Shown in pieces: positions 1-64,000 of a stretch of DNA of 64,000 nt. Where the stretch lies: the NCBI RefSeq assembly GCF_000189415.1, contig NC_015144.1, positions 439,501-503,500 on the forward strand, read 5' to 3'. Under the pieces are notes generated by a model. That model was given only the letters and a program-made list of their open reading frames with translations, did no database searches and was not told the DNA's origin. Both the position numbers and the translations under genes were made by a program. The number at the start of each line of letters is the position of its first letter. Within the stretch, counting starts at the first letter, position 1. The stretch is from Weeksella virosa DSM 16922. GTDB lineage: Bacteria > Bacteroidota > Bacteroidia > Flavobacteriales > Weeksellaceae.

Positions 1-308
1 TGCCCTTCAAAAGAAATATAGCGTGTAATTGCACCACCTAAGAAAATAAACAAAAATGCTAAATGAAACACCAAAACCGGAAGTTTCTTAAACGACCACA
101 AACTATAACGTTTGATATTAGCAATAAAAAGAGCCATTAACCAAACCATTAGAATCTCGAACCAGGTAGCATCGTAAATCAATTTTTTTGCGGTAAGAGT
201 ATCATAATCGTTTTCCACAAAAGTGGCAATCGCCATAGCAGCAGCGTAAATAAATAAAAGAACTGCCATGGTCCTGGTAGAAAATAGAATTTTTTGCAGC
301 TTATCCAT
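1..308 (-). CDS. Cytochrome c biogenesis protein CcsA/ResB-like, N-terminal part only
   Basis: The visible 102 residues begin MDKLQKILFSTRTMAVLLFI and continue past the left edge of the window, so the C-terminus is missing. At least three hydrophobic membrane segments can be seen (about residues 13-30, 47-63 and 75-93). The N-terminus, with 'ATFVENDYDT' after the first helix, is typical of the large fused ResB/CcsA system II cytochrome c assembly proteins of Bacteroidota, which export heme and attach it to apocytochromes in the periplasm. The fusion itself cannot be confirmed because most of the protein lies outside the window. A TATTTTTG box lies just upstream on the same strand. Confidence 0.75.
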   Translation of the reverse strand, partial: MDKLQKILFSTRTMAVLLFIYAAAMAIATFVENDYDTLTAKKLIYDATWFEILMVWLMALFIANIKRYSLWSFKKLPVLVFHLAFLFIFLGGAITRYISFEG

Positions 309-325
309 TTTATTGTTTTGTCGTA

Positions 326-333
326 CAAAAATA
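326..333 (-). promoter_or_regulatory. -7 promoter box for the CcsA-like gene
   Basis: On the minus strand the bases read TATTTTTG, matching the Bacteroidota -7 element TAnnTTTG, 18 bp before the start codon. No well-placed TTG (-33) was found, so this is a partial match. Confidence 0.4.
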
Positions 334-534
334 AGCGAGTTCAGCCGATTAAACACTACATAGTCAATGATTTTTGTTATCTAACCTGGTTTTAAATAGT
401 TAAACTTTTATTAAAAAAGAGAATAAAAAATATTTACTGTTGTTTTTTATTTTTCTCATTGTCCGAAAAAGCAATATATTAGTACAAATTTCGAAGTAAT
501 AGGGTGATAAACCCAAAGTAAAAAACCCCAAACA

Positions 535-1065
535 ATGAACAAACGAATAGCAATCTTAACCGAAGAAGGATTTGAGGAGGTGGAATTGAGTTCGCCAAAA
601 AAAGTTTTGGAAGACGCTGGTTTTGAAGTAGATATTATTTCTACTACTTTAGAACCGATCAAATCTTGGGATCACACCGATTGGGGAAAAACCTACGAGG
701 TAAATCGCAATGTCGATCAAGAAAAAATAAATATTTCTTGTTATGATGCTTTGATTCTCCCGGGTGGAGTTCTGAATCCCGACAAATTACGCCTCAATGA
801 GAATGCTCTACAACTTATCCGTGACTTTAACGATGCAGGGAAGCCAGTTGCAGCTATTTGCCATGCACCACAAGTCTTGATTGATGCTGGAGTTGTAAAA
901 GGTAAGAAATTAACCTCTTATCTTTCTGTGAGAAAAGATTTAGAAAACGCAGGTGCATTATGGCTAGATCAGTCTGTGGTAATTGATGGCAATTTAATCA
1001 CCTCAAGGACTCCCAATGATTTATCGAATTTTAATCGAGCTATTTTAGAAGCTCTAAAAAAATAA
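535..1065 (+). CDS. DJ-1/PfpI family protein (protease I-like)
   Basis: A 176-residue cytoplasmic protein of the DJ-1/PfpI class I glutamine-amidotransferase-like fold. The nucleophile elbow 'AICHAPQ' places the reactive cysteine at residue 109 followed by His110, and the acidic partner is in 'TEEGFEEVEL' (Glu14/15). The length matches PfpI/YhbO proteins, which are linked to glyoxal and protein-damage handling; whether this one is a deglycase, hydratase or protease cannot be read from sequence. ATG at 535 is the only sensible start. It is a single gene, convergent with fabI, with a shared terminator between them. Confidence 0.9.
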   Translation: MNKRIAILTEEGFEEVELSSPKKVLEDAGFEVDIISTTLEPIKSWDHTDWGKTYEVNRNVDQEKINISCYDALILPGGVLNPDKLRLNENALQLIRDFNDAGKPVAAICHAPQVLIDAGVVKGKKLTSYLSVRKDLENAGALWLDQSVVIDGNLITSRTPNDLSNFNRAILEALKK

Positions 1066-1105
1066 TCCTGAAAATATCCTTTATTTATTATTAACTTTTT
1101 GGATA

Positions 1106-1137
1106 TAAAAAATTCCGCTCGATAGCGGAATTTTTTA
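1106..1137. terminator. Bidirectional terminator between the PfpI gene and fabI
   Basis: Inverted repeat ATTCCGCT-CGAT-AGCGGAAT flanked by an A-tract on the left and a T-tract on the right, placed between two convergent genes. Confidence 0.85.
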
Positions 1138-1160
1138 TATCTATATTTCTACTGGTTTTT

Positions 1161-1985
1161 CTATTCGTTATCAGCCGTTGGCTCGAACTTTTGTATAACC
1201 TCTGCAGAAACTCCTGTATTGCTATATCCACCGTCATGGAAAAGATTTTGCATCGTAACCATTTTAGTAAGGTCAGAGAACATTGCTACACAGTAATTTG
1301 CACAGTCTTGTGCAGTTGCGTTTCCAAGAGGAGAAACTTTCTCAGCATATGTTATGAAACCATCAAAGCCTTGCACTCCTTGTCCGGCTGTTGTTGGGGT
1401 TGGCGATTGAGATATCGTATTCACACGTACACCTTTTTCTTTACCCCAGAAATATCCAAAGCTACGAGCAATAGATTCTAAGTAAGCTTTGTTATCAGCC
1501 ATATCGTTGTAGTTGGGGAATGTGCGCTGGGCGGCTATATAGGTTAAAGCTAAAATACTTCCGCCGCGGTTCATGATGTCCCTATCCCATGCAGTTTTCA
1601 TGATTCGGTGAAAAGATACAGCAGAAATATCCCAACCTTTTGCTAACCAATCATAGTTAAGGTCGATGTATTCTTTTCCTTTGCGTACATTAACACTCAT
1701 CCCAATAGAATGTAAGATGAAATCGATTTTCCCGAATTTCTCCGCTGCAGCATCAAACAATTTCCCTAAATCTTCCATAGAAGTGGCATCGGCCGGAATA
1801 ACGTCTGAATTTGTTTTTTCTGCCAAAGCATTCAATTGTCCCATTCGTAGAGCAACCGGCGCATTGGTTAAAATAAATTCTGCTCCTTCAGCATGGCATT
1901 GCTCTGCAACCTTCCAGGCGATAGAATTGCTATCCAAAGCTCCAAATATGATCCCTTTTTTTCCTTTTAATAATCCGTATGACAT
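1161..1985 (-). CDS. fabI: Enoyl-[acyl-carrier-protein] reductase (NADH) FabI
   Basis: 274 residues, the usual length of FabI, which performs the last reduction of each fatty-acid elongation cycle (trans-2-enoyl-ACP to acyl-ACP, NADH-dependent). It is a short-chain dehydrogenase-type Rossmann protein. The N-terminal 'GIIFGALDSNSIAWKVA' is the FabI variant of the dinucleotide loop. The catalytic triad is Tyr149, Tyr159 and Lys166 within 'LTYIAAQRTFPNYNDMADNK', with the Y-x6-Y/K spacing of FabI. It is monocistronic, convergent with the PfpI gene, with a promoter-like element close upstream. FabI is the target of triclosan-type inhibitors. Confidence 0.96.
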   Translation of the reverse strand: MSYGLLKGKKGIIFGALDSNSIAWKVAEQCHAEGAEFILTNAPVALRMGQLNALAEKTNSDVIPADATSMEDLGKLFDAAAEKFGKIDFILHSIGMSVNVRKGKEYIDLNYDWLAKGWDISAVSFHRIMKTAWDRDIMNRGGSILALTYIAAQRTFPNYNDMADNKAYLESIARSFGYFWGKEKGVRVNTISQSPTPTTAGQGVQGFDGFITYAEKVSPLGNATAQDCANYCVAMFSDLTKMVTMQNLFHDGGYSNTGVSAEVIQKFEPTADNE

Positions 1986-2005
1986 GGTTTTATGTTTTCT
2001 TGTTT

Positions 2006-2031
2006 CAAATGTACTTAAAAAAATTTAACAA
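2006..2031 (-). promoter_or_regulatory. Promoter of fabI
   Basis: On the minus strand a TTG (2031-2029) and a perfect TAnnTTTG box TACATTTG (2013-2006) are separated by 15 bp, slightly shorter than the 17-23 bp reported for flavobacteria. The box ends about 20 bp before the fabI start codon. Confidence 0.5.
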
Positions 2032-2043
2032 ATATTAAAAGTC

Positions 2044-2430
2044 CTATCGTAATTCACTGTTTTCAGTAAAAGCATGCGAAACAACTTCTAATTTATCGTG
2101 CTCGAAAAGATTATAACTTTCTACATTAATTGGCGTAATAAATCCCTGACGTAAATCGACCAATTCGGCTTGTTGCGTTTCTTCATTTATTTGTACCAAA
2201 CCTCTTCTTTCTACAAAAGACTCACTCAAATAGTATAGTACAATATCCCCTTCGTATATTCGTCGATGTTTTTTGTCTTTCAATCCAATATCTCTATCCA
2301 CTGTATCAAAATCCATTTGCTTCTCCGACCACTGGAAATCGTTATAAGCTTTGTAATAGACTACAGAAGAAATGCTCTCTTTTGCATAGCCCATCACCCG
2401 ATTTTTTTTTCTTAGTCTATAATACTTCAT
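2044..2430 (-). CDS. YopX-like protein
   Basis: A 128-residue protein starting MKYYRLRKKN. The central 'DIGLKDKKHRRIYEGDIVLYY' (about residues 47-67) matches the conserved 'GLxDKxGKxIYEGDIV' core of the YopX family, a small beta-rich fold first seen in phage and plasmid genomes whose function is unknown. Flavobacterial chromosomes often hold one stand-alone copy. I chose ATG 2430 over an upstream in-frame ATG (2538) because the extra 36 residues look non-native and a TATTTTTG box lies directly before 2430. No phage genes adjoin it. Function not known. Confidence 0.75.
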   Translation of the reverse strand: MKYYRLRKKNRVMGYAKESISSVVYYKAYNDFQWSEKQMDFDTVDRDIGLKDKKHRRIYEGDIVLYYLSESFVERRGLVQINEETQQAELVDLRQGFITPINVESYNLFEHDKLEVVSHAFTENSELR

Positions 2431-2699
2431 TACACAAAAATACTTAAAACGAAACAATTCTTTACGATATTTTTCTTTACGCCAGGAGTTTTGGTAGGAC
2501 AATATCCTTGTCCAATCAACCCAAATATTAAGCAACAAAAGGATAGAGTTTTACCTATAGCAACATAGGATCTTACCTTCTAAAAAAAATCTTTCGATAA
2601 AAGGAAAAATCATTATAAAATATTTTCGACAAAAATGCCCAAATCTATTCGAGCGTAGTATCTTTACGTTCTATTCACCGCTTATCTAAAACTTGATTG

Positions 2700-3227
2700 A
2701 TGTACAAAATATATCCAGAAAAAAGATACAACGAAACCTTGAAATTATTAACCAAATTTGCCCCAAAAGGCACAAAAATTCTTGATATAGGGGTAGAAAA
2801 TCCTTTTTCTTTTGTGATGAAAGAAAATGGTTTTCTGGTAGAAAACACCCAAGGTGAAGATCTCGATTACCATCCTGAGGTGTTAGGAAATTACGACGTA
2901 GAATTTGTTACGGCTCTAGAAATCCTAGAGCATTTGGTCAACCCGATGGGTGTTCTCACGCATTTACCTGCCAACAAGCTTTTGGCTTCTGTTCCTCTGA
3001 AATTATGGTTCTCGCCTGCTTACCGTAATAAAAACGACGAACGAGATGTGCATTATCATGAGTTCGAATCATGGCAATTTGACTTCCTTCTAGAAAAATC
3101 TGGGTGGGAAATCAAACATCGCCATCAATGGACACATCCCACAAAAAAAATTGGTATTCGCCCGATTCTTCGGTATTTCTATCCACGGTATTATGCAGTT
3201 TATGCAGAACGTAAAAACCCAATCTAA
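2700..3227 (+). CDS. Class I SAM-dependent methyltransferase
   Basis: 175 residues beginning MYKIYPEKRY. The segment 'GTKILDIGVEN' (about 24-34) is a degenerate SAM-binding motif I. 'FVTALEILEHLVNP' (about 69-83) is the motif typical of Methyltransf_11/23 proteins. The ATG at 2700 is preferred to the TTG codon just before it. The stop codon is followed immediately, in the same frame, by the GTG start of a family 2 glycosyltransferase, so the two are surely co-transcribed. Such pairs act in glycan or lipid modification. The methyl acceptor is unknown. Confidence 0.85.
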   Translation: MYKIYPEKRYNETLKLLTKFAPKGTKILDIGVENPFSFVMKENGFLVENTQGEDLDYHPEVLGNYDVEFVTALEILEHLVNPMGVLTHLPANKLLASVPLKLWFSPAYRNKNDERDVHYHEFESWQFDFLLEKSGWEIKHRHQWTHPTKKIGIRPILRYFYPRYYAVYAERKNPI

Positions 3228-4091
3228 GTGAATTATTCGGTTATTATTCCTGTCCATAACGAAGAAGCTTTTATCGGGATTACTTTACAATCGCTGATCA
3301 AGCAAAGTGTTTTACCATCAGAAATTATTGTGGTCAACGATCATTCGAGTGATAAAACACCAACCATTGTCGAGCAATTTTCACATAACCACCCTTGGAT
3401 TCGGTTGATTAATCGAACCTCGAAAGCCGAGCATCAACCTGGCAGTAAAGTGGTTTTGGCTTTTTTGGCTGGTTTGCCTCATCTCACCAAACCGTACGAT
3501 ATTTTGGTAAAACTGGATGCTGATCTAGATTTGCCTCTCAATTATTTCGAACAGATTATAAACGAGTTTTCGCACAACCCGAAAGTAGGTATTTTGGGCG
3601 GACATGCCTATATCGAAAAAAATAATCAGTGGCGATTAGAGCAATTAACCGATCCAGATCATGTGCGTGGCGCTTTTAAATCCTACCGAAAAGAAGTATA
3701 TGAAGCTATTGGAGGTTTGCGTCCACAAATGGGTTGGGATACTGTTGACGAATTATTGGCCAAATACCACAATTGGGAAGTCTATACACTAACCAACCTG
3801 AAAGTAAAACATCTGAAACCAACGGGCGCAAATTATCAACCCGAAGCTCTCCTGAAACAAGGTGGCGCTTATTACACACTGGGCTATGGTTTTTGGATTA
3901 CAACCATTGCCGCATTGAAATTGGCTATCAACAAACGAAAACCCTTTTATTTTGTTGGATATTTACAAGGTTATTTCGACGCGAAAAACGCTCAACTTCC
4001 TAAAATGGTCAATCGTGAAGAGGAACGGTTTATCCGACAATATCGTTGGCATAAAATCTTAGAAAAACTTGGAATCCGAAAATCACAATAA
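3228..4091 (+). CDS. Family 2 glycosyltransferase
   Basis: 287 residues with the GT-A fold. The N-terminus 'YSVIIPVHNEEAFIGITLQSL' and 'IIVVNDHSSDKT' form the nucleotide-sugar site. The metal-binding DxD is Asp97-Ala-Asp99 in 'LVKLDADLDLP'. No membrane segment is evident, so it is probably a cytosolic or peripheral enzyme. It must start at GTG 3228, because this directly follows the TAA stop of the methyltransferase in the same frame and no other start lies nearby. The sugar and acceptor cannot be deduced; the neighbouring methyltransferase suggests surface-glycan work. Confidence 0.88.
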   Translation: MNYSVIIPVHNEEAFIGITLQSLIKQSVLPSEIIVVNDHSSDKTPTIVEQFSHNHPWIRLINRTSKAEHQPGSKVVLAFLAGLPHLTKPYDILVKLDADLDLPLNYFEQIINEFSHNPKVGILGGHAYIEKNNQWRLEQLTDPDHVRGAFKSYRKEVYEAIGGLRPQMGWDTVDELLAKYHNWEVYTLTNLKVKHLKPTGANYQPEALLKQGGAYYTLGYGFWITTIAALKLAINKRKPFYFVGYLQGYFDAKNAQLPKMVNREEERFIRQYRWHKILEKLGIRKSQ

Positions 4092-4142
4092 CATTAACAA
4101 ATCGATTTTAATCGAAGATTGTTCTTACTTTCGAGTAAACAC

Positions 4143-4937
4143 ATGCGAATGAAAACATTTTACTTTTTTCTTTCTTTATTATTTACTGGTTTGTTTGTCG
4201 GGAAAGCACAATTTGCGCAAATGAAAACAATCAACGGTAAAATTGTCATCCATGACGAAGAAGACCACTCGGTAGAAGGCATCAATATCTTCAATCTTCG
4301 TTCTAAAACCTCGAGCAAAACCGACGAAAAAGGTCAATTTTCTATTTATACTAAAATTGGCGACACGATACAATTCGATAGACTTGGTTTGGTGAGTCGT
4401 CAGATTATTGTGCACCCTGATTTGTATGCGAGAGCGTATGCAGAAGTGCATATGAATATCGAAGTTATCGAACTCAACACAGCCATGGTAAATCCTCTTC
4501 GGATGGATCGTTTTTCCGATGAATCGGATATGACCTATCTGTATCGAAGTTTAGGAATCCGAAAAAAATCGTACAAAGAAGCTCTACCAAAAGTGGTCAG
4601 AGATAAAAAAGATTTGTATAAATTTCAGGTAGGACAGATTCTGAAACCAGTTGAACTCATCGGGCACTTGAATGGTTATTATCGAAAAAAAAGGAACTTA
4701 GATTTTTATGAAAATGAAGCTTATTTTGCAACCAAAATAAAAGATTATTTCCCGAATGATTATTTTACCGATGAACTGAAAATTCCGGCAGAGAAAATAG
4801 AAAACTTCATTAATTACACCATTCAGAGAACGAACATCAAAGATATGGTGAACCCAGAACGGTATTTTGATATTGGTTTGATTCTTGAAGAATACGCTCC
4901 GAAATATCTCAACGAATTGCAGCAAACAAATGAATAG
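4143..4937 (+). CDS. Secreted carboxypeptidase-regulatory-like domain protein (tandem paralogue 1)
   Basis: About 264 residues. A signal peptide (MRMKTFYFFLSLLFTGLFVGKAQ) is followed by a carboxypeptidase-D regulatory-like beta-sandwich: 'NGKIVIHDEEDHSVEGINIFNLRSKTSSKTDEKGQFSIYTKIGDTI'. The C-terminal half, unrelated to families I know, contains 'DYFPNDYFTDELKIPAEKI..FINYT', which recurs in the next gene. I chose the start at 4143; ATG 4149 is also possible, and the upstream ATG 4119 would spoil the signal peptide. The protein is probably periplasmic or outer-membrane associated. Function unknown; there is no TonB barrel. Confidence 0.8.
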   Translation: MRMKTFYFFLSLLFTGLFVGKAQFAQMKTINGKIVIHDEEDHSVEGINIFNLRSKTSSKTDEKGQFSIYTKIGDTIQFDRLGLVSRQIIVHPDLYARAYAEVHMNIEVIELNTAMVNPLRMDRFSDESDMTYLYRSLGIRKKSYKEALPKVVRDKKDLYKFQVGQILKPVELIGHLNGYYRKKRNLDFYENEAYFATKIKDYFPNDYFTDELKIPAEKIENFINYTIQRTNIKDMVNPERYFDIGLILEEYAPKYLNELQQTNE

Positions 4938-5024
4938 AATCCTAATATTTTCATAATTTTAAGAATCATAGCTTGCATTGCAAAAAATCTGAATATTTTA
5001 GTTGTTCCATTCTTACATTTACCT

Positions 5025-5879
5025 ATGTTGTATAGATACCTTTGGTTAATTTTTTTCATGCTTTTCGGGAGTGGCTTATTTGGTCAGCAAGCCGAGAAAT
5101 GGGTACATGGCAATATTATCCTCGATCCGGATGGTGAAATGGCAGAAGGCGTATATGTAACTAATCTGCGGACAAAAGAAATTGCGATCAGTAATTTTGC
5201 AGGAAACTTTTCTATCCGTGCAAAAGAAGGGGATGTTTTGGATTTAAAATCAGATTATTACGAAAACAGAAAAATAAAACTCTCACCCGAGTTATTTGCC
5301 AAAAATCTAGTTGTTATCCACCTAAATATCAACGTAATAGAATTACAAACCGCTTTGATTACTGCCCATCTTACGGGAATTCTTACCAAAGATGTGAAAG
5401 CCGGAAAACGTACAGATAAAGTTACCAAGCTCTACAAGCAATTGGGCGTGAATCCAGACATCAATCCTATTCGGGATACTTCGGCACTGAAGGCAGGGTT
5501 CTTCAACGGAGATATTTCGCTTACTCGATTAGATATTGGTCGGATTTACGATGTGCTTTCGGGCGATATGCGCAAAAGAAAAGCAACCTTGGAATTCGAA
5601 GCCAAAGCTGATAGACGCTTAAGTATCCGAAAATATTTCGGTGATGATTATTTTATCAACGACCTGAAAATACCGTCGTACAAAATCAATGATTTTATCG
5701 AGTATACGTATGCTAATTCGGGCATGAGTCGAGATGTCGAGAATGGGAATTATTTAAGCATCATGGAAAAATTGATTCGCTTCTCGACGATTTACAGACG
5801 ATTGGTGTTGGAGAAAATTCCCGAATCGACGACAGAGAATCATCCTACCGAAACCCCTCCTACCGAAAAAGAAAATTAA
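5025..5879 (+). CDS. Secreted carboxypeptidase-regulatory-like domain protein (tandem paralogue 2)
   Basis: 284 residues: signal peptide ending about 'FGSGLFGQQ', then the same regulatory-like sandwich ('HGNIILDPDGEMAEGVYVTNLRTKEIAISNFAGNFSIRAKEGDVL') as the preceding gene. The C-terminal half shares the motif 'DDYFINDLKIPSYKINDFIEYT' with the paralogue. The last residues are rich in Thr, Pro and Glu (TETPPTEKEN), and this short tail contains two copies of the over-represented TCCTACCG oligomer. The intergenic gap of 87 bp suggests its own promoter or an operon with paralogue 1. Function unknown. Confidence 0.8.
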   Translation: MLYRYLWLIFFMLFGSGLFGQQAEKWVHGNIILDPDGEMAEGVYVTNLRTKEIAISNFAGNFSIRAKEGDVLDLKSDYYENRKIKLSPELFAKNLVVIHLNINVIELQTALITAHLTGILTKDVKAGKRTDKVTKLYKQLGVNPDINPIRDTSALKAGFFNGDISLTRLDIGRIYDVLSGDMRKRKATLEFEAKADRRLSIRKYFGDDYFINDLKIPSYKINDFIEYTYANSGMSRDVENGNYLSIMEKLIRFSTIYRRLVLEKIPESTTENHPTETPPTEKEN

Positions 5880-5885
5880 ATGCGA

Positions 5886-6851
5886 TTAACGGAAATCTGG
5901 GTTCAGCGGATTGCTTAGATCCAAACCTAAACTGAATAAAAATCCATTTTTACGCCCGTCAACTTGAAAGTCAGACAAGCCAATATCATACGACATTCCG
6001 GCTTTTAGCGAACCTACTTTCACCTTTACGATGGGCGAAACAAATAAAGGATCTTTGTAATCTTTAGAAATGCCTTGCTTGTACGATATTCCAACATCGA
6101 GGCCTTGCTCACGATCCCCAAAACCGAAATGTGCAATGAGATTCGCATCTAGACCACTATATCGATTCGCATTGGTGTTGTATACAATAGAAGGTTGTAG
6201 GTTGATGCCTTCTGTAAGGTACCATTCGTATCCTAAATTGAGATAATAGGTTGTCGGGAGCGGCTCGAAATTATTCACATAATAAAGATTGTTATCAATC
6301 GGAATATCAAGTACAGATACTCCTCCAAAGAAATTGGCATATCGAAAAGAAATTCCTAAGTTCATCATAAACGTATTGTAACGATCATTATTGAGCAAAG
6401 GATCGTTAGGGTCATTAACCACGATGTCTGATAAATCGAACGACTGATTGAAGTACGAAGCTCCTACCCCAAAAGAAACTACATCTTGCAACTCGTTGTA
6501 CCCACGCGAATCTTGTACCGGAATATGATAAGCGGCCGTCATGTTGAAGCCACTCATTTTGGTAGCCCCATTTCGGTCATTGAAAAAATAAGTCCCAATT
6601 GCTAAACGATCGATAACCGTTGCATGCGCACTAATCGTCTGGGTCGTTGGACTATTGGGTAAATCGTCCCACTGATTTCTGTTGCTTGCATTGATGCTGA
6701 TATATTCTGGGTTTTGCCCTGCATACGAAGGGTTAATCAATATTTTATCAGTCACCAAATAGTGATTATAATACGGTAAAGATTGTTGTGCTTTTGCTTG
6801 CTGCAAGAGTGAAACAAAACCGATCAAAAGAGTTACTAAAATTTTCTTCAT
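5886..6851 (-). CDS. PorP/SprF family type IX secretion-associated outer-membrane protein
   Basis: 321 residues with signal peptide (MKKILVTLLIGFVSLLQQAKAQ) followed by 'LPYYNHYLVTDKILINPSYAGQNPEYISINASNRNQW', the classic N-terminus of PorP/SprF proteins ('xYMxNxxxxNPAYAG...'). These form 14-stranded outer-membrane barrels that work with the T9SS, each commonly needed for one large partner carrying a type B C-terminal domain. The gene lies 26 bp downstream of exactly such a partner, so the pair is an operon and probably a dedicated secretion/anchoring unit. Convergent with the preceding paralogue genes, with only 6 bp between them. Confidence 0.92.
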   Translation of the reverse strand: MKKILVTLLIGFVSLLQQAKAQQSLPYYNHYLVTDKILINPSYAGQNPEYISINASNRNQWDDLPNSPTTQTISAHATVIDRLAIGTYFFNDRNGATKMSGFNMTAAYHIPVQDSRGYNELQDVVSFGVGASYFNQSFDLSDIVVNDPNDPLLNNDRYNTFMMNLGISFRYANFFGGVSVLDIPIDNNLYYVNNFEPLPTTYYLNLGYEWYLTEGINLQPSIVYNTNANRYSGLDANLIAHFGFGDREQGLDVGISYKQGISKDYKDPLFVSPIVKVKVGSLKAGMSYDIGLSDFQVDGRKNGFLFSLGLDLSNPLNPDFR

Positions 6852-6876
6852 AAGATAAATAATCGCTGTAAAATTA

Positions 6877-9800
6877 CTATTTATTTTTTAGTGTAATGTT
6901 ACCAGAATACTTAATATTGATTTGGATATTTTGATTGTTAACATTCGGATAATCGATGATATACCAATAATCACCAGACGGTATTGGTGTGCCATTTCTT
7001 TTTCCATCCCAGTATACTATTTCGGCGTTTCCTTCTTTTCTTAGAATTGTTTGCCCATAACGGTCGAAAATCTGTAAACGCAGAATATGAGGACTATCAA
7101 TGCTCGTCAATGGTTTCCACACATCATTTTTACCATCTCCGTTAGGTGAGATAAAATTAGGCAAATCGAACACATAAATTCCAGAAACCGAAACTCCTCC
7201 ACATTCGTTTTCTCTTACCCAAACTGTGATATTTTTTCCACCTTCGATCGGCTGGAATTTTTTACTGCTCTGCCATTGAGTAGGTAGTGCTCCATCGTAC
7301 GAAATTGCATATTGCAATCTTCCACCATTTCCTTTGGCTTCTACTGTCAATGTTCCATTTTCGATTGTGATCGATTTTATCGTCGGATCGGGTAAGGTTT
7401 CGATGGTAAAAGAATAGACATCAGAGGTACAAGCATTTCCTGATTCAGCCGTAATCGTATAACTACTTCCGGCCGATAATTGATAAATAAAATCTTCTTT
7501 TGGATAAATTTCTACGCCCGCATCATTCGTTATGGTATAGGTAAGATGCTCGTCGTAATTGACAAGTGTACGAATATCAAAATCAAAAACTCCTTGCGAA
7601 CAAAGTGCAGGAAATACAGGCAATTCGATGGTTGGTTGCGTATATTTTTGATAGGAAATAAACAAATCCTTGCTACTACATTCGTCATGTCTTCTAACTG
7701 TAACCTTCACTTTTCCGGCAGGAGAAGTCATAGCTTGTACAAGGTCTAATGCATTTTGATCAAATACAACTCCAGGATGATTTTCTTGTATTTTAGCCAA
7801 CAAGTCTTTCACTTGATCAATTGCCGTATCCGAATCATTTTCGCAAAAGCTAACTTGGTTCTCATCAAAGTATGCTTGCGTCACACTCAAATCATCAGAA
7901 AATTCTTTGGCTTTATTGATAGTGATGGTAGAAGCAATTGTACAAGTCTGAACGGTTTTATTTCTAATTTCTATAGAAATCGTCTTTGTCGATTCTGTCC
8001 CGAAAGCTATTGTTATAAAATTATTTTCGTCGTGTAATTTTCCGTTGATATAGATCGGGTAATCCAAAACATCCTTACCAAGATTCGATATCAACCAGTC
8101 GTTGGTTATTTTTATTGAGTCGTCGCAATCAGCGGTCAATTCAGGTAAATTCGACAAATTAAAATCGGGTTGATTGATGGCTTTTACTTCTACCTGCAAG
8201 GTTTCGGTATTACATGTTTCACCGTTTTTCTTGATCGTGAAATCGACCATTTGCATTTGATTGGCCTCGATATTTATAGGAAAGCTGATCGAACCAAACT
8301 CATACGTTACGTTGCTCAATCCCAAAGTAGAACTCAAATAAGTTTCTAATTCTGTTTGAGAAACCACAAACTTTTCATTTTCTGACAAACAAGATGATAG
8401 CAATGGCTGAATTGGTTGTGTAACAGAAATAGAGCTTTTTGTTAATTCATACGTCCATTTTACTTCAGTTTCACAATGTCCATTTAATTCTCCTTTCACG
8501 GTAATTACTCCGTTATTTTTATCCGTGATATAGCTCAATAAAACATCTTCTTCAATCTCTAAACCATCTTCGTAATAACGCAAAGTAGCTGATGTTCCGT
8601 TTCTTATAAATGCAATTGCATCATCAATATCTTTTTGTTCCAAATCGACTGCACACGTTTTCAAAGCATAAGACTCTAAATCAATTGGTTCTGTTTTGTT
8701 CACGGTAAAATTCTCTACAACGCTTACACAAGAATTGTCGGCATTATCCATCAGTTGTACTTGAAAAACAAATGAATTATTTCCCGAGAAAGTGATGGGC
8801 GTTCCTGGCGCATAGCCCGTAACAACTAAAGTATGATTGGTTGCAACCTTCAATAAGGTTCGTAATTCTTCCCTACTCAAAGAAGAACCTTCACACAGAT
8901 CTTTGTTAAAAACAGCTCCTGCATCGAAGGTAGGATTTGCATTCGAAAACTTTAAGGTAATCCAATCAGAAGTTGCAGAACAAAATTGTGTTCCTTTGTA
9001 TTCAACTTTTATTTTGATGGTCTGATCATTCGGAAAACTTCCCGTTATCGGATTTCCGACTTGATCTATTTTTTCGACAATAGCGAAATCAGCAGCATTG
9101 GGTACATTGAGAATAGCATTTATCAATTGTTGATCCGTCATTTGTATCGTTGTAGCACAACTCTCAATTTGTCTTTCTGCTTCGGGTCGAATAGCCGTTG
9201 AAAAATCGTACACCGGTTTGAAAACCAAGTCTACTTTATACACATATTTTAGGTCACCTGAAGCATCTAAAACTTCCGCATAAATCGTTTGATTATTCGT
9301 GATTTCAGTTGCCCCAAAAGGAATTGACATTTGCTCATCTTGGTAAAAAGAAACTTGTGAAGTCGGTACTTCAGCATCCGTAGCAACCTCTGTTCGCAAG
9401 GCATCAACCAAATATTCCCCGCCTTCGCATTCGGTGTTTTTGACCAATGTTTTTTGTTCTACCGTATGCACAATAATATCGAACTTTGCATTTACTTCCC
9501 CATAAACACCGATAATTATTTTTTCACCAGTCTTTAATTGATCATTACCTCTAAAATCTTTTAAATATCCAGAATAAACGTGTGAAGGGCTTAAGTTATA
9601 AATTTCACATTTTAGAGTTGAGCTTTCTTTTAACCCTTTTGATTCTCCCTTGACACCTTTTTCAATCGATCGAATGTACTCAATCGTTTTTCTTGAAGAT
9701 TCTCCATCTTTAGGTTTGAAAATATGTGCATTGTCATCACTTTTTTTCAATTTCCATACAATAAAATAAAGCCCATTGTTAGCAGAATGTAAATCAAATG

Positions 9801-10035
9801 AAAAGTCGGTATTATAAGATGATTCATATATGAAATACTTAAATCCATCTCCTTTTGCTACAGTATTGTCTCTACAATTAATCTCAACTTCATTCTTAGC
9901 CAAATCCCAATTATGGTTTATTTCAGTTAACATTAAATTTTCATTCAATCCATTTTTCAACTCATGAAATTCTGGTATTTGTCCAAAAACCGTATAACTG
10001 CATATCAATGCCCACAACAATAAAAGTCTTTTCAT
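6877..10035 (-). CDS. Large secreted protein with gliding-motility-type (T9SS type B) C-terminal domain
   Basis: About 1052 residues starting MKRLLLLWALICSYTVFGQ (signal peptide). I prefer ATG 10035 to an upstream TTG. The middle is a series of Cys-containing beta-sandwich-like modules with recurring 'C...' and 'ITI/TVT' strands. The last ~95 residues, beginning 'LPNFISPNGDGKNDVWKP' and containing 'LQIFDRYGQ', 'YWDGKRNGTPIPSGDYWY', are the gliding-associated C-terminal domain (TIGR04131 type) that directs export by the T9SS. It is followed by its PorP/SprF-like partner. Similar proteins include SprB-like adhesins; the ligand is unknown. Confidence 0.92.
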   Translation of the reverse strand: MKRLLLLWALICSYTVFGQIPEFHELKNGLNENLMLTEINHNWDLAKNEVEINCRDNTVAKGDGFKYFIYESSYNTDFSFDLHSANNGLYFIVWKLKKSDDNAHIFKPKDGESSRKTIEYIRSIEKGVKGESKGLKESSTLKCEIYNLSPSHVYSGYLKDFRGNDQLKTGEKIIIGVYGEVNAKFDIIVHTVEQKTLVKNTECEGGEYLVDALRTEVATDAEVPTSQVSFYQDEQMSIPFGATEITNNQTIYAEVLDASGDLKYVYKVDLVFKPVYDFSTAIRPEAERQIESCATTIQMTDQQLINAILNVPNAADFAIVEKIDQVGNPITGSFPNDQTIKIKVEYKGTQFCSATSDWITLKFSNANPTFDAGAVFNKDLCEGSSLSREELRTLLKVATNHTLVVTGYAPGTPITFSGNNSFVFQVQLMDNADNSCVSVVENFTVNKTEPIDLESYALKTCAVDLEQKDIDDAIAFIRNGTSATLRYYEDGLEIEEDVLLSYITDKNNGVITVKGELNGHCETEVKWTYELTKSSISVTQPIQPLLSSCLSENEKFVVSQTELETYLSSTLGLSNVTYEFGSISFPINIEANQMQMVDFTIKKNGETCNTETLQVEVKAINQPDFNLSNLPELTADCDDSIKITNDWLISNLGKDVLDYPIYINGKLHDENNFITIAFGTESTKTISIEIRNKTVQTCTIASTITINKAKEFSDDLSVTQAYFDENQVSFCENDSDTAIDQVKDLLAKIQENHPGVVFDQNALDLVQAMTSPAGKVKVTVRRHDECSSKDLFISYQKYTQPTIELPVFPALCSQGVFDFDIRTLVNYDEHLTYTITNDAGVEIYPKEDFIYQLSAGSSYTITAESGNACTSDVYSFTIETLPDPTIKSITIENGTLTVEAKGNGGRLQYAISYDGALPTQWQSSKKFQPIEGGKNITVWVRENECGGVSVSGIYVFDLPNFISPNGDGKNDVWKPLTSIDSPHILRLQIFDRYGQTILRKEGNAEIVYWDGKRNGTPIPSGDYWYIIDYPNVNNQNIQINIKYSGNITLKNK

Positions 10036-10131
10036 TTTCTTCCTTTTCTTTCGCTCCAATTATGTATAACGCTAAAAATAAAATATTATTCTATTCTTGG
10101 GGCGAATCTAAAGAATTTATTAAGAATCTGT

Positions 10132-10139
10132 TATCTTTG
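10132..10139 (+). promoter_or_regulatory. -7 promoter box for prfC
   Basis: TATCTTTG, a perfect TAnnTTTG match, 29 bp before the prfC ATG. No TTG lies at the normal distance upstream. Confidence 0.5.
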
Positions 10140-10168
10140 CACTCTGAATTTTTTTTTAGAATCGAACC

Positions 10169-11758
10169 ATGGCAACTTTAGAACAAGAAATAAAAAAACG
10201 TAAAACCTTCGGAATCATTGCTCACCCCGATGCGGGAAAAACTACCCTTACCGAAAAACTTCTTCTTTTCGGAGGTGCAATTCAGGAAGCGGGTGCCGTA
10301 AAAAGCAATAAAATAAAAAAAGGAGCGACATCCGATTTTATGGAAATCGAACGTCAACGTGGAATTTCGGTTGCTACTTCGGTTTTGGCTTTTGAGTACA
10401 AAGGCAAAAAAATCAACATCCTCGATACGCCCGGACACAAGGATTTTGCCGAAGATACCTTCCGTACCCTTACAGCTGTTGACTCGGTAATTGTGGTGAT
10501 CGACGTTGCAAAAGGGGTCGAAGAGCAAACCATCAAACTCGTAGAAGTTTGTCGAATGCGCAATATCCCGATGTTGGTTTTCATCAATAAAATGGACCGC
10601 GAAGGAAAAGATGCCTTTGATTTGATGGACGAAGTGGAACAAAATTTAGGATTAAAAGTAACTCCCCTTTCTTGGCCAATTGGTATCGGGGCGACCTTCA
10701 AAGGAATTTATAATATTTGGGAAAAAAACATCAATCTTTTTTCTGCCGACAACAAACAAAAAATATCAGAAACAACCAAAATAGACGACCTCAACTCACC
10801 AAAATTGGTAGACATTGTAGGAGAAAGCTATGCCGAAAATCTACGTAGCGAAATCGACCTTATCGAAGGGGTTTATCCAGAATTCGATCATCAAGCATAT
10901 TTAGAGGGAAAATTACAACCGGTATTTTTTGGCTCTGCCTTGAATAATTTTGGAGTACGAGAGTTACTCGATGCGTTTGTCGATATTGCTCCCATGCCAC
11001 AACCCAAAGCGACAGACGAGCGAATTGTAGATCCGTTCGAAGATAAATTCTCGGGCTTTGTATTCAAAATTCACGCGAATATGGATCCGAAACACCGCGA
11101 CCGTTTGGCTTTTGTGAAAATAGTTTCAGGAAAATTCGAGCGAAATAAAAACTATCTACACGTACGCCAAGGGAAGTCGATGAAATTCCCTTCGCCAAAT
11201 GCATTTTTTGCCGACAAAAAAGAAATCGTCGATCTATCGTTTGCCGGTGATATCGTTGGTTTACACGACACCGGAAACTTCAGGATTGGCGATACACTTA
11301 CCGAAGGCGAGAACTTCCATTTCAAGGGAATTCCGTCTTTCTCACCAGAGCATTTCCGCTATATCAACAATGCCGACCCGATGAAGGCAAAACAATTAGA
11401 AAAGGGAATCAAACAATTGATGGACGAAGGGGTTGCGCAATTGTTTACTTTAGAAATAAACAACCGAAAAGTAATTGGTACGGTGGGTGCCCTTCAGTAT
11501 GAGGTTATTCAGTACCGTTTAGAACATGAGTACAATGCCAAGGTTACGTACGAACCATTTTCTGTGCACAAAGCTTGTTGGGTAGAAGTAGACAATGAAA
11601 AATCGGAAGAATTTTTAGATTTTAAACGCGTAAAACAACGGTATTTGGCACGCGATAAATTTGATCAGTTGGTGTTTTTGGCCGACTCTGCTTTCACAAT
11701 TCAGATGACGCAAGAAAAATATCCATCAATAAAATTACACTTTGTTAGCGAATTCTAA
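10169..11758 (+). CDS. prfC: Peptide chain release factor 3
   Basis: 529 residues, the normal RF3 length. A translational GTPase that recycles RF1/RF2 from the ribosome after peptide release. The G domain shows G1 'AHPDAGKT' (18-25), G3 'DTPGH' (86-90) and G4 'NKMD' (140-143). The bacterial RF3 signature 'KSNKIKKGATSDFMEIERQRGISVATSV' contains the switch I region. The EF-Tu-like domain II and the RF3 C-terminal domain ('YEVIQYRLEHEYNAKV') follow. Monocistronic, with a TATCTTTG box upstream and a terminator shared with the convergent aldehyde dehydrogenase gene. Start ATG 10169. Confidence 0.97.
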   Translation: MATLEQEIKKRKTFGIIAHPDAGKTTLTEKLLLFGGAIQEAGAVKSNKIKKGATSDFMEIERQRGISVATSVLAFEYKGKKINILDTPGHKDFAEDTFRTLTAVDSVIVVIDVAKGVEEQTIKLVEVCRMRNIPMLVFINKMDREGKDAFDLMDEVEQNLGLKVTPLSWPIGIGATFKGIYNIWEKNINLFSADNKQKISETTKIDDLNSPKLVDIVGESYAENLRSEIDLIEGVYPEFDHQAYLEGKLQPVFFGSALNNFGVRELLDAFVDIAPMPQPKATDERIVDPFEDKFSGFVFKIHANMDPKHRDRLAFVKIVSGKFERNKNYLHVRQGKSMKFPSPNAFFADKKEIVDLSFAGDIVGLHDTGNFRIGDTLTEGENFHFKGIPSFSPEHFRYINNADPMKAKQLEKGIKQLMDEGVAQLFTLEINNRKVIGTVGALQYEVIQYRLEHEYNAKVTYEPFSVHKACWVEVDNEKSEEFLDFKRVKQRYLARDKFDQLVFLADSAFTIQMTQEKYPSIKLHFVSEF

Positions 11759-11913
11759 ATCTTGTTTTCGATGGATATTCTTTTCAGATTTTGGTAGGAT
11801 GTTCATCAAGACGAAACCCAAAAGTCATAACAAAATCTTTTTAATTTAGAGAATTATCTATTGGATAGACACCCGCACAAATTGATAAATAAAGAATAGT
11901 AATGTTCCAACAA

Positions 11914-11955
11914 CAAAAAAAGGTTACGAGCAGATGCTCGTAACCTTTTTTATTA
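11914..11955. terminator. Bidirectional terminator between prfC and the aldehyde dehydrogenase gene
   Basis: Perfect 9-bp stem GGTTACGAG / CTCGTAACC (11922-11930 and 11937-11945) with A- and T-tracts on either side, between convergent genes. Confidence 0.9.
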
Positions 11956-12005
11956 AGTTTATTTTCTTACCGAAAAAACTGTTCTGTTGCTCATCCTACC
12001 GAAAA

Positions 12006-13382
12006 TTATCTTAGGGTGAAGATTAGTTTTTTATTCACAAACTCTTCTATTCCAGCTTTTGATAATTCTCGCCCATAACCCGAACGTTTTGTTCCGCCAA
12101 ACGGCAATTCTTCACTCGAAGAAACTTGCTTGTTGATATAGACCATTCCCGAATCTATTTTACGCGCCAATTGTTGTGCATATTCTATATTTTCTGAGTA
12201 GATCGATGCGCCCAATCCATAAATAGTGTCGTTTGCCAAGGTTATCGCTTCCTCTTCGGTATCGAAAGGGAAAAGACAGACCACAGGTCCAAAAATTTCC
12301 TCGTCGTATGCAGGCGTTCCTTTGGTAATATTCTCGAGAACGGTTGGAGCCAAAAAGAAACCTTTCTCGTGCATGCGTTCTCCGCCCAACGTAACCTGAA
12401 CTCCTTTGGCTCTAGAGTCGTTTATTTGCTGTAGAAGTTTTTCCAATGCACCTTTAGTACATACTGGTCCCATGAGTGTATCTTCTTCCATTGGGTTGCC
12501 TACTTTCATGTTTTTCATGTAGGTCAATAATTGTTCTTTATAAGTATCGTACAACGAGCGGTGCACAATGATTCTTTTGGATGAAGTACAGGCTTGCCCA
12601 GCATTTCTCAAACGACCGTTGATAGTACCTTTCATTACTTTTTCCAGGTCAGCATCGGCCAAAACAATCATTGGATCAGAACCGCCCAACTCCAACACAG
12701 AGCGTTTTATGTTGCGTCCGGCAATTTCTCCTACCGAAGCACCCGCTACATCTGATCCGGTGAGCGACACTCCTTTGATGATTGGGTTATCGATCAATTG
12801 CCCGACTTTGCTACCCGAAATCAATAGATTTTTATACAATCCCTTTGGGGCCTGTACAGCGGCAAAAATTTCGTCATATGCCATGCCACATTGCGGAATA
12901 TTCGAGGCTGTTTTCAGGACAATCGTATTCCCTGCCATAAGGTTTGGCGCTACGAAACGAGCGATTTGTGAGAATGGAAAATTCCATGGCATCACACCCA
13001 AAAGGACACCGATTGGTTCGGATACTACATAAGCTTCACCTTTTTCGGTTTGTACGGGATATGTTGCCAAAAACTGCTCGGCATTCTTAGCGAAATACTC
13101 GAAAATATTGGCCGAATAATCCACCTCGATCAATGATTCTCTATAGGGTTTCCCCATTTCTTTGGTAATGAGTTCGGCATATTTTTGTTTGTTCTTTCGC
13201 ATTTCTTCGGCTACACCTTGTACAATTTCTGCACGATGGGCGAAAGTTTCCCATCGCCAAGTGGAAAAACATCTTTGTGCATCTGACAAAAACGTCTCGA
13301 TTTGATCTTGGGTATGGGGTTCGAATATTTTTTCTATCTCTTCGGTAAATGGGTTTAGGGTTTTTATTGTAGGTATTGACAT
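12006..13382 (-). CDS. NAD(P)-dependent succinate-semialdehyde dehydrogenase-like protein
   Basis: 458 residues of the aldehyde dehydrogenase superfamily. The NWxF-type oxyanion Asn134 lies in 'MPWNFPF', the general base Glu231 in 'VLELGGSDP', and the nucleophile Cys265 in 'NAGQACTSSKR'. The overall form, short and starting 'TLNPFTEE', is that of the GabD/Sad group annotated as succinate-semialdehyde dehydrogenase, which oxidises succinate semialdehyde to succinate; substrate choice is inferred only from family resemblance. No GABA transaminase gene is nearby. Monocistronic. Confidence 0.85.
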   Translation of the reverse strand: MSIPTIKTLNPFTEEIEKIFEPHTQDQIETFLSDAQRCFSTWRWETFAHRAEIVQGVAEEMRKNKQKYAELITKEMGKPYRESLIEVDYSANIFEYFAKNAEQFLATYPVQTEKGEAYVVSEPIGVLLGVMPWNFPFSQIARFVAPNLMAGNTIVLKTASNIPQCGMAYDEIFAAVQAPKGLYKNLLISGSKVGQLIDNPIIKGVSLTGSDVAGASVGEIAGRNIKRSVLELGGSDPMIVLADADLEKVMKGTINGRLRNAGQACTSSKRIIVHRSLYDTYKEQLLTYMKNMKVGNPMEEDTLMGPVCTKGALEKLLQQINDSRAKGVQVTLGGERMHEKGFFLAPTVLENITKGTPAYDEEIFGPVVCLFPFDTEEEAITLANDTIYGLGASIYSENIEYAQQLARKIDSGMVYINKQVSSSEELPFGGTKRSGYGRELSKAGIEEFVNKKLIFTLR

Positions 13383-13484
13383 AATCTTGTTTTAAGTCTT
13401 ACAAATTTCGTAAATTATAAGCAAAAATGAGAACTTTAAATGAAAATTAGAGGAATATTATATTATAGTTATCAATTAATTTTC

Positions 13485-13517
13485 TTGTAAAAAGGCTACA
13501 AAATAGAATTAATTTTG
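13485..13517 (+). promoter_or_regulatory. Promoter of the 925-residue T9SS cargo gene
   Basis: TTG (13485-13487), 22-bp spacer, TAATTTTG (13510-13517): a full match to the flavobacterial promoter pattern, 29 bp before the start codon. Confidence 0.7.
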
Positions 13518-13546
13518 TAAACAAATAACTAAACAGTTAATCTATA

Positions 13547-16324
13547 ATGAAACATTTTTATTTTATGAATTGGATGATTGTCCTGATGGGACTGATCTCC
13601 TCAACCGCCTTAGGGCAGAATGTGGCTTATGAAGCCCACTTTAATAATCAGCAAGGAGCTGGTGGTACGTATAGAACAGACCTAGTAATTGAACTAGAGA
13701 ATAGAAATTGGTTTGCATCTGCAGCTTATTATGGAAATGATGAATTTAGATTGGGGCACAATAAACAATCTAATATCCCAAGTAAATTCAATTTATCTGG
13801 TCAAGGTTCATCAATTGAAATGCAATGGGATATTGAAAATGTATCAGACTTTAAAATTGAGACAGGGAAAACATATGGAACTGTAAGCAATTGGTACATT
13901 TATGAATCTGTTGACGAAGGAAACTCTTGGTATTCTGTAGCTACAGGAAGTAATATTGGACAAATCCAATATTCTACTGCGACCCCTAAGACTGCAAGAT
14001 ATGCTCTTGTTATTACAGGAAGCAAGAATCCTCGATTAGTTTTGTCTAATGTTACTATCCTCAATCAGATTGGCACCCCAACCAACGAGCCACCGGTAAT
14101 CACTACTGAACAAACTACAATCGAAGGTGTTTTTGGGGGTAGTTTATCTTTTGCGGTAACGGCGAACAACAATCCTACTTCTTGGACTGCCACAAATTTA
14201 CCTCAAGGAATAACTTTTGATAACGGAGTTTTCTCGGGTACTTTTGAGAAAGCAGGAACTTTTATTACAACCGTAACCGCTACAAATAAATACGGATCAG
14301 ACCAAAAAGATTTCACTTTCAAGATTGCTGATGAGCCTGTCTTGACTGATTGCTTCGAAGAAAAATTCGATGGGCTTGAAGGAAATAACACTGGTACAAC
14401 AGGCTCAAATTCTACTTGGAAAGGAAACGAAAACTTCCCGACAGTATCTTCTGCTTACCAAGCTGGTGATGCTGTAAAATTAGGTGCATCTAAAAGAGCA
14501 GGAAGCATCACCTCTAAGGTATTGAACAATATCCAAGGAGATGTTAGCGTAACTTTCGATGTAAAAGGATGGACAAACGTAGAAGGTGACATCTTAGTAA
14601 CCTTAGGGTCGCAAACACAAACAGCTATCTATACAGCAAAAATGGCTGATAATTTCGAAACCGTAACTTTACATTTTTCTGATGTAGAAGCAAATTCTAC
14701 CATTACATTTGCAACCTCTGAAAAACGTGCATTCTTGGATAACATTTCTGTATGCAACGCAGGCGGAGCAGAACCTGCTAACCAAACTACATGGGACGGA
14801 ACAGCATGGTCTAATGGTTTACCAACAGCACAAAAGAATGTTGTAGTTTCGGGGGCTTTAGAGATTGCCCAAGACATAGAAGCAAAATCTTTCACAATCG
14901 AAACAGAAGGTTCGGTTACCGTGAAGACAGGATATAACCTTTCTGTACAAGGTGTTATAGAAAACAAAGCGAATGCGGCAGCTTTCGTTGTAGAAAACAA
15001 TGCTAATATTCTACAATCACAAGATGTTACCAATATTGGAGAGATTACAATCTTACGTAACAGTACTCCTATGGTAAGAAATGATATGACGTTGTGGTCT
15101 GCACCAGTAACAGGACAAGGTGTAAGAGCTTTCTCACCAGAAACATTATTCAACCGTTTTTGGACGTTTGATGAAGCAAACCATACTTATAAAAACATAT
15201 TCAATACAGAAGATGCTGCAGACGTGAACTTCGCAACTGGAAATGGTTATGCAATTCGTGTGAAAAACACTTTAGCAAGCGGAACAGAAGCGGTACACGA
15301 AGGTAAATTCATCGGTAAATTGAATAACGGTACGTATACAGTAAATGTTAGCAAAACTGGTCAAGGATTCAATTTGATAGGAAACCCTTATGCTTCTTCT
15401 ATCGATGGAATTGGATTCTTACTCAATAATATAGATATTGTAAACTCTGTACATTTCTGGACGCATGCACATGCAGTAGGTTCTGCGGAATTCGCCAACA
15501 ATTATCTTACCTACAATAGAGCAGGTGGTACTGATTTAGACGATTTAGAGAACATTGCATCAGGACAAGGTTTCTTCGTAGAAGCTACCCATGCAGGGTC
15601 TATTGTTTTCAATAACGAAATGCGTACGAAAGATGCTGCTATTTTCCATAAAAACAACATCGAAAGAAACCGCATTTGGTTGAGTTTGAGTAGCGATAAT
15701 AAGATCATCAACAACACTTTATTAGCCTATATGACAGGTGCTACTCATGGTATCGACAAACAATTGGATGCAAAATCAATCACTTCTGATATGACTTCAT
15801 TATACCAAGTAATCGACAATGAAGCTTACAGCATTCAATCGCGTAGTTTACCATTCGACCGAGAAGATAAAGTTGCTTTAGGTTTCAATGCGCTTACTGC
15901 GGGTACCTACACAATCTCGATTGCAAAAACAGATGGTTTATTTGCAGAAGGTCAAGCTATATTCTTGGTAGATAATCAAACCGAAACTGTACACAATTTA
16001 GCTACACCGTATACTTTCCAAGCGACAGAAGGTGTAAACAACGATCGTTTTGTAGTAGTATACGAAAACCGTACAATGGGAACCAATAATTTCTTCAACC
16101 AAGCGCAAATAGCTGTTTACAACCAAAATAACCAAGTTGTTGTTGAGGCAAAAAACAATCTATCTTCGGTAGAAGTAATGGATGTACAAGGACGTGTAGT
16201 ATACGCTAAAAACAACATTAATGAAGCTAAGCACATCATCTCTACCTCTGCTAAAGGTGTAATGATTGTGAAAGCAACGACAAAAGATGGACAAACACTT
16301 ACCCAAAAAGTAATTATCAAATAA
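13547..16324 (+). CDS. Large T9SS type A cargo protein
   Basis: 925 residues. A signal peptide (MKHFYFMNWMIVLMGLISSTALGQ) is followed by beta-rich modules. A Put-Ig-like segment (about 180-260, 'PPVITTEQTTIEGVFGGSLSFAVTANN') is followed by a jelly-roll-like region. A later region, 'NNANILQS..TNIGEITILRNSTPMVRNDMTLWSAPVTGQ', is common in flavobacterial surface proteins. The C-terminus, 'IAVYNQNNQVVVEAKNNLSSVEVMDVQGRVVYAKN...TQKVIIK', is a type A sorting domain, cleaved and attached at the cell surface. No catalytic domain is recognised, so an adhesin or matrix role is likely but inferred. Confidence 0.88.
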   Translation: MKHFYFMNWMIVLMGLISSTALGQNVAYEAHFNNQQGAGGTYRTDLVIELENRNWFASAAYYGNDEFRLGHNKQSNIPSKFNLSGQGSSIEMQWDIENVSDFKIETGKTYGTVSNWYIYESVDEGNSWYSVATGSNIGQIQYSTATPKTARYALVITGSKNPRLVLSNVTILNQIGTPTNEPPVITTEQTTIEGVFGGSLSFAVTANNNPTSWTATNLPQGITFDNGVFSGTFEKAGTFITTVTATNKYGSDQKDFTFKIADEPVLTDCFEEKFDGLEGNNTGTTGSNSTWKGNENFPTVSSAYQAGDAVKLGASKRAGSITSKVLNNIQGDVSVTFDVKGWTNVEGDILVTLGSQTQTAIYTAKMADNFETVTLHFSDVEANSTITFATSEKRAFLDNISVCNAGGAEPANQTTWDGTAWSNGLPTAQKNVVVSGALEIAQDIEAKSFTIETEGSVTVKTGYNLSVQGVIENKANAAAFVVENNANILQSQDVTNIGEITILRNSTPMVRNDMTLWSAPVTGQGVRAFSPETLFNRFWTFDEANHTYKNIFNTEDAADVNFATGNGYAIRVKNTLASGTEAVHEGKFIGKLNNGTYTVNVSKTGQGFNLIGNPYASSIDGIGFLLNNIDIVNSVHFWTHAHAVGSAEFANNYLTYNRAGGTDLDDLENIASGQGFFVEATHAGSIVFNNEMRTKDAAIFHKNNIERNRIWLSLSSDNKIINNTLLAYMTGATHGIDKQLDAKSITSDMTSLYQVIDNEAYSIQSRSLPFDREDKVALGFNALTAGTYTISIAKTDGLFAEGQAIFLVDNQTETVHNLATPYTFQATEGVNNDRFVVVYENRTMGTNNFFNQAQIAVYNQNNQVVVEAKNNLSSVEVMDVQGRVVYAKNNINEAKHIISTSAKGVMIVKATTKDGQTLTQKVIIK

Positions 16325-16334
16325 GAATACTAAT

Positions 16335-16365
16335 CTAGAAGAGTATTTTCGGATACTCTTCTTTT
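16335..16365 (+). terminator. Hairpin between the T9SS cargo gene and the next small gene
   Basis: Inverted repeat AGAAGAGTAT / ATACTCTTCT (16337-16346, 16353-16362) followed by a short T-run. It may partly terminate or protect the upstream mRNA; the next gene begins 17 bp later. Confidence 0.5.
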
Positions 16366-16378
16366 AAACCTTGTTAAT

Positions 16379-16657
16379 ATGAACATCAATAAACTAAAAC
16401 TTACAGTACTTTTCGTTGCAGGATTATTCTTCACAGCGAATGCACAATTCTTCAAGAGTGATAACCAAGAAGAAGGACATAGCTTTTTCAATAATGCAGA
16501 AAGAGGTCTTCCTGGCACTCCTGGTACAGATGGTGGTATAGACGAAGAAGATCCAGAACCAGGTCTACCAATCAACGATTACATCCCTTATTTGCTAGCA
16601 GCAGGGTTAATGGTAGCGTTTGCAAATCGTAAGAAACTAGCCAAACTCAATAAATAA
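16379..16657 (+). CDS. Small signal-peptide protein with a PID-CTERM-like C-terminal membrane anchor
   Basis: 92 residues: signal peptide (…LFVAGLFFTANAQ), a Gly/Pro/Asp-rich middle 'GLPGTPGTDGGIDEEDPEPG', then 'LPINDYIPYLLAAGLMVAF' and a basic tail 'ANRKKLAKLNK'. This tripartite layout (motif, single helix, positive tail) resembles the short 'P-I-D-x-Y-I-P' proteins common in Bacteroidota, named PID-CTERM in current annotation as far as I recall. Such layouts usually mark protein-sorting tails. It lies directly after a T9SS cargo gene and may be co-expressed. Function unknown. Confidence 0.75.
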   Translation: MNINKLKLTVLFVAGLFFTANAQFFKSDNQEEGHSFFNNAERGLPGTPGTDGGIDEEDPEPGLPINDYIPYLLAAGLMVAFANRKKLAKLNK

Positions 16658-16680
16658 GAAATATTGTAATTACTTACAAA

Positions 16681-16708
16681 AAAAGTCCACCAAGCGGTGG
16701 ACTTTTTA
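16681..16708. terminator. Bidirectional terminator
   Basis: Stem AAAGTCCACC / GGTGGACTTT with loop AAGC between convergent genes, followed by T-rich sequence. Confidence 0.9.
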
Positions 16709-16736
16709 TTTATTGAAGATTATAGAAATGTAAAAA

Positions 16737-17486
16737 TTATTTCACAAGTATTTTAGAAGTTGTGGTTTTCCCCGAAACACCATTGAATTGTAAATAATAA
16801 ATACCTTTGGCAAAACCAGCTAAACTCAGGTTCGATTTTCCAGCTTTCAGTTCTACTGTTTTAAGCAACTGACCAGTTGCGGAAAGGATGTTAGTTTTTG
16901 CATCTTCTTTGAGATGAACGGTAGTGAAATCTTTGGCTACAGTTGGTGCCACTTCTGCTATAGAAATAGAAGAACTCACATCACTAACCCCCATGTTTTT
17001 CTCGTAACGATACGTTAGGTAAAAAGACGTATTGGGTAGTTCTTGTCCGTTTGCATCCAATTGTAAGAAACGGAATTTATATTCTACAACATCACTTCCA
17101 CCTTCGAAGTTTGCAAAGTAATCATACATACTTTGTACTTCTCCAGGAGCAATATGTGCACCGCCATTAGGGTAGAAATAATTTTTTACTACAGGGTAAT
17201 AACAATCTCCTCCGAAACAGAATTGTGCCATTTCACCATCTGCATTGGTCATCTCGATTACTTCTCCTGCTGCGATTATTGTTTCGTTACCAACATTTTT
17301 CAGAACATAGTACAGTTTAATATCGTCCGTAACATCTTGCGTCATGTCGCCAAATACATTAAAAACATGTACCGAGTTATTTTCATATTCTACGCCATCT
17401 AAATTAGAAACCGTAAATTTTTGGTTTTGAGCTTGGCTAAATCCTATTAAAGATAGGAATGAGGTGAGTACTAAAATTTTTTTCAT
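16737..17486 (-). CDS. T9SS type A sorting domain protein, 249 residues
   Basis: Signal peptide MKKILVLTSFLSLIGFSQAQ, then an Ig-like beta-domain of about 130 residues ('VHVFNVFGDMTQDVTDDIKLYYVLKNVGNETI') containing two cysteines in 'FCFGGDCYYP'. A linker leads to a C-terminal type A sorting domain ('NILSATGQLLKTVELKAGKSNLSLAGFAKGIYYLQF..SKILVK'). It is small for a cargo protein and has no known catalytic motif. It lies downstream of the Omp28-type cargo gene with a hairpin in the gap, so expression may be coupled. Location: secreted or surface. Function unknown. Confidence 0.85.
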   Translation of the reverse strand: MKKILVLTSFLSLIGFSQAQNQKFTVSNLDGVEYENNSVHVFNVFGDMTQDVTDDIKLYYVLKNVGNETIIAAGEVIEMTNADGEMAQFCFGGDCYYPVVKNYFYPNGGAHIAPGEVQSMYDYFANFEGGSDVVEYKFRFLQLDANGQELPNTSFYLTYRYEKNMGVSDVSSSISIAEVAPTVAKDFTTVHLKEDAKTNILSATGQLLKTVELKAGKSNLSLAGFAKGIYYLQFNGVSGKTTTSKILVK

Positions 17487-17505
17487 AATATTAAAGTGTT
17501 AATAA

Positions 17506-17538
17506 ACCAAGTGGTCGAGTATTACTCTACCACTTGAT
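17506..17538 (-). terminator. Long hairpin between the Omp28-type gene and the 249-residue cargo gene
   Basis: CAAGTGGT (17508-17515) pairs with ACCACTTG (17529-17536), and the loop itself holds GAGTA/TACTC. There is no strong T-tract, so it may be a weak terminator or an mRNA stabiliser rather than a true stop. Confidence 0.45.
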
Positions 17539-17550
17539 AAAAAGTTTATG

Positions 17551-19224
17551 TTATTTAATGATGACTTTTCTGGTCGAAATAGATGTGCCATCGTTGATTT
17601 TCACTACATAGGTTCCTTTTCCGAAACCACTCAAATCTAGTGTCGCTTTGCCCGAGTTGTGGTCTTTGGTGTATAGTTTACGTCCTGCCATATCCATCAC
17701 TTCTATTTGCGATTTCGTTTTCAGCTCAACATGTACTATTCCGGTCGATGGATTTGGATAAACCTCTAAACCATTTTTGCCAAATTCTGTCGTAGACATT
17801 GTCCCGTCTGTAGAGAAATTTACCGTTGCTCCTTTCCCGTAATTACCAATTGTTTGATATAAAACTACGCCGTTATGGTCGACTAATTTCACTGATTTCC
17901 CTCCATCTCCGTACGAATCTATTAATTGAAACTGGAAACAATCTACACCTTCTAACTCAATCGGAATAGTATAAGTTTGATTATTACCATAGTTTTTTCC
18001 TTCGTACACAACCGTACCAGCAGAATTTAGAATCTTCCAAGACGTTTCTATCCCGTATTGATCTGTACTCAAAGTTAAAGTTAATGAATTAGATGACTCT
18101 TTCGCTTTTAAGAAGCTTGTACTGATCGTGTTGTTCGAGTTGTCTTCATCGTCTGGTAAAATAATTTCAACTGAATTATTATCGATAACCGTAAAAGGTG
18201 TTTCAGGCAATTCTATTGTCGTACGATTCAATGCTTTTAATTCACCTGTCCATGTATACGTATGGGTTTCTCCATTGATTTTGTACGTAATAGGCAATGA
18301 TGTCAAGGTATTTTGTCCGTTGTTTTTAATTCCGATAACTGGATTTATTTTTCCTAGACAATTTGGTAAAATAGTTTCGATAGAGTTTACCTCAATTTCA
18401 TTTGCTTTAGCGATTCCTGTGAAATCTGGTATTGTTCCTGCACCAGTCATAATCTCTTGATTTCCTTCTGCTATAAACGCAACCAACTCGATATCATCTG
18501 GCACAATAGGAACATTATTATGTGCTTCTGGTAAAGTTACTGTAAAGGTTCTATCGACAAAAGAGCCTGCCTTGGTAGTAGTGATTTCCTCTCCCCATTG
18601 TCCTGTAATCAAATCAATTAAACGATGCATGTGTATGTAATTACTGCCTTGTCCTCCACCTGCTTGTGGTCCTTTGGTATTATTTTGCAAAACTGCAATG
18701 TTCAGTTTATTCGTCGACACAGGACTATCTCCGGTATAATAAGCTTCTACATGCACCACCAGTTCACGTGTACTTACATTCAATGAGGCTTCCATACCCA
18801 AATTCACATAAGAAGGTTGAGACAGGATCTGATTCGAAGCAGAAGTCCATCCACCTCTACTTAGTGCTGTGCCACCTGCGGTCATCGGAGCTGGATTCGT
18901 AAATACATGACGATTAACTGTCCCCGAAGGATATCCATTTAATCCACTTTGGTTTGCTATCGCATTTCCGTACGGTGTTCTAAAATCGGGCGTAGCATTC
19001 GCATAACCTCCCTGGTGTATATTGATCAAAAATACTTTTCCTGGATTCGCTTCTTGTATAGCTTTTGCAATTGCATGCCCATCGGGACAATACCCACACT
19101 TAACACCTGTGAATTCTTCTAAGACAACTTTCTTATTTTCGGCTGTGGTACTAACAATCGTTTGCCCAAAAGCTGCCACAGGTAACAAAAATGCTACCAA
19201 GTAGTTTGTAAATTTTTTTTTCAT
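17551..19224 (-). CDS. Omp28-family protein with thioredoxin-like CxxC and T9SS sorting domain
   Basis: 557 residues from ATG 19224 (signal peptide MKKKFTNYLVAFLLPVAAFGQ). I rejected a 37-residue N-terminal extension because it would bury the signal peptide. Residues 33-200 form an Omp28-type domain with 'LEEFTGVKCGYCPDGHAIAKAI' (Cys43-GlyTyr-Cys46, thioredoxin-like). A proprotein-like beta region 'LTLSTDQYGIETSWKILNSAGTVVYEGKNY' lies near 410-480. The C-terminus 'VYPNPSTGIVHVELKTKSQIEVMDMAGRKLY..RKVIIK' is a type A T9SS signal. It is probably a secreted surface protein; redox activity is possible but unproven. In a run with DUF6029- and TlpA-like genes. Confidence 0.9.
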   Translation of the reverse strand: MKKKFTNYLVAFLLPVAAFGQTIVSTTAENKKVVLEEFTGVKCGYCPDGHAIAKAIQEANPGKVFLINIHQGGYANATPDFRTPYGNAIANQSGLNGYPSGTVNRHVFTNPAPMTAGGTALSRGGWTSASNQILSQPSYVNLGMEASLNVSTRELVVHVEAYYTGDSPVSTNKLNIAVLQNNTKGPQAGGGQGSNYIHMHRLIDLITGQWGEEITTTKAGSFVDRTFTVTLPEAHNNVPIVPDDIELVAFIAEGNQEIMTGAGTIPDFTGIAKANEIEVNSIETILPNCLGKINPVIGIKNNGQNTLTSLPITYKINGETHTYTWTGELKALNRTTIELPETPFTVIDNNSVEIILPDDEDNSNNTISTSFLKAKESSNSLTLTLSTDQYGIETSWKILNSAGTVVYEGKNYGNNQTYTIPIELEGVDCFQFQLIDSYGDGGKSVKLVDHNGVVLYQTIGNYGKGATVNFSTDGTMSTTEFGKNGLEVYPNPSTGIVHVELKTKSQIEVMDMAGRKLYTKDHNSGKATLDLSGFGKGTYVVKINDGTSISTRKVIIK

Positions 19225-19273
19225 ATTGTTGTGTTTTAATAAATAGTTTTTCTTTAGGAAAACAAACCGCCGA

Positions 19274-20935
19274 TTAGAATGATTGATATAACGAAACGGT
19301 AAGTCCTGTATTTTCTGGTACGAAACGACAAACACCTCCTACACAAATCAATCCTCCACGTTGACGTCCGTAATTTAAGGAAACACGAGTTGATTCTTTC
19401 GAGTAACTTCCTCCTACACTGTAATAATGAAAGCGTTTGTCTTTGTCGTCATTCCCATAATTATAGGTGTCAGACAGATAAAAATTCCAATTATAATTAA
19501 AATTATATTCTACCAAAGCTGCCGCCCAGTTTTTTCGATCGCGTTTGGTCTGAAGGTGTTGCAACTCGAATCGAACCGAATTTTTCGGGTTGAGTTTGTA
19601 CAAGAAATCTCCGACCACGACATTCGATAGAATAGATGAATAATTTCCACCTTCTACAATTCCTTTGTTGTAATAGATATTGGCATACGTGAAAATCATC
19701 GAAAATTTATCTGTCCATTTTTTATTGATTTCGAAATTGACATCGTGAAAGAATTTTTTTCCAAAATCAAAATATTTTGTACCGTAATAATCGCCATCAA
19801 AATTTGCATTCAACCCATTCCAGTATGATGCATTGACGGCTAATTTTGTTCCGTACTTTCCACCAAGTGCACTTCCTTTCTTAAAGTTGTAATACAAATC
19901 GAGTTGCCCACCGATTTCACCAGCTTCTTCTTTCTCGAAATTGATATTCGGTTGTGCTTGATAGACATAAATGTTGGTCAACAAATAGTCGTGTTGTCTG
20001 GTAAGTGCCGGGATATAATTCACGATTCCTTCGTTGTACACATTCGCAGAGGGTTCACTCAAAGCACGCTCAGCGTACATTCCCATATTCTCCATACGTC
20101 GGAAGGTTGCATTTACACCAAAACCACGAGTAGAGTAACCTGTATTTATCAATAAAGCATTTCCGTCGTAATATTTTTCAGAGGGTACACCAGCTGATAA
20201 AACCGGCTGTTCTCCTTTGTGAATGTATTCTACGTTACCGTAAAAACCACTGCTTCCTGAGTAACCTAAACGGGTAGAAAAGTTACTGGCGTTTTGCGGG
20301 AAATCTTCTATAGCTCCTGTATACGATTCATGTTGTCCGACGTAGCTTAATCCTAAGTTCAGAGTGCTGTTTGATTCTGAGTTGAACATGCGTAAAAGAT
20401 TCGTCTCCAAATCCAATCCACCAATTGTTCCGGCAGAGGTTTCGAAACCAATGCGTTGATTACCGACAATACCCTTCAAGGTTGTGAAATCATTTGGTGT
20501 ATACGCCACGCGAACTCCTCGCATGCTGTTATTGATCCCAATTTGTCGATCTTCCCAACTACGGTAGACTAAACCACTACCGAATTGATCGTAGAAATTA
20601 CCTGCTGTTACGTCTACCTTATCGCCTTTGTACCGGAAATAATACGTGGCTATTTTATTATCATTTAATTTTTCTGAATAACCCAACAAAGCAGAAGGTA
20701 AATAAGCCTCATATTGCATACCTGCCGAAAATTTACCTAAAGTATAGTCGAATTTGATATAATTATTAGACCGAAAAGGATCGTCGGGTTGCTCGAAATT
20801 AAGGTCTTTATCGTCTTGATACCATTGTCCTGTAGACTCTATGCTCCCGGTCAGCGAACCTGGTCCAAGATCAACTTGTGCCAATAGAGATAACGTTGGG
20901 AAAACCAGCGATAATAAAATTAGAGATTTTTTCAT
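19274..20935 (-). CDS. DUF6029-like outer-membrane beta-barrel protein
   Basis: 553 residues. Signal peptide MKKSLILLSLVFPTLSLLAQ, then 'VDLGPGSLTGSIESTGQWYQDDKDLNFEQPDDPFRSNNYIKFDYTLGKFSAGMQYEAY', and repeated amphipathic strands ending in aromatic residues up to the C-terminal 'LTVSLYQSF' (terminal Phe), as expected for a barrel. I recall this family as DUF6029, found in Bacteroidota near Omp28 and thioredoxin-like genes. It sits between the TlpA-like gene (30 bp upstream) and the Omp28 cargo gene (49 bp downstream), forming one operon. Function unknown; a surface-export or thiol-related role is a guess from context. Confidence 0.82.
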   Translation of the reverse strand: MKKSLILLSLVFPTLSLLAQVDLGPGSLTGSIESTGQWYQDDKDLNFEQPDDPFRSNNYIKFDYTLGKFSAGMQYEAYLPSALLGYSEKLNDNKIATYYFRYKGDKVDVTAGNFYDQFGSGLVYRSWEDRQIGINNSMRGVRVAYTPNDFTTLKGIVGNQRIGFETSAGTIGGLDLETNLLRMFNSESNSTLNLGLSYVGQHESYTGAIEDFPQNASNFSTRLGYSGSSGFYGNVEYIHKGEQPVLSAGVPSEKYYDGNALLINTGYSTRGFGVNATFRRMENMGMYAERALSEPSANVYNEGIVNYIPALTRQHDYLLTNIYVYQAQPNINFEKEEAGEIGGQLDLYYNFKKGSALGGKYGTKLAVNASYWNGLNANFDGDYYGTKYFDFGKKFFHDVNFEINKKWTDKFSMIFTYANIYYNKGIVEGGNYSSILSNVVVGDFLYKLNPKNSVRFELQHLQTKRDRKNWAAALVEYNFNYNWNFYLSDTYNYGNDDKDKRFHYYSVGGSYSKESTRVSLNYGRQRGGLICVGGVCRFVPENTGLTVSLYQSF

Positions 20936-20965
20936 GTGTTAATTTGTAAGGTAATAATGTATTGT

Positions 20966-21454
20966 TTATTTAGAAAATTCTTTGATTTGTTCGTACAATT
21001 CAACTTCAGAACCTGGCTGATAGCCTACATGTCGATAAACAATTTCCTTGTTTTTTACGATTACAACGTAAGGTGGTGAAGAAATATTTAGCAAACGTTT
21101 CAGGTCGTTGTTGGTGTCCAATAAGATATTAAAATCCCAACCTTTACCGTTTACCATTGGATTTACGCGGCCTACTGTTTTAGAATCGTCCAAAGAAACT
21201 GCATAGAAATCAAAAGGAGTTTCACTTTGCCAATCATCCATTTGATCATTAATAGCATTTAATTCTTGGATACACGGTCCACACCAAGTTGCCCAAAAAG
21301 CGATTACCATTGGTTTGTCATCGGTAGAAAGTTCTCGTAAATCTACTGTTTTACCTTTTAGATCTTTTAAGGGTGCTGTTGGGAATTCTGCTTTCTGTGC
21401 AAAAGCTGTGAATACAAAAAGAGAAAAAACCAAACAAAATAATTTTTTTTTCAT
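20966..21454 (-). CDS. TlpA-like thiol-disulfide oxidoreductase
   Basis: 162 residues from ATG 21454: signal peptide MKKKLFCLVFSLFVFTAFAQ, then a thioredoxin fold with the active site 'FWATWCGPCIQ' (Cys58, Cys61) and the cis-proline region 'ISSPPYVVIV'. TlpA/ResA proteins reduce disulfides in the periplasm, often for cytochrome c maturation. Here the gene heads an operon with a barrel protein and an Omp28 protein that also has a CxxC, suggesting a shared substrate. An upstream extension (to 21475) was rejected. Divergent from the second Omp28 gene, 52 bp away. Confidence 0.9.
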   Translation of the reverse strand: MKKKLFCLVFSLFVFTAFAQKAEFPTAPLKDLKGKTVDLRELSTDDKPMVIAFWATWCGPCIQELNAINDQMDDWQSETPFDFYAVSLDDSKTVGRVNPMVNGKGWDFNILLDTNNDLKRLLNISSPPYVVIVKNKEIVYRHVGYQPGSEVELYEQIKEFSK

Positions 21455-21506
21455 TAGTTTTATATTTTTAAACAATTAGGCACTAAATTAACTAAAATTA
21501 ACACAC

Positions 21507-22631
21507 ATGAGCAAAATTTCTTATTATTTTTCTAATTTTACATTATTATTTTTGATGATTCTAACACTTTCGAGTTGTGGAACTGAAGAACCAATCCCTG
21601 AGGAAACACTCTCGCTTAGCATTCATCCGAAAACTATTCAAGTCGGTGACGAAGTATCTTTCACCGCTCAGTCTAACTTAGGTGGCGACGTTAGCGATAA
21701 AGCCATTTACTATGTTAATGAGCAATCGATAGAAGGCAGAACCTTCCAACCATCTGAAGCTGGAGAATATAATGTACATGCCATCTTTAACGGAATCAAA
21801 TCTAAAAAAGAAAAATTTACTGCAACCGAAAAGCCTATTTCATCTTTTACAACAAAGGTTTTGGTAGAAGATTACACCGGTACTTGGTGTGGGTATTGCC
21901 CAAGAATGGTTACTATTTTACGTTATCTTACCGAATATAGCGACCGTATTATCCCGATTGCCATCCATAGTGACGGAATTCCGGCAGATCCTTGGCGATA
22001 CGAGTTTAGCAAACAAATGCAATCTCCAGATAATTATAACGCAAACGGTTTACCAAAGGGTAAGATTAACCGAATTTATGATCTGAATCAATTCACCCAA
22101 ACAGCTAATTGCCCGAATGATCCTCTACTCTATCGTCCACAAATGGATGAATATCTCAATAAAACGAGCAATTTAGGATTGGCAATTAATTCTACATTGA
22201 ATGGTCAGCAGTTAGATATCACTGTAAAAGTTGGTTTCGCAACGAATAGTGTTCCAGATGCACGTTTGGTTGTGACTCTAATAGAGGATGGTTTGAAACA
22301 TAATCAAACCAATTATTTTGCAGGGTCGAATGCGGTTTGTGATCCAGCGAGCAACTATGCAGAGATGCCTAGATTGATTCCAGATTTCCCACAAGAACAC
22401 GTTTTACTAAAAGCGTATACCGACATTTTTGGGGATATTATTCCACAAGAAGAAATTAAAGAAGGGAGTGTTTATACCCGAAAATTTTCGGTTCCTTTAC
22501 CAGCCAACGTTACCAATGCCAACAATCTTAGTTTAGTTGCCTTTGTTTTAGGGAATGGTAAAGAAGTAAAAAATCGTGCTGTAATCAATGTTCAAAGAGC
22601 GAAAGTTGGTGAAGATCAACCTTTTGATTAA
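21507..22631 (+). CDS. Omp28-family lipoprotein
   Basis: 374 residues. A lipoprotein signal 'LMILTLSSC' puts the lipidated cysteine at 24. A bacterial Ig-like segment (about 35-110) is followed by an Omp28 domain with 'VLVEDYTGTWCGYCPRMVTIL' (Cys128, Cys131). It is a relative of the T9SS-exported Omp28 protein 2 kb away, but anchored by lipid instead of a sorting domain. Divergently transcribed from the TlpA-like/DUF6029/Omp28 operon, so regulation may be shared. Probably outer-membrane bound; activity unknown. Confidence 0.88.
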   Translation: MSKISYYFSNFTLLFLMILTLSSCGTEEPIPEETLSLSIHPKTIQVGDEVSFTAQSNLGGDVSDKAIYYVNEQSIEGRTFQPSEAGEYNVHAIFNGIKSKKEKFTATEKPISSFTTKVLVEDYTGTWCGYCPRMVTILRYLTEYSDRIIPIAIHSDGIPADPWRYEFSKQMQSPDNYNANGLPKGKINRIYDLNQFTQTANCPNDPLLYRPQMDEYLNKTSNLGLAINSTLNGQQLDITVKVGFATNSVPDARLVVTLIEDGLKHNQTNYFAGSNAVCDPASNYAEMPRLIPDFPQEHVLLKAYTDIFGDIIPQEEIKEGSVYTRKFSVPLPANVTNANNLSLVAFVLGNGKEVKNRAVINVQRAKVGEDQPFD

Positions 22632-22683
22632 GCTAGATTTTTCTATCCTACATTTATTAGAAAACTAATTTTTACACTAAACA

Positions 22684-22718
22684 AAAACGGGCAATTCAAT
22701 AAGAATTGCCCCTTTTTA
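22684..22718. terminator. Bidirectional terminator
   Basis: Perfect 9-bp stem GGGCAATTC / GAATTGCCC (22689-22697 and 22703-22711) followed by a T-tract, between convergent genes. Confidence 0.9.
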
Positions 22719-22778
22719 TGTTATATTATTATAATCACTTCTATCTATGCTTTATCTTGCCGAAATTATTATTAGTTT

Positions 22779-23480
22779 TCATCGTTTGAGTACTGCTCGG
22801 TAAGTATCGTTAATTTCATCCAAACTCATCAGCTCTAGCTTATCACCTTGCACAAAACATTCTTGGATAAAGGCAAATGCTTTGTCTTTATCGAGCGACG
22901 AATCTATATGAACTCCTGCAAAACGAATATTTTTCATGTACACATAAAATTCATAATCGAAACTTTGTTCACCAAAATGGGTATTGGCTACTTTGCCTTT
23001 CCATTTGATGTCGTAGACACCTAGATCATCGTTGTCGAATGGTTTGAGGAAAGTAATTTCATGATCTGCACAAGTATCTTTTCCTAGCATAGAAATACCA
23101 AAAGCTAAATTTTCGGGAGATTGAAAATCTATTGGTAGTGGATCAACATGAAAGAGTTGATTATGCAAGTTATCGAGGTCTAATTTTTCTTGTATGGTAG
23201 TAAGATCGACACCTTTATTGTTCCAATAAAAACTAGAAAGAATACATTGGTTGAAGTTGATCCATAAAGATTTATCGCTATATTCTTCTGAGGTGTCTTC
23301 GATTAGATCGGCATCATCTTGGTATTCTTCTTCTTCGTCGTAATTGTCTGATTCTAAATGCAAATCCATCCAAAGTTTTAGATGTTCATCTAAATGCATT
23401 CTCCAGGTAAATTCTACTATTTTATGCCCATTCTTGAAAGGGCTGTTGGTAAAATAAATTCGGTTATTTTCTCTACTCAT
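22779..23480 (-). CDS. Hypothetical protein with an acidic insert
   Basis: 233 residues from ATG 23480 (MSRENNRIYF). It has no signal peptide or membrane helix, so is likely cytosolic. A very acidic stretch 'ESDNYDEEEEYQDDADLIEDTSEEYSD' (about 42-68) separates an N-terminal part from a C-terminal part ending 'LMSLDEINDTYRAVLKR'. I do not recognise the family. An upstream start at 23537 would add residues lying in the promoter-like region and was rejected. A TAAATTTG box precedes it. Function not known. Confidence 0.65.
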   Translation of the reverse strand: MSRENNRIYFTNSPFKNGHKIVEFTWRMHLDEHLKLWMDLHLESDNYDEEEEYQDDADLIEDTSEEYSDKSLWINFNQCILSSFYWNNKGVDLTTIQEKLDLDNLHNQLFHVDPLPIDFQSPENLAFGISMLGKDTCADHEITFLKPFDNDDLGVYDIKWKGKVANTHFGEQSFDYEFYVYMKNIRFAGVHIDSSLDKDKAFAFIQECFVQGDKLELMSLDEINDTYRAVLKR

Positions 23481-23534
23481 ATTGCAGTTTTTATGATTTC
23501 TGAAAGGGTGAAAGCTTTTACAATCAACACCTCT

Positions 23535-23542
23535 CAAATTTA
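23535..23542 (-). promoter_or_regulatory. -7 promoter box for the hypothetical protein gene
   Basis: TAAATTTG on the minus strand matches TAnnTTTG. A TTG sits 15 bp upstream (23560-23558), inside the terminator of the S9 peptidase gene. Confidence 0.45.
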
Positions 23543-23578
23543 AAAGAAAAAACTTACCAATGGTAAGTCTTTTCTTTA
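23542..23578 (-). terminator. Terminator of the S9 peptidase gene
   Basis: Inverted repeat AAAGAAAAAACTTACC / GGTAAGTCTTTTCTTT, with a 7-bp perfect core, just after the stop codon at 23589. Confidence 0.75.
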
Positions 23579-23588
23579 TAAATATTCT

Positions 23589-25469
23589 TTAGTTCATGGT
23601 TTCTTTCAACCATTTGAAAAATTCTTTGTGCCAAATCAATGAGTTTTGAGGTTTTAACACCCAATGATTTTCTTCGGGTAAATAAATCAAACGACTTTTT
23701 ATCCCTTTTAGTTGTAACACCTGAAATGCTTCTTGTCCTTGCCCCATCGGTACACGGTAATCTTTTCCTCCAATATAGATCAACATGGGTGTATCCCATT
23801 TGTTAACCATTTCTTTCGCACTAGGATCAAAATTTTTATAGGTTTTCTCAGCGGCTGCATTATCTGTTTCCCACCAAGCACCACCAGCATCCCAATTGGT
23901 GAAAAATAATTCTTCGGTTGTACCGTACATAGATTTTAGATTAAAAACTCCATTGTGCGAAATAAAGGTTTTGAATCGCCCATTATGAATTCCGGCCAAA
24001 TAAAAGACCGAGTAGCCACCATAGGATGCTCCTACAGCTCCTAATTTTTTATCATCAACATAGCTTTCTTTGGCAATATCATCGATTGCAGAAAGATAAT
24101 CATCCATCACTTGTCCACCCCAATCTTTGGAGATTTGCTCATTCCACTCTACTCCATGCCCGGGCATTCCTCTTCGGTTGGGTGCTACGACAATATAACC
24201 ATTTGCTGCCATTAGCTGAAAATTCCAACGGGTAGAATAAAACTGAGAAAGAGCTGATTGTGGACCTCCCTGACAATATAATAAGGTAGGATATTTCTTG
24301 TTAGGATCGAAATTGGGCGGATAGATAACCCAAACAACCATGTCTTTTCCGTCGGTTGTTTTGACGATTCTTTTCTTTACTTCACTTTTCTCAATAGAAT
24401 TGAACAAAATTTCATTTTCACGTGTTAGAGCAAAAAGTTGACCTGATTTTAGGTCAACCGTGTATATTTCTGCCGCATGATTGAAATCGGTTCTACTTAC
24501 AATTGCTTTGTTGCCGACTACTTCATGCAGAGTTGCAATATCGAATTGCCCATCGGTTATCTGGGTTATTTTAGGTAAGTTTTTGGTGTCGAAATTCACA
24601 TCAACCGAAAACAACTGTACGGTTCCTCCTACCGGTGCATTGAAATAGATTTTCTTACCATCTCCGCTCCACTTATATCCGAAAACGGTTCCGTCCCAAT
24701 GTTTGGTCAAATTAACTTCTAAATTTCCACGACGAACAATCAAATCATTTTTATCAGCCTCATAGCCATCGTGTTCCATCGATAAAAAAGCAAAATCATT
24801 TTGTGATGAAAAACTTGGTGCCGTATCGTACCCCATTTTTCCTTCGGTAAGATTTTCGGTTTTCCCTGTAGCCAAGTCATACGCATAAATATCGGTATTG
24901 GTGCTGAGTGCATAATCGGTGCCGAATTTCTTTTTTGCTACATACAAAACCTTATCGGCATTTGGTGACCATATATATTCGGTAGCTGAAAATGGTTCAT
25001 CGGCCAAGATGTCTTTTTTGATGCCTTTATTTTGAACAAAAACATGCGTAAATTCTCCATTGTTCCAAGTATCCCAATGACGATAATTGAGCTCGTTATA
25101 GATTTGTAAATTCGATTCTGGATATTGCGGATAATAATCTTTTCCATACACACGTTGCAGTTTTACCTCTTCGGTACTGAGCGTTTTAGTTCCGTCTTTG
25201 GATTTATTTTTATCAATTACTAATTTTTTATAATCTTGTACCTCCACTGCTTTACCACCTTGCAAAGAAACCTGAAAATAAGCAACTTTATCTTCTTGTG
25301 TTTCTATGTCGGGGGTTGCCACTTTGTACACCAATTTTTTCTGATCGTGGGTTAATCCTACTGGACTTACCTTTTTCACTTGCCACAATTTTTCGGGCGT
25401 CATATAGTTTTGAGCCATACTAATAGTAGTTATGCAAATACTGCACACGAGGAGTGTCTGCTTCAACAT
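23589..25469 (-). CDS. S9 family peptidase (prolyl-oligopeptidase type, DPP-like)
   Basis: 626 residues. Signal peptide MLKQTLLVCSICITTISMAQ, then a beta-propeller region (about 25-360) with WD40-like 'YIWSPNADKVLYVAKK' and 'YKWSGDGKKIYFNAP' blades, and an alpha/beta-hydrolase domain. The catalytic triad is Ser482 in 'GASYGGY', Asp570 in 'GGKDYRVP' and His602 in 'EENHWVL'. Such periplasmic peptidases remove di- or tripeptides or acyl-amino acids during peptide use. It follows the outer-membrane protein gene (stop 25513) by 43 bp and may be co-transcribed. Confidence 0.93.
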   Translation of the reverse strand: MLKQTLLVCSICITTISMAQNYMTPEKLWQVKKVSPVGLTHDQKKLVYKVATPDIETQEDKVAYFQVSLQGGKAVEVQDYKKLVIDKNKSKDGTKTLSTEEVKLQRVYGKDYYPQYPESNLQIYNELNYRHWDTWNNGEFTHVFVQNKGIKKDILADEPFSATEYIWSPNADKVLYVAKKKFGTDYALSTNTDIYAYDLATGKTENLTEGKMGYDTAPSFSSQNDFAFLSMEHDGYEADKNDLIVRRGNLEVNLTKHWDGTVFGYKWSGDGKKIYFNAPVGGTVQLFSVDVNFDTKNLPKITQITDGQFDIATLHEVVGNKAIVSRTDFNHAAEIYTVDLKSGQLFALTRENEILFNSIEKSEVKKRIVKTTDGKDMVVWVIYPPNFDPNKKYPTLLYCQGGPQSALSQFYSTRWNFQLMAANGYIVVAPNRRGMPGHGVEWNEQISKDWGGQVMDDYLSAIDDIAKESYVDDKKLGAVGASYGGYSVFYLAGIHNGRFKTFISHNGVFNLKSMYGTTEELFFTNWDAGGAWWETDNAAAEKTYKNFDPSAKEMVNKWDTPMLIYIGGKDYRVPMGQGQEAFQVLQLKGIKSRLIYLPEENHWVLKPQNSLIWHKEFFKWLKETMN

Positions 25470-25512
25470 ATAGTTTTTTTTGTAAGCTAAAATAGGATTT
25501 ATTCTTGATTTT

Positions 25513-26334
25513 TTAATTGAAAACTGGAATTATTGCACCGAATACAATGTTTTGTTGAGAATACCAGATCGATTGTTTCGCCTTGTCGCTTTTATCGGCT
25601 GTGGTGCGAATATCATTCATGCGAATATACCCTCCTTTTATTTCGGTCTGTATAAAGAAGTAGTCCCAAAATGTAAAATTGATTCCAACCATCAAGCCAG
25701 TCCCAAATCCAGCCAAATGAAATTCATCATACCGCTCTTGTCCCATCAATTGAGTATTGGTTTTAGGGTATAAAATTCCTGCTCCAATTCCTTCGGTGAG
25801 GTTGACATCGATTCCTTTTTTGTTTTTCAAGATTGGGAAATATACTAGATTGTCGAAACGTCTAAGTTCGATATTCGCATAGTTCAACCCGTCGGTATGC
25901 TCAAATGTCAAAAAATCTTTGGTTAATTTTTTACTGACATGGTGATAATCGCCATCAAAAGCAGATCCGTTATGGATATTCCCATTCATGTTCACGATTT
26001 GATCTTGATCCATCACATACTTCATGTGGTCGATCCCAAAAGAAACATTCCAATTATCATGATAGAAGTATCCTAATCGGAAATTGTATTGTGGAATTGT
26101 CATTTTACCTGGATTGAAATATTTCAGACTAAATGTAGTCTGACGGTCGTGTGCCGCAACGCGATCCAAAGTAAAGTCATAGTCTTTGCCTACAAATCGA
26201 ATGTCTGATTTGCCAAATTGTGCATGGTTCCACCCCCAATAAACAAAAAACTTCCCTTTGTTTTCTTTCCCTTGCCCAAGCGCGACTCCTACTCCCACGA
26301 GAAAAGTAATAAAGCTATAATATAAAATTTTCAA
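25513..26334 (-). CDS. Predicted outer-membrane beta-barrel protein
   Basis: 273 residues. Signal peptide MKILYYSFITFLVGVGVALGQ, then alternating hydrophobic/aromatic strands ('FFVYWGWNHAQF', 'NFRLGYFYHDNWNVSFGIDHMKY', 'LAGFGTGLMVGINFTFWDYFFIQTEIKGGYIRM') typical of an 8- to 12-strand barrel. Conserved in flavobacteria as an unnamed outer-membrane protein as far as I can tell; function unknown. Transcribed toward the S9 peptidase gene, with a TAATTTTG box 23 bp before the ATG. Confidence 0.75.
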   Translation of the reverse strand: MKILYYSFITFLVGVGVALGQGKENKGKFFVYWGWNHAQFGKSDIRFVGKDYDFTLDRVAAHDRQTTFSLKYFNPGKMTIPQYNFRLGYFYHDNWNVSFGIDHMKYVMDQDQIVNMNGNIHNGSAFDGDYHHVSKKLTKDFLTFEHTDGLNYANIELRRFDNLVYFPILKNKKGIDVNLTEGIGAGILYPKTNTQLMGQERYDEFHLAGFGTGLMVGINFTFWDYFFIQTEIKGGYIRMNDIRTTADKSDKAKQSIWYSQQNIVFGAIIPVFN

Positions 26335-26357
26335 TATTGTTTGATTTTTGTAGGTCG

Positions 26358-26365
26358 CAAAATTA
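26358..26365 (-). promoter_or_regulatory. -7 promoter box for the outer-membrane protein gene
   Basis: TAATTTTG on the minus strand, a perfect TAnnTTTG match. No TTG at standard spacing was seen. Confidence 0.45.
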
Positions 26366-26449
26366 CGAATATAGTCAGCGAACCATTGGCTTTTAATACA
26401 TGATGTTTGTCTTTGTTGGCAGCATTTCTTATGATAATAATCATAAAAA

Positions 26450-26476
26450 AAAGCCGAAGATATTCTTCGACTTTTT
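26450..26476 (-). terminator. Terminator of the sulfur-cluster operon
   Basis: Hairpin CGAAGA-TA-TTCTTCG with flanking A and T runs, downstream of the heme lipoprotein gene (stop at 26501). Confidence 0.7.
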
Positions 26477-26500
26477 ACTCTTTGTTTTCGTTGTATAACT

Positions 26501-27097
26501 CTATTCTAAGCGGGTGAATGTTTTTTTATTATATTCAATCTTCCATAAAGCACGGTAATCATTTAATCGGTAGCCTATTGCTTGATCACTTGGATAATGA
26601 CTTTTAATTTTCTGATAGGTATTATTATCGATATCCTCGCCAACATTCCCATGGCATTTGATACATGTAGGCATGGCTAGATTGATACGTTTGTAATAGA
26701 CATAGCCTTGTTCTTGTTGCAAAAGAGAGTCTTGTAAATCTTTGTTAATACTAAAGTTTTCGAATACTTTTTTATCGGTTGTTGTTTGTAGACCGTTATC
26801 AGGATTTCGTGGTTTGTTGGTTATTCTTTTCAGTGTGATATGATATTTATCGGCCAAAGAATTTGTTAAGAAAGCTGCATTTGTATTACAAAATTCCACA
26901 GCATATTCAGTTCCACCTTTACTGATTGCGTTACTAACATTTTTCATCAGTAGGATTTGTGCTTTTGTTGCTATAGAATCTGCGCTGTCTCGTAGTGCTG
27001 AAAGCTCCTCTTTTTCGATTTGTTTTTTTTCTTGCTTTTGATCACAAGAGAAGAGCAAAAGATAAGAAAAAATTAAACAAGCAATTATTCGTTTCAT
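26501..27097 (-). CDS. DUF3365 (Tll0287-like) heme-binding lipoprotein
   Basis: 198 residues from ATG 27097. The lipobox 'LLLFSC' puts the lipidated cysteine at 18. Residues 55-198 match the DUF3365/Tll0287-like domain: 'FCNTNAAFLTNSLADKYHITLKRITNKPRNPDN' and a single c-type heme motif 'CIKCH' at 145-149. Tll0287-like domains are PAS-like and bind one c-type heme; proposed roles are redox or gas sensing. It is the last gene of the TauE/SafE operon, suggesting an envelope redox role in sulfur handling (inference). Confidence 0.85.
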   Translation of the reverse strand: MKRIIACLIFSYLLLFSCDQKQEKKQIEKEELSALRDSADSIATKAQILLMKNVSNAISKGGTEYAVEFCNTNAAFLTNSLADKYHITLKRITNKPRNPDNGLQTTTDKKVFENFSINKDLQDSLLQQEQGYVYYKRINLAMPTCIKCHGNVGEDIDNNTYQKIKSHYPSDQAIGYRLNDYRALWKIEYNKKTFTRLE

Positions 27098-27141
27098 TAG
27101 TAGACAATTTAGGTTAAATATCGTGTTATTTATGATATTTT

Positions 27142-27378
27142 TCACTTTTTTTCTTCAGAAAACCATTTTTTATCGACTAGTTTTCTTTTGGGTTTCGGGC
27201 AAACTACATGCTTTTTCTCTACAGCAACCAATGTGTTTTCCCACGCAGTATAACTGAGCAGTAAGCCGAAAAAGATAAAAATCCAAGTTTTAGTAAAAAA
27301 GGCTTGTAGAAGGATGAGCACCCCTAACACTAAACGAAGAATTCTCATAAAATTCCAACCAAAAATATGTGTTCTCAT
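27142..27378 (-). CDS. Small membrane protein (YgaP/DUF2892-like)
   Basis: 78 residues with two closely spaced hydrophobic segments ('FMRILRLVLGVLILLQAFF' and 'IFIFFGLLLSYTAW') and a basic Cys-containing tail. It starts 3 bp after the rhodanese stop, so they are translated together. The layout resembles the membrane part of YgaP, where a rhodanese is followed by two transmembrane helices, here as a separate protein. Probably anchors or partners the rhodanese at the inner membrane; this is inferred. ATG 27348 is an alternative start. Confidence 0.7.
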   Translation of the reverse strand: MRTHIFGWNFMRILRLVLGVLILLQAFFTKTWIFIFFGLLLSYTAWENTLVAVEKKHVVCPKPKRKLVDKKWFSEEKK

Positions 27379-27381
27379 GGT

Positions 27382-27711
27382 TTATGATTTTTGGTTTATG
27401 GATTGTTTCGCACGCTGTACGTGTTGCCATTTTCCTCCGTTGACAACAGCCAAAATTCCTTTTTGCTGAAGAACTTTTTTGGCCATTCCACTGCGGAAAC
27501 CACTTCTACAAAACACAACAATACACGAATGTTTACGCAATGTTTCTAGTTGTGTTGTTATTTTATCGAGCGGAATATTCACAGCACCTTCTACACTTCC
27601 GTTGGCAAACTCAGCCTCTGATCGTACATCGACCAAATACGGATTTGCCATCAAAGCGTTTTCTAATTCTCTATTTTTCTTACCCAATAAGCGGTTCATC
27701 CAACCAAACAT
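27382..27711 (-). CDS. Single-domain rhodanese (sulfurtransferase)
   Basis: 109 residues with the rhodanese fold: 'YLVDVRSEAEFANGSVEGAVNIPLDKI' (substrate-entry CH2A-like region) and the persulfide-forming loop 'FCRSGFRSG' with Cys68. Rhodaneses move sulfane sulfur from thiosulfate or persulfide to thiols. The gene lies between the TauE/SafE exporter (19 bp upstream) and the YgaP-like membrane protein, within one operon. The N-terminus 'MFGWMNRLLG' is amphipathic and may touch the membrane. Confidence 0.93.
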   Translation of the reverse strand: MFGWMNRLLGKKNRELENALMANPYLVDVRSEAEFANGSVEGAVNIPLDKITTQLETLRKHSCIVVFCRSGFRSGMAKKVLQQKGILAVVNGGKWQHVQRAKQSINQKS

Positions 27712-27730
27712 ATTTTCTTTTTTTATATGA

Positions 27731-28537
27731 TTATAAAATTAACTCTTTAACTAAAATGTAAACTCCCATCACGAGAACGAAATATCCAAAGGCCGTTTTT
27801 AGTTTATCTCCCGCAATTTTTTTCGATAAGAAAATTCCGATAAAAATTCCCACAACCGCTAATACTGTAAAGATAGACAAGAGTTGCCAATCGATTATTT
27901 CGCCGTTGTTTATATCTCCCAAAAATCCTAACAAAGATTTGATTGCGATGATGAATAACGAGGTGCCGACAGCTAATTTCATGGGCATTCTCGCCAACAA
28001 AACCAAAGCGGGAATAATTAAAAAACCACCTCCTGCACCGACCAAACCGGTTAAAACTCCGACCAAGCCGCCCTCTAACAAAATCATCGGATAGTTGTAT
28101 TGTATTTCGTCTTTGTTTTGATCTTGGCAATAAGGACAAGGGCGAATCATAGAGACAGAAGCCAAAATCATCACAACAGCAAACAAAATCATTAAACCGA
28201 TCGACTTGGTCAACTCAAAATCACCTATCCGCAAAAGCACATCGGGCAACAACGGGATGAGGTAAGCGCGGGTGAGATAAACAGCAGCAATGGAAGGAAT
28301 GCCGAAAATAAAAACCGTTTTGAAATCTACTTTCTTTTGCATTGCATTTTGCACTCCCCCAACCAAAGAGGTTGTCCCGACCACAAAAAGTGAATAGGCC
28401 GTTGCCAAAACTGGATTTACTCCCATGACGTAGACCAATATAGGCACTGTTAAAATAGAACCTCCACTCCCGATTAATCCCAGAGACACTCCTACCAAAA
28501 CAGCCAAAATATATCCTATAGTTTCTACTCCTATCAT
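27731..28537 (-). CDS. TauE/SafE (TSUP) family anion exporter
   Basis: 268 residues with about eight membrane helices in two repeats, each opening with a Gly-rich segment ('GVSLGLIGSGGSILTVPIL' near residue 15 and 'GVLTGLVGAGGGFLIIPAL' near 160), the TSUP hallmark. These transporters move sulfite, thiosulfate or sulfoacetate-type anions. A short hydrophilic loop 'RPCPYCQDQNKDE' carries a CPYC motif. First gene of an operon with rhodanese, small membrane protein and heme lipoprotein; a sulfite or thiosulfate role is likely. Its promoter carries the palindrome at 28590-28603. Confidence 0.92.
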   Translation of the reverse strand: MIGVETIGYILAVLVGVSLGLIGSGGSILTVPILVYVMGVNPVLATAYSLFVVGTTSLVGGVQNAMQKKVDFKTVFIFGIPSIAAVYLTRAYLIPLLPDVLLRIGDFELTKSIGLMILFAVVMILASVSMIRPCPYCQDQNKDEIQYNYPMILLEGGLVGVLTGLVGAGGGFLIIPALVLLARMPMKLAVGTSLFIIAIKSLLGFLGDINNGEIIDWQLLSIFTVLAVVGIFIGIFLSKKIAGDKLKTAFGYFVLVMGVYILVKELIL

Positions 28538-28559
28538 CTTTGTATACTTGTTATCGTTA

Positions 28560-28603
28560 CAAAACTAATCCCAAAACCCGTTTTAGGCAGTAACAATTGT
28601 TAC
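28560..28603 (-). promoter_or_regulatory. Promoter with 14-bp palindromic operator, TauE/SafE operon
   Basis: Minus strand: perfect palindrome GTAACAATTGTTAC (28603-28590), 22-bp spacer, then TAGTTTTG (28567-28560), a TAnnTTTG box, 23 bp before the start codon. The dyad replaces the usual TTG (-33), as for an activator-dependent promoter, perhaps of Crp/Fnr type. The same layout recurs upstream of the MBL gene. Confidence 0.75.
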
Positions 28604-28644
28604 AGAACAAAAGGTATGAGAAAGCAGAAATCTCGCTAAAAAAC

Positions 28645-28687
28645 AAAAGGATTTTCAGGTTACTATTCAACCCGAAAATCCTTTTTT
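28645..28687 (-). terminator. Terminator of the MBL-rhodanese unit
   Basis: Stem AAAAGGATTTTC-GGTT / AACC-GAAAATCCTTTT with one unpaired base on each side, downstream of the rhodanese stop at 28748. It separates this unit from the TauE/SafE operon. Confidence 0.85.
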
Positions 28688-28747
28688 GTAAAGTATAAAT
28701 TGAATCAATTTAGCGTTTGAATAATCAACCAAACGCTTGATAAAAAA

Positions 28748-29413
28748 TTATTTTTCTTGTACCAATTCGTTCTTTTTTTCTACCCAATCGTTGATCCCAC
28801 CCGAATAATTAATAATATTCTCAAAACCATTTTTTCGAAGGATAGAATACGCCATTGCTGCACGAACACCGCTCTGACAATGAAGAACTACGGGTTTATT
28901 TTTATCTATTTTGGATAAGTCCTGCTCGATAGTATTCAACGGAATATTTTGCAATCCTTGGATATGTCCAGCTTTGTATTCTCCTTCTGTTCGTACGTCT
29001 ATCAACTGAACATCTGAGCGATTCAAGTATTTTTTAAATCCATCAATATCAACAATTTTTGAGCTCAACAATGGTAAGCTTTGTTGATGCACATCCGACA
29101 CAAAACCATAAATATTATCCATCCCGATACGCATCAATTTTCTCGTAATATCGTCGCGCTCTTCTTCCTTCGCCACGATCAATAGTTGTTGTTGATAATC
29201 GATCAACGAACCCATGAAAGTCGATAACATTTTTCCGTTTTCGAAATGCACACTTCCTGGAATAAATCCTTTTTGTACATTTTCTTTTTTACGAGTATCT
29301 ACAATCAATACGTTATTTTGTCGAGCGCGATCCACTTCTTCTTTGGTAAGAAAAGGATGTTTTGGCACTTGGATCAGCAATGGACGTTGAATTTTATTTA
29401 GCTGTTTCATCAC
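28748..29413 (-). CDS. Two-domain rhodanese with an inactive first domain
   Basis: 221 residues with two rhodanese domains. The second (about 122-221) has the active loop 'LHCQSGVRAA' with Cys179. The first (about 20-110) keeps the fold ('NNVLIVDTRKKENVQKGFIPGSVHF') but has 'IVAKEEERDD' where the catalytic cysteine loop should be, so it is probably structural or binding only. Its start overlaps the end of the MBL gene by about 20 bp, so the two are translationally coupled. MBL-dioxygenase plus rhodanese pairs oxidise persulfide to sulfite and pass sulfur on. Confidence 0.92.
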   Translation of the reverse strand: MMKQLNKIQRPLLIQVPKHPFLTKEEVDRARQNNVLIVDTRKKENVQKGFIPGSVHFENGKMLSTFMGSLIDYQQQLLIVAKEEERDDITRKLMRIGMDNIYGFVSDVHQQSLPLLSSKIVDIDGFKKYLNRSDVQLIDVRTEGEYKAGHIQGLQNIPLNTIEQDLSKIDKNKPVVLHCQSGVRAAMAYSILRKNGFENIINYSGGINDWVEKKNELVQEK

Positions 29414-30224
29414 TGCAAAATACGCTGGGGGGTTCTGGTTGACCTTCTAAAATATACCGAACAAAAGATGCTTCTTCTTTTATCTTCAAGGCTTCATTTG
29501 TTTGTTTTTCTTCGGCCAAAGTCGATTGCGGAATGTTACTCAAACTTTTTCCACAAAAGGAACCTGCACCATGTCCTGGCCAAATTTCTGTATTATCGGG
29601 CAGTTGAGAGAAACGCTTGATTGAGGCAAACAATTGTTTGGCTGCTTCTTCTTGCCTACCTTGTTGTCCAGCCGCTTTCTCTAACAAATCTGGTCGACCA
29701 ACATCCCCTACAAAAATAAAATCACCAGTTATGGCACGAATGGGTTGCAGCTTTCCACCTTTCAAAAGGAAAGTTAAACTTTCGGGCGTATGTCCTGGCG
29801 TATGCATCACCTCTAGCGTATATCGCCCTACTTTTATCACATCACCATCTTTCAGAGGTTCATGAGCAAATTCGTATTGCCAATCTTTTCCACCTTCGTT
29901 CGAGAGCAATAATTTTGCTTTTGTAGCTGCTTGCAACTCTCGCGATCCGCTAAGAAAATCGGCATGAATATGCGTTTCGGTAATTTTGGTAATTTTCAGG
30001 TTGTTTTTTTGGGCGATCGTCAAGTACGTATCAACATCTCTTTTGGGATCTATGACAATTGCTTCTTTTGTATCGGGATCAGCTATCACATAGCTGGCTT
30101 GTGAAAGAGTTTCATCGTATACTCGCTCGAAAAAAGGAACTTGTGAAAATATGCATTGCATATGAAAAATCATTATCAATAACCAAAATGATTTATTTTT
30201 CAGCAATTTTGTTGTACTATTCAT
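29394..30224 (-). CDS. MBL-fold persulfide dioxygenase-like protein with an apparent signal peptide
   Basis: 276 residues from ATG 30224. 'FFERVYDETLSQASYVIADPDTKEAIVIDPKRDVDTYL' is the start of ETHE1/BlhA-type sulfur dioxygenases. Metal ligands are visible: 'THIHADF' (His85, His87, Asp89), His145 in 'HTPGHT', Asp168 in 'TGDFIFVGDVGRPDL', and the late 'WPGHGAGSFCG'. These enzymes oxidise glutathione- or similar persulfides to sulfite. Unusually, about 28 residues precede the family start, 'KSFWLLIMIFHMQCIFSQ', which look like a cleavable signal peptide. First gene of an operon with the two-domain rhodanese. Confidence 0.88.
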   Translation of the reverse strand: MNSTTKLLKNKSFWLLIMIFHMQCIFSQVPFFERVYDETLSQASYVIADPDTKEAIVIDPKRDVDTYLTIAQKNNLKITKITETHIHADFLSGSRELQAATKAKLLLSNEGGKDWQYEFAHEPLKDGDVIKVGRYTLEVMHTPGHTPESLTFLLKGGKLQPIRAITGDFIFVGDVGRPDLLEKAAGQQGRQEEAAKQLFASIKRFSQLPDNTEIWPGHGAGSFCGKSLSNIPQSTLAEEKQTNEALKIKEEASFVRYILEGQPEPPSVFCSDETAK

Positions 30225-30284
30225 CTTAACTTGTTTTTTCTTTATTTTGGCAAAACATAATTCCAATTTACCCTAGCTTTTATA

Positions 30285-30328
30285 CAAAAATACTATTTGC
30301 GTTTATCATAGACTGTATCAAAGGTTAC
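30285..30328 (-). promoter_or_regulatory. Promoter with 14-bp operator-like dyad, MBL-rhodanese unit
   Basis: Minus strand: GTAACCTTTGATAC (30328-30315), 22-bp spacer, TATTTTTG (30292-30285). The dyad matches the perfect palindrome before TauE/SafE at 11 of 14 positions, and the spacing to the TAnnTTTG box is identical. It lies 61-104 bp upstream of the start codon. Confidence 0.7.
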
Positions 30329-30425
30329 ATAATCTATTTTCTGGTAGAAAGATATACAAAAGTAATCAGGGCCATAGAAAAGCTACAATTTCATTTCATG
30401 TTTTGATAAATTCTTCAAAGAAATG

Positions 30426-30457
30426 TTGCAGATTTAATGAACATATTGCTACTTTTA
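30426..30457 (+). promoter_or_regulatory. Promoter of the carbonic anhydrase gene
   Basis: TTG (30426-30428), 21-bp spacer, TACTTTTA (30450-30457): one mismatch to TAnnTTTG, 37 bp before the ATG. Confidence 0.5.
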
Positions 30458-30494
30458 GCACGAAAATTAACAAATTGATAAATTACGCTTCTAT

Positions 30495-31136
30495 ATGTAT
30501 ACCGAATTTTATAAAAAATTATTAGACAATAACAGAAAATGGGTAGAAGAAAAGCTATCGCACGATCAAGAATTCTTCACTCGTTTGGCCAATGGTCAAG
30601 AACCGCCAGTTTTATGGATTGGTTGTGCAGATAGTCGTGTTCCTGCAAATGAAATTATTGGTGCGCAACCAGGAGAAGTTTTTGTGCATAGAAATATCGC
30701 TAATCTGGTGGTTCATTCGGATATGAATATGCTTTCTGTTTTGGATTATGCGGTGAATATTCTAAAGGTTCGCCATATTATTGTTTGTGGACATTATGGA
30801 TGCGGGGGCGTTAAAGCAGCGATGGAAAACACTTCTGTAGGCTTAATAGATAATTGGATACGTCATATAAAAGATGTGTATCGACTAAATAAACGCGAAC
30901 TGAATGCTATAGAAGATGTTAACAAACGTTTTGATCGTTTTATCGAAATTAACGTCGAAGAGCAGGTATATAATTTAGCCAAAACCTCTATTGTGCAAAA
31001 TGCCTGGAGGAATAATCAAGCTCTTAGCATTCATGGTTGGGTATATGCAGTGAGCAATGGTCTTGTAAAAGATTTAGAAGTAAATATGCAAAATAACCAA
31101 GATTTATTTTCGGTCTATCAATATATTTTGGGTTAG
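30495..31136 (+). CDS. Beta-class carbonic anhydrase
   Basis: 213 residues. Zinc ligands and catalytic residues are clear: 'GCADSRVP' (Cys44, Asp46, Arg48) and 'CGHYGCGGV' (His100, Cys103), the Cys-Asp-Arg plus His-x2-Cys pattern of beta carbonic anhydrases, which interconvert CO2 and bicarbonate. The length and the ending 'GWVYAVSNGLVKDLEV' match the bacterial Can-type enzymes. No signal peptide, so cytosolic. Monocistronic and convergent with sdhB, sharing a terminator. It supplies bicarbonate for carboxylases such as fatty-acid synthesis enzymes. Confidence 0.95.
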   Translation: MYTEFYKKLLDNNRKWVEEKLSHDQEFFTRLANGQEPPVLWIGCADSRVPANEIIGAQPGEVFVHRNIANLVVHSDMNMLSVLDYAVNILKVRHIIVCGHYGCGGVKAAMENTSVGLIDNWIRHIKDVYRLNKRELNAIEDVNKRFDRFIEINVEEQVYNLAKTSIVQNAWRNNQALSIHGWVYAVSNGLVKDLEVNMQNNQDLFSVYQYILG

Positions 31137-31173
31137 AGAGAAAAAAACAGCTAGTTCCTAGCTTAGAAAAATG

Positions 31174-31212
31174 AAAAAAGCGTTATATTATAAAATTTAT
31201 AACGCTTTTTTT
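31174..31212. terminator. Bidirectional terminator between carbonic anhydrase and sdhB
   Basis: Stem GCGTTATA / TATAACGC (31180-31187 and 31198-31205) with flanking A6 and T-rich tracts, between convergent genes. Confidence 0.88.
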
Positions 31213-31230
31213 TCTTAAATAAAATACTTT

Positions 31231-32007
31231 CTAGTATTTTTCTTCTGATGCTATTTTAGCACTCAAGAATTCTCGGTTCATGCGAGCAATATTACTCAAT
31301 GAAATTCCTTTAGGACATTCTACTTCACAAGCTCCTGTATTAGAACAATTCCCAAAACCTTCGGCATCCATTTGTGCAACCATTTTTTGTACACGTTTAG
31401 ATGCTTCTACCCTTCCTTGTGGCAACAAAGCAAACTGTGATACTTTCGCCCCTACAAATAGCATTGCAGAGCCGTTTTTACAAGCTGCTACACACGCACC
31501 ACAACCGATACAAGTAGCTGCATCGAATGCGTCATCTGCATTTTGTTTTGGTACTGGAATAGTGTTAGCATCAACCGTTCTACCCGATGTATTGATAGAA
31601 ACATACCCCCCTGCTTGCTGAATTCTATCAAAAGAAGAACGATCAACAATAAGGTCTTTTATAACCGGAAAAGCTTTCGAACGCCATGGTTCGATGTAAA
31701 TAGTATCCCCATCTTTGAAAGAGCGCATATGCAACTGACAAGTTGTCGTTCCGTAATCTGGCCCATGTGGGCGACCATTTATATACAAAGAACACATACC
31801 ACAAATTCCCTCGCGACAGTCGTGATCAAATGCGATAGGCTCTTTTCCTTCTTCGATTAAATTCTCGTTTAACATATCGAGCATTTCTAAGAATGAACTA
31901 TCTGTAGAAACGTCGTTTAGTGTATATGTTTCTAATTTCCCTTTGGCTTTAGCATTTTGTTGTCGCCAAATTTTCAGGGTGATATTAATATTTTTTAATG
32001 TTGCCAT
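31231..32007 (-). CDS. sdhB: Succinate dehydrogenase/fumarate reductase iron-sulfur subunit
   Basis: 258 residues. The 2Fe-2S ferredoxin domain has Cys64, Cys69, Cys72 ('CREGICGMC') and Cys90. The helical domain has '[11 protein letters not shown]' (Cys166, 169, 172, 176) and a later '[15 protein letters not shown]', which supply the 4Fe-4S and 3Fe-4S clusters. It passes electrons between FAD in SdhA and heme/menaquinone in SdhC. The long spacing and '[16 protein letters not shown]' fit the Bacteroidota/epsilon-type enzyme with one membrane subunit. Last gene of sdhCAB. Confidence 0.96.
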
Positions 32008-32024
32008 TTTCTTAATTATTTTGA

Positions 32025-32059
32025 CTTTTGGTAGAATAAGTTGAATATCCTACCAAAAG
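32025..32059. repeat. Perfect 10-bp inverted repeat in the sdhA-sdhB gap
   Basis: CTTTTGGTAG (32025-32034) and CTACCAAAAG (32050-32059) with a 15-bp loop. The right arm is a full copy of the TCCTACCAAAA oligomer that is over-represented in this window; the left arm is a one-mismatch copy in the opposite direction. Confidence 0.8.
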
Positions 32060-32062
32060 ATT

Positions 32063-34078
32063 TTATTTATAACTACGTGTTTTCAGTTCGATAAATTCGA
32101 AATGCAAGTCTTCTTTATGCAATACTTCTTGATTAATGTCATCCCCTTTGTATTCCCATGCAGCAACATAAGCGAAGTTTTCATCATCTCTCAATGCTTC
32201 ACCTTCTTCTGTTTGATATTCTTCACGGAAATGCCCTCCACAAGATTCATTACGGTGTAGTGCATCTATTGCCATCAATTGTCCTAACTCTAAAAAGTCT
32301 GCCACACGACAAGCTTTCTCTAGTTCCGGATTCAATTCATCAACTCTACCTGGCACACGAACGTCTTTCCAGAATTCTTTTCGCAAAGCTTCTATCTCTA
32401 CAATTGCTTCTTGTAGACCTTTTGCATTTCTAGCCATTCCGACTTTGTTCCACATAATTAGACCTAGACGTTTGTGGAAATGATCTACCGATTTGGTTCC
32501 TTTGTTATTTACAAAGAAATCTAACCGCTCTTTAACAGCTTTTTCAGCTTCCTCGAACTCTGGTGTATTGGTAGATATTTTTCCTGTTCGGATATCATCA
32601 GCTAAATAATCGGCAACTGTATATGGTAGAACAAAATATCCGTCTGCCAAACCTTGCATCAAAGCCGAAGCACCTAAACGGTTAGCTCCGTGGTCTGAGA
32701 AGTTTGCTTCACCAGCTACATAACATCCTGGTATTGTCGACATCAAATTGTAGTCTACCCAAATACCTCCCATAGTATAATGGATGGCTGGATAAATATG
32801 CATTGGATTTTCGTATGGATTAACATCTGTAATTTTCTGGTACATCTGAAAAAGGTTCCCATACTTTTCCTCTAACCATTTTTTACCCAATTGGTCGATT
32901 TCAGCATCTGATGGATTGGTATTACCATTAGCAAACGCTACCTCTCGTCCACGTTTTATAATTTCGGTTGAGAAATCCAAGAAAACTCCTTCTCCTGTTT
33001 CGTTTGCTTCGATTCCATAACCTGCATCACATCTTTCTTTTGCAGCACGGGAAGCAACATCTCGTGGAACTAAATTTCCAAAGGCTGGATAACGTCTCTC
33101 TAAGTAATAGTCACGATCTTCTTCTTTTATATCAACCGCTTTTTTCTTACCAGCACGAATCGCTTCAGAGTCTTCTTTCTTCTTTGGTACCCAAATACGA
33201 CCAGAGTTACGTAATGACTCTGACATCAATGTTAGCTTTGATTGGTTGGTCCCGTGAATCGGAATACATGTAGGGTGAATTTGCACATAACATGGGTTTG
33301 CAAAATAGGCGCCTTTTTTATGAATTTTCCAGGCTGCCGTTACGTTAGACCCCATTGCATTCGATGATAAGAAATATACATTTCCATATCCTCCGGTTGC
33401 AATGATTACAGCATGAGCAGAATGCCTTTCTATCTCACCAGTAATCATATTTCTAGCAATTATACCACGGGCTTTACCATCTACCAAAACAATATCGAGC
33501 ATTTCATGACGATTATACATATCGATATGCCCTAAATGAATTTGATGGTTCATGGCAGAGTATGCCCCTAATAAAAGCTGTTGACCAGTTTGTCCTTTAG
33601 CATAGAAGGTACGAGAAACTTGCACCCCACCAAAAGAACGGTTATCTAAATATCCGCCATAATCGCGCGCAAAAGGCACACCTTGTGCAACGCATTGATC
33701 GATAATATTACCTGAAACTTCTGCTAAACGATGAACATTTGATTCTCGTGCACGATAATCTCCTCCTTTTATGGTATCATAAAATAAACGGAATATAGAG
33801 TCGTTATCTCCTTTGTAATTCTTCGCAGCATTAACCCCACCTTGCGCTGCAATAGAGTGTGCACGACGAGGTGAATCTTGATAACAAAATGCTTTTACTT
33901 TGTAGCCCAATTCGGCAAATGTTGCAGCTGCAGAACCTCCTGCTAAACCTGTTCCTACAACAATTATCTCTAATCGGTCGCGGTTATTAGGTGCGACAAG
34001 TCTTAGATTGGCTTTATGTCTTTCCCAACGTGTTGCGATATCGCCTGTTGGGGTTTTTGAATTTAATAATGTACTCAT
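32063..34078 (-). CDS. sdhA: Succinate dehydrogenase/fumarate reductase flavoprotein subunit
   Basis: 671 residues, the long form found in Bacteroidota. FAD-binding Rossmann motif '[21 protein letters not shown]' (about 38-58), the covalent-FAD region '[24 protein letters not shown]', and substrate-site segments 'GGIWVDYNL' and '[22 protein letters not shown]'. It oxidises succinate to fumarate in the TCA cycle and donates electrons through SdhB. Located between sdhC (15 bp upstream) and sdhB (55 bp downstream, with a 10-bp inverted repeat in the gap). Confidence 0.97.
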
Positions 34079-34092
34079 TTCTTTTTTAACGA

Positions 34093-34770
34093 TTATAAGT
34101 TATTAACAAAATGGTAAATAGCGATTAAGATAAAACCTGCCGGAATTAAAATAGAATACCATTTTCCGAAAGCTATAATAAATGGCGTATAACGTTTGTG
34201 TCTAGCGCCAATCGACTGAAATGCTGACGCAAAACCATGTTGTAAGTGTAATGACAAAAACACAAATGCAACAAGATAGAGCACTAGCGTTACTGCGCTT
34301 GTAAACACGTGATTTAGGTGATCCATAAAGTAGTTCCCTTCTCCAAATCCTGTTTCTGAAGAGAAGTAATTTGCCTGAATGGTTGGTACCCAAAATTGCC
34401 ATAGATGAACCAATAAGAAAGCTAAAATTACACCTCCTGAAACAATCATGTTACGCGAAGCCCACGATGAATTTGCACTACCTTTGGTGTAGGCATATTT
34501 TACTGGTCTTGCTTTTTGATTCTGCATTTCTAATACAAACCCCATAACAAAATGATACACAACACCGATCAATAGTATAGGTTGCATTACAAATTGAACA
34601 ATTGGATTACTGCTCATATAAGCAGAAACCTCATTGAAACCGTTTGGGTTAATCACCGACAATGCATTAATCAGAAAGTGCTGTAATAGAAATATCAGCA
34701 AAAACAATGCTGACAACGCCATTGCAAATTTTCTTCCGATCGAAGAATTAAATAATGATTTTGATGCCAT
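34093..34770 (-). CDS. sdhC: Succinate dehydrogenase cytochrome b subunit (single diheme anchor)
   Basis: 225 residues with five membrane helices and well-spaced histidines ('[10 protein letters not shown]', '[13 protein letters not shown]', 'LLVHLWQFW', '[12 protein letters not shown]', 'AIYHFVNN'), matching the di-heme type B anchor of Bacteroidota, Bacillus and epsilonproteobacteria. It links the catalytic pair to menaquinone. First gene of sdhCAB, with a good promoter upstream. In type B enzymes one subunit replaces the SdhC/SdhD pair, so no sdhD is expected. Confidence 0.94.
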
Positions 34771-34807
34771 AAAGCAATACGTTTAATATTTTTTTAGATT
34801 TTACTCA

Positions 34808-34839
34808 CAAATTTACTAAAGTGTTACTGCTTATCACAA
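34808..34839 (-). promoter_or_regulatory. Promoter of sdhCAB
   Basis: Minus strand TTG (34839-34837), 21-bp spacer, TAAATTTG (34815-34808): a full match to the flavobacterial pattern, 37 bp before sdhC. Confidence 0.7.
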
Positions 34840-35043
34840 TGAATTTTGTCATTTCATTAACATTTAACCATAGTTTAGAATCATTCTGATTAAAGCACCT
34901 TGTAATACTTTTGCTATCTGAGTGAATTGTAAAACATTAGTTCAGAAAAAATGATTGTACATGATAAGTAATTATAATTACCACTCTATTTAATGAGAAT
35001 TATTTTTTACCAGAACATTACGATTTTATTTTATTTTTTTTAT
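34840..35043. other. Non-coding part of the sdhC-sigma factor gap
   Basis: The gene-free stretch from 34771 to 35204 (434 bp) holds the sdh promoter, this section, and the leader or small RNA of the sigma factor gene. Inside this section I see a perfect AT-rich 14-bp palindrome GTAATTATAATTAC (34968-34981) and a plus-strand TACTTTTG box (34906-34913) without a TTG partner. No ORF, tRNA or known riboswitch is apparent. Confidence 0.4.
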
Positions 35044-35070
35044 TTGTTCTAAAAAAACAGATTATATTTG
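35044..35070 (+). promoter_or_regulatory. Promoter upstream of the possible small RNA and sigma factor gene
   Basis: TTG (35044-35046), 16-bp spacer, TATATTTG (35063-35070), a perfect -7 box. Transcription would start near 35076, about 130 bp before the sigma factor start. Confidence 0.6.
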
Positions 35071-35075
35071 CCGTG

Positions 35076-35153
35076 GATTAAGCAATAGCTTTTTCATAGG
35101 TTTAAGTTGGTTAGGGAGTCCCTTTGTGTAAAAGCAAAGGGATTCGCTTTTTT
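35076..35153 (+). ncRNA. Possible small RNA or transcription attenuator
   Basis: Between a good promoter and the sigma factor gene lies an 8-bp perfect stem TCCCTTTG / CAAAGGGA (35119-35126 and 35135-35142) followed by TTCGCTTTTTTT, a typical intrinsic terminator. An overlapping AGGGA/TCCCT element (35113-35123) could compete with the stem. A transcript of about 75 nt would end here. It may be an independent RNA or a leader that controls read-through into the sigma factor gene. I do not recognise an Rfam class. Confidence 0.5.
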
Positions 35154-35204
35154 TGTAACATTTCTTCTAATCATACGACTCATAGACCAAAAGCCAAAAC
35201 AAAT

Positions 35205-35705
35205 TTGAAAAACAAAGAGAAAGTTTTTTCCGAGCTAATTACTAATAATCAGCGGATTATTCACAAAGTATGCAGCATCTATACCAACGATCAGGAATCC
35301 CATAATGACCTGTTTCAGGAGATTGTGTTGCAACTTTGGCGTTCTTTCGAGTCTTTCAAAGGCAATGCTAAGTTTTCTACTTGGATGTATCGTGTCGGGC
35401 TAAACACTGCAATAACCCATGTAAGAAAAAAAAATAAATCTGCAGTTACACTCTCTCTAGAAGAGCATCATTATCTACACTTGAGCAATGATCATGATGA
35501 AAATAAACAAGAACAACTCGACCTTCTGTACCAGAGTTTAAAATTCTTAAATGATATCGAAAGAGCATTGGTACTTTTGTATCTAGAGGATCTTAGCTAC
35601 AAAGAGATTTCTGAAACCCTTGGAATAACCGAAGGTAATGCTCGAGTGAAAATGAATCGAGTAAAAAATAAACTTAAAGAGATAATCGCTAATCTATCAA
35701 ACTAA
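35205..35705 (+). CDS. ECF-type RNA polymerase sigma factor
   Basis: 166 residues from TTG 35205 (reads as MKNKEKVFSELITNNQRIIHKVC); no ATG is available. A further upstream TTG (35124) lies inside the terminator-like hairpin and was rejected. Region 2 is 'DLFQEIVLQLWRSFESFKGNAKFSTWMYRVGLNTAITHVRK'. Region 4, a helix-turn-helix, is 'ERALVLLYLEDLSYKEISETLGITEGNARVKMNRVKNKLKE'. It redirects RNA polymerase to specific promoters. The next gene, 4 bp downstream, encodes a membrane protein that may be its anti-sigma factor. Confidence 0.88.
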   Translation: MKNKEKVFSELITNNQRIIHKVCSIYTNDQESHNDLFQEIVLQLWRSFESFKGNAKFSTWMYRVGLNTAITHVRKKNKSAVTLSLEEHHYLHLSNDHDENKQEQLDLLYQSLKFLNDIERALVLLYLEDLSYKEISETLGITEGNARVKMNRVKNKLKEIIANLSN

Positions 35706-35709
35706 GCAT

Positions 35710-36348
35710 ATGGATTTAGATGATATTAAAAAAAGCTGGCAACAGACACAAATAAAAGACACCCATTCTTCTGATCGTATTTTTTCTATCCTAAAAAAGA
35801 ATTCGACATCGGTTGCACGATTATTGTTTTTTTACACAGTTTTCGAGTTCTTATTAATTCTTATTTTTTTCATTTATTCTACCCTACTGGGTAATCATCT
35901 TTTCGATACAGAAACTTCGCAATACATCAGTAAAGAGACATTTAGATTTTTCAATATCATTACGGTAATTGCTGTTTTTATTACTTTGATATTCATGTTA
36001 TTTACATATCGTTACTACCAAAGAATTCATTACAACCAAAATACAACTTCGCTTATATCAAGCATTATAAGTTTTAGAAATGTTATCAATTATTTTGTAT
36101 TATTTTCTATCATCTTAACGACTATTGCTAGCACACCGATATATTATGAAATTGGTAAAGGAATCTACTACACTAAACACCTCAACGAAGTTCTTGTCGA
36201 TGACAACGCAAAACAATTCGGAATATTGACAGTCGGAATTTCGATTTTATTTATTCTCCTATTGGCTTCAATATATTATCTGTTTCTCTACTTTGTATTC
36301 TTAAAAAAATTAAAGAAAAACCTTATTGAATTGAAAACAGTTGATTAA
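35710..36348 (+). CDS. Membrane protein in the sigma factor operon (possible anti-sigma factor)
   Basis: 212 residues: a cytosolic N-terminus 'MDLDDIKKSWQQTQIKDTHSSDRIFSILKK' and four hydrophobic segments (about 36-58, 79-98, 117-139, 173-196). Short N-termini with 'DLDDIKKxWQ' followed by membrane helices are common right after ECF sigma genes in flavobacteria. I infer that it binds and restrains the sigma factor, though it lacks a zinc-binding anti-sigma motif. Same operon, 4-bp spacing. The ligand or stress signal is unknown. Confidence 0.7.
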   Translation: MDLDDIKKSWQQTQIKDTHSSDRIFSILKKNSTSVARLLFFYTVFEFLLILIFFIYSTLLGNHLFDTETSQYISKETFRFFNIITVIAVFITLIFMLFTYRYYQRIHYNQNTTSLISSIISFRNVINYFVLFSIILTTIASTPIYYEIGKGIYYTKHLNEVLVDDNAKQFGILTVGISILFILLLASIYYLFLYFVFLKKLKKNLIELKTVD

Positions 36349-36353
36349 CTTTG
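36326..36353 (+). promoter_or_regulatory. Promoter of the TonB-receptor cluster
   Basis: TTG (36326-36328), 17-bp spacer, TAACTTTG (36346-36353): full match. The box ends 4 bp before the GTG start of the next gene, so that mRNA may be leaderless. Confidence 0.6.
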
Positions 36354-36357
36354 CACC

Positions 36358-36678
36358 GTGAAACAATATCTAAAAACTGCAATTAGTGTTTTCCTTGTGC
36401 AATTATCAATCATGATTGCATTGGGGCAGTCTATACATATTGTTCAGCACGCTTATACTCCATCAACAGTAAGCGACCATCATGATACACAACAATTACC
36501 AAAATGTAATTTGTGTATAACTCACTTCGAACAAGTAATTACAGATAATCCTTTATCGCTACCAGAAACGCCTATAAGCTCGACTGCAAATTACAGAAGT
36601 ACCGTTCCGTATGGTGTACTAAGTTCGATTACTGCAAAACCACACAACTATCTTCGTGCACCACCTTACTGCGCATAA
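36358..36678 (+). CDS. Small DUF2946-like exported protein (member 1 of a pair)
   Basis: 106 residues from GTG 36358: a hydrophobic N-terminal helix, then 'HIVQHAYTPSTVSDHHDTQQLPKCNLCITHF' with a His-rich segment and a CxxC, and a C-terminal 'YLRAPPYCA'. The H-x2-Q-H, Cys-containing and (L/V)R(A/G)PP elements recur in the gene after the TonB receptor. The layout recalls DUF2946 proteins found near copper-related receptors, from memory. It probably acts in the periplasm and binds a metal (inference). The start is uncertain because the promoter box ends 4 bp upstream. Confidence 0.65.
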   Translation: MKQYLKTAISVFLVQLSIMIALGQSIHIVQHAYTPSTVSDHHDTQQLPKCNLCITHFEQVITDNPLSLPETPISSTANYRSTVPYGVLSSITAKPHNYLRAPPYCA

Positions 36679-36741
36679 ACCTTATTTTTTTATTCAGAGT
36701 AATTCTTCTTTTTTATATATAAAATAATTAAAGCTTTTTTC

Positions 36742-39120
36742 ATGAAACTGAAAAAAATTGCTTTTTCCGTTGCCTGCATCACGATTGGACAAATGGTAAT
36801 TGCACAATCAGAGTTTGGTGGACAAGTGGTCGATGAACACAACAATCCTGTGAAAAACATCTCAATTATCATCAACCAACATAATCTACAAACCGACGAA
36901 AATGGTTATTTTACAGCACCACACAGCACCAATCATCAATATGAAATTATTATTGATGAATATGGCTACGAATTGTATACCAAACGGATTAATAGTTCGC
37001 ACGAGTCGAATTTCAAAATCGTTCTCAAAAATCAACTATACGAATTGGAAACAGTAGAAATCAATGCGCATTTACATGATTTTTCGACGGCGAATATTAC
37101 CCGGGTTAATCAAAATTACATCACCGAAAATTATGCAGGTTCCTTGGCAAAATCCCTCGAGAATCTACCCGGCGTTTCGGCTATGGGAATCGGTTCGGGG
37201 AGCTCGAAACCAATCATCCGTGGATTAGGTTTCAACCGATTGATTGTGGCTGTGAATGGCGTAAAACAAGAAGGACAACAATGGGGTGCAGATCATGGTC
37301 TAGAAATAGACCCACTCAATGTAGAACAAGTAGAAGTTATCAAAGGTGCGGGTGCTTTGCAGTACGGGAATGAAGCAATCGCAGGTGTTATTGTACTGAA
37401 AAACAATAAAATACCTACAAAAAACACCACTCATACACAGATCAATACCTTATACCAAAGCGTTAACGATAATTATTTGGGAGGAGTTTCACATTTCAAA
37501 CGTTGGGATTATTTTTTCTACAAAGTGAAAGCTTCTTATAGTGATTATGCAGATTACAGAACAACAACCGATCATTTTAAATATTTAGATAGAATCTTCA
37601 AAATAGAAAACAATCGTATAAAAAATACAGCAGGACAAGACTTTAATACCGCTGTACAAGCTGGTTATACCGACCAACGCTTCACCTCTATTCTCAATGT
37701 GAGTAATTACTATCAAAAAGCTGGATTTTTTGCTGGCGCTCATGGGATTCCCTTGGCATCTAATTTATTGAGTGATGGGAATGACAGAAATATCGATTTT
37801 CCGTATCAAAAGGTAAATCACCTCAAAATAATTTCAGAAAACGAATACAAGTTTGGCACAAATAAGATTCTAAAACTCAAATCATCCTACCAAAATAATG
37901 TACGGCAAGAATGGAGTGTTTTCCACACACATTATCCCGATCAGCCAATTCCAGAAACCAACCCCAATCTAGAGCTCGAATTCGACTTATCAACCTACGA
38001 CACACAGTTAAGTTTTGATTGGAAACATAGCCCTAAATTCAAAACAATTATTGGCGTACAATCCCAATATCAGAACAACACAATTGATGGGTATAATTTT
38101 TTGTTACCAAAATATAAACGCACCATCTATAGTGCATATATGATAGAAGAGGTAAATGCACATCAAAACCTAAAGCTTTCTGCAGGTATCCGATACGATT
38201 TTGGTAAAATGAAAACCGAAAGTTTCTACGATCCTTATCTATATCAATTTTTGATAAAAGACGGCTATGATCACGAAACTGCCAATCAATACGCCCTACG
38301 TGGAGAAAAAATCAATCGAAATTTCCAGACGTTAAACGGAGTACTAGGAGCGAGCTATCATGCGGGGAAATCTTGGGATTTCAGCCTAAATATAGGGACC
38401 AATTATCGATTACCTACGGCTATAGAATTGGGAGCAAACGGTATTCATCATGGTTCTTTTCGTCATGAACAAGGAAATGCAGATTTGGATTCGGAACGTG
38501 GTTTTTCTGCTGATTTAAAAATCGATTATCACCCACAAACATGGAACATTAGCTTCAGTCCGTATGTTTATTATTTTTCTAATTATATTTTCTTGCAACC
38601 CTCTGGTCACTTTTCTATTCTACCGCATGCAGGACAAATCTATCAATATACCCAATCAGAAGCATTAATTGGTGGTTTCGAGGTCGCTGCAGAAAAAACA
38701 ATTGCCGATAAACTGCAAATTTCGGCTGTGTACGAATACGTATTCAACAAACAATTGGGTATCGACAAAAGCAAACGCTATCCGCTACCTTTTACACCAG
38801 CCAATAATGTGTTTGGAGAAATTAAATACCAATTAACCAATGAAGAAAACATAATAGAGAATTGGCATATTTTCTTGAATGCAAAATATACTTTTGAACA
38901 AGATAGAATTGCACAAAACGAAGAAAAGACTGGTGCTTATTTTCTTTTAGGGGCAGGAACCAAAACCAATCTTCATTTCAGAAATTTCGAGGCGATCATT
39001 GGGATACAAGCGAATAATATCCTCAATAAAAAATATTTTAACCATACTAGTTTTTATAGAACTATAGAATTACCAGAACAAGGTAGAAATATACAAGTTT
39101 CGGTTAGTATACCGTTCTAA
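36742..39120 (+). CDS. TonB-dependent outer-membrane receptor
   Basis: 792 residues. Signal peptide MKLKKIAFSVACITIGQMVIAQ, a carboxypeptidase-regulatory-like domain ('FGGQVVDEHNNPVKNISIIINQHNLQTDENGYF'), a plug ('GSLAKSLENLPGVSAMGIGSGSSKPIIRGLGFNRLIVAVNGVKQEGQQWGADHGLEI') and a 22-strand barrel ending in 'NIQVSVSIPF'. It imports a substrate using TonB energy. The plug's 'IRGLGFNRLIVAVNGV' and the barrel resemble CirA/BtuB-type receptors. The two flanking His/Cys small proteins and the His-rich lipoprotein suggest a metal, perhaps copper or zinc, as ligand. Confidence 0.92.
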   Translation: MKLKKIAFSVACITIGQMVIAQSEFGGQVVDEHNNPVKNISIIINQHNLQTDENGYFTAPHSTNHQYEIIIDEYGYELYTKRINSSHESNFKIVLKNQLYELETVEINAHLHDFSTANITRVNQNYITENYAGSLAKSLENLPGVSAMGIGSGSSKPIIRGLGFNRLIVAVNGVKQEGQQWGADHGLEIDPLNVEQVEVIKGAGALQYGNEAIAGVIVLKNNKIPTKNTTHTQINTLYQSVNDNYLGGVSHFKRWDYFFYKVKASYSDYADYRTTTDHFKYLDRIFKIENNRIKNTAGQDFNTAVQAGYTDQRFTSILNVSNYYQKAGFFAGAHGIPLASNLLSDGNDRNIDFPYQKVNHLKIISENEYKFGTNKILKLKSSYQNNVRQEWSVFHTHYPDQPIPETNPNLELEFDLSTYDTQLSFDWKHSPKFKTIIGVQSQYQNNTIDGYNFLLPKYKRTIYSAYMIEEVNAHQNLKLSAGIRYDFGKMKTESFYDPYLYQFLIKDGYDHETANQYALRGEKINRNFQTLNGVLGASYHAGKSWDFSLNIGTNYRLPTAIELGANGIHHGSFRHEQGNADLDSERGFSADLKIDYHPQTWNISFSPYVYYFSNYIFLQPSGHFSILPHAGQIYQYTQSEALIGGFEVAAEKTIADKLQISAVYEYVFNKQLGIDKSKRYPLPFTPANNVFGEIKYQLTNEENIIENWHIFLNAKYTFEQDRIAQNEEKTGAYFLLGAGTKTNLHFRNFEAIIGIQANNILNKKYFNHTSFYRTIELPEQGRNIQVSVSIPF

Positions 39121-39134
39121 TTTTTTATACCTAC

Positions 39135-39461
39135 ATGCAACAAAAAAACAAAACATATAGTTTATTGGTTTTCATCGGACTGCTCCTCTCAGTGCCAATG
39201 AATAATTATTTGCATGTACTTCAGCATCAGCAAGATCTTCATAAAGTCTTTCCTCATCAGTGTTCAGATTATATACATTTCGGGATTTATGTAGAGCCCG
39301 ATAACACCGAAACACAACCATCGCCTTGGATGATTTTTGCAGAAAAACCGTATGAGGATATGTACACATTCGGTATGGTGCTGCGCAAAGTACTGCACAA
39401 AAGTTATGTTCGTGGTCCGCCAATTTATCCTACCAATAAGAACCAACCTTACTTAATTTAA
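39135..39461 (+). CDS. Small DUF2946-like exported protein (member 2 of a pair)
   Basis: 108 residues. Hydrophobic N-terminus, then 'LHVLQHQQDLHKVFPHQCSDYIHFG', and a C-terminal region with 'YVRGPPIYPTNKN'. It shares the H-x2-Q-H, Cys-x3-IxHF and RxPP elements with the 36358-36678 product, so both likely belong to one family and bracket the TonB receptor. It lies 14 bp after the receptor stop, so it is in the same operon. Probably periplasmic or inner-membrane, possibly metal-binding. Function unknown. Confidence 0.65.
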   Translation: MQQKNKTYSLLVFIGLLLSVPMNNYLHVLQHQQDLHKVFPHQCSDYIHFGIYVEPDNTETQPSPWMIFAEKPYEDMYTFGMVLRKVLHKSYVRGPPIYPTNKNQPYLI

Positions 39462-39499
39462 TTTTTAATTTTTTAATTTTTTTTAAAAAACATACAACA

Positions 39500-39958
39500 A
39501 TGACAACCAATTTTTTAAAATACAGTTTAGTTAGTTTATTCGCAATAAGTGCATTTTCATGTTCTAATGATGATGATGCAATCGACCAAACAAAACCTTC
39601 GATTACAATCAATTCTCCTAAAAACGAGCAACATCTACATGTTGGTGAAACTATAAACGTTGATGCAGTAATCACAGATGACAGAGCTATATCTTCTTAT
39701 AAAATAGATATCCATTATGCAGGTGACGGACACACCCACGAACACCGTACTGCAGCTGAACCTTGGAATTATAAATTTGATGAAAAAGTTAGCGGAAATG
39801 TTTCTCGATATGCTGTAAAACGTTCAATCGAAATTCCTCACAACATACAAGACGGGCATTATCATTTTGGGATTATTGCAATCGATAAGTCAGGAAACGA
39901 AAGAAAAACTTATATCGAAATAGAAATTGCAGATCATGGTCATGAACATAAAAAATAA
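39500..39958 (+). CDS. DUF4625-like lipoprotein, histidine-rich
   Basis: 152 residues. Lipobox 'ISAFSC' with the lipidated Cys near residue 21, then an Ig-like beta-domain ('KPSITINSPKNEQHLHVGETINVDAVITDDRAISSYKIDIHYAGDGHTHEHRT', 'HNIQDGHYHFGIIAIDKSGNE'). The family, DUF4625 as I recall, is common in Bacteroidota. Histidines are concentrated in 'DGHTHEHR', 'DGHYHF' and the tail 'DHGHEHKK', as in metal-collecting proteins. Last gene of the TonB-receptor cluster; it probably presents metal to the receptor or buffers it (inference). Confidence 0.78.
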   Translation: MTTNFLKYSLVSLFAISAFSCSNDDDAIDQTKPSITINSPKNEQHLHVGETINVDAVITDDRAISSYKIDIHYAGDGHTHEHRTAAEPWNYKFDEKVSGNVSRYAVKRSIEIPHNIQDGHYHFGIIAIDKSGNERKTYIEIEIADHGHEHKK

Positions 39959-39971
39959 ATACCATTGATTA

Positions 39972-40003
39972 TAAAAAAGCCGGTAAATTACCGGCTTTTT
40001 TTC
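39972..40003 (+). terminator. Terminator of the TonB-receptor cluster
   Basis: Stem AAAGCCGGT / ACCGGCTTT with a 5-base loop, followed by a T-run, just after the DUF4625-like gene. Confidence 0.9.
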
Positions 40004-40100
40004 TATTACATTCTAAAGAGAAACGAGAACATAATAAATTTTTTATACTTTTATGTTATCATTAATTTAGCAAACAAATCAGAACTAAATAAATCATCTT

Positions 40101-40970
40101 ATGATTATTATCGCGGATTGTGGCTCTACAAAAACCGACTGGGTAGCATTAAATAATAACAAAAAAGAGTTATTTAGAACAACAACCATTGGTTTTAATC
40201 CTTATTATGTAGATTCTAAATTCATTACAAGTGTTTTAGCTGGCAACGAAGACTTGGTTACCAGCAAAGATCAAGTAGAGGCTGTTTTTTTTTATGGTGC
40301 AGGTGTATCTAATAAAAAAAACATACAAATTGTTTACAATGGGTTAGGTGAATTTTTCCCAGAGAACACAAAAATTACCGTAAATCACGACTTACTAGGG
40401 GCGTGTTATGCAGCCTATAAAGGGAAACCCGTAATCGTTTGTATACTAGGAACTGGTTCTAATTCTTGTTATTTTGACGGGAAAAATATACGAGAGGAAA
40501 CAAAATCCTTGGGTTTTATCCTAGGAGACGAAGGAAGTGGAAATCATCTAGGCAAAAAAATAGTTCGTGCGTATTTTAATAAGAAAATGCCCGAGCAACT
40601 GGCAAAAGCTTTTGAAAAAAAATACAATAACCTAACGGTTGAAGTGTTGAATGAAAATGTTTATAGTAATAATTTTGCCAATACTTATTTAGCTTCCTTT
40701 AGCGAGTTTGCCTACGAAAATAAACACGACCCATACATTCAACGATTAATATATGATTCGATGAAAACCTTCATAGAAGTTCAGATTTCACCGTATAAAG
40801 AAGCAAGAGAATGTGAAATGTGTTTTATTGGCTCTATTGCTCATTATTACGAAGATATTATCAGAGCAGCAGCTGCAGAAATGCATTTAACGGTTGGTCA
40901 TATTATTAGAAAACCAATCGACGATTTGGTCGAATATCATACTCAATATATACTATCAGACAATGCTTAA
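40101..40970 (+). CDS. BadF/BadG-type ATPase, N-acetylglucosamine kinase-like
   Basis: 289 residues of the ASKHA (actin/hexokinase) superfamily. Phosphate-1 motif 'ADCGSTKTDWVAL' (about 5-17), the central 'VNHDLLGACYAAYKGKPVIVCILGTGSNSCYF', and 'LGFILGDEGSGNHLGKKIV' for adenosine binding. This matches the stand-alone GlcNAc kinase-like proteins of flavobacteria, which feed recycled or imported amino sugars into metabolism; the exact sugar is inferred. Its end overlaps the formyltransferase start by 8 bp, so the two are translationally coupled. Confidence 0.88.
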   Translation: MIIIADCGSTKTDWVALNNNKKELFRTTTIGFNPYYVDSKFITSVLAGNEDLVTSKDQVEAVFFYGAGVSNKKNIQIVYNGLGEFFPENTKITVNHDLLGACYAAYKGKPVIVCILGTGSNSCYFDGKNIREETKSLGFILGDEGSGNHLGKKIVRAYFNKKMPEQLAKAFEKKYNNLTVEVLNENVYSNNFANTYLASFSEFAYENKHDPYIQRLIYDSMKTFIEVQISPYKEARECEMCFIGSIAHYYEDIIRAAAAEMHLTVGHIIRKPIDDLVEYHTQYILSDNA

Positions 40971-41661
40971 CTCAACCATTGCGGTAATCTCATACAACAC
41001 ACCGCACCGCAAAACACAAGATGTTCTGTTTCATCTAAAGGCAAAAAATTACACCCATGTGCATGTTTTCGCTTTGCCTTTTATTCATAGAGAAAATCCT
41101 TTTGTACCTATTTTTCAACATCGACCAAGTAGAGCAATTGATCTTTCACCAGAAGTATTTTGTTCTCATTTGGGCTATCAATTCTCTACCACAACTAGCG
41201 ATACACTAAATGATCAGTTGCATAACCTGAAAGCAGATTTTATACTGATAGCGGGCGCTGGACTTCTCCCTAATCAATTGGTAGAGCAACATAAAATCAT
41301 CAATGCACACCCAGGATACTTACCTTTTACAAGAGGTTTAGATTCCCTGAAATGGGCAATCATGAAAAATGAAAGAATTGGCGTTACAACGCATTTTATC
41401 GACACAGAAGCCGATGCTGGATTTTTAATTGATCAGAAATATGTACCGGTGTATTCGAATGACACTTTTCATGCGGTAGCATACAGACAATATGAAATGG
41501 AGATTGAAATGCTGGTCGAGGCCATCGAACTTATCCCGAACAAGACAGATTTTCCTTCTCTATCAACAACACAATACGAGGCTACTCGTCGAATGCCAAA
41601 AGCGATAGAGGAAAATTTAATCAAAGGATTCGAAATGTATAAAGCAAAGTTCCTCAAGTAA
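40963..41661 (+). CDS. Formyltransferase family protein
   Basis: 232 residues from ATG 40963, which overlaps the kinase stop. The core 'INAHPGYLPFTRGLDSLKWAI' and 'GVTTHFIDTEADAGFLI' match the Asn-His-Asp active site of N10-formyltetrahydrofolate-dependent formyltransferases (Fmt, PurN, ArnA types), with His and Asp in the expected places. It is shorter than Fmt and lacks its C-terminal tRNA-binding domain, so a sugar or amino-sugar substrate is possible. Coupling to a sugar kinase fits that idea. Substrate unknown. Confidence 0.8.
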   Translation: MLNSTIAVISYNTPHRKTQDVLFHLKAKNYTHVHVFALPFIHRENPFVPIFQHRPSRAIDLSPEVFCSHLGYQFSTTTSDTLNDQLHNLKADFILIAGAGLLPNQLVEQHKIINAHPGYLPFTRGLDSLKWAIMKNERIGVTTHFIDTEADAGFLIDQKYVPVYSNDTFHAVAYRQYEMEIEMLVEAIELIPNKTDFPSLSTTQYEATRRMPKAIEENLIKGFEMYKAKFLK

Positions 41662-41721
41662 GACTCATCCTACCATAACAAATGATAGAAGTCTTTTTCT
41701 AACGTAAAAAAATAGCCGACA

Positions 41722-41758
41722 CAAAAAAACGTCTCAAAATAACTTTGAGACGTTTTTT
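41722..41758. terminator. Bidirectional terminator between the formyltransferase gene and sucB
   Basis: Perfect 11-bp stem AACGTCTCAAA / TTTGAGACGTT (41728-41738 and 41744-41754), with A-tract before and T-tract after, between convergent genes. Confidence 0.92.
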
Positions 41759-41789
41759 GTATATAAACGAGCTTATGTTTTAATTTAAC

Positions 41790-43022
41790 CTAAAGTTCTA
41801 AAGCACGCTTTGGATCTCCTCCCATCAGTACGTTAACAGGGTCTTCGATAGCTTCTTTTACAGCTACAACAAATCCTACCGATTCACGCCCATCGATGAT
41901 TCTGTGATCATAAGACATAGCAATATACATCATCGGTGCGATTACGATTCCACCGTTTTTCACGATTGGTCGTTCGACAATATTGTGCATTCCCAAAATA
42001 GCTGATTGTGGTGGGTTGATAATTGGCGTAGACATCATCGACCCAAAAACACCTCCATTGGTAATAGTAAATGTGCCTCCAGTCATTTCGTCTGGCATTA
42101 TTTTGTTATTACGAACTTTGATAGCCAATTCTTTAATCCCTTGCTCTACACCACGGAAAGTTAATAGCTCTGCGTTTCGCAATACGGGAACCATTAATCC
42201 TTTCGGACCAGAAACTGCAATAGATACGTCACAGAAATCGTACGATACGAGATTTTCTCCATCGATCATTGAGTTTACTTCCGGATATAATTCTAAAGCA
42301 CGAGTTACAGCTTTGGTAAAGAAAGACATGAATCCAAGACTTACTCCATGTTTGGCTTTGAAAGCTTCTTTATAATCTTCGCGTAAGCGGAAAATTTCGG
42401 TCATGTCTACTTCGTTAAAAGTAGTCAACATTGCTGTTTCATTCTTAACAGCCACCAAACGCTGAGAAATTTTTCTACGTAAAGATGACATACGTTTTGA
42501 TGTAGAAGCTCTAGAACCGTATCCGTTGCTTGTGCCCATAGATGGTTTAGCTTCTACGGCATCTTCTTTTGTGATACGTCCGTCGCGTCCAGAACCTGCA
42601 ACTTGAGCTGCATCCATTCCTTTCTCGTCTAATATTTTCTTAGCCGCTGGTGAAGGTGTCCCCGTAGCGTAGGTTGCTGCAGCTTGTGGTGCAGCTTTCG
42701 GAGCTTCTGCTTTTGGTGCCTCTGCTGGTTTTTCTTCTGCTGGTTTTTCTTCTGCTTTTGGTGCTTCTGTTCCTCCGGCAGGTTTTGCAGCAGCTGTATC
42801 TATATGAGCAACAACTTGCCCAACTTCTACAACATCTCCTTCTTCTGCTTTCAAATAGATGATACCACTTTCTTCTGCTGGTAATTCTAAGGTTGCTTTA
42901 TCTGAATCAACCTCTGCAATCGGCTGATCTTTTTCTACATAATCACCGTCCTGTACTAACCAAGTAGCGATTTCTACTTCGGTGATGGATTCTCCCGGTG
43001 ATGGGACTTTCATTTCTAACAT
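41790..43022 (-). CDS. sucB: 2-oxoglutarate dehydrogenase E2 (dihydrolipoamide succinyltransferase)
   Basis: 410 residues. Lipoyl domain (1-80) with Lys42 in 'DSDKATLE', then an Ala/Pro/Glu/Lys linker with repeated 'EKPAE' and 'APKAE' units (about 85-115). The peripheral-subunit-binding domain is near 120-155 ('PSPAAKKILDEKGMDAAQVAGSGRDGRITKEDA') and the catalytic domain ends 'SYDHRIIDG' with His373 and Asp377. It transfers the succinyl group from E1 to CoA. It follows sucA by 20 bp in the same operon. The E3 gene (lpd) is not nearby. Confidence 0.96.
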   Translation of the reverse strand: MLEMKVPSPGESITEVEIATWLVQDGDYVEKDQPIAEVDSDKATLELPAEESGIIYLKAEEGDVVEVGQVVAHIDTAAAKPAGGTEAPKAEEKPAEEKPAEAPKAEAPKAAPQAAATYATGTPSPAAKKILDEKGMDAAQVAGSGRDGRITKEDAVEAKPSMGTSNGYGSRASTSKRMSSLRRKISQRLVAVKNETAMLTTFNEVDMTEIFRLREDYKEAFKAKHGVSLGFMSFFTKAVTRALELYPEVNSMIDGENLVSYDFCDVSIAVSGPKGLMVPVLRNAELLTFRGVEQGIKELAIKVRNNKIMPDEMTGGTFTITNGGVFGSMMSTPIINPPQSAILGMHNIVERPIVKNGGIVIAPMMYIAMSYDHRIIDGRESVGFVVAVKEAIEDPVNVLMGGDPKRALEL

Positions 43023-43042
43023 ATCTATTAGCTTTATTATCT

Positions 43043-45787
43043 TTATTTAAAAACTCGTTCTATTGTATCTTGTTGTATGATGGCGGATGTTTTGCTTGAG
43101 CCTGGCGCTGGTGAACCACTCTCTGCAGGACAAACAACATCGAAAGGTAATTTTCTAAACTTGCGTAAGATATACCCCCAAGCACCCATATTTTCTGGTT
43201 CTTCTTGTGCCCAGATTAATTGTTTTTGATTCTTGTATTTTTTGATGATAGCCTCCAACTTCTCTTCGTCGATAGGATACAGTTGCTCGATACGAACTAG
43301 AGCAGTTTTATCATCTCCTATCTCTTCTCTGTAGCTCTTCAATTCGTAATAAATCTTACCTGTACAGAAAACCAATTTAGTTACTTTTTTCGGATCTGCT
43401 GTTGCATCATCAATAATTTCTTGGAACTCACCGTTTGCAATCTCATCCATCGTTGAAACTACTTCTGGATGTCGTAACAGTGATTTTGGCGAGAAGACAA
43501 CCAATGGTTTACGATAATTGGTAACTACCTGTCTTCTCAATGCATGGAAAAAGTTTGCAGGTGTCGTAATGTCTACAATAAACATATTGTTTTCTGCTGC
43601 CAGTTGTAAGAAACGCTCCATACGAGCAGATGAATGCTCTGCTCCTTGACCTTCGTACCCATGAGGCAATAACATTACCAAACCATTTTGCATTTTCCAT
43701 TTGTCTTCAGCAGCTGAGATGTATTGGTCGATAATAATTTGGGCACCGTTAGCAAAGTCACCAAACTGTGCTTCCCAAAGAGTTAACCCTTTCGGGTAAG
43801 CCATTGCATACCCATAATCAAAACCAAGAACACCGTATTCTGATAGCAACGAATTGTATACACGGAAAACTCCTTGTTCTTTTCTTATTTCATTAAGAAG
43901 TATAATTTCTTCTTCTGTGTCTTCTGTTTTGATGACTGCATGGCGATGAGAGAAAGTACCTCGCTCTACGTCTTCACCCGACAAGCGAACATCATATCCT
44001 TCGAGCAACACACTTCCATACGCCATCAACTCAGCAGTCCCCCAATCGATCTTGTCTTCGGCAACTCCTTTTGCTCGAGCCTCTATTAAACGAGAAACTT
44101 TACGTATAAGCTTTTTACCTTCTGGTACAACTGCAATCGTATCGACAATTTCTTTCAATTTCTCTTTCGGGAAAGTTGTATCGGCTTTCGCCAATACTTC
44201 TGCTCTTGTAGCAATATGGTAATCTTTCCATACCTCTGGCATAAAAGCATCTAAGGTATTTTTCTCGATTGTTTTCGATTCGTTGAATTTTTCTTCCAGC
44301 AAATCTTTGTATTCTTTTTCTTTTTCTGCTACGATATTTTCTCCGATTGTTCCTTCTTTCAACAATTTGTCTTTATATATTTCACGAACATTCGGATGTT
44401 TAGCAATAATAGAATATAATTTTGGCTGAGTGAATTTAGGCTCATCTCCTTCGTTATGCCCATATTTTCTATATCCTAACAAATCGATAAAAACATCTTG
44501 CTGGAAACGGGCTCGGTAATCGGCTGCAAATCGCATTGCACGTACTACAGCCTCTGCATCATCGGCATTAACATGCATTACAGGAGAAAGGGTAACCTTT
44601 GCTATATCGGTACAATATATTGACGAACGCCCATCTAAATAATTCGTTGTAAAGCCAATTTGGTTATTGACTACAACATGAACAGTTCCTCCTGTTTTGT
44701 AGCCATCCAGATTCATCATTTGAACTACTTCGTATACAATTCCTTGTGCCGCAATTGCAGCATCACCATGTATATTGATTGGCAATACTTTCGAGTAATC
44801 TTCTTGATAATCTTGCTCTATTTTAGCCCGTGCTATCCCTAACACAATTGCATCAACAGTTTCTAGATGTGAAGGATTCGGTGCTAAATTTATTTTGATT
44901 TTTTTACCACCCACTGTTTCTACACTTGTAGAAGATCCCATGTGGTATTTCACATCCCCAGCAACCAAATCATCGTCGAAAGGTTTTCCCTCGAATTCAC
45001 TAAAAATGTGCGAATAAGGTTTTCTAAATATATTTGCTAAAGTATTAAGACGTCCACGGTGAGCCATCCCAATTATTACCTCTTCTACTCCATGCTTGTC
45101 TGCTGAAGTATTAATTAATTCATCCAAACCTGGAATCAACGATTCGTTTCCTTCTACCGAAAAACGTTTTTGTCCTACAAACTTGGTGTTTAAGAAGTTT
45201 TCGAATACGGTCGCTTCGTTTAGTTTTGATAAAATACGTTCTTTTTCTTCCTTGGTAAACTGAACATGATTGAGATTATTATTCAACCATTCTTGTATCC
45301 AGCGAATTTTCTCTGGGTCTCGGATATACATATATTCTACCCCGATAGAGTCGCAATACAAGCCTTCTAGGTGCTGAATAATCTCACGCAACGTTCGTGG
45401 CCCACCAATTCCCATAACGCTTCCTGCATTGAAGGTTTCGTCCAAATCAGCATCGGTAAGCCCAAAATGAGCTATATCAAGGTCAGGTGACCATTTTCTG
45501 CGTTCCCTAACCGGATTTGTTTTGGTAAAAAGGTGTCCTCGTGTGCGGTAAGCATCGATCAGATTAAGAATGTTAAATTCTTTCTGAACTTTTTCTGGCA
45601 CAAGATCAGTGTTGCCAGAAGTTTCGCTTGATAGGGGTTCACCATTATAGGTCTGATTAGCAAAATCATAACCCTGAAAAAATACTCTCCAACCAGCATC
45701 AACACTATCAGGATACTGGAGATATTGGTCATATAAGTCGCTTATATAATTAATATGAGCGGCGTTTAAAAATGAAAAACGATCCAT
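43043..45787 (-). CDS. sucA: 2-oxoglutarate dehydrogenase E1
   Basis: 914 residues from ATG 45787 (MDRFSFLNAAHINYISDLYDQYLQYPDSVD), the usual start; a longer reading from 45838 was rejected. The thiamine-diphosphate region is visible ('GMAHRGRLNTLANIFRKPYSHIFSEFEG', 'INIHGDAAIAAQGIVYE', and 'YRKYGHNEGDEPKFTQP'), followed by the transketolase pyrimidine domain and C-terminal domain ('KKYKNQKQLIWAQEEPENMGAW'). It decarboxylates 2-oxoglutarate in the TCA cycle. It heads the sucAB operon and is divergent from a sensor kinase gene. Confidence 0.97.
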   Translation of the reverse strand: MDRFSFLNAAHINYISDLYDQYLQYPDSVDAGWRVFFQGYDFANQTYNGEPLSSETSGNTDLVPEKVQKEFNILNLIDAYRTRGHLFTKTNPVRERRKWSPDLDIAHFGLTDADLDETFNAGSVMGIGGPRTLREIIQHLEGLYCDSIGVEYMYIRDPEKIRWIQEWLNNNLNHVQFTKEEKERILSKLNEATVFENFLNTKFVGQKRFSVEGNESLIPGLDELINTSADKHGVEEVIIGMAHRGRLNTLANIFRKPYSHIFSEFEGKPFDDDLVAGDVKYHMGSSTSVETVGGKKIKINLAPNPSHLETVDAIVLGIARAKIEQDYQEDYSKVLPINIHGDAAIAAQGIVYEVVQMMNLDGYKTGGTVHVVVNNQIGFTTNYLDGRSSIYCTDIAKVTLSPVMHVNADDAEAVVRAMRFAADYRARFQQDVFIDLLGYRKYGHNEGDEPKFTQPKLYSIIAKHPNVREIYKDKLLKEGTIGENIVAEKEKEYKDLLEEKFNESKTIEKNTLDAFMPEVWKDYHIATRAEVLAKADTTFPKEKLKEIVDTIAVVPEGKKLIRKVSRLIEARAKGVAEDKIDWGTAELMAYGSVLLEGYDVRLSGEDVERGTFSHRHAVIKTEDTEEEIILLNEIRKEQGVFRVYNSLLSEYGVLGFDYGYAMAYPKGLTLWEAQFGDFANGAQIIIDQYISAAEDKWKMQNGLVMLLPHGYEGQGAEHSSARMERFLQLAAENNMFIVDITTPANFFHALRRQVVTNYRKPLVVFSPKSLLRHPEVVSTMDEIANGEFQEIIDDATADPKKVTKLVFCTGKIYYELKSYREEIGDDKTALVRIEQLYPIDEEKLEAIIKKYKNQKQLIWAQEEPENMGAWGYILRKFRKLPFDVVCPAESGSPAPGSSKTSAIIQQDTIERVFK

Positions 45788-45815
45788 AAAAATTACTCTC
45801 TGTGAGATTGAGTTA

Positions 45816-45823
45816 CAAAAATA
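45816..45823 (-). promoter_or_regulatory. -7 promoter box for sucAB
   Basis: TATTTTTG on the minus strand, 28 bp before sucA. No TTG at normal spacing; a dyad lies further upstream at 45868-45886. Confidence 0.45.
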
Positions 45824-45867
45824 GGGTTTATTCAACATTTAAAAAAATTACATTTATCATTTTTATC

Positions 45868-45886
45868 GTTTGTTATGAAAACAAAC
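45868..45886. promoter_or_regulatory. 19-bp dyad between sucA and the sensor kinase gene
   Basis: Perfect 7-bp arms GTTTGTT / AACAAAC separated by 5 bp (ATGAA). It lies in a 151-bp divergent gap and just upstream of the kinase -7 box, so is a plausible operator. The regulator is unknown. Confidence 0.5.
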
Positions 45887-45902
45887 ATTAAAATAATTCG
45901 TT

Positions 45903-45910
45903 TATTTTTG
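45903..45910 (+). promoter_or_regulatory. -7 promoter box for the sensor kinase gene
   Basis: TATTTTTG on the plus strand, 28 bp before the start codon. The nearest TTG (45870-45872) is 30 bp away and lies in the dyad. Confidence 0.4.
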
Positions 45911-45938
45911 AAGAAATATTTAGTTATTTCAACTTTTA

Positions 45939-47090
45939 ATGAAGAAATTCTTTCAAAATACTCCTATTAATCGTTGGTTGTTTTTTCTTTTCATCTGCTT
46001 TTTCTTTGGCGGCACGCTCTACGTAAGTACTCGTTTTGTAAACAAACTAAAGCTAGAAGAAAAACAAAAGGTAGAATCCTATGCTAAAGCTCTAGAAATC
46101 TTGAGCGGTACTGACTTTGTTGATTCTCATGTGCAAGAATTTCTTTTCAAGATTGTCGAGAATAATACTTCGATTCCGGTTATTTTGGTGGATCAGAATT
46201 TCGAGATTTTAGAAACCAAAAATGTTCCTTCGCAAATTAGTGATAACGATAAAAAAATTGCCAAATACCTCAAAAACTTGCGTAAATCGCATGAAGCCAT
46301 CGAAATTATTCTACCAACTGGGAAAAATTATATTTATTACGAAAACTCAGATTTGCTCAATCAATTACGATATTATCCGTTGATTCTTATTTGCTTGATT
46401 AGCTTGTTTATTTTCTTCAGTTATTGGTATTTCAAGACGTTGAGAGAAACCGAAAAAAGTTATTTATGGGCCGGAATGGCAAAGGAAACAGCACACCAGA
46501 TTGGCACACCCCTTTCTTCTTTGATGGGCTGGATAGAGTTATTGAAACTCGAAGAGATCGACCAAACCTCTGTGAAGGAAATAGAAAAAGATGTATATCG
46601 ATTGAATCAGATTGCCGAACGTTTCTCGAAAATTGGGTCATCAACCGAACTAAAACCTAGCAACGTTGTCGATGTCTCTAGAAGAACAATGGAGTATTTA
46701 CGCAACCGATTATCCCGTAATATCGAATTTAAATTTCATGCTACCGATGACGAAATTCTGCTCAACCTCAGCGAACCACTTTTTAGCTGGGTACTCGAAA
46801 ACTTAATGAAGAATGCCGCCGATGCCATGGAAAACAAAGGCTTGATTGGTTTGTATCTTACCGATTACGAAGATACGGTGGTAATTAGTTTGCAAGATAC
46901 TGGGCCGGGTATTCCGAAAAAACTGCAAAAGAAAATTTTCGAACCTGGATTCACCACTAAAAAAAGAGGTTGGGGACTTGGCTTATCGCTTGCCAAACGA
47001 ATCATAGAAGATTACCATAAAGGGAAAATCTACATCGAACATTCGTCTAAAGAGAAAGGCACTGAATTTACCATTGTCCTAAAAAAATAA
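45939..47090 (+). CDS. Sensor histidine kinase (orphan)
   Basis: 383 residues. Two membrane helices (about 12-30 and 146-164) flank a ~115-residue periplasmic sensor. The dimerisation/phosphoacceptor segment is 'GMAKETAHQIGTPLSSLMGWIE' with His186. The ATPase domain shows N box 'LENLMKNAADAME', G1 'DTGPGIP', F 'KIFEPGFTTK' and G2 'GWGLGLSLAKRI'. This HATPase_c kinase lacks a HAMP linker. No response regulator is adjacent, so its partner is elsewhere. Divergent from sucAB. Confidence 0.93.
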   Translation: MKKFFQNTPINRWLFFLFICFFFGGTLYVSTRFVNKLKLEEKQKVESYAKALEILSGTDFVDSHVQEFLFKIVENNTSIPVILVDQNFEILETKNVPSQISDNDKKIAKYLKNLRKSHEAIEIILPTGKNYIYYENSDLLNQLRYYPLILICLISLFIFFSYWYFKTLRETEKSYLWAGMAKETAHQIGTPLSSLMGWIELLKLEEIDQTSVKEIEKDVYRLNQIAERFSKIGSSTELKPSNVVDVSRRTMEYLRNRLSRNIEFKFHATDDEILLNLSEPLFSWVLENLMKNAADAMENKGLIGLYLTDYEDTVVISLQDTGPGIPKKLQKKIFEPGFTTKKRGWGLGLSLAKRIIEDYHKGKIYIEHSSKEKGTEFTIVLKK

Positions 47091-47165
47091 TTTTTTTTAT
47101 TAAAAACTAATCTTTAACCAAATCTAAAGGACTTGAGTGTTGAAAATATTTTTTTCAAACATAAA

Positions 47166-47196
47166 AAAGCCTACAACATTGTAGACTTCTTTCTAG
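47166..47196. terminator. Bidirectional terminator between the kinase gene and mgtE
   Basis: Stem CTACAA-CA-TTGTAG (47171-47184) with A-run before and T-rich sequence after, between convergent genes. Confidence 0.65.
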
Positions 47197-47229
47197 CGAT
47201 ATCTTATTTTTTTTTATACTGAGTAATGC

Positions 47230-48588
47230 CTAAAAGCCAAGAATCATTTTTGCAATCATAAAATAGATAAACACCCCTAATATATCGTTACTTGTCGTAA
47301 TGAATGGCCCTGTAGAGACAGCCGGATCCATTCCACGCTTATGTAATAATGTTGGGATAAATGTCCCGATAATAGCAGCATTAATAATTACAGTAATAAG
47401 AGCCAAACAAATGGTTAGAGAGATTTTATAACTCGTCCCAAACACAAAATGACTAATTGATAAAACGACTATTGCAATGATGAGTCCGTTGAGCAATCCG
47501 AGTAAAAACTCTTTACCTAACAACTTCAGTACACTGCTATTTTTCAACGATCCATTTGCCAAACTCTGCACTATAATCGCAGAAGATTGTATCCCTACAT
47601 TCCCGGCTGTGGATTGTATCAGAGGTACAAAAGTTAAGAGAATGGTATATTGGGCTAGTTCTTCACTCAGACCATTCATGATTCCGGCGGCTCCTATCCC
47701 ACCAAACATACCGATCAATAGCCATGGAATTCTTGCACGTGTCAAGCGCCAAATCGAGTCATCGGTATCTACATTTTGTGTAATACCGGCTGCTAATTGG
47801 TAATTTTCTTCGGCTTCTTCACGGATGACATCTATTACATCATCTACTGTAATTACCCCAACAAGACGCTTCAATTCATCGACTACCGGAATTTCGTATA
47901 AGTCGTATTTGGTAATCACATTGGCTACTTCTACATCGGTCGTAAAGGTGTTTACATATTGTATCTTATCATTGAAAACATCTTCTATTTTGGTGTTTGA
48001 TGAGGTCGTTAAAAGTTTTTTCAAACTCAAAATCCCTAACAATCGTTCATCTTTATCTACAACATAAATGGAGAATACCTCTTCCATTTCTTCTGCTTGC
48101 CTGCGCATTTGCTTTACTGCGGTAATGATCGACCAATCTTTGTAAACCTTGATATATTCTTTTCCCATCAAACCACCTGCGGTGTCTTCGTCGTACTTTA
48201 GTAGTTCGACAATTTCTTTGGCATGTTCGGGGTCTTCTATCTGAGAAATAACTTCTACTTTCTTACGATCGGATAATTCGCTAATTACATCGGCCGCGTC
48301 ATCGGTATCCATTTCGTTGATTACTTCTTCTGCAATTTCTTTTGCCGAGAAAGTTTTTAGGATTTTTTTCCGATCCTCTTCTTCAAGCTCTAAGAGTACA
48401 TTTGCCGAGACTTCATTATCCAACAAATCAATAACAAAAGATTGTTCTTCTACAGATAATTCGCTCATCACTTCGGCAATATCTGCCGGGTGCAAATCTC
48501 CTATTAGCGATTTTACCGCTCGTCCGTTGCGGTCTTTTATATCGGCTATTAGATCAGTGATATGCTCTTTTGTAATTTCTTCGTTCAT
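47230..48588 (-). CDS. mgtE: Magnesium transporter MgtE
   Basis: 452 residues, standard length. N-domain of helical repeats (about 10-130, 'IADIKDRNGRAVKSLIGDLHPADIAEVMSELSVEEQ'), two CBS domains ('VVDKDERLLGILSLKKLL' and 'VVDELKRLVGVITVDDVIDVI', about 135-255), a plug helix and five membrane helices with 'FVPLIQSTAGNVGIQSSAIIVQSLANG' and 'RGMDPAVSTGPFITTSNDILGV', the MgtE ion-path motifs. A Mg2+ channel gated by cytosolic Mg2+. Starts 4 bp after ksgA, in the same operon. Confidence 0.96.
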   Translation of the reverse strand: MNEEITKEHITDLIADIKDRNGRAVKSLIGDLHPADIAEVMSELSVEEQSFVIDLLDNEVSANVLLELEEEDRKKILKTFSAKEIAEEVINEMDTDDAADVISELSDRKKVEVISQIEDPEHAKEIVELLKYDEDTAGGLMGKEYIKVYKDWSIITAVKQMRRQAEEMEEVFSIYVVDKDERLLGILSLKKLLTTSSNTKIEDVFNDKIQYVNTFTTDVEVANVITKYDLYEIPVVDELKRLVGVITVDDVIDVIREEAEENYQLAAGITQNVDTDDSIWRLTRARIPWLLIGMFGGIGAAGIMNGLSEELAQYTILLTFVPLIQSTAGNVGIQSSAIIVQSLANGSLKNSSVLKLLGKEFLLGLLNGLIIAIVVLSISHFVFGTSYKISLTICLALITVIINAAIIGTFIPTLLHKRGMDPAVSTGPFITTSNDILGVFIYFMIAKMILGF

Positions 48589-48592
48589 AGGT

Positions 48593-49357
48593 TTACTTCA
48601 TTCTTTTTGTTAGTTCTAGAAAATCCTCTACACTTAGCTGTTCTGCTCGTAAATTTAACAATTCATTTTCTTTCATCGTATCGGGAATACCCAAAGATTT
48701 TAGTGCATTGCGTAATGTTTTTCGCCGTTGATTGAAAGCAGTTTTTACCACAGTAAAGAAAAGTTTCTCATCTACTTCGGGTAAAGTTGATCGGTAACGT
48801 TTCATCCGGATAACGCCCGATTTTACTTTTGGTGGAGGCGTAAAAACGTTTTCACTTACTGTAAACAGATAATCTACTTGATAGAAAGCCTGTGCTAACA
48901 CAGAAAGTATGCCATAAACCCTACTACCTTTTGGGGCTGCAATACGTTCGGCAACTTCTTTCTGGAACATACCTACCACTTCGGGCACTTTATTTTTTTC
49001 TTCTAGTATCTTGAAAATAATCTGCGAAGAAATATTGTATGGGAAATTCCCTAAAACAGCCAAATCATCTGTGAAACGACTAAAATCCATCTTCAGAAAA
49101 TCTTCTTCATAAATAATCAAATCGGGATAAAAAGGCACATAATTCTCCTCTAGATACGCAACCGATTCGGTATCGATTTCTACAACCGATATTTTTTTAT
49201 TGGCCTGTAATATATATTTGGTTAACACCCCCATCCCAGGACCAATCTCTAAGACTTGTTGATAATTGTCCCAAGTAAGTCCCTCGGCGATTTTTTGTGC
49301 CACTTGCTCATCATTAAGGAAATGTTGACCTAAATGTTTTTTTGCTCTTACTTTCAA
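48593..49357 (-). CDS. rsmA: 16S rRNA (adenine1518/1519-N6)-dimethyltransferase
   Basis: 254 residues of the KsgA/RsmA family. '[25 protein letters not shown]' (the QHFL signature), SAM motif I '[16 protein letters not shown]', 'DFLKMDF', and the catalytic '[17 protein letters not shown]'. It dimethylates two adenosines in helix 45 of 16S rRNA late in small-subunit assembly. ATG 49357 gives the usual N-terminus. Transcribed into mgtE (4 bp apart) and divergent from ftsX. Confidence 0.96.
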
Positions 49358-49453
49358 GTTTTCTGTAATTTTATGATATGTTTAACCAACTTATTGGTTG
49401 TATCTTTTCTTTGCAATCAAGTTTTTTTTATCTTAGCCCCAAAAATAACCCAA

Positions 49454-50344
49454 ATGTCAAAAACGAGCGAGAAATTCGAAAAGAGAAGACTTCGATCTTC
49501 CAACTTTACTGTAGTAATTAGTATCTCTTTGGTCTTATTTCTTTTAGGTATTTTTGGTTTAATTATTATCAATGCTCAAAGTTATGCTGAATATATTAAA
49601 AGAGAACTAAAATTAGAAGCCTTTTTTAGAAATGAATACGACGCCAAGCAACAAGACAAAGAAATAGAAAACCAAGCCAACTATATCGATTCGCTAAAAA
49701 CTCAGCATGTTTTTATAGAATCCACTAAATATATCAGCAAAGAAGATGCATCAAAAATTGCCAAACAAGAGTTAGGCATCGACGATACTTCTTTGTTCGA
49801 AGAAAATATCTATCCAGCTTCGGTCCAAATCACCCTCAAACCCGACTATGTTGATCCATCGAAAATCGATAGCATCAAATCTATCATCCAGCGTAATCCT
49901 ATCATAGACGAAGTCGTGAACGATGATCAACTCATGGTGCAGGTTTACAACAGTATCGATAAAATAACCTTTTGGTTGATGGCCTTTGCAGGTGTTTTCT
50001 TGTTCATTGTTATTATTCTCATCAACAACTCGTTACGTCTGAAAATTTACGCCAAACGCTTCAGTATCAAAACCATGCAATTGGTAGGAGCGCGTAGACG
50101 ATTCATTATTGCCCCTTTCTTGTTAGAAAGTGCTGTTTTGGGCCTGATTGGTGCTACAGTTGCAATTCTTATTTTGGGTGGATTGTGGTATTATTTCGCT
50201 AATACGGTCAACTACACATTATGGAACGATAAATATACTTTCTTGATTATTCTCTTGATTGGCCTAGGGATGATTATCGCCGTCTTGAGTACGCTTTTCG
50301 CTTCTTGGAGATATTTACGTCTAAAAACAGATCAATTATATTAA
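49454..50344 (+). CDS. ftsX: Cell division protein FtsX
   Basis: 296 residues from ATG 49454 (MSKTSEKFEKRRLRSSNF); an upstream in-frame ATG at 49334 overlaps rsmA and was rejected. There are four membrane helices (about 23-45, 178-200, 225-250, 270-290). A periplasmic domain lies between the first two, and the permease-type FtsX domain 'KIYAKRFSIKTMQLVGARRRFIIAPFLLESAVLGLIGA' follows. With FtsE it controls septal cell-wall hydrolases; ftsE is not in this window. First gene of ftsX-DUF3098-uppP-truB. Confidence 0.93.
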   Translation: MSKTSEKFEKRRLRSSNFTVVISISLVLFLLGIFGLIIINAQSYAEYIKRELKLEAFFRNEYDAKQQDKEIENQANYIDSLKTQHVFIESTKYISKEDASKIAKQELGIDDTSLFEENIYPASVQITLKPDYVDPSKIDSIKSIIQRNPIIDEVVNDDQLMVQVYNSIDKITFWLMAFAGVFLFIVIILINNSLRLKIYAKRFSIKTMQLVGARRRFIIAPFLLESAVLGLIGATVAILILGGLWYYFANTVNYTLWNDKYTFLIILLIGLGMIIAVLSTLFASWRYLRLKTDQLY

Positions 50345-50361
50345 GACATTATACAGGACTT

Positions 50362-50655
50362 ATGGGCTCTAAAAACACAAGCATTTATCAGTCGGGAAAA
50401 AAGCAAAACGTACCATTTTTGTTCGGTAAAAGAAATTACCTTTTCATGGGAATCGGTATAGCATGCATCATTCTCGGTTTTTTTCTTATGACCGGACATG
50501 ATGCCAATACACAACCCGATGGCACCTATGACCCAACGTATTGGAACGAAGATATCTATTCTTTTACCCGAATAAGACTAGCCCCAATCCTTATTATTAT
50601 TGGTTTTGTACTCGAAATCTATGCTATTTTAACCTCATCAAAAGAAACCGAATAA
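50362..50655 (+). CDS. DUF3098 membrane protein
   Basis: 97 residues from ATG 50362, with two membrane helices (about 27-46 and 72-91). 'FLFGKRNYLFMGIGIACIILGFFLM' and 'TRIRLAPILIIIGFVLEIYAIL' match the DUF3098 family, a small bacteroidotal protein nearly always found between ftsX and uppP. Its function is unknown; position suggests a link to cell-wall synthesis or division. An upstream in-frame ATG (50305) overlaps ftsX and was rejected. Confidence 0.88.
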   Translation: MGSKNTSIYQSGKKQNVPFLFGKRNYLFMGIGIACIILGFFLMTGHDANTQPDGTYDPTYWNEDIYSFTRIRLAPILIIIGFVLEIYAILTSSKETE

Positions 50656-50664
50656 TACCACTCT

Positions 50665-51543
50665 ATGAATACATTAGAAGCCATCATTATTGCAATAATA
50701 GAAGGTCTTACCGAATATTTACCTATTTCTTCTACCGCTCATATGGGATTCACCGCTGCTTTGCTGGGTTTAGAAGAAAGTGAATTCCTGAAAATGTTTC
50801 AAGTTTCGATTCAATTTGGAGCCATCCTTTCTATTGTAGTTTTGTATTGGAAAAAATTTTTCGATTTCTCGAACTTCAATTTCTATCTAAAATTAATCAT
50901 CGCTGTAATCCCTGCACTTTTTTTGGGGTATCTATTTGATGATAAAATAGAAGCTGTCTTGGGTAACCAAATTGCCATTTCAACGGTTTTAGTCATCGGT
51001 GGAGTGATTCTAATTTTTTGTGACAAATGGTTTAAAAACCCAAAAATACTCGACGAAAAAGAAATCTCTTACAAAAAAGCATTTATCATTGGCTTTTGGC
51101 AATGCCTAGCAATGATGCCTGGCACAAGCCGCTCTGCCGCCTCTATCATCGGGGGAATGACCCAAGGCTTGAGTAGAAAAGCTGCTGCAGAATTTTCCTT
51201 CTTCTTGGCTGTACCAACCATGTTGGCCGTTACGGTTTATTCGATCTTCGTGAAAACATGGGGTAAAGGAACACCCAACGAAATGAAAGGCTACGAAATG
51301 ATTCTACAAGACAATCATCATATTATGCTTTTTGCCTTAGGCAATATAATCGCTTTTGTCGTGGCTCTAATTGCCGTTAAAACATTTATCGCTTTCCTTA
51401 CCAAATATGGTTTCAAAGTATGGGGGTGGTATCGTATCATTATCGGAGTTGTTTTGTTGATTTACTTCTGGAATCAACCCCAAAAAGAGAACGTAACCGA
51501 AATACCCCAAGCCGATATCACTTTTAATCCTACCAAAGAATGA
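50665..51543 (+). CDS. uppP: Undecaprenyl-diphosphatase UppP (BacA)
   Basis: 292 residues, multi-helix membrane protein. The two signature motifs are clear: 'IEGLTEYLPISSTAH' near residues 12-26 and 'PGTSRSAASIIGGM' near 153-166, which supply the catalytic Glu and Ser/Arg. It removes one phosphate from undecaprenyl-PP to recycle the lipid carrier for peptidoglycan. It lies 9 bp after the DUF3098 gene and overlaps truB by 4 bp (ATGA), so the genes are coupled. Its 3' end contains a TCCTACCAAA oligomer. Confidence 0.96.
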   Translation: MNTLEAIIIAIIEGLTEYLPISSTAHMGFTAALLGLEESEFLKMFQVSIQFGAILSIVVLYWKKFFDFSNFNFYLKLIIAVIPALFLGYLFDDKIEAVLGNQIAISTVLVIGGVILIFCDKWFKNPKILDEKEISYKKAFIIGFWQCLAMMPGTSRSAASIIGGMTQGLSRKAAAEFSFFLAVPTMLAVTVYSIFVKTWGKGTPNEMKGYEMILQDNHHIMLFALGNIIAFVVALIAVKTFIAFLTKYGFKVWGWYRIIIGVVLLIYFWNQPQKENVTEIPQADITFNPTKE

Positions 51544-52232
51544 CCGTTGAAGATATACAAAACGGACAAGTTTTCTTGATCGACAAACCATTGGATTGGA
51601 CGTCCTTTGATGTAGTGAATAAAATCCGTTGGAATCTTAGGAAAACCTATCAATTGAAAAAAATAAAGGTAGGACATGCAGGTACTTTAGACCCTAAAGC
51701 TACTGGGCTGTTAATTGTTTGTTGTGGGAAAATGACCAAACAAATCGATCAGATTCAAGCACAACATAAAACATACACTGGTACAATCAAACTAGATGCC
51801 ACTACACCGACTTATGATTTAGAGTCTGAGGAGGATTGCCAATTCTCGACTGCACATCTTACCGAAGAGAAAATCCATGAGACCACAAAACAATTTATAG
51901 GGAAGATTGATCAGGTTCCGCCTCTACATTCGGCCATAAAAAAAGACGGAAAACGTTTGTATGAAATCGCTCGAGCAGGAGAAACAATCGAAATAGAACC
52001 GAGAAAAATAGAAATTTTATCCTTCAAAATCACTCGTATCGAGTTACCTTTTGTCGATTTCGAAGTCGTTTGTAGCAAAGGGACTTACATACGGTCTTTG
52101 GCTTTTGATTTTGGTAGAAGTCTTCAGGTCGGAGGATATTTAACTGCACTTTGCCGTACTAAAATCGGAGATTATGCACTGAAAGATGCAGACAACTCTG
52201 TACTGAATCTCATCGCCGACACAGAAAACTAA
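51540..52232 (+). CDS. truB: tRNA pseudouridine-55 synthase
   Basis: 230 residues. 'FLIDKPLDWTSFDVVNKIRW' and the catalytic 'VGHAGTLDPKATGLL' with Asp51 are TruB hallmarks; 'KGTYIRSLAFDFGRSL' near 185 completes the fold. It converts U55 in the T-loop of tRNAs. No C-terminal PUA extension, as usual in Bacteroidota. It starts in the ATGA overlap with uppP and ends in a 4-bp tail-to-tail overlap with the convergent hydrolase gene. Confidence 0.96.
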   Translation: MTVEDIQNGQVFLIDKPLDWTSFDVVNKIRWNLRKTYQLKKIKVGHAGTLDPKATGLLIVCCGKMTKQIDQIQAQHKTYTGTIKLDATTPTYDLESEEDCQFSTAHLTEEKIHETTKQFIGKIDQVPPLHSAIKKDGKRLYEIARAGETIEIEPRKIEILSFKITRIELPFVDFEVVCSKGTYIRSLAFDFGRSLQVGGYLTALCRTKIGDYALKDADNSVLNLIADTEN

Positions 52233-52897
52233 CCCAAATAATCATCCAAAACTCTATTGATTACAGCACTTACTCTTTTAGGTTTTTGCCGAACCATTAT
52301 ATGCGTACCACCATCGATTACAATCGGATTTTTGATATATTGAATAGGAAAAACAATATCTTTATTACCGTGAATATGGGTGACATTATTTTCTCTATAC
52401 TGTTGCGAATGTTTCCAATGGACTATTTTGTGAATCGACCATCGTAAATATGCTTTGTTTCTATACTGAAAAATATCGTCTATAGAATCTCTTTTTTTGG
52501 TATAATATAACTTTCGCATTACCGTGTAAGAGAAAAAAGAATTAGAACTTATAAATCCTAAAGGCATCAATCGATGTGCATTGATATGTGAAGACCAGCG
52601 CATATAAGGAGGTAATTCTTCTCGATTTTTCACAGTCGAAATAAGGAAATTGTGTTCCGGCTTCACAAAACGGTTCATCTCTTGCACAATAATTCCGCCA
52701 AATGACAATCCCATCAACATAAATTTCTCATTCAGGTTGATAGGTGACAACATTCTTTCTGCATAATGTGCAAGAGATTCGTCGTCGGATTCGGGCAATA
52801 ACCAAGGCAAGTCTACCAACTCGAAACCAGAACGAAGCTGAAGACTCGAGAAAGCTTTTTCGTTCGCACCCAATCCACTTACATGATAAATTTTCAT
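52229..52897 (-). CDS. Alpha/beta hydrolase
   Basis: 222 residues. Nucleophile elbow 'GLSFGG' with Ser65, a likely acid in 'HGNKDIVFP' and base in 'DGGTHIM', the alpha/beta-hydrolase order. The N-terminus 'MKIYHVSGLGANEKAFSSLQL' resembles YqiA/esterase-like proteins. No signal peptide. It starts 2 bp after the stop of the AraC regulator gene, so they form an operon. Substrate unknown. Confidence 0.8.
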   Translation of the reverse strand: MKIYHVSGLGANEKAFSSLQLRSGFELVDLPWLLPESDDESLAHYAERMLSPINLNEKFMLMGLSFGGIIVQEMNRFVKPEHNFLISTVKNREELPPYMRWSSHINAHRLMPLGFISSNSFFSYTVMRKLYYTKKRDSIDDIFQYRNKAYLRWSIHKIVHWKHSQQYRENNVTHIHGNKDIVFPIQYIKNPIVIDGGTHIMVRQKPKRVSAVINRVLDDYLG

Positions 52898-52899
52898 AC

Positions 52900-53724
52900 T
52901 TACAAGATATCCTTTTTCTTCGAATAATCGGTTGGTCTAACGCCAACTACCTTCTGAAACGTATTGCTGAAAGTTGGTAAACTACTATACCCCACCATGT
53001 TAGCAACTTCACTAATCGAGTTTTTATCTTCGATTAATAACTCTAAAGCTCTCAACATCCGTAAAATAGTGAAGTATTGAACAAATGTAAGCTTCACATC
53101 TTTCTGAAATAGTCTAGACAAGGAACGTTCACCAAACCCAAATTCATCTGAAATTTTTTTCATCGTAATCGAACTATCCATCTTATCCTTCAAATACATT
53201 ATTACTTTTTGCAAACGCTCGTCTGTCGGGTAAGGCAACGATAATTTTAGACTATTTTTATTGAGTTTCGGCAATAATTCTTTAAATGCATTGGCAATCG
53301 TAAACGAAGAAGAATCTTTGGCTGTTATATCGCCTCTCCATTGTTTAGAAAAAAGAATAAACTCCATCAAAAAATTACAAGTTGGATAAATCCCTACTTT
53401 ATGAAAAAAACTTTCAGAATCAGTCTCTTTCACCGGGAAATATAAATTTCGCATAAAGATCTGTGGAGAACTTGGGTGAATACTGTGCACAAAATTGGGC
53501 GGAATCCAAATAAAATGACGCGCTGGCAAATAATACGTCTCCTTGCCTATTGTCACATATACAATACCACCTTCGCAATACAAAAACTGTCCTTTATCAT
53601 GCTGATGCTCGACAACTTCTGGCTCATTAATCTCGTTATGATAACAAAAAATAGAGCTAGGATCTTTGTCTATTTCGGTAAGATAGTAACGGGTACTTAG
53701 AAGTTCTTTCTGTTTGCCAGACAT
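52900..53724 (-). CDS. AraC-family transcriptional regulator
   Basis: 274 residues. An N-terminal cupin-type sensing domain ('HQHDKGQFLYCEGGIVYVTIGKETYYLPARHFIWIPPNFVHSI', about 37-80) and a C-terminal pair of helix-turn-helix motifs ('ITMKKISDEFGFGERSLSRLFQKDVKLTFVQYFTILRMLRALELL' and 'ISEVANMVGYSSLPTFSNTFQKVVGVRPTDY', about 178-268). It likely binds a small molecule and controls the downstream hydrolase gene or other targets. The ligand is unknown. Divergent from the CoA-transferase gene, 171 bp away, which may be a target. Confidence 0.92.
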   Translation of the reverse strand: MSGKQKELLSTRYYLTEIDKDPSSIFCYHNEINEPEVVEHQHDKGQFLYCEGGIVYVTIGKETYYLPARHFIWIPPNFVHSIHPSSPQIFMRNLYFPVKETDSESFFHKVGIYPTCNFLMEFILFSKQWRGDITAKDSSSFTIANAFKELLPKLNKNSLKLSLPYPTDERLQKVIMYLKDKMDSSITMKKISDEFGFGERSLSRLFQKDVKLTFVQYFTILRMLRALELLIEDKNSISEVANMVGYSSLPTFSNTFQKVVGVRPTDYSKKKDIL

Positions 53725-53761
53725 ACTTTTTAATTTTATAATGAGATTCCTAAGATAAGAA

Positions 53762-53769
53762 TATATTTG
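53762..53769 (+). promoter_or_regulatory. -7 promoter box upstream of the CoA-transferase gene
   Basis: TATATTTG on the plus strand, a perfect TAnnTTTG match, in the gap between the AraC gene and the CoA-transferase gene. The leader would be long (about 125-150 nt), and no TTG partner was seen. Confidence 0.35.
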
Positions 53770-53916
53770 GGTTTATTGTACGAAGAACACATAGGAAATG
53801 TCTAGAAAAGATAAATAAATGGCATTTTATGATTTTATATTAAAACAATTTTGTACGAAATTTGTAATCACTTCAATATTTAGCAGAAAAACACGGTGAA
53901 AAAATTTACAAACAAC

Positions 53917-55404
53917 ATGATAGAGAGAATCCCCAACAACGAACTGCGCTCGAAGGTGATGACAGCCCAAGAAGCTGCACAAATCTTCAAGGATCAGATG
54001 ATTGTCGGATCTAGTGGTTTTACCCGTGGTGGCGACTCGAAGGTAGTCTTGAAAGCACTTGCTGAAAGAAACCAGATAGAAAATATAAAAATTACACTGA
54101 TAACTGGGGCATCATTGGGGCACGACACAGACGGAGCTCTTGCTCATAATCATGCGCTACACAAACGTTTACCCTTTCAGGTAGATAGAACATTGCGCAA
54201 AGAGATAAACAACGGGAATGTTTTATTTGTCGATCAACATCTAAGCAAAACTTCTGATTTAATCTCGAACGGTACATTTCCAATTGATGTAGGCGTTCTT
54301 GAGGTTGCAGAAATTCTAGAAGATGGACACCTAGTCCCAACAACCTCTATCGGGAACAATGTAGCGATTGCAGAAAATGCCCAAAAATTGATAATAGAGA
54401 TCAATACATCTATCCCCAAAAACATTCGTGGTATCCATGATATTTATTCGGTAAATGAACACCAGAATAAACCCATCAATATTTGTAGTGCAAGCGACCG
54501 TATTGGGACAGATACGATAAAAGTTGATCCTAAAAAAATTGTAGCCATTGTTTTTCAAGATATTCAAGATGCACCTGGCGATATTACTCCACCAGACGAG
54601 CAAACAGAAGCAATAGCAAAAAATATTGTTCGCTTTCTCGAAAACGAAGTAAAGCAAGGTCGATTAGACAACTCACTTCGGCCTCTGCAATGCGGAATAG
54701 GTAAAGTAGCGAATGCTGTTTTGGGCGGGATGATCGATTCTGATTTCGAGAATCTAACGATGTATTCGGAAGTTTTCCAAGACTCTACTTTTGATTTAAT
54801 CGATTCTGGAAAATTAGTTTTTGCCTCTGCTTCTGCAATGACTGTTTCGCCAGAATGCTACAATCGTGTAATTCATCATATCGATAACTATAAAGACAAA
54901 ATTGTTCTTCGCCCACAAAACATCAGTAACTCACCAGAAGTTATCGCACGTTTAGGTGTTATCGGGATCAACACTTCGTTAGAATGTGATATATACGGAA
55001 ACGTTAATTCTACACATGTCATCGGCACCAATATGATGAACGGAATTGGAGGTTCGGGTGATTTTGCTCGCAATACTTATCTTTCTATTTTCGTAACTTC
55101 ATCAACCGCAAAAGACGGAAAAATCAGCAGTATCGTTCCGATGGTGACTCATGTAGACCATAGTGAGCACGATGTAGACGTTATAGTAACCGAACAGGGT
55201 TTGGCTGATTTACGAGGTTTAGCTCCACGCGAAAGAGCTAAAGTAATTATCGAAAATTGCGCTCATACAGACTACAAACAAGAATTATTATCCTACTACG
55301 AAAGAGCCTGCCAAGAAAGAGGTGGCCAAACTCCTCATCTATTAGAAGAGGCTTTCTCTTGGCACACTCGATTGAGAGAAACCGGAACAATGAAAAAAGC
55401 TTAG
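53917..55404 (+). CDS. Acetyl-CoA hydrolase/transferase family, succinate CoA-transferase type
   Basis: 495 residues from ATG 53917 (MIERIPNNELRSKVMTAQEAA); a GTG 21 bp earlier (53896) is an alternative. 'GFTRGGDSKVV' and 'GASLGHDTDG' form the N-terminal CoA-binding part, the catalytic Glu285 is in 'LTMYSEVFQDS', and 'LQCGIGKVANAVLGGM' precedes it. This matches the YgfH/Cat1 succinate CoA-transferase subfamily, which swaps CoA between succinyl-CoA and acetate or propionate. It may add a second route from succinyl-CoA to succinate beside SucD. Monocistronic. Confidence 0.9.
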   Translation: MIERIPNNELRSKVMTAQEAAQIFKDQMIVGSSGFTRGGDSKVVLKALAERNQIENIKITLITGASLGHDTDGALAHNHALHKRLPFQVDRTLRKEINNGNVLFVDQHLSKTSDLISNGTFPIDVGVLEVAEILEDGHLVPTTSIGNNVAIAENAQKLIIEINTSIPKNIRGIHDIYSVNEHQNKPINICSASDRIGTDTIKVDPKKIVAIVFQDIQDAPGDITPPDEQTEAIAKNIVRFLENEVKQGRLDNSLRPLQCGIGKVANAVLGGMIDSDFENLTMYSEVFQDSTFDLIDSGKLVFASASAMTVSPECYNRVIHHIDNYKDKIVLRPQNISNSPEVIARLGVIGINTSLECDIYGNVNSTHVIGTNMMNGIGGSGDFARNTYLSIFVTSSTAKDGKISSIVPMVTHVDHSEHDVDVIVTEQGLADLRGLAPRERAKVIIENCAHTDYKQELLSYYERACQERGGQTPHLLEEAFSWHTRLRETGTMKKA

Positions 55405-55427
55405 TTCAATCATTAAATAATTTATGA

Positions 55428-55471
55428 GACAAAGCATGATTCGGATACAATCTGAATTGTGCTTTTTTTTT
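55428..55471 (+). terminator. Terminator of the CoA-transferase gene
   Basis: Stem AAAGCA-ATTC / GAAT-TGCTTT with short internal mismatches, followed by a run of T's. Confidence 0.75.
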
Positions 55472-55489
55472 ATGAAATGTGTAATTTTG
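55457..55489 (+). promoter_or_regulatory. Promoter of the YgiBC-like group
   Basis: TTG (55457-55459), 22-bp spacer, TAATTTTG (55482-55489): full match to the flavobacterial pattern, 20 bp before the ATG. The TTG lies in the preceding terminator. Confidence 0.6.
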
Positions 55490-55509
55490 TGCAATATCAA
55501 TAAAAAAAC

Positions 55510-55788
55510 ATGAAAAATATCCTCCCTGTTCTACTTCTATTGACTGCATTTTTTGCATGTCAATCCCCACAAAAATCCAATCAAAACTTAGAGCAAATCA
55601 ACAAACAATCGGCTAGAGAGGTCGTATTATCTACCCAAATAAAGGGTGATTCGGTTCTGCATATTACCCAACAAAAAATTTGGTCGAACCATTTAATGAT
55701 AACCGAAAAGATAGATACGTTGATTACTCATAAACAGTACACGCCTGCAGATTCTACAAAAATCCCAATTTACGTAACCATTCAATAA
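55510..55788 (+). CDS. Small lipoprotein of unknown function
   Basis: 92 residues. The lipoprotein signal 'LLLLTAFFAC' places the lipidated Cys at 17. The rest is short, polar and unrelated to families I know ('KGDSVLHITQQKIWSNHLMITEKIDTLITHKQYTPADSTKIPIYVTIQ'). First of three genes ending with a glutathionylspermidine synthase-like protein; the gap to the next is 6 bp, so it is in the same operon. Function not known. Confidence 0.72.
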   Translation: MKNILPVLLLLTAFFACQSPQKSNQNLEQINKQSAREVVLSTQIKGDSVLHITQQKIWSNHLMITEKIDTLITHKQYTPADSTKIPIYVTIQ

Positions 55789-55794
55789 TAAAAC

Positions 55795-56178
55795 ATGAAA
55801 AAAAAAGATAAAAGAGCCAGTAAAGTTGTTACATTGGTATTGATTTCATCGGTACTCAGCTCGTGCATGAATCGCGAAGAAACACCTATTGATACTCATC
55901 CACAAAGAGTTTTTATGCGAGCAGATTCTACTGCACCTTATACCGAGGTTACTGAAAATTATGCTAGCCAAAACAATTCTCATTTTGGTGAGATGGGAAG
56001 TTCGTTGCTTTGGTTTATGGCTTTCCGTAGTCTAGCGGGCGGTATGGGTTACGCAAGTCCAGGATTGCATCAACAATCGAATGTAGGAACAAATGCTGCA
56101 AAAGCGAAAGCCTACAAAGGACAAACAATTCGTGACGGATTCGGCAAATCTTCATCAGCACGCTCTGTTTCATCCTAA
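55795..56178 (+). CDS. YgiB-like lipoprotein
   Basis: 127 residues. It begins with nine A's after the ATG (M-K-K-K). Signal 'VVTLVLISSVLSSC' with the lipidated Cys near 24, then a Gly/Ser-rich region 'FRSLAGGMGYASPG' and a basic, Ser-rich tail 'GFGKSSSARSVSS'. The position before a YgiC-like gene and the tail composition resemble YgiB (DUF1190) in the enterobacterial ygiBC pair, but I cannot confirm homology by eye. Function unknown, envelope-associated. Confidence 0.65.
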   Translation: MKKKDKRASKVVTLVLISSVLSSCMNREETPIDTHPQRVFMRADSTAPYTEVTENYASQNNSHFGEMGSSLLWFMAFRSLAGGMGYASPGLHQQSNVGTNAAKAKAYKGQTIRDGFGKSSSARSVSS

Positions 56179-56187
56179 CCCAATCTT

Positions 56188-57324
56188 ATGCAAAGGAAAA
56201 AAATTACAGCCGATAGTCATTGGCAAGAACGAGTAGAAAAAATTGGTTTTGGATACCATACCGATGAAAATAATCTCCCGTATTGGATAGAAAATTATTA
56301 TTATTCGATTAGCGAAAAAGAGGCCGACCAGATTTATGATGCGACGAATGAATTATGGGAAATGTGTCTACATGCAGTGGAATATGTGATTTCAAATAAT
56401 CGATTGGATGAATTTAAAATACCGAAATTTATTCAACCATATTTGATTGATACTTGGAAAAATGATGCGCCAAGTATTTATAGTCGTTTCGATTTTGCTT
56501 ACCATAATGGACAGCTAAAATTATTAGAATTTAACGCCGATACGCCAACTTCTCTCTTCGAGTGTGGCGTGGTACAATGGCTTTGGATGGAATATTACTT
56601 CGGAACACAGAAAGATCAATTCAACTCGGTACATGAGAAATTAATCGAAACCTGGAAAATGTTAAAACCCTATCTCAAAGGAGAAGTTGTGCATTTTACT
56701 TGTGTTCGAGAATCATTAGAAGATCTTACCAATCTAGAATATATAAGAGACTGTGCGATACAAGCTGGCTTACAAACTAAACTTATTTATATAGATGAAA
56801 TCGGCTGGAACAATATCCACTTTGTCGATTTAGAAGAAGAACCGATTACCGATATTTTCAAGCTTTATCCTTGGGAGTGGATGGTGAATGAACTATTTGC
56901 GTACAATATCAAAAATGACGAATTCAATGCAAATTGGATAGAACCTGCTTGGAAAATGATTTTATCGAACAAAGCAATTTTACCTATTTTATGGGAATTA
57001 TATCCCAATCATCCTTTATTGTTAGAAGCATATTTCGAATCGGCTAACGGCATGGAAAATTATGTAAAAAAACCTTTACTATCTCGTGAAGGAGCCAATA
57101 TCGAAGTGATAAAAGAAGGAAAATTATTCGAAAAAACTTCAGGTGAATATGGCGAAGAAGGTTTTATATACCAAGCTTTTGCCAATTTGCACCAAGAAGA
57201 AACAGCTTATGCTATTATTGGGAGCTGGATAATCGGACAAGAAGCTTGTGGAATTACTTTCCGAGAAAGTGATCAATACATCACAACCGACAAAAGTCGT
57301 TTTGTACCGCATATCATCGAATAG
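56188..57324 (+). CDS. Glutathionylspermidine synthase family protein (YgiC-like)
   Basis: 378 residues. 'LEFNADTPTSLFECGVVQWLWMEYYF' and 'LPILWELYPNHPLLLEAYFE' belong to the pre-ATP-grasp/ATP-grasp domain of the GSP_synth family (as in E. coli YgiC/YjfC), with 'KKPLLSREGANIEVI' near 293-307 supplying an ATP-binding Lys/Arg. It has the ligase part only, no amidase. YgiC-like proteins make an amide bond between unknown amine and acid partners; true glutathionylspermidine activity is doubtful. Last gene of a three-gene operon with two lipoproteins. Confidence 0.88.
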   Translation: MQRKKITADSHWQERVEKIGFGYHTDENNLPYWIENYYYSISEKEADQIYDATNELWEMCLHAVEYVISNNRLDEFKIPKFIQPYLIDTWKNDAPSIYSRFDFAYHNGQLKLLEFNADTPTSLFECGVVQWLWMEYYFGTQKDQFNSVHEKLIETWKMLKPYLKGEVVHFTCVRESLEDLTNLEYIRDCAIQAGLQTKLIYIDEIGWNNIHFVDLEEEPITDIFKLYPWEWMVNELFAYNIKNDEFNANWIEPAWKMILSNKAILPILWELYPNHPLLLEAYFESANGMENYVKKPLLSREGANIEVIKEGKLFEKTSGEYGEEGFIYQAFANLHQEETAYAIIGSWIIGQEACGITFRESDQYITTDKSRFVPHIIE

Positions 57325-57374
57325 CTTTTTCGGGTTTTGTTTTTTATCGGTCTAGCAAACTCTAACATTGTAAC

Positions 57375-57407
57375 AAAAAAAGGAACTCCTGCATAGAGTT
57401 CCTTTTT
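57375..57407. terminator. Bidirectional terminator between the YgiC-like gene and sucD
   Basis: Stem AAAGGAACTC / GAGTTCCTTT with a 7-base loop and flanking A and T runs, between convergent genes. Confidence 0.9.
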
Positions 57408-57433
57408 CATTTATATAAAACCTGGTTTTTTTC

Positions 57434-58303
57434 TTATCCTAAAACTTTTGCGACCGTTTCACCAATATGTGCTGGCGATTCAACCACGTGAATCCCGCAC
57501 TCCGCCATAATTTTCATTTTAGCCTGAGCTGTATCTTCTGCTCCACCAACAATTGCACCTGCGTGTCCCATTGTACGACCTTTCGGTGCTGTTTGACCCG
57601 CAATAAATCCTACTACAGGTTTTGTACCGTGCTCTTTAATCCAACGAGCAGCTTCAGCTTCTAACTGCCCACCGATCTCACCAATCATGACGATACATTC
57701 GGTTTCTGGATCATTCATAAACAATTCTACGGCTTCTTTTGTAGTTGTACCGATAATTGGGTCACCACCGATACCGATCGCTGTAGAAATTCCGTATCCA
57801 GCTTTTACTACTTGGTCAGCAGCTTCATAGGTTAAAGTTCCTGATTTTGATACAATCCCAACTTTACCTGGTTTGAAAATGAAACCTGGCATAATTCCCA
57901 CTTTAGCTTCACCTGAAGTGATAACTCCTGGACAGTTTGGTCCGATTAAAGTAACATCGCGTTGGTCAACATAGGCTTGTACTTTTACCATATCTTCTAC
58001 CGGAATACCTTCTGTGATACAGATAATAACTCGGATTCCAGCATCTGCAGCTTCCATCACAGCATCCGCAGCGAAAGCTGGTGGTACGAAAATGATACTC
58101 ACATCTGCTCCTGTTTCTTTTACAGCTTCGCGCACTGTATTGAAAACTGGTCTCCCCAAATGTTCGGTTCCCCCTTTTCCTGGAGTTGTTCCTCCAACAA
58201 CTTGGGTTCCGTATTCGATCATTTGTTCTGCGTGGAAGGTTCCTTCTTTTCCTGTGAACCCTTGTACAATTATTTTAGAGTCTTTATTTACTAATACTGC
58301 CAT
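57434..58303 (-). CDS. sucD: Succinyl-CoA synthetase alpha subunit
   Basis: 289 residues. CoA-binding Rossmann part ('[36 protein letters not shown]', 10-45), '[20 protein letters not shown]' (121-140) and the phosphohistidine His247 in '[12 protein letters not shown]'. It makes succinate plus ATP/GTP from succinyl-CoA with SucC. sucC is not adjacent, which is common in Bacteroidota. Monocistronic with a TATATTTG box upstream. Confidence 0.96.
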
Positions 58304-58323
58304 TATGTTTATTTTTTGTTGAG

Positions 58324-58331
58324 CAAATATA
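58324..58331 (-). promoter_or_regulatory. -7 promoter box for sucD
   Basis: TATATTTG on the minus strand, 20 bp before the sucD ATG; a perfect TAnnTTTG match without a clear TTG partner. Confidence 0.45.
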
Positions 58332-58397
58332 ACGTCTTCGCTACATTTATAAAAATTATTCGAATGATTTAGGACATTTATTACCTAAATTTAAAGT

Positions 58398-59333
58398 TTA
58401 ATCGTTTGTTTTGTTTCGGTATTCTTTTAACATAATTTGGGTGAGTGCCATTTTTTTATACATTTTTTTGGCTTCTTCTGCCGGCGAACCAAAATATGCT
58501 TGATGTCCTTCTAGAGATTTCGTCACACCCGATTGTGCATACAGAATGGTTTTCTCACCAATTGTTACCCCACTTGTAATCCCTACTTGTCCCCAAATAT
58601 TTACATCGTTTTCTATGGTTACACAGCCAGCAATTCCGACCTGCGAAGCAATAAGACAACGTTCACCTATAATGGTGTCGTGCCCAATTTGGATTTGATT
58701 ATCTAATACGGAACCTTTTTTGATAATGGTTGAAGCCGTTACTCCTCGATCAATAGTACAATTTGCGCCAATCTCTACTCCATCTTCTATAATAACATTG
58801 CCCACAGATTTCAATCGATCATAACCATTTTCTCTTTTCTTATAATAGAAGGCATCTGCCCCCAAAATGGTTCCACTACGGATAATTACATCATCACCAA
58901 TAATTGCATCATCGTTGATGCTAACATTGGCATGAATGACACAATTCTTCCCAATTTTCACATTATTCCCAATAAAAACATTGGGCTGAATTATAGTTCC
59001 TTCTCCTATTTCTGCATCGGGCGATATAGCATCAGTTGCGGGTTGAAAAGGCTTGAAGAATTGACCAATTTTTACAAAGTCGCGAAATGGATCATCCGAT
59101 AAAAGTAAAGCTTTTCCTGCTGGACATTCTACTTCTTTGTTAATCAGCACGATGGTTGCAGCCGAATTAAGGGCTTTTTCATAGTACTTTGGATGATCTA
59201 CAAAGACGATATCACCTGCTTCTACTCGGTGTATTTCATTCAAACCATAGACGGGAAAATCAGCAGCACCGATGGGCGTGGTTCCACTGATTTCGGCAAT
59301 TTCTTTTAAGGTATATTTTCTCGGAAATTTCAT
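58398..59333 (-). CDS. LpxD-like acyltransferase paralogue
   Basis: 311 residues. An N-terminal LpxD-type uridine-binding-like domain ('TPIGAADFPVYGLNEIHRVEAGDIVFVDHPKYYEKAL') and a left-handed beta-helix of hexapeptide repeats (about 105-285) with 'NQIQIGHDTIIGE' carrying His218, the counterpart of the LpxD catalytic His. It is shorter than, and clearly paralogous to, the lpxD at 62211-63236. The substrate may be a different acyl-sugar or acyl-ACP. Downstream of the lpx-efp operon but separated by a terminator. Confidence 0.88.
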   Translation of the reverse strand: MKFPRKYTLKEIAEISGTTPIGAADFPVYGLNEIHRVEAGDIVFVDHPKYYEKALNSAATIVLINKEVECPAGKALLLSDDPFRDFVKIGQFFKPFQPATDAISPDAEIGEGTIIQPNVFIGNNVKIGKNCVIHANVSINDDAIIGDDVIIRSGTILGADAFYYKKRENGYDRLKSVGNVIIEDGVEIGANCTIDRGVTASTIIKKGSVLDNQIQIGHDTIIGERCLIASQVGIAGCVTIENDVNIWGQVGITSGVTIGEKTILYAQSGVTKSLEGHQAYFGSPAEEAKKMYKKMALTQIMLKEYRNKTND

Positions 59334-59370
59334 TTTGTTGTTGAGTCAATAATTTGCTACAAATATCTCT

Positions 59371-59400
59371 AAAAAAAGAGCACCTAGGTGCTCTTTTTTT
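59371..59400 (-). terminator. Terminator of the lpx-efp operon
   Basis: A long perfect palindrome, AAAAAAAGAGCACC-TA-GGTGCTCTTTTTTT less two central bases, just after the efp stop at 59421. Confidence 0.9.
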
Positions 59401-59420
59401 ATGATTATTTTATCTAAAAA

Positions 59421-59987
59421 TTATTCTTTCACGCGTTCTACATACGAACCATCTTCTGTATTAATTTTTACTTTATCTCCCTCGTTGATAAAAAGTGGTA
59501 CACGAATCTCTGCTCCAGTTTCTACGGTAGCTGGTTTCATTGCATTGGTTGCTGTATCCCCCTTTACTCCTGGCTCTGTATAGGTAACTTCTAGGATTAC
59601 AGTATTTGGTAATTCGGCAGATAAGGGTACTTCATCTTCTGCACGGAATAGGATTTTCACTTCATCACCTGCTTTCATAAACTGGTGATTATCAATCAGT
59701 CCCTTATCGATATAGACTTGCGAGAAGTCGTCATTATTCATAAAATGAAAACCGTTCTCATCATCATACAAATATTGGTAATTACGGGTTTCTACACGCA
59801 CTTCATCGATTTTATGACCCGCTGCGAAAGTGTTTTCTAATACTTTTCCGTTGGTTACTGATTTTAATTTTGTACGAACAAATGCTGGTCCTTTCCCTGG
59901 TTTAACGTGTAAAAAATCTACAATTTTCCATGTATCGTTGTTCCAATTGATACATAAACCTTTTCTGATATCTGAAGTTGTTGCCAT
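59421..59987 (-). CDS. efp: Elongation factor P
   Basis: 188 residues from ATG 59987 (MATTSDIRKGLCINWNNDTW). Three beta-barrel domains as in eIF5A/tRNA shape. Lys32 in 'HVKPGKGPAFVRTK' is at the tip where modification occurs in other species. EF-P relieves ribosome stalling at polyproline. Last gene of the lpxD-lpxC/fabZ-lpxA-efp operon, 25 bp after lpxA. A longer reading from 60029 overlaps lpxA and was rejected. Confidence 0.95.
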   Translation of the reverse strand: MATTSDIRKGLCINWNNDTWKIVDFLHVKPGKGPAFVRTKLKSVTNGKVLENTFAAGHKIDEVRVETRNYQYLYDDENGFHFMNNDDFSQVYIDKGLIDNHQFMKAGDEVKILFRAEDEVPLSAELPNTVILEVTYTEPGVKGDTATNAMKPATVETGAEIRVPLFINEGDKVKINTEDGSYVERVKE

Positions 59988-60012
59988 TGTATTTGGTATA
60001 AAAATTAGAATA

Positions 60013-60801
60013 TTATTGTGCCAAACCAACGTAGCCTTTCATGATTCCACGTTCGCTTGATTCTATAAAATTAATAATTAAGTTGCGTTCTTCCGAAGCA
60101 GGAAACTCTGTTTTGATTATTTCTAATGCTTGAGAAACGTTATAATTCATCTGAAAAAGAATTCGGTATATACTTTGGATTTCGTAAATTTTTTCTGATG
60201 TAAAACCTCTTCTACGCAATCCTACCGAATTGATGCCTGCATAAGTCAAAGGAGTATTGGCTCCTTTAACATACGGTGGGACATCTTTGCGAATTTGTGA
60301 GGCACCTGCAATGAATGCATGAGCACCAATTTTGGTAAACTGATGTACACCGCTTAAACCACCAACAAATGCATAGTCGCCCACTTCTATATGCCCAGCT
60401 AAGCCTACGGCATTAACGATAATTACATTGTTACCCAAAATACAGTCGTGTGCAATATGGGCTCCTGCCATAATGAGGCAGTTGTCACCAATTTTGGTAT
60501 ACCCTAATGCAACCGTTCCTTTGTTTACGGTAACACTTTCGCGTATTGTCGTATTATCTCCGATAATGGTCAGTGTTTTTTCGCCTTGGTATTTAAGATC
60601 TTGCGGTTCGGCTGATATTACTGCTCCTGGGTAGATTTTACAGTTTTTTCCGATTCTGGCTCCCTCCATAATAGTAACATTCGGAGCGATCCATGTCCCT
60701 TCGCCAATTTCTACATCGTTGGCAATGTATGAAAAAGGACTAATTGTAACATTTTCGCCAATTACCGCTGTGGGATGAATGTATGCCATTTGTTGATTCA
60801 T
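60013..60801 (-). CDS. lpxA: Acyl-[acyl-carrier-protein]-UDP-N-acetylglucosamine O-acyltransferase
   Basis: 262 residues from ATG 60801 (MNQQMAYIHPTAVIGENV), like flavobacterial homologues; ATG 60810 and 60789 are alternatives. Left-handed beta-helix of hexapeptide repeats, catalytic His118 in 'AGAHIAHDCILGNN', and a C-terminal helical segment 'LRRRGFTSEKIYEIQSIYRILF'. It acylates UDP-GlcNAc, the first step of lipid A synthesis. It is 16 bp after lpxC/fabZ and before efp. Confidence 0.96.
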   Translation of the reverse strand: MNQQMAYIHPTAVIGENVTISPFSYIANDVEIGEGTWIAPNVTIMEGARIGKNCKIYPGAVISAEPQDLKYQGEKTLTIIGDNTTIRESVTVNKGTVALGYTKIGDNCLIMAGAHIAHDCILGNNVIIVNAVGLAGHIEVGDYAFVGGLSGVHQFTKIGAHAFIAGASQIRKDVPPYVKGANTPLTYAGINSVGLRRRGFTSEKIYEIQSIYRILFQMNYNVSQALEIIKTEFPASEERNLIINFIESSERGIMKGYVGLAQ

Positions 60802-60817
60802 TACTTCCATTCAAAAA

Positions 60818-62206
60818 TTATTCCTTTGTTATAACGGCCATCATTTCTGCTTCCACAGCTAGAGTATTGTTTACATATCCTTGTCCTCGCATATGTACAA
60901 TTCCTCTACGAATAGGCGCTAATAAATCCATTTTAAAGACCAAGGTGTCACCAGGAACGACTTTTTGTTTGAATTTTGCGTTTTCAATTTTCATAAAATA
61001 CGTCGAATATTCTTGTGGGTTATCTAATTCTCCCAAAACTAATAGTCCTCCTAATTGTGCCATTGCTTCAATTTGCAAAACGCCAGGCATTACCGGTTCT
61101 TTTGGGAAATGTCCTACGAAAAATGGTTCATTCATTGTGACATTTTTTATCCCAACTAAACTGGTCGGAGTTTTCTCTATCACCTTATCAATCAACAAAA
61201 AAGGAGGTCTATGTGGTAACAAATCTATAATATCATTAATCGTATAGACTGGTTCTTTTGTCAGATCGAATTCTGGTATTTTATTACGTTGTGCCAGCTT
61301 GATTTGTTTATTTAATTTCTTTGCAAAATTAGTATTTATTTTGTGACCTGGCTTCGATGCAATAATTTTTGCTTTTAATTTTGTGCCAATTAAAGCTAAA
61401 TCACCCATTACATCTAGTAATTTATGTCTTGCTGCTTCATTGGGATAATGCAAAGATAGATGGTCTAAAATTCCGTTTGGCTTGATCGATACGTCTTCTC
61501 TGTTAAAGGCTTTGCATAATCGTTCTTTGGTTTGTGGAGTGATTTCTTTATCTACATACACAATGGCATTGTCTAGATCGCCTCCTTTAACCAAGCCTGC
61601 TTCGAGCAGTTGTTCTAATTCGTGTAGAAAACAAAATGTTCTAGAGTTAGCAATTTCTTCTTTAAAGTTTTTGATACTACTTAGGGTTGCATTTTGTGTT
61701 CCTAGGACTTTGGTACCAAAATCTACCATCGTCGTGATTTGATATTCATCGGCTGGGATAGCAGTGATTTCTGAACCTGTTTCTGGATCGGTGAAGGTTA
61801 CAATTTCTTTTATTTTGAAGTATTCCCTTTCTTTATCTTGCTCTACAATCCCTGCATTTTCTATCGCTTCTACAAAAAAGATAGAGGAACCATCCATAAT
61901 CGGTGGTTCTGCATTGTCTATTTCTATATAACAGTTATCGATATCCATCCCTACCAAAGCTGCTAAAACATGTTCGGTAGTATGTACTTTCACGCCCTTC
62001 TTCTCTAAGGTTGTTCCTCGGACGGTGCTCACCACATATTGTGCATCTGCCTCAACCTGCGGATTACCCTCTAAGTCTGTGCGTACAAAAACAAAACCCG
62101 TATCTACGTCAGCTGGCTTGAAGGTTAATTTCACCTGTTTACCTGTGTGTAATCCTACACCTTCTAAAACCGCTTCTTTAGCTAAGGTTTTTTGATAATC
62201 AGCCAT
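60818..62206 (-). CDS. lpxC/fabZ: Bifunctional LpxC/FabZ
   Basis: 462 residues, a fusion. LpxC deacetylase (1-305) with zinc ligands His79 in 'HTTEHV' and His261/Asp265 in 'HKLLDVMGD'. FabZ dehydratase (320-462) with His366 in 'PFFVGHFPKEPVMPG' and Glu380 in 'LQIEAMAQ'. It joins the committed lipid A step with 3-hydroxyacyl-ACP dehydration, as in other Bacteroidota. Between lpxD (4 bp upstream) and lpxA. Confidence 0.97.
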   Translation of the reverse strand: MADYQKTLAKEAVLEGVGLHTGKQVKLTFKPADVDTGFVFVRTDLEGNPQVEADAQYVVSTVRGTTLEKKGVKVHTTEHVLAALVGMDIDNCYIEIDNAEPPIMDGSSIFFVEAIENAGIVEQDKEREYFKIKEIVTFTDPETGSEITAIPADEYQITTMVDFGTKVLGTQNATLSSIKNFKEEIANSRTFCFLHELEQLLEAGLVKGGDLDNAIVYVDKEITPQTKERLCKAFNREDVSIKPNGILDHLSLHYPNEAARHKLLDVMGDLALIGTKLKAKIIASKPGHKINTNFAKKLNKQIKLAQRNKIPEFDLTKEPVYTINDIIDLLPHRPPFLLIDKVIEKTPTSLVGIKNVTMNEPFFVGHFPKEPVMPGVLQIEAMAQLGGLLVLGELDNPQEYSTYFMKIENAKFKQKVVPGDTLVFKMDLLAPIRRGIVHMRGQGYVNNTLAVEAEMMAVITKE

Positions 62207-62210
62207 TTAA

Positions 62211-63236
62211 TTATTTATTTTTTTGTTTTTCTATTTCTTCTAATCTCTTTACAATTTCAGGAAATTTTCTGAAATATACGTATGATCGTCTAAAGTCACT
62301 TGCTTTCATTGCAGGAGAGCCATATAATATTTCTCCGTCGGCAATGTTATCATTGATTCCTGCTTGCGCCTGAATTTGCAAGTTATTGCCTAATTGCAAA
62401 TGCCCTGCTACCCCAACTTGTCCACCTATAATGCAATTTTTACCAATTTTGGTAGATCCTGCCACTCCGGTTTGTGAAGCGATTACAGTGTTTTCGCCAA
62501 TTTTTACGTTGTGCGCTATTTGTATTAGGTTATCTAACTTCACACCTCGCTCGATAATCGTAGAACCCATTGTTGCTCGATCGATTGTCGTATTTGCTCC
62601 AATTTCTACATTGTCATGGATGATTACATTTCCTATTTGTGGTACTTTTCGATACGATCCGTCAGCCATAGGTGTAAAACCAAACCCATCGGCTCCTATC
62701 ACAACATTGCTGTGTAGGGTACAACCTTCACCTACAATACAATCGTTATAGATTTGTACTCCACTATGAATTATCGTATTGTCGCCAATGGTTACTTGAT
62801 CACCGATTGTGCAGTTAGGATATATTTTTACATTGTTACCAATTTTTACATTTTGCCCTATCGATGTAAAACTCCCTATATAAACTTGTTCCCCAAGTTG
62901 AGTGCTTTCTGGGATTTTAACAAAATCATCAATTCCGACTTTACTATTTTTGATGGTTTCGGAATAATAATGGAGAAGCTGTGTAAATGCTTCATATGCG
63001 TCCGCTACTCGGATGATCGTTGCCTCTATCGGTTTTTGCAAATGAAAATCTTTACCGAGGATAACGACACTTGCATGTGTAGAATAGACAAATTGTTCGT
63101 ATTTCGGATTACCCAAAAACGTAATATCACCTGCCTTGCCTTCTTCTATTTTAGCAATATTAGAAACAGTTGTATTTCGGTCTCCCTCAACTGTTCCGTC
63201 TATTATATTTGCAATCTGAGTTGCTGTGAATTTCAT
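62211..63236 (-). CDS. lpxD: UDP-3-O-(3-hydroxyacyl)glucosamine N-acyltransferase
   Basis: 341 residues from ATG 63236 ([18 protein letters not shown]); a TTG 9 bp earlier is less likely. N-terminal uridine-binding domain (1-95), left-handed beta-helix, catalytic His242 in '[19 protein letters not shown]' and a C-terminal helix '[17 protein letters not shown]'. It adds the N-linked acyl chain in lipid A assembly. First gene of the lpx operon, 4 bp from lpxC/fabZ. Confidence 0.97.
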
Positions 63237-63242
63237 AGTTTG

Positions 63243-63250
63243 CAAAAATA
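63243..63250 (-). promoter_or_regulatory. -7 promoter box for the lpx operon
   Basis: TATTTTTG on the minus strand, just before the lpxD ATG. The leader would be very short. No TTG at standard spacing. Confidence 0.35.
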
Positions 63251-63309
63251 TTAATTTATTTCAGATTCTAAAATATATTTTAGACAAAAAAGATCTCTAT
63301 ATTCATCTA

Positions 63310-64000
63310 CTAACTTACTGAATAGAAATGATATCTTTTACTTTCTCTGCTCAAATACAAACTCACTAACTGATGTTCTACTTGAGTAATTTCTTTCATA
63401 GATCCATTTTTTTCGATTATTTTAATAGGCGAAATATATGGATCATACGGCAATACATCTAGCGTATTATAGCCCATCAAATAACTTGCGTCTTCTACAC
63501 CAAACTTATCTTCTATCCTTTTTTGTTCACGATCTAGATATGCTCTTTGTATTGGCTGATTCATCACGATTGCTTTAGGCAACTTCCTGTCTACTAACAT
63601 TAGGCACAATATACGCAATATTTCGTCTGGGTGGTTTGTCCACTCTTTTATAGAGCTCATCACATCATGATCATCTAGCTGCGTAAACATGGCTATTGCA
63701 TGTGGATTTTCTGCAAAATTAGTCTTTTGATGCTCCAAAAAATACGTCATAGCAGAGGTTGCGAAAAGTTTTTCACCTCGCCGCACCAAGTCTTTTGCTC
63801 GGCGTAGTGTCTGAATCAAAATTTGCTCAGCCGTAAAAGAAGTTTTGTGCATATACACCTGCCAATACATAAACATTCTGGCCATCAGAAACTTCTCGAT
63901 ACTGTACAAACCTTTGGCTTCGTACACCAATTCGTTCTCATGAACAGTCATCATCGAGATAATTCGATCGGGATTGATATTGCCCTCTACAACTCCAGTA
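63310..64000 (-). CDS. HD-domain phosphohydrolase, C-terminal part
   Basis: About 230 residues are visible. The frame is open to the right edge (15 further codons, 'TGVVEGNINPDRIISMM'), so the N-terminus and HD motif lie outside. 'GNINPDRIISMMTVHENELVYEAKGLYSIEKFLMARMFMYWQVYMHKT' and the later 'SRESKRYHFYSVS' match the C-terminal region of HD-domain proteins related to dGTP triphosphohydrolases, which follow or precede lpxD in many flavobacteria. Substrate unknown. Confidence 0.85.
   Translation of the reverse strand, partial: TGVVEGNINPDRIISMMTVHENELVYEAKGLYSIEKFLMARMFMYWQVYMHKTSFTAEQILIQTLRRAKDLVRRGEKLFATSAMTYFLEHQKTNFAENPHAIAMFTQLDDHDVMSSIKEWTNHPDEILRILCLMLVDRKLPKAIVMNQPIQRAYLDREQKRIEDKFGVEDASYLMGYNTLDVLPYDPYISPIKIIEKNGSMKEITQVEHQLVSLYLSRESKRYHFYSVS

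Follow-up and report, generated by a model that had tools for sequence, protein, structure and literature searches.

Most of the zinc control known from bacteria operates through transcription factors, e.g. Zur. CruR of Bordetella pertussis is a copper-sensing DUF2946 upstream ORF (uORF) of the cruR-bfrG/crtA operon, in which CxxC lies 45 residues ahead of RAPP and a TonB-dependent receptor (TBDR) gene stands behind the uORF. The arrest motif and CxxC are both required, and arrest was demonstrated in vitro; the CruR paper notes that neither copper nor zinc has a known riboswitch. Rhodobacter capsulatus has a comparable uORF, CutF, whose small exported product contains Cys and a C-terminal proline motif and controls the next gene. 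The RxPP motif is reported to be avoided in proteomes, and RAPP/RGPP arrest peptides (ApdA, ApdP, a S. lividans set and the TonB-related class of PMC12992588) are small and secreted, with the motif near the end, and lie upstream of genes that include TBDR genes. In Caulobacter, a TBDR and ABC-2 genes (znuK-znuGHI) are repressed by Zur.

The window analysed here comprises 64,000 nucleotides of Weeksella virosa DSM 16922 (NC_015144.1, positions 439,501 to 503,500, forward strand), and all coordinates refer to it. The initial annotation had described a TBDR flanked by two small secreted proteins and followed by a His-rich lipoprotein, and all four genes were found where it had placed them. The features are as follows.

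36345..36353, + strand: promoter box of the Bacteroidota -7 type (TTAACTTTG, matching TAnnTTTG), ending 4 nt 5' of the SP1 start codon
36358..36678, + strand: SP1 (uORF1), GTG start; signal peptide, H-x3-H, C-x2-C, 46 residues, RAPP, 3 residues, stop
36742..39120, + strand: TBDR, ZnuD-like, with a carboxypeptidase-regulatory-like N-terminal domain (Pfam plug and barrel; ZnuD as best PDB match)
39135..39461, + strand: SP2 (uORF2); signal peptide, His residues, one Cys (HQC), RGPP, 12 residues, stop (from the sequence and homologous loci)
39500..39958, + strand: DUF4625 lipoprotein (Cys21), His-rich, with a predicted Ig/PKD-like sandwich (Pfam PF15418, 136.9 bits; model pLDDT 85.1)
39973..40002, + strand: terminator-like hairpin (GCCGGT-AAATT-ACCGGC followed by T7) 3' of the lipoprotein gene, read from the sequence

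This hairpin was absent from the list returned by the pattern scan, whose loop rule may miss such a structure. An Rfam search of 34700-40200 gave zero matches, and a Rho gene was found in the genome. Homologous loci were taken from Bacteroidota as the best 80 of 561, a phylogenetically uneven sample in which several loci repeat genomes of the set from the window's family (e.g. L017/L008 and L018/L007). In a scan of -60..+30 around the uORF1 start, the TAnnTTTG box, a Bacteroidota promoter element, was detected in 55/71 sequences (70 of the best 80 of 561 loci plus the window), as compared to a mean of 5.0 and a maximum of 13 in shuffles and 2 in an equally wide distal stretch. At uORF2, it was seen in 2/42 loci of the same best 80. 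Genes for an ECF sigma factor and a membrane protein (35124-36348) precede uORF1 in 8/8 near loci, including the window (judged by eye outside the window); they were left out of the unit because uORF1 has its own promoter box.

SP1 shares with CruR the layout of a small exported uORF that is the first gene of its operon, as judged by the promoter box, and is followed directly by a TBDR gene; its CxxC (CNLC) lies 46 residues ahead of a RAPP near the C-terminus. The locus differs from that of CruR in the added H-x3-H, in a second, single-Cys uORF 3' of the receptor, in DUF4625 taking the place of PepSY_TM and in gaps of 63 and 38 nt rather than 162 nt. The proposed similarity of the small proteins to DUF2946 is weak: SP1 matched Pfam PF11162 below its cut-off (16.5 vs 23.7 bits) and weak matches were obtained for 12/28 uORF1 sequences (best E 0.0054), whereas 0/25 SP2-type sequences matched.

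Unrelatedness of the two small proteins, named beforehand as an outcome that would speak against the annotated unit, was checked with hhalign, which found them to be related (probability 97.6, E 3.7e-12; the shared signal peptide and RxPP add to the score). The C-terminal RxPP noted initially is real (SP1 ...LRAPPYCA, SP2 ...VRGPPIYPTNKNQPYLI). Neither the Gln of the proposed H-x2-Q-H nor the IxHF stretch is conserved among homologues; the features conserved there are the His pair, Cys and the spacing between Cys and RxPP. In the 2,272,954-bp genome, 14 places match the RAPP/RGPP codon pattern (backward control pattern, 39), and among complete frames in 3-kb stretches around these places SP1 and SP2 are the only motif-bearing ORFs of at least 60 aa, with 3 and 12 residues, respectively, between motif and end; the other motif-bearing frames (n=3) measure 43-57 aa.

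An RxPP uORF 5' of the receptor was detected in 70 of the best 80 of 561 loci (50 RAPP, 20 RGPP). All 70 contain CxxC, which is accompanied by H-x3-H in 57 and separated from the Arg by 43-47 residues in 68; for the two outliers of 57 (L087, L089) the script had taken an earlier CxxC, and a recount on the printed sequence gave 43. The scan returned no RxPP uORF1 in the other 10 of these best 80 loci: two begin at a contig edge (L072, L096), three have a CxxC uORF with an NKPPP end (L029, L033, L038), one has its uORF in a broken frame (L076) and four are without any (L068, L069, L070, L074). A second uORF 3' of the receptor was found in 42 of the best 80 (39 RGPP, 2 KGPP, 1 RAPP), with a Cys-based spacing of 43-46 in 37; these uORFs have a single conserved Cys and CxxC in 0/42, SP2 likewise lacking it. 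The best 80 of 561 loci contain a further 1579 mechanically called ORFs of 60-200 aa, none of which carried R[AG]PP within the last 24 residues.

SP1 and SP2 are more likely cis-acting regulatory leader peptides, i.e. self-stalling sensors, than exported carriers. This reading is adopted because little beyond the hydrophobic N-terminus, His/Cys and a C-terminal RAPP/RGPP at fixed distance has been retained, and because each lies directly ahead of a structural gene, as CruR does. The initial annotation had seen them as exported carriers, and signal peptides together with conserved His/Cys would suit carriers or chaperones that pass metal to the receptor or the lipoprotein. We nevertheless consider such a role quite improbable, as a motif that proteomes avoid is retained near the C-terminus at a fixed distance from Cys, and as each of the two is encoded immediately 5' of a structural gene. 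The predicted SP1 structure is a single N-terminal helix with the remainder unfolded at low confidence, and dN/dS was 0.32 for SP1 and 0.17 for SP2 vs 0.07 for receptor and lipoprotein, both of which also argue against carriers. Leader peptides that monitor protein export (SecM- or ApdA-like) or cysteine redox state instead of metal would be in keeping with the many RAPP-type arrest peptides that precede sec or yidC genes; we rate this as most improbable, given that the genes downstream are metal-uptake genes, that Cys and His are the best-conserved uORF positions after RxPP, and that uORF2 has its single conserved Cys and is CxxC-free in 42/42 cases (best 80 of 561 loci).

Taking gene order, motifs, spacing, conservation, the uORF1 promoter box and the relatedness of uORF1 and uORF2 as directly observed, we favour, with a probability of roughly 0.57, an operon for zinc uptake (uORF1-TBDR-uORF2-DUF4625 lipoprotein) under the control of a pair of related nascent-chain sensors. 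Its arrest, metal, sign of control and output step are what we infer. Each small ORF would be translated ahead of its gene, and with scarce zinc the ribosome would stall at RAPP (uORF1) or RGPP (uORF2), so that the downstream gene stays expressed. Zinc would be bound by H-x3-H and C-x2-C in uORF1 and by His residues and one Cys in uORF2; at a distance of some 45 residues or more from the stall site, the His/Cys should be outside the ribosome tunnel. Binding would pull the chain and release the arrest, upon which expression would drop, with uORF1 gating the receptor and uORF2 separately gating the lipoprotein on the same transcript. The output step could involve Rho, an attenuator or translation. 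The sign of control is borrowed from CruR by analogy, that of CutF being opposite.

The reading of the locus as a metal-uptake unit is well supported; of the two metals initially suggested, zinc gained and copper lost ground. Zinc appears to be the likelier metal on sequence grounds because ZnuD, with its Asp-His and His kept here, is the closest receptor of solved structure, and because sister operons encode FolE, zinc chaperones resembling AztD or ZigA, or have Caulobacter-like ABC-2 genes. ZnuD was the best PDB match of the receptor (E 2.2e-43; next match 3.3e-15), which scored 139.3 bits against the NCBIfam ZnuD model NF038289 (cut-off 950) and 131.5 and 119.9 bits against heme-receptor models, all far below cut-off. 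The zinc-site residues printed for Neisseria ZnuD are D90/H100/E340/H499. In the alignment, its plug DH corresponds to D184/H185 and its GKH His to H569 of the window's receptor; H100 and H499 were paired by manual counting, and E340 falls outside the alignment. D184 is kept in 79/80, H185 in 80/80 and H569 in 80/80 sequences (the window plus 79 of the best 80 of 561 loci; L057, without a full frame, was left out).

An AztD-like gene was present in 8/32 further stretches outside the 80 (8/14 of those with DUF4625), all eight from one genus and headed by a uORF1 homologue, and in none of the best 80 of 561 loci within the stretch examined per locus. The G239 operon has a ZigA-like GTPase (565 bits, cut-off 600) and a CxxC uORF, and FolE and MerC genes and one Fur-family gene adjoin L208. 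ABC-2/TBDR operons headed by uORF1 homologues (L177, L180, L181, L188) have the same kinds of genes as znuK-znuGHI, compared by gene kind; the Caulobacter system differs in its transcriptional Zur control. DUF3526 was found in Caulobacter only among 14 control genomes. The window's genome has two ZIP genes, and no ZnuA or DUF3526 ABC genes were found in it.

The same mechanism could serve copper; SP1 and SP2 would then be the counterparts of CruR in Bacteroidota, and the receptor would import copper. The CxxC-46-RAPP of SP1 matches CruR, which responds to copper, little to Fe and only moderately to Zn, acts copper-specifically through Rho and is the sole well-studied uORF of such build; its homologues precede CrtA and OprC-type copper receptors, and CutF-like proteins with Cys motifs sit mostly ahead of copper genes. 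We regard copper as unlikely, since the TonB-copper model gave 33 bits on a receptor whose nearest solved relative is ZnuD, H-x3-H joins CxxC in most uORF1 sequences, zinc-related genes occur in sister operons, and copper-related RAPP uORFs are reported absent from Bacteroidota in PMC12992588. Copper receptors of the OprC type have a Cys metal site. Such a site is unlikely here, as 44/80 receptors (that of the window and those of 79 among the best 80 of 561 loci) lack Cys beyond residue 25.

The lipoprotein exceeds the PF15418 cut-off of 27, and its His clusters are borne out by 51 sequences (H72, H78 and H80 invariant, H122 nearly so). In 75 of the best 80 of 561 loci, the receptor gene is followed by a DUF4625 gene at a distance of at most 900 nt. 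A PDB sequence search with DUF4625 gave no useful relative (one match at E 0.97), and a literature search found no paper on it. The predicted Ig/PKD-like sandwich is a common fold and uninformative on function. The operon offers DUF4625 a testable role in metal capture.

No Zur/Fur-like palindrome common to the upstream stretches was found against mononucleotide shuffles; 8-1-8 palindromes of unlike sequence occurred in 4/71 stretches vs 1.1 in shuffles, and a GTTA..TAAC core, which may not be the Bacteroidota Zur box, in none of the 71. Terminator-like hairpins of -8 kcal/mol or better were detected in the uORF1-receptor gap of 14/68 sequences vs 0.67 in shuffles, and lie 12 nt 3' of the uORF1 stop in L041, L045, L046, L047 and L050. 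The same scan found none in the window's own SP1-receptor gap, and no attenuator is therefore claimed for the window. CutF differs in its CxxxC and proline-rich end, its multicopper oxidase target, the increase of expression by copper and a stem-loop that covers the next ribosome site; no such stem-loop was seen in the window.

RAPP uORFs ahead of TBDRs are already in the literature. What appears to be new is the second uORF, the association with DUF4625 and the assignment to zinc; the accessible part of PMC12992588 describes neither paired uORFs nor DUF4625 or zinc. We give even odds to a nascent-chain zinc switch in which two related arrest peptides, one His2Cys2 and one His-rich with a single Cys, gate two products separately, as a second zinc-control layer that would be widespread across Bacteroidota and would have a one-uORF version in gut Bacteroides and Parabacteroides. 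If the uORFs do respond to zinc while still nascent chains, they would provide an additional level of zinc control in a phylum with common gut and environmental bacteria, and the pairs would allow two ligand sets to be compared on one arrest design. The receptor was found at E 1e-60 or better in 11/60 genomes of the window's family (own genome counted), and uORF1 profile matches in 115/395 sampled Bacteroidota genomes (E 0.1 or better; the weakest may be chance). RAPP is kept and CxxC lost in L014 and L015, and a single-Cys uORF lies immediately 5' of the receptor in L189 and L191.

Four genes on the forward strand make up the operon, and ORFs read from the sequence agreed exactly with the coordinates in the initial annotation, which had suggested a metal-uptake unit with two small exported carriers. 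The host genome comprises 2,272,954 bp.

Features of the operon, in order of position
36358-36678, + strand: SP1 (first small leader ORF, uORF1), secreted-type, 106 aa; followed by a 63-nt gap
36742-39120, + strand: TonB-dependent receptor (TBDR), 792 aa, Pfam TonB plug and barrel; followed by a 14-nt gap
39135-39461, + strand: SP2 (second small leader ORF, uORF2), secreted-type, 108 aa, no Pfam match; followed by a 38-nt gap
39500-39958, + strand: DUF4625 lipoprotein, 152 aa, Pfam 136.9 bits
3' of the DUF4625 lipoprotein gene, + strand: terminator-like hairpin

SP1 ends in LRAPPYCA, with 46 residues separating CNLC from RAPP, and matches DUF2946 below the Pfam threshold. SP2 carries VRGPP 12 residues before its C-terminal end, with 46 residues to RGPP when counted from three residues past its single Cys. 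RAPP and RGPP are described as established ribosome-arrest motifs (PMC12992588, PMC10987492). The genome has 14 sites with the RxPP codon pattern, compared with 39 for a backward control, and among complete frames in the stretches around these 14 sites, SP1 and SP2 are the only ORFs of at least 60 aa with RxPP. Among the best 80 of 561 homologous Bacteroidota loci, an RxPP uORF precedes the receptor in 70 (50 RAPP, 20 RGPP), with a CxxC-to-RxPP spacing of 43-47 in 68 of these, and a second uORF follows the receptor in 42 (39 RGPP, 2 KGPP, 1 RAPP), its Cys-based spacing being 43-46 in 37, 39 in four and undefined in one. R[AG]PP was found in the last 24 residues of none of the 1579 other mechanically defined ORFs of 60-200 aa from the same best 80 loci, for which scrambled-motif controls gave 1, 1 and 0. 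Based on these genome-wide and 80-locus counts, chance is rejected as an explanation for the RxPP uORFs. In a close set (window plus 10 loci), the first uORF is present in 11/11 and the second in 8/11, one being KGPP.

CxxC-containing uORFs in a like position end in NKPPP (L029, L033, L038) or SRPPP (L210, L212), possibly representing different arrest motifs. L076 has intact receptor and DUF4625 genes, but its uORF1 reading frame is interrupted ahead of the terminal RGPP, by either real loss or a sequence error. SP1 also weakly matches the Leptospira LIC10965 family of NCBIfam (E 0.02, 15 bits, cut-off 130), whose members may be uORFs of a similar kind.

A profile comparison of 28 uORF1 and 25 uORF2 sequences shows the two types to be related (probability 97.6, E 3.7e-12; score partly derived from the signal peptide and RxPP). 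In L013 and L204, the second uORF retains CxxC and RAPP. Among the best 80 of 561 loci, uORF1 has CxxC in 70/70 and an upstream H-x3-H in 57/70 sequences, and uORF2 has CxxC in 0/42, H-x-C in 38/42 and a His pair 3-5 residues apart in 42/42; we infer that Cys2His2 would be a usual zinc set. SP1 and SP2 evolve as proteins, with dN/dS values relative to L018 of 0.32 and 0.17 and constraint weaker than on the receptor and lipoprotein (0.07).

SP1 resembles Bordetella CruR, a DUF2946 uORF in which CxxC is followed after 45 residues by RAPP and which controls the TBDR gene on its 3' side (PMC9426467); the corresponding spacing in SP1 is 46 residues, and a TBDR gene again comes next. An AlphaFold model of SP1 (pLDDT 69.8) shows one N-terminal helix, the rest being unfolded, and CruR is likewise described as poorly structured (PMC9426467). 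Copper binding at the CxxC of CruR relieves arrest, after which Rho ends transcription (PMC9426467), whereas the sign of control by CutF is the opposite (PMC9973294). With the direction borrowed from CruR, low zinc would cause the ribosome to stall at RxPP and the gene behind the uORF to be expressed; at high zinc, His/Cys binding would tug the nascent chain outside the tunnel, relieving the arrest and lowering expression, perhaps via Rho, whose gene is present in the genome. No hairpin was found in the SP1-receptor gap of the window, although some relatives have one: hairpins of -8 kcal/mol or better occur in the uORF1-receptor gap of 14/68 sequences, as against 0.67 in shuffles. At L041, L045, L046, L047 and L050, a hairpin that starts 12 nt past the uORF1 stop and leads into a T-rich stretch is a possible attenuator.

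The uORF1 start has a TAnnTTTG box in 55/71 sequences (expected 5.0, maximum 13 in 200 shuffles) but the uORF2 start in only 2/42, which places uORF1 at the head of the transcript and uORF2 inside it. Among the best 80 of 561 loci, DUF4625 lies less than 900 nt downstream of the receptor in 75, three of the other five being close to contig ends. In this set, 33 loci have DUF4625 but no uORF2 (Bacteroides, Parabacteroides and others plus some Flavobacteriaceae); in 32 of them, the receptor gene overlaps that for DUF4625 (by 4 nt in 14) or lies at most 55 nt from it. Where present, uORF2 sits between these otherwise close-packed genes, and thus seems to be a separate gate for the lipoprotein.

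Zinc is argued from the receptor match and sister operons; copper is possible. In a profile search of PDB, the receptor matched ZnuD with E 2.2e-43 (second-best structure, E 3.3e-15). D184/H185 of the receptor pair with the plug DH of ZnuD, and GIHH (H569) pairs with the ZnuD GKH; in 80 receptors (window plus 79 from the best 80 of 561 loci) D184 is conserved in 79, H185 and H569 in 80. The ZnuD zinc site is printed as D90/H100/E340/H499 (PMC4557270); receptor residues were paired with it by counting, E340 falling outside the alignment. The NCBIfam scores count against the ZnuD-based zinc reading, since heme-receptor models (131.5 and 119.9 bits) nearly equal ZnuD (139.3), all far below cut-off.

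Among 14 further DUF4625 loci, eight from a single genus, each headed by a uORF1 homologue, include an AztD-like protein in the operon (at L176, NCBIfam E 1e-22, under the cut-off; PDB AztD E 4.9e-20); none of the best 80 of 561 loci has such a gene. In G239, a FolE-like gene (assigned by eye) is followed by a CxxC uORF ending in SRPPP, the TBDR, DUF4625 genes, a GTPase with a CobW domain, a ZigA-like one (565 bits against a cut-off of 600) and ABC and FtsX genes, and L208 is adjoined by FolE, MerC and a Fur-family gene. At L177, L180, L181 and L188, a uORF1 homologue precedes an ABC ATPase, the TBDR and two permeases (DUF3526 by Pfam, run on L177 only). In gene kinds these operons resemble znuGHI, an ABC-2 ATPase with two ABC-2 permeases that is Zur-repressed together with znuK in Caulobacter (PMC4176598), the only one of 14 control genomes with DUF3526. 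A Fur-family gene (L112), a candidate Zur, lies about 1 kb upstream of a ZIP transporter gene, at G000:C1:2129865-2131620, outside the window.

RAPP/RGPP uORFs upstream of TBDRs have been published as a class in Gram-negative bacteria (PMC12992588), and Bacteroidota are reported to have CutF-like proteins commonly (PMC9973294); the word 'zinc' is absent from the main text of both papers. In the open-licence literature, no paper on DUF4625, no zinc-responsive arrest peptide and no paired uORF arrangement was found. To our knowledge, three points are new: the pairing of uORFs that differ in ligand set, the link to DUF4625 and the argument for zinc.

In 8/8 near loci including the window, where they occupy 35124-36348, genes for an ECF sigma factor and a membrane protein of four-helix-like type (by eye; possible anti-sigma) lie upstream of uORF1. 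A hairpin with a T tract is located at 35116-35145, and the sigma start is therefore probably downstream of the listed TTG.
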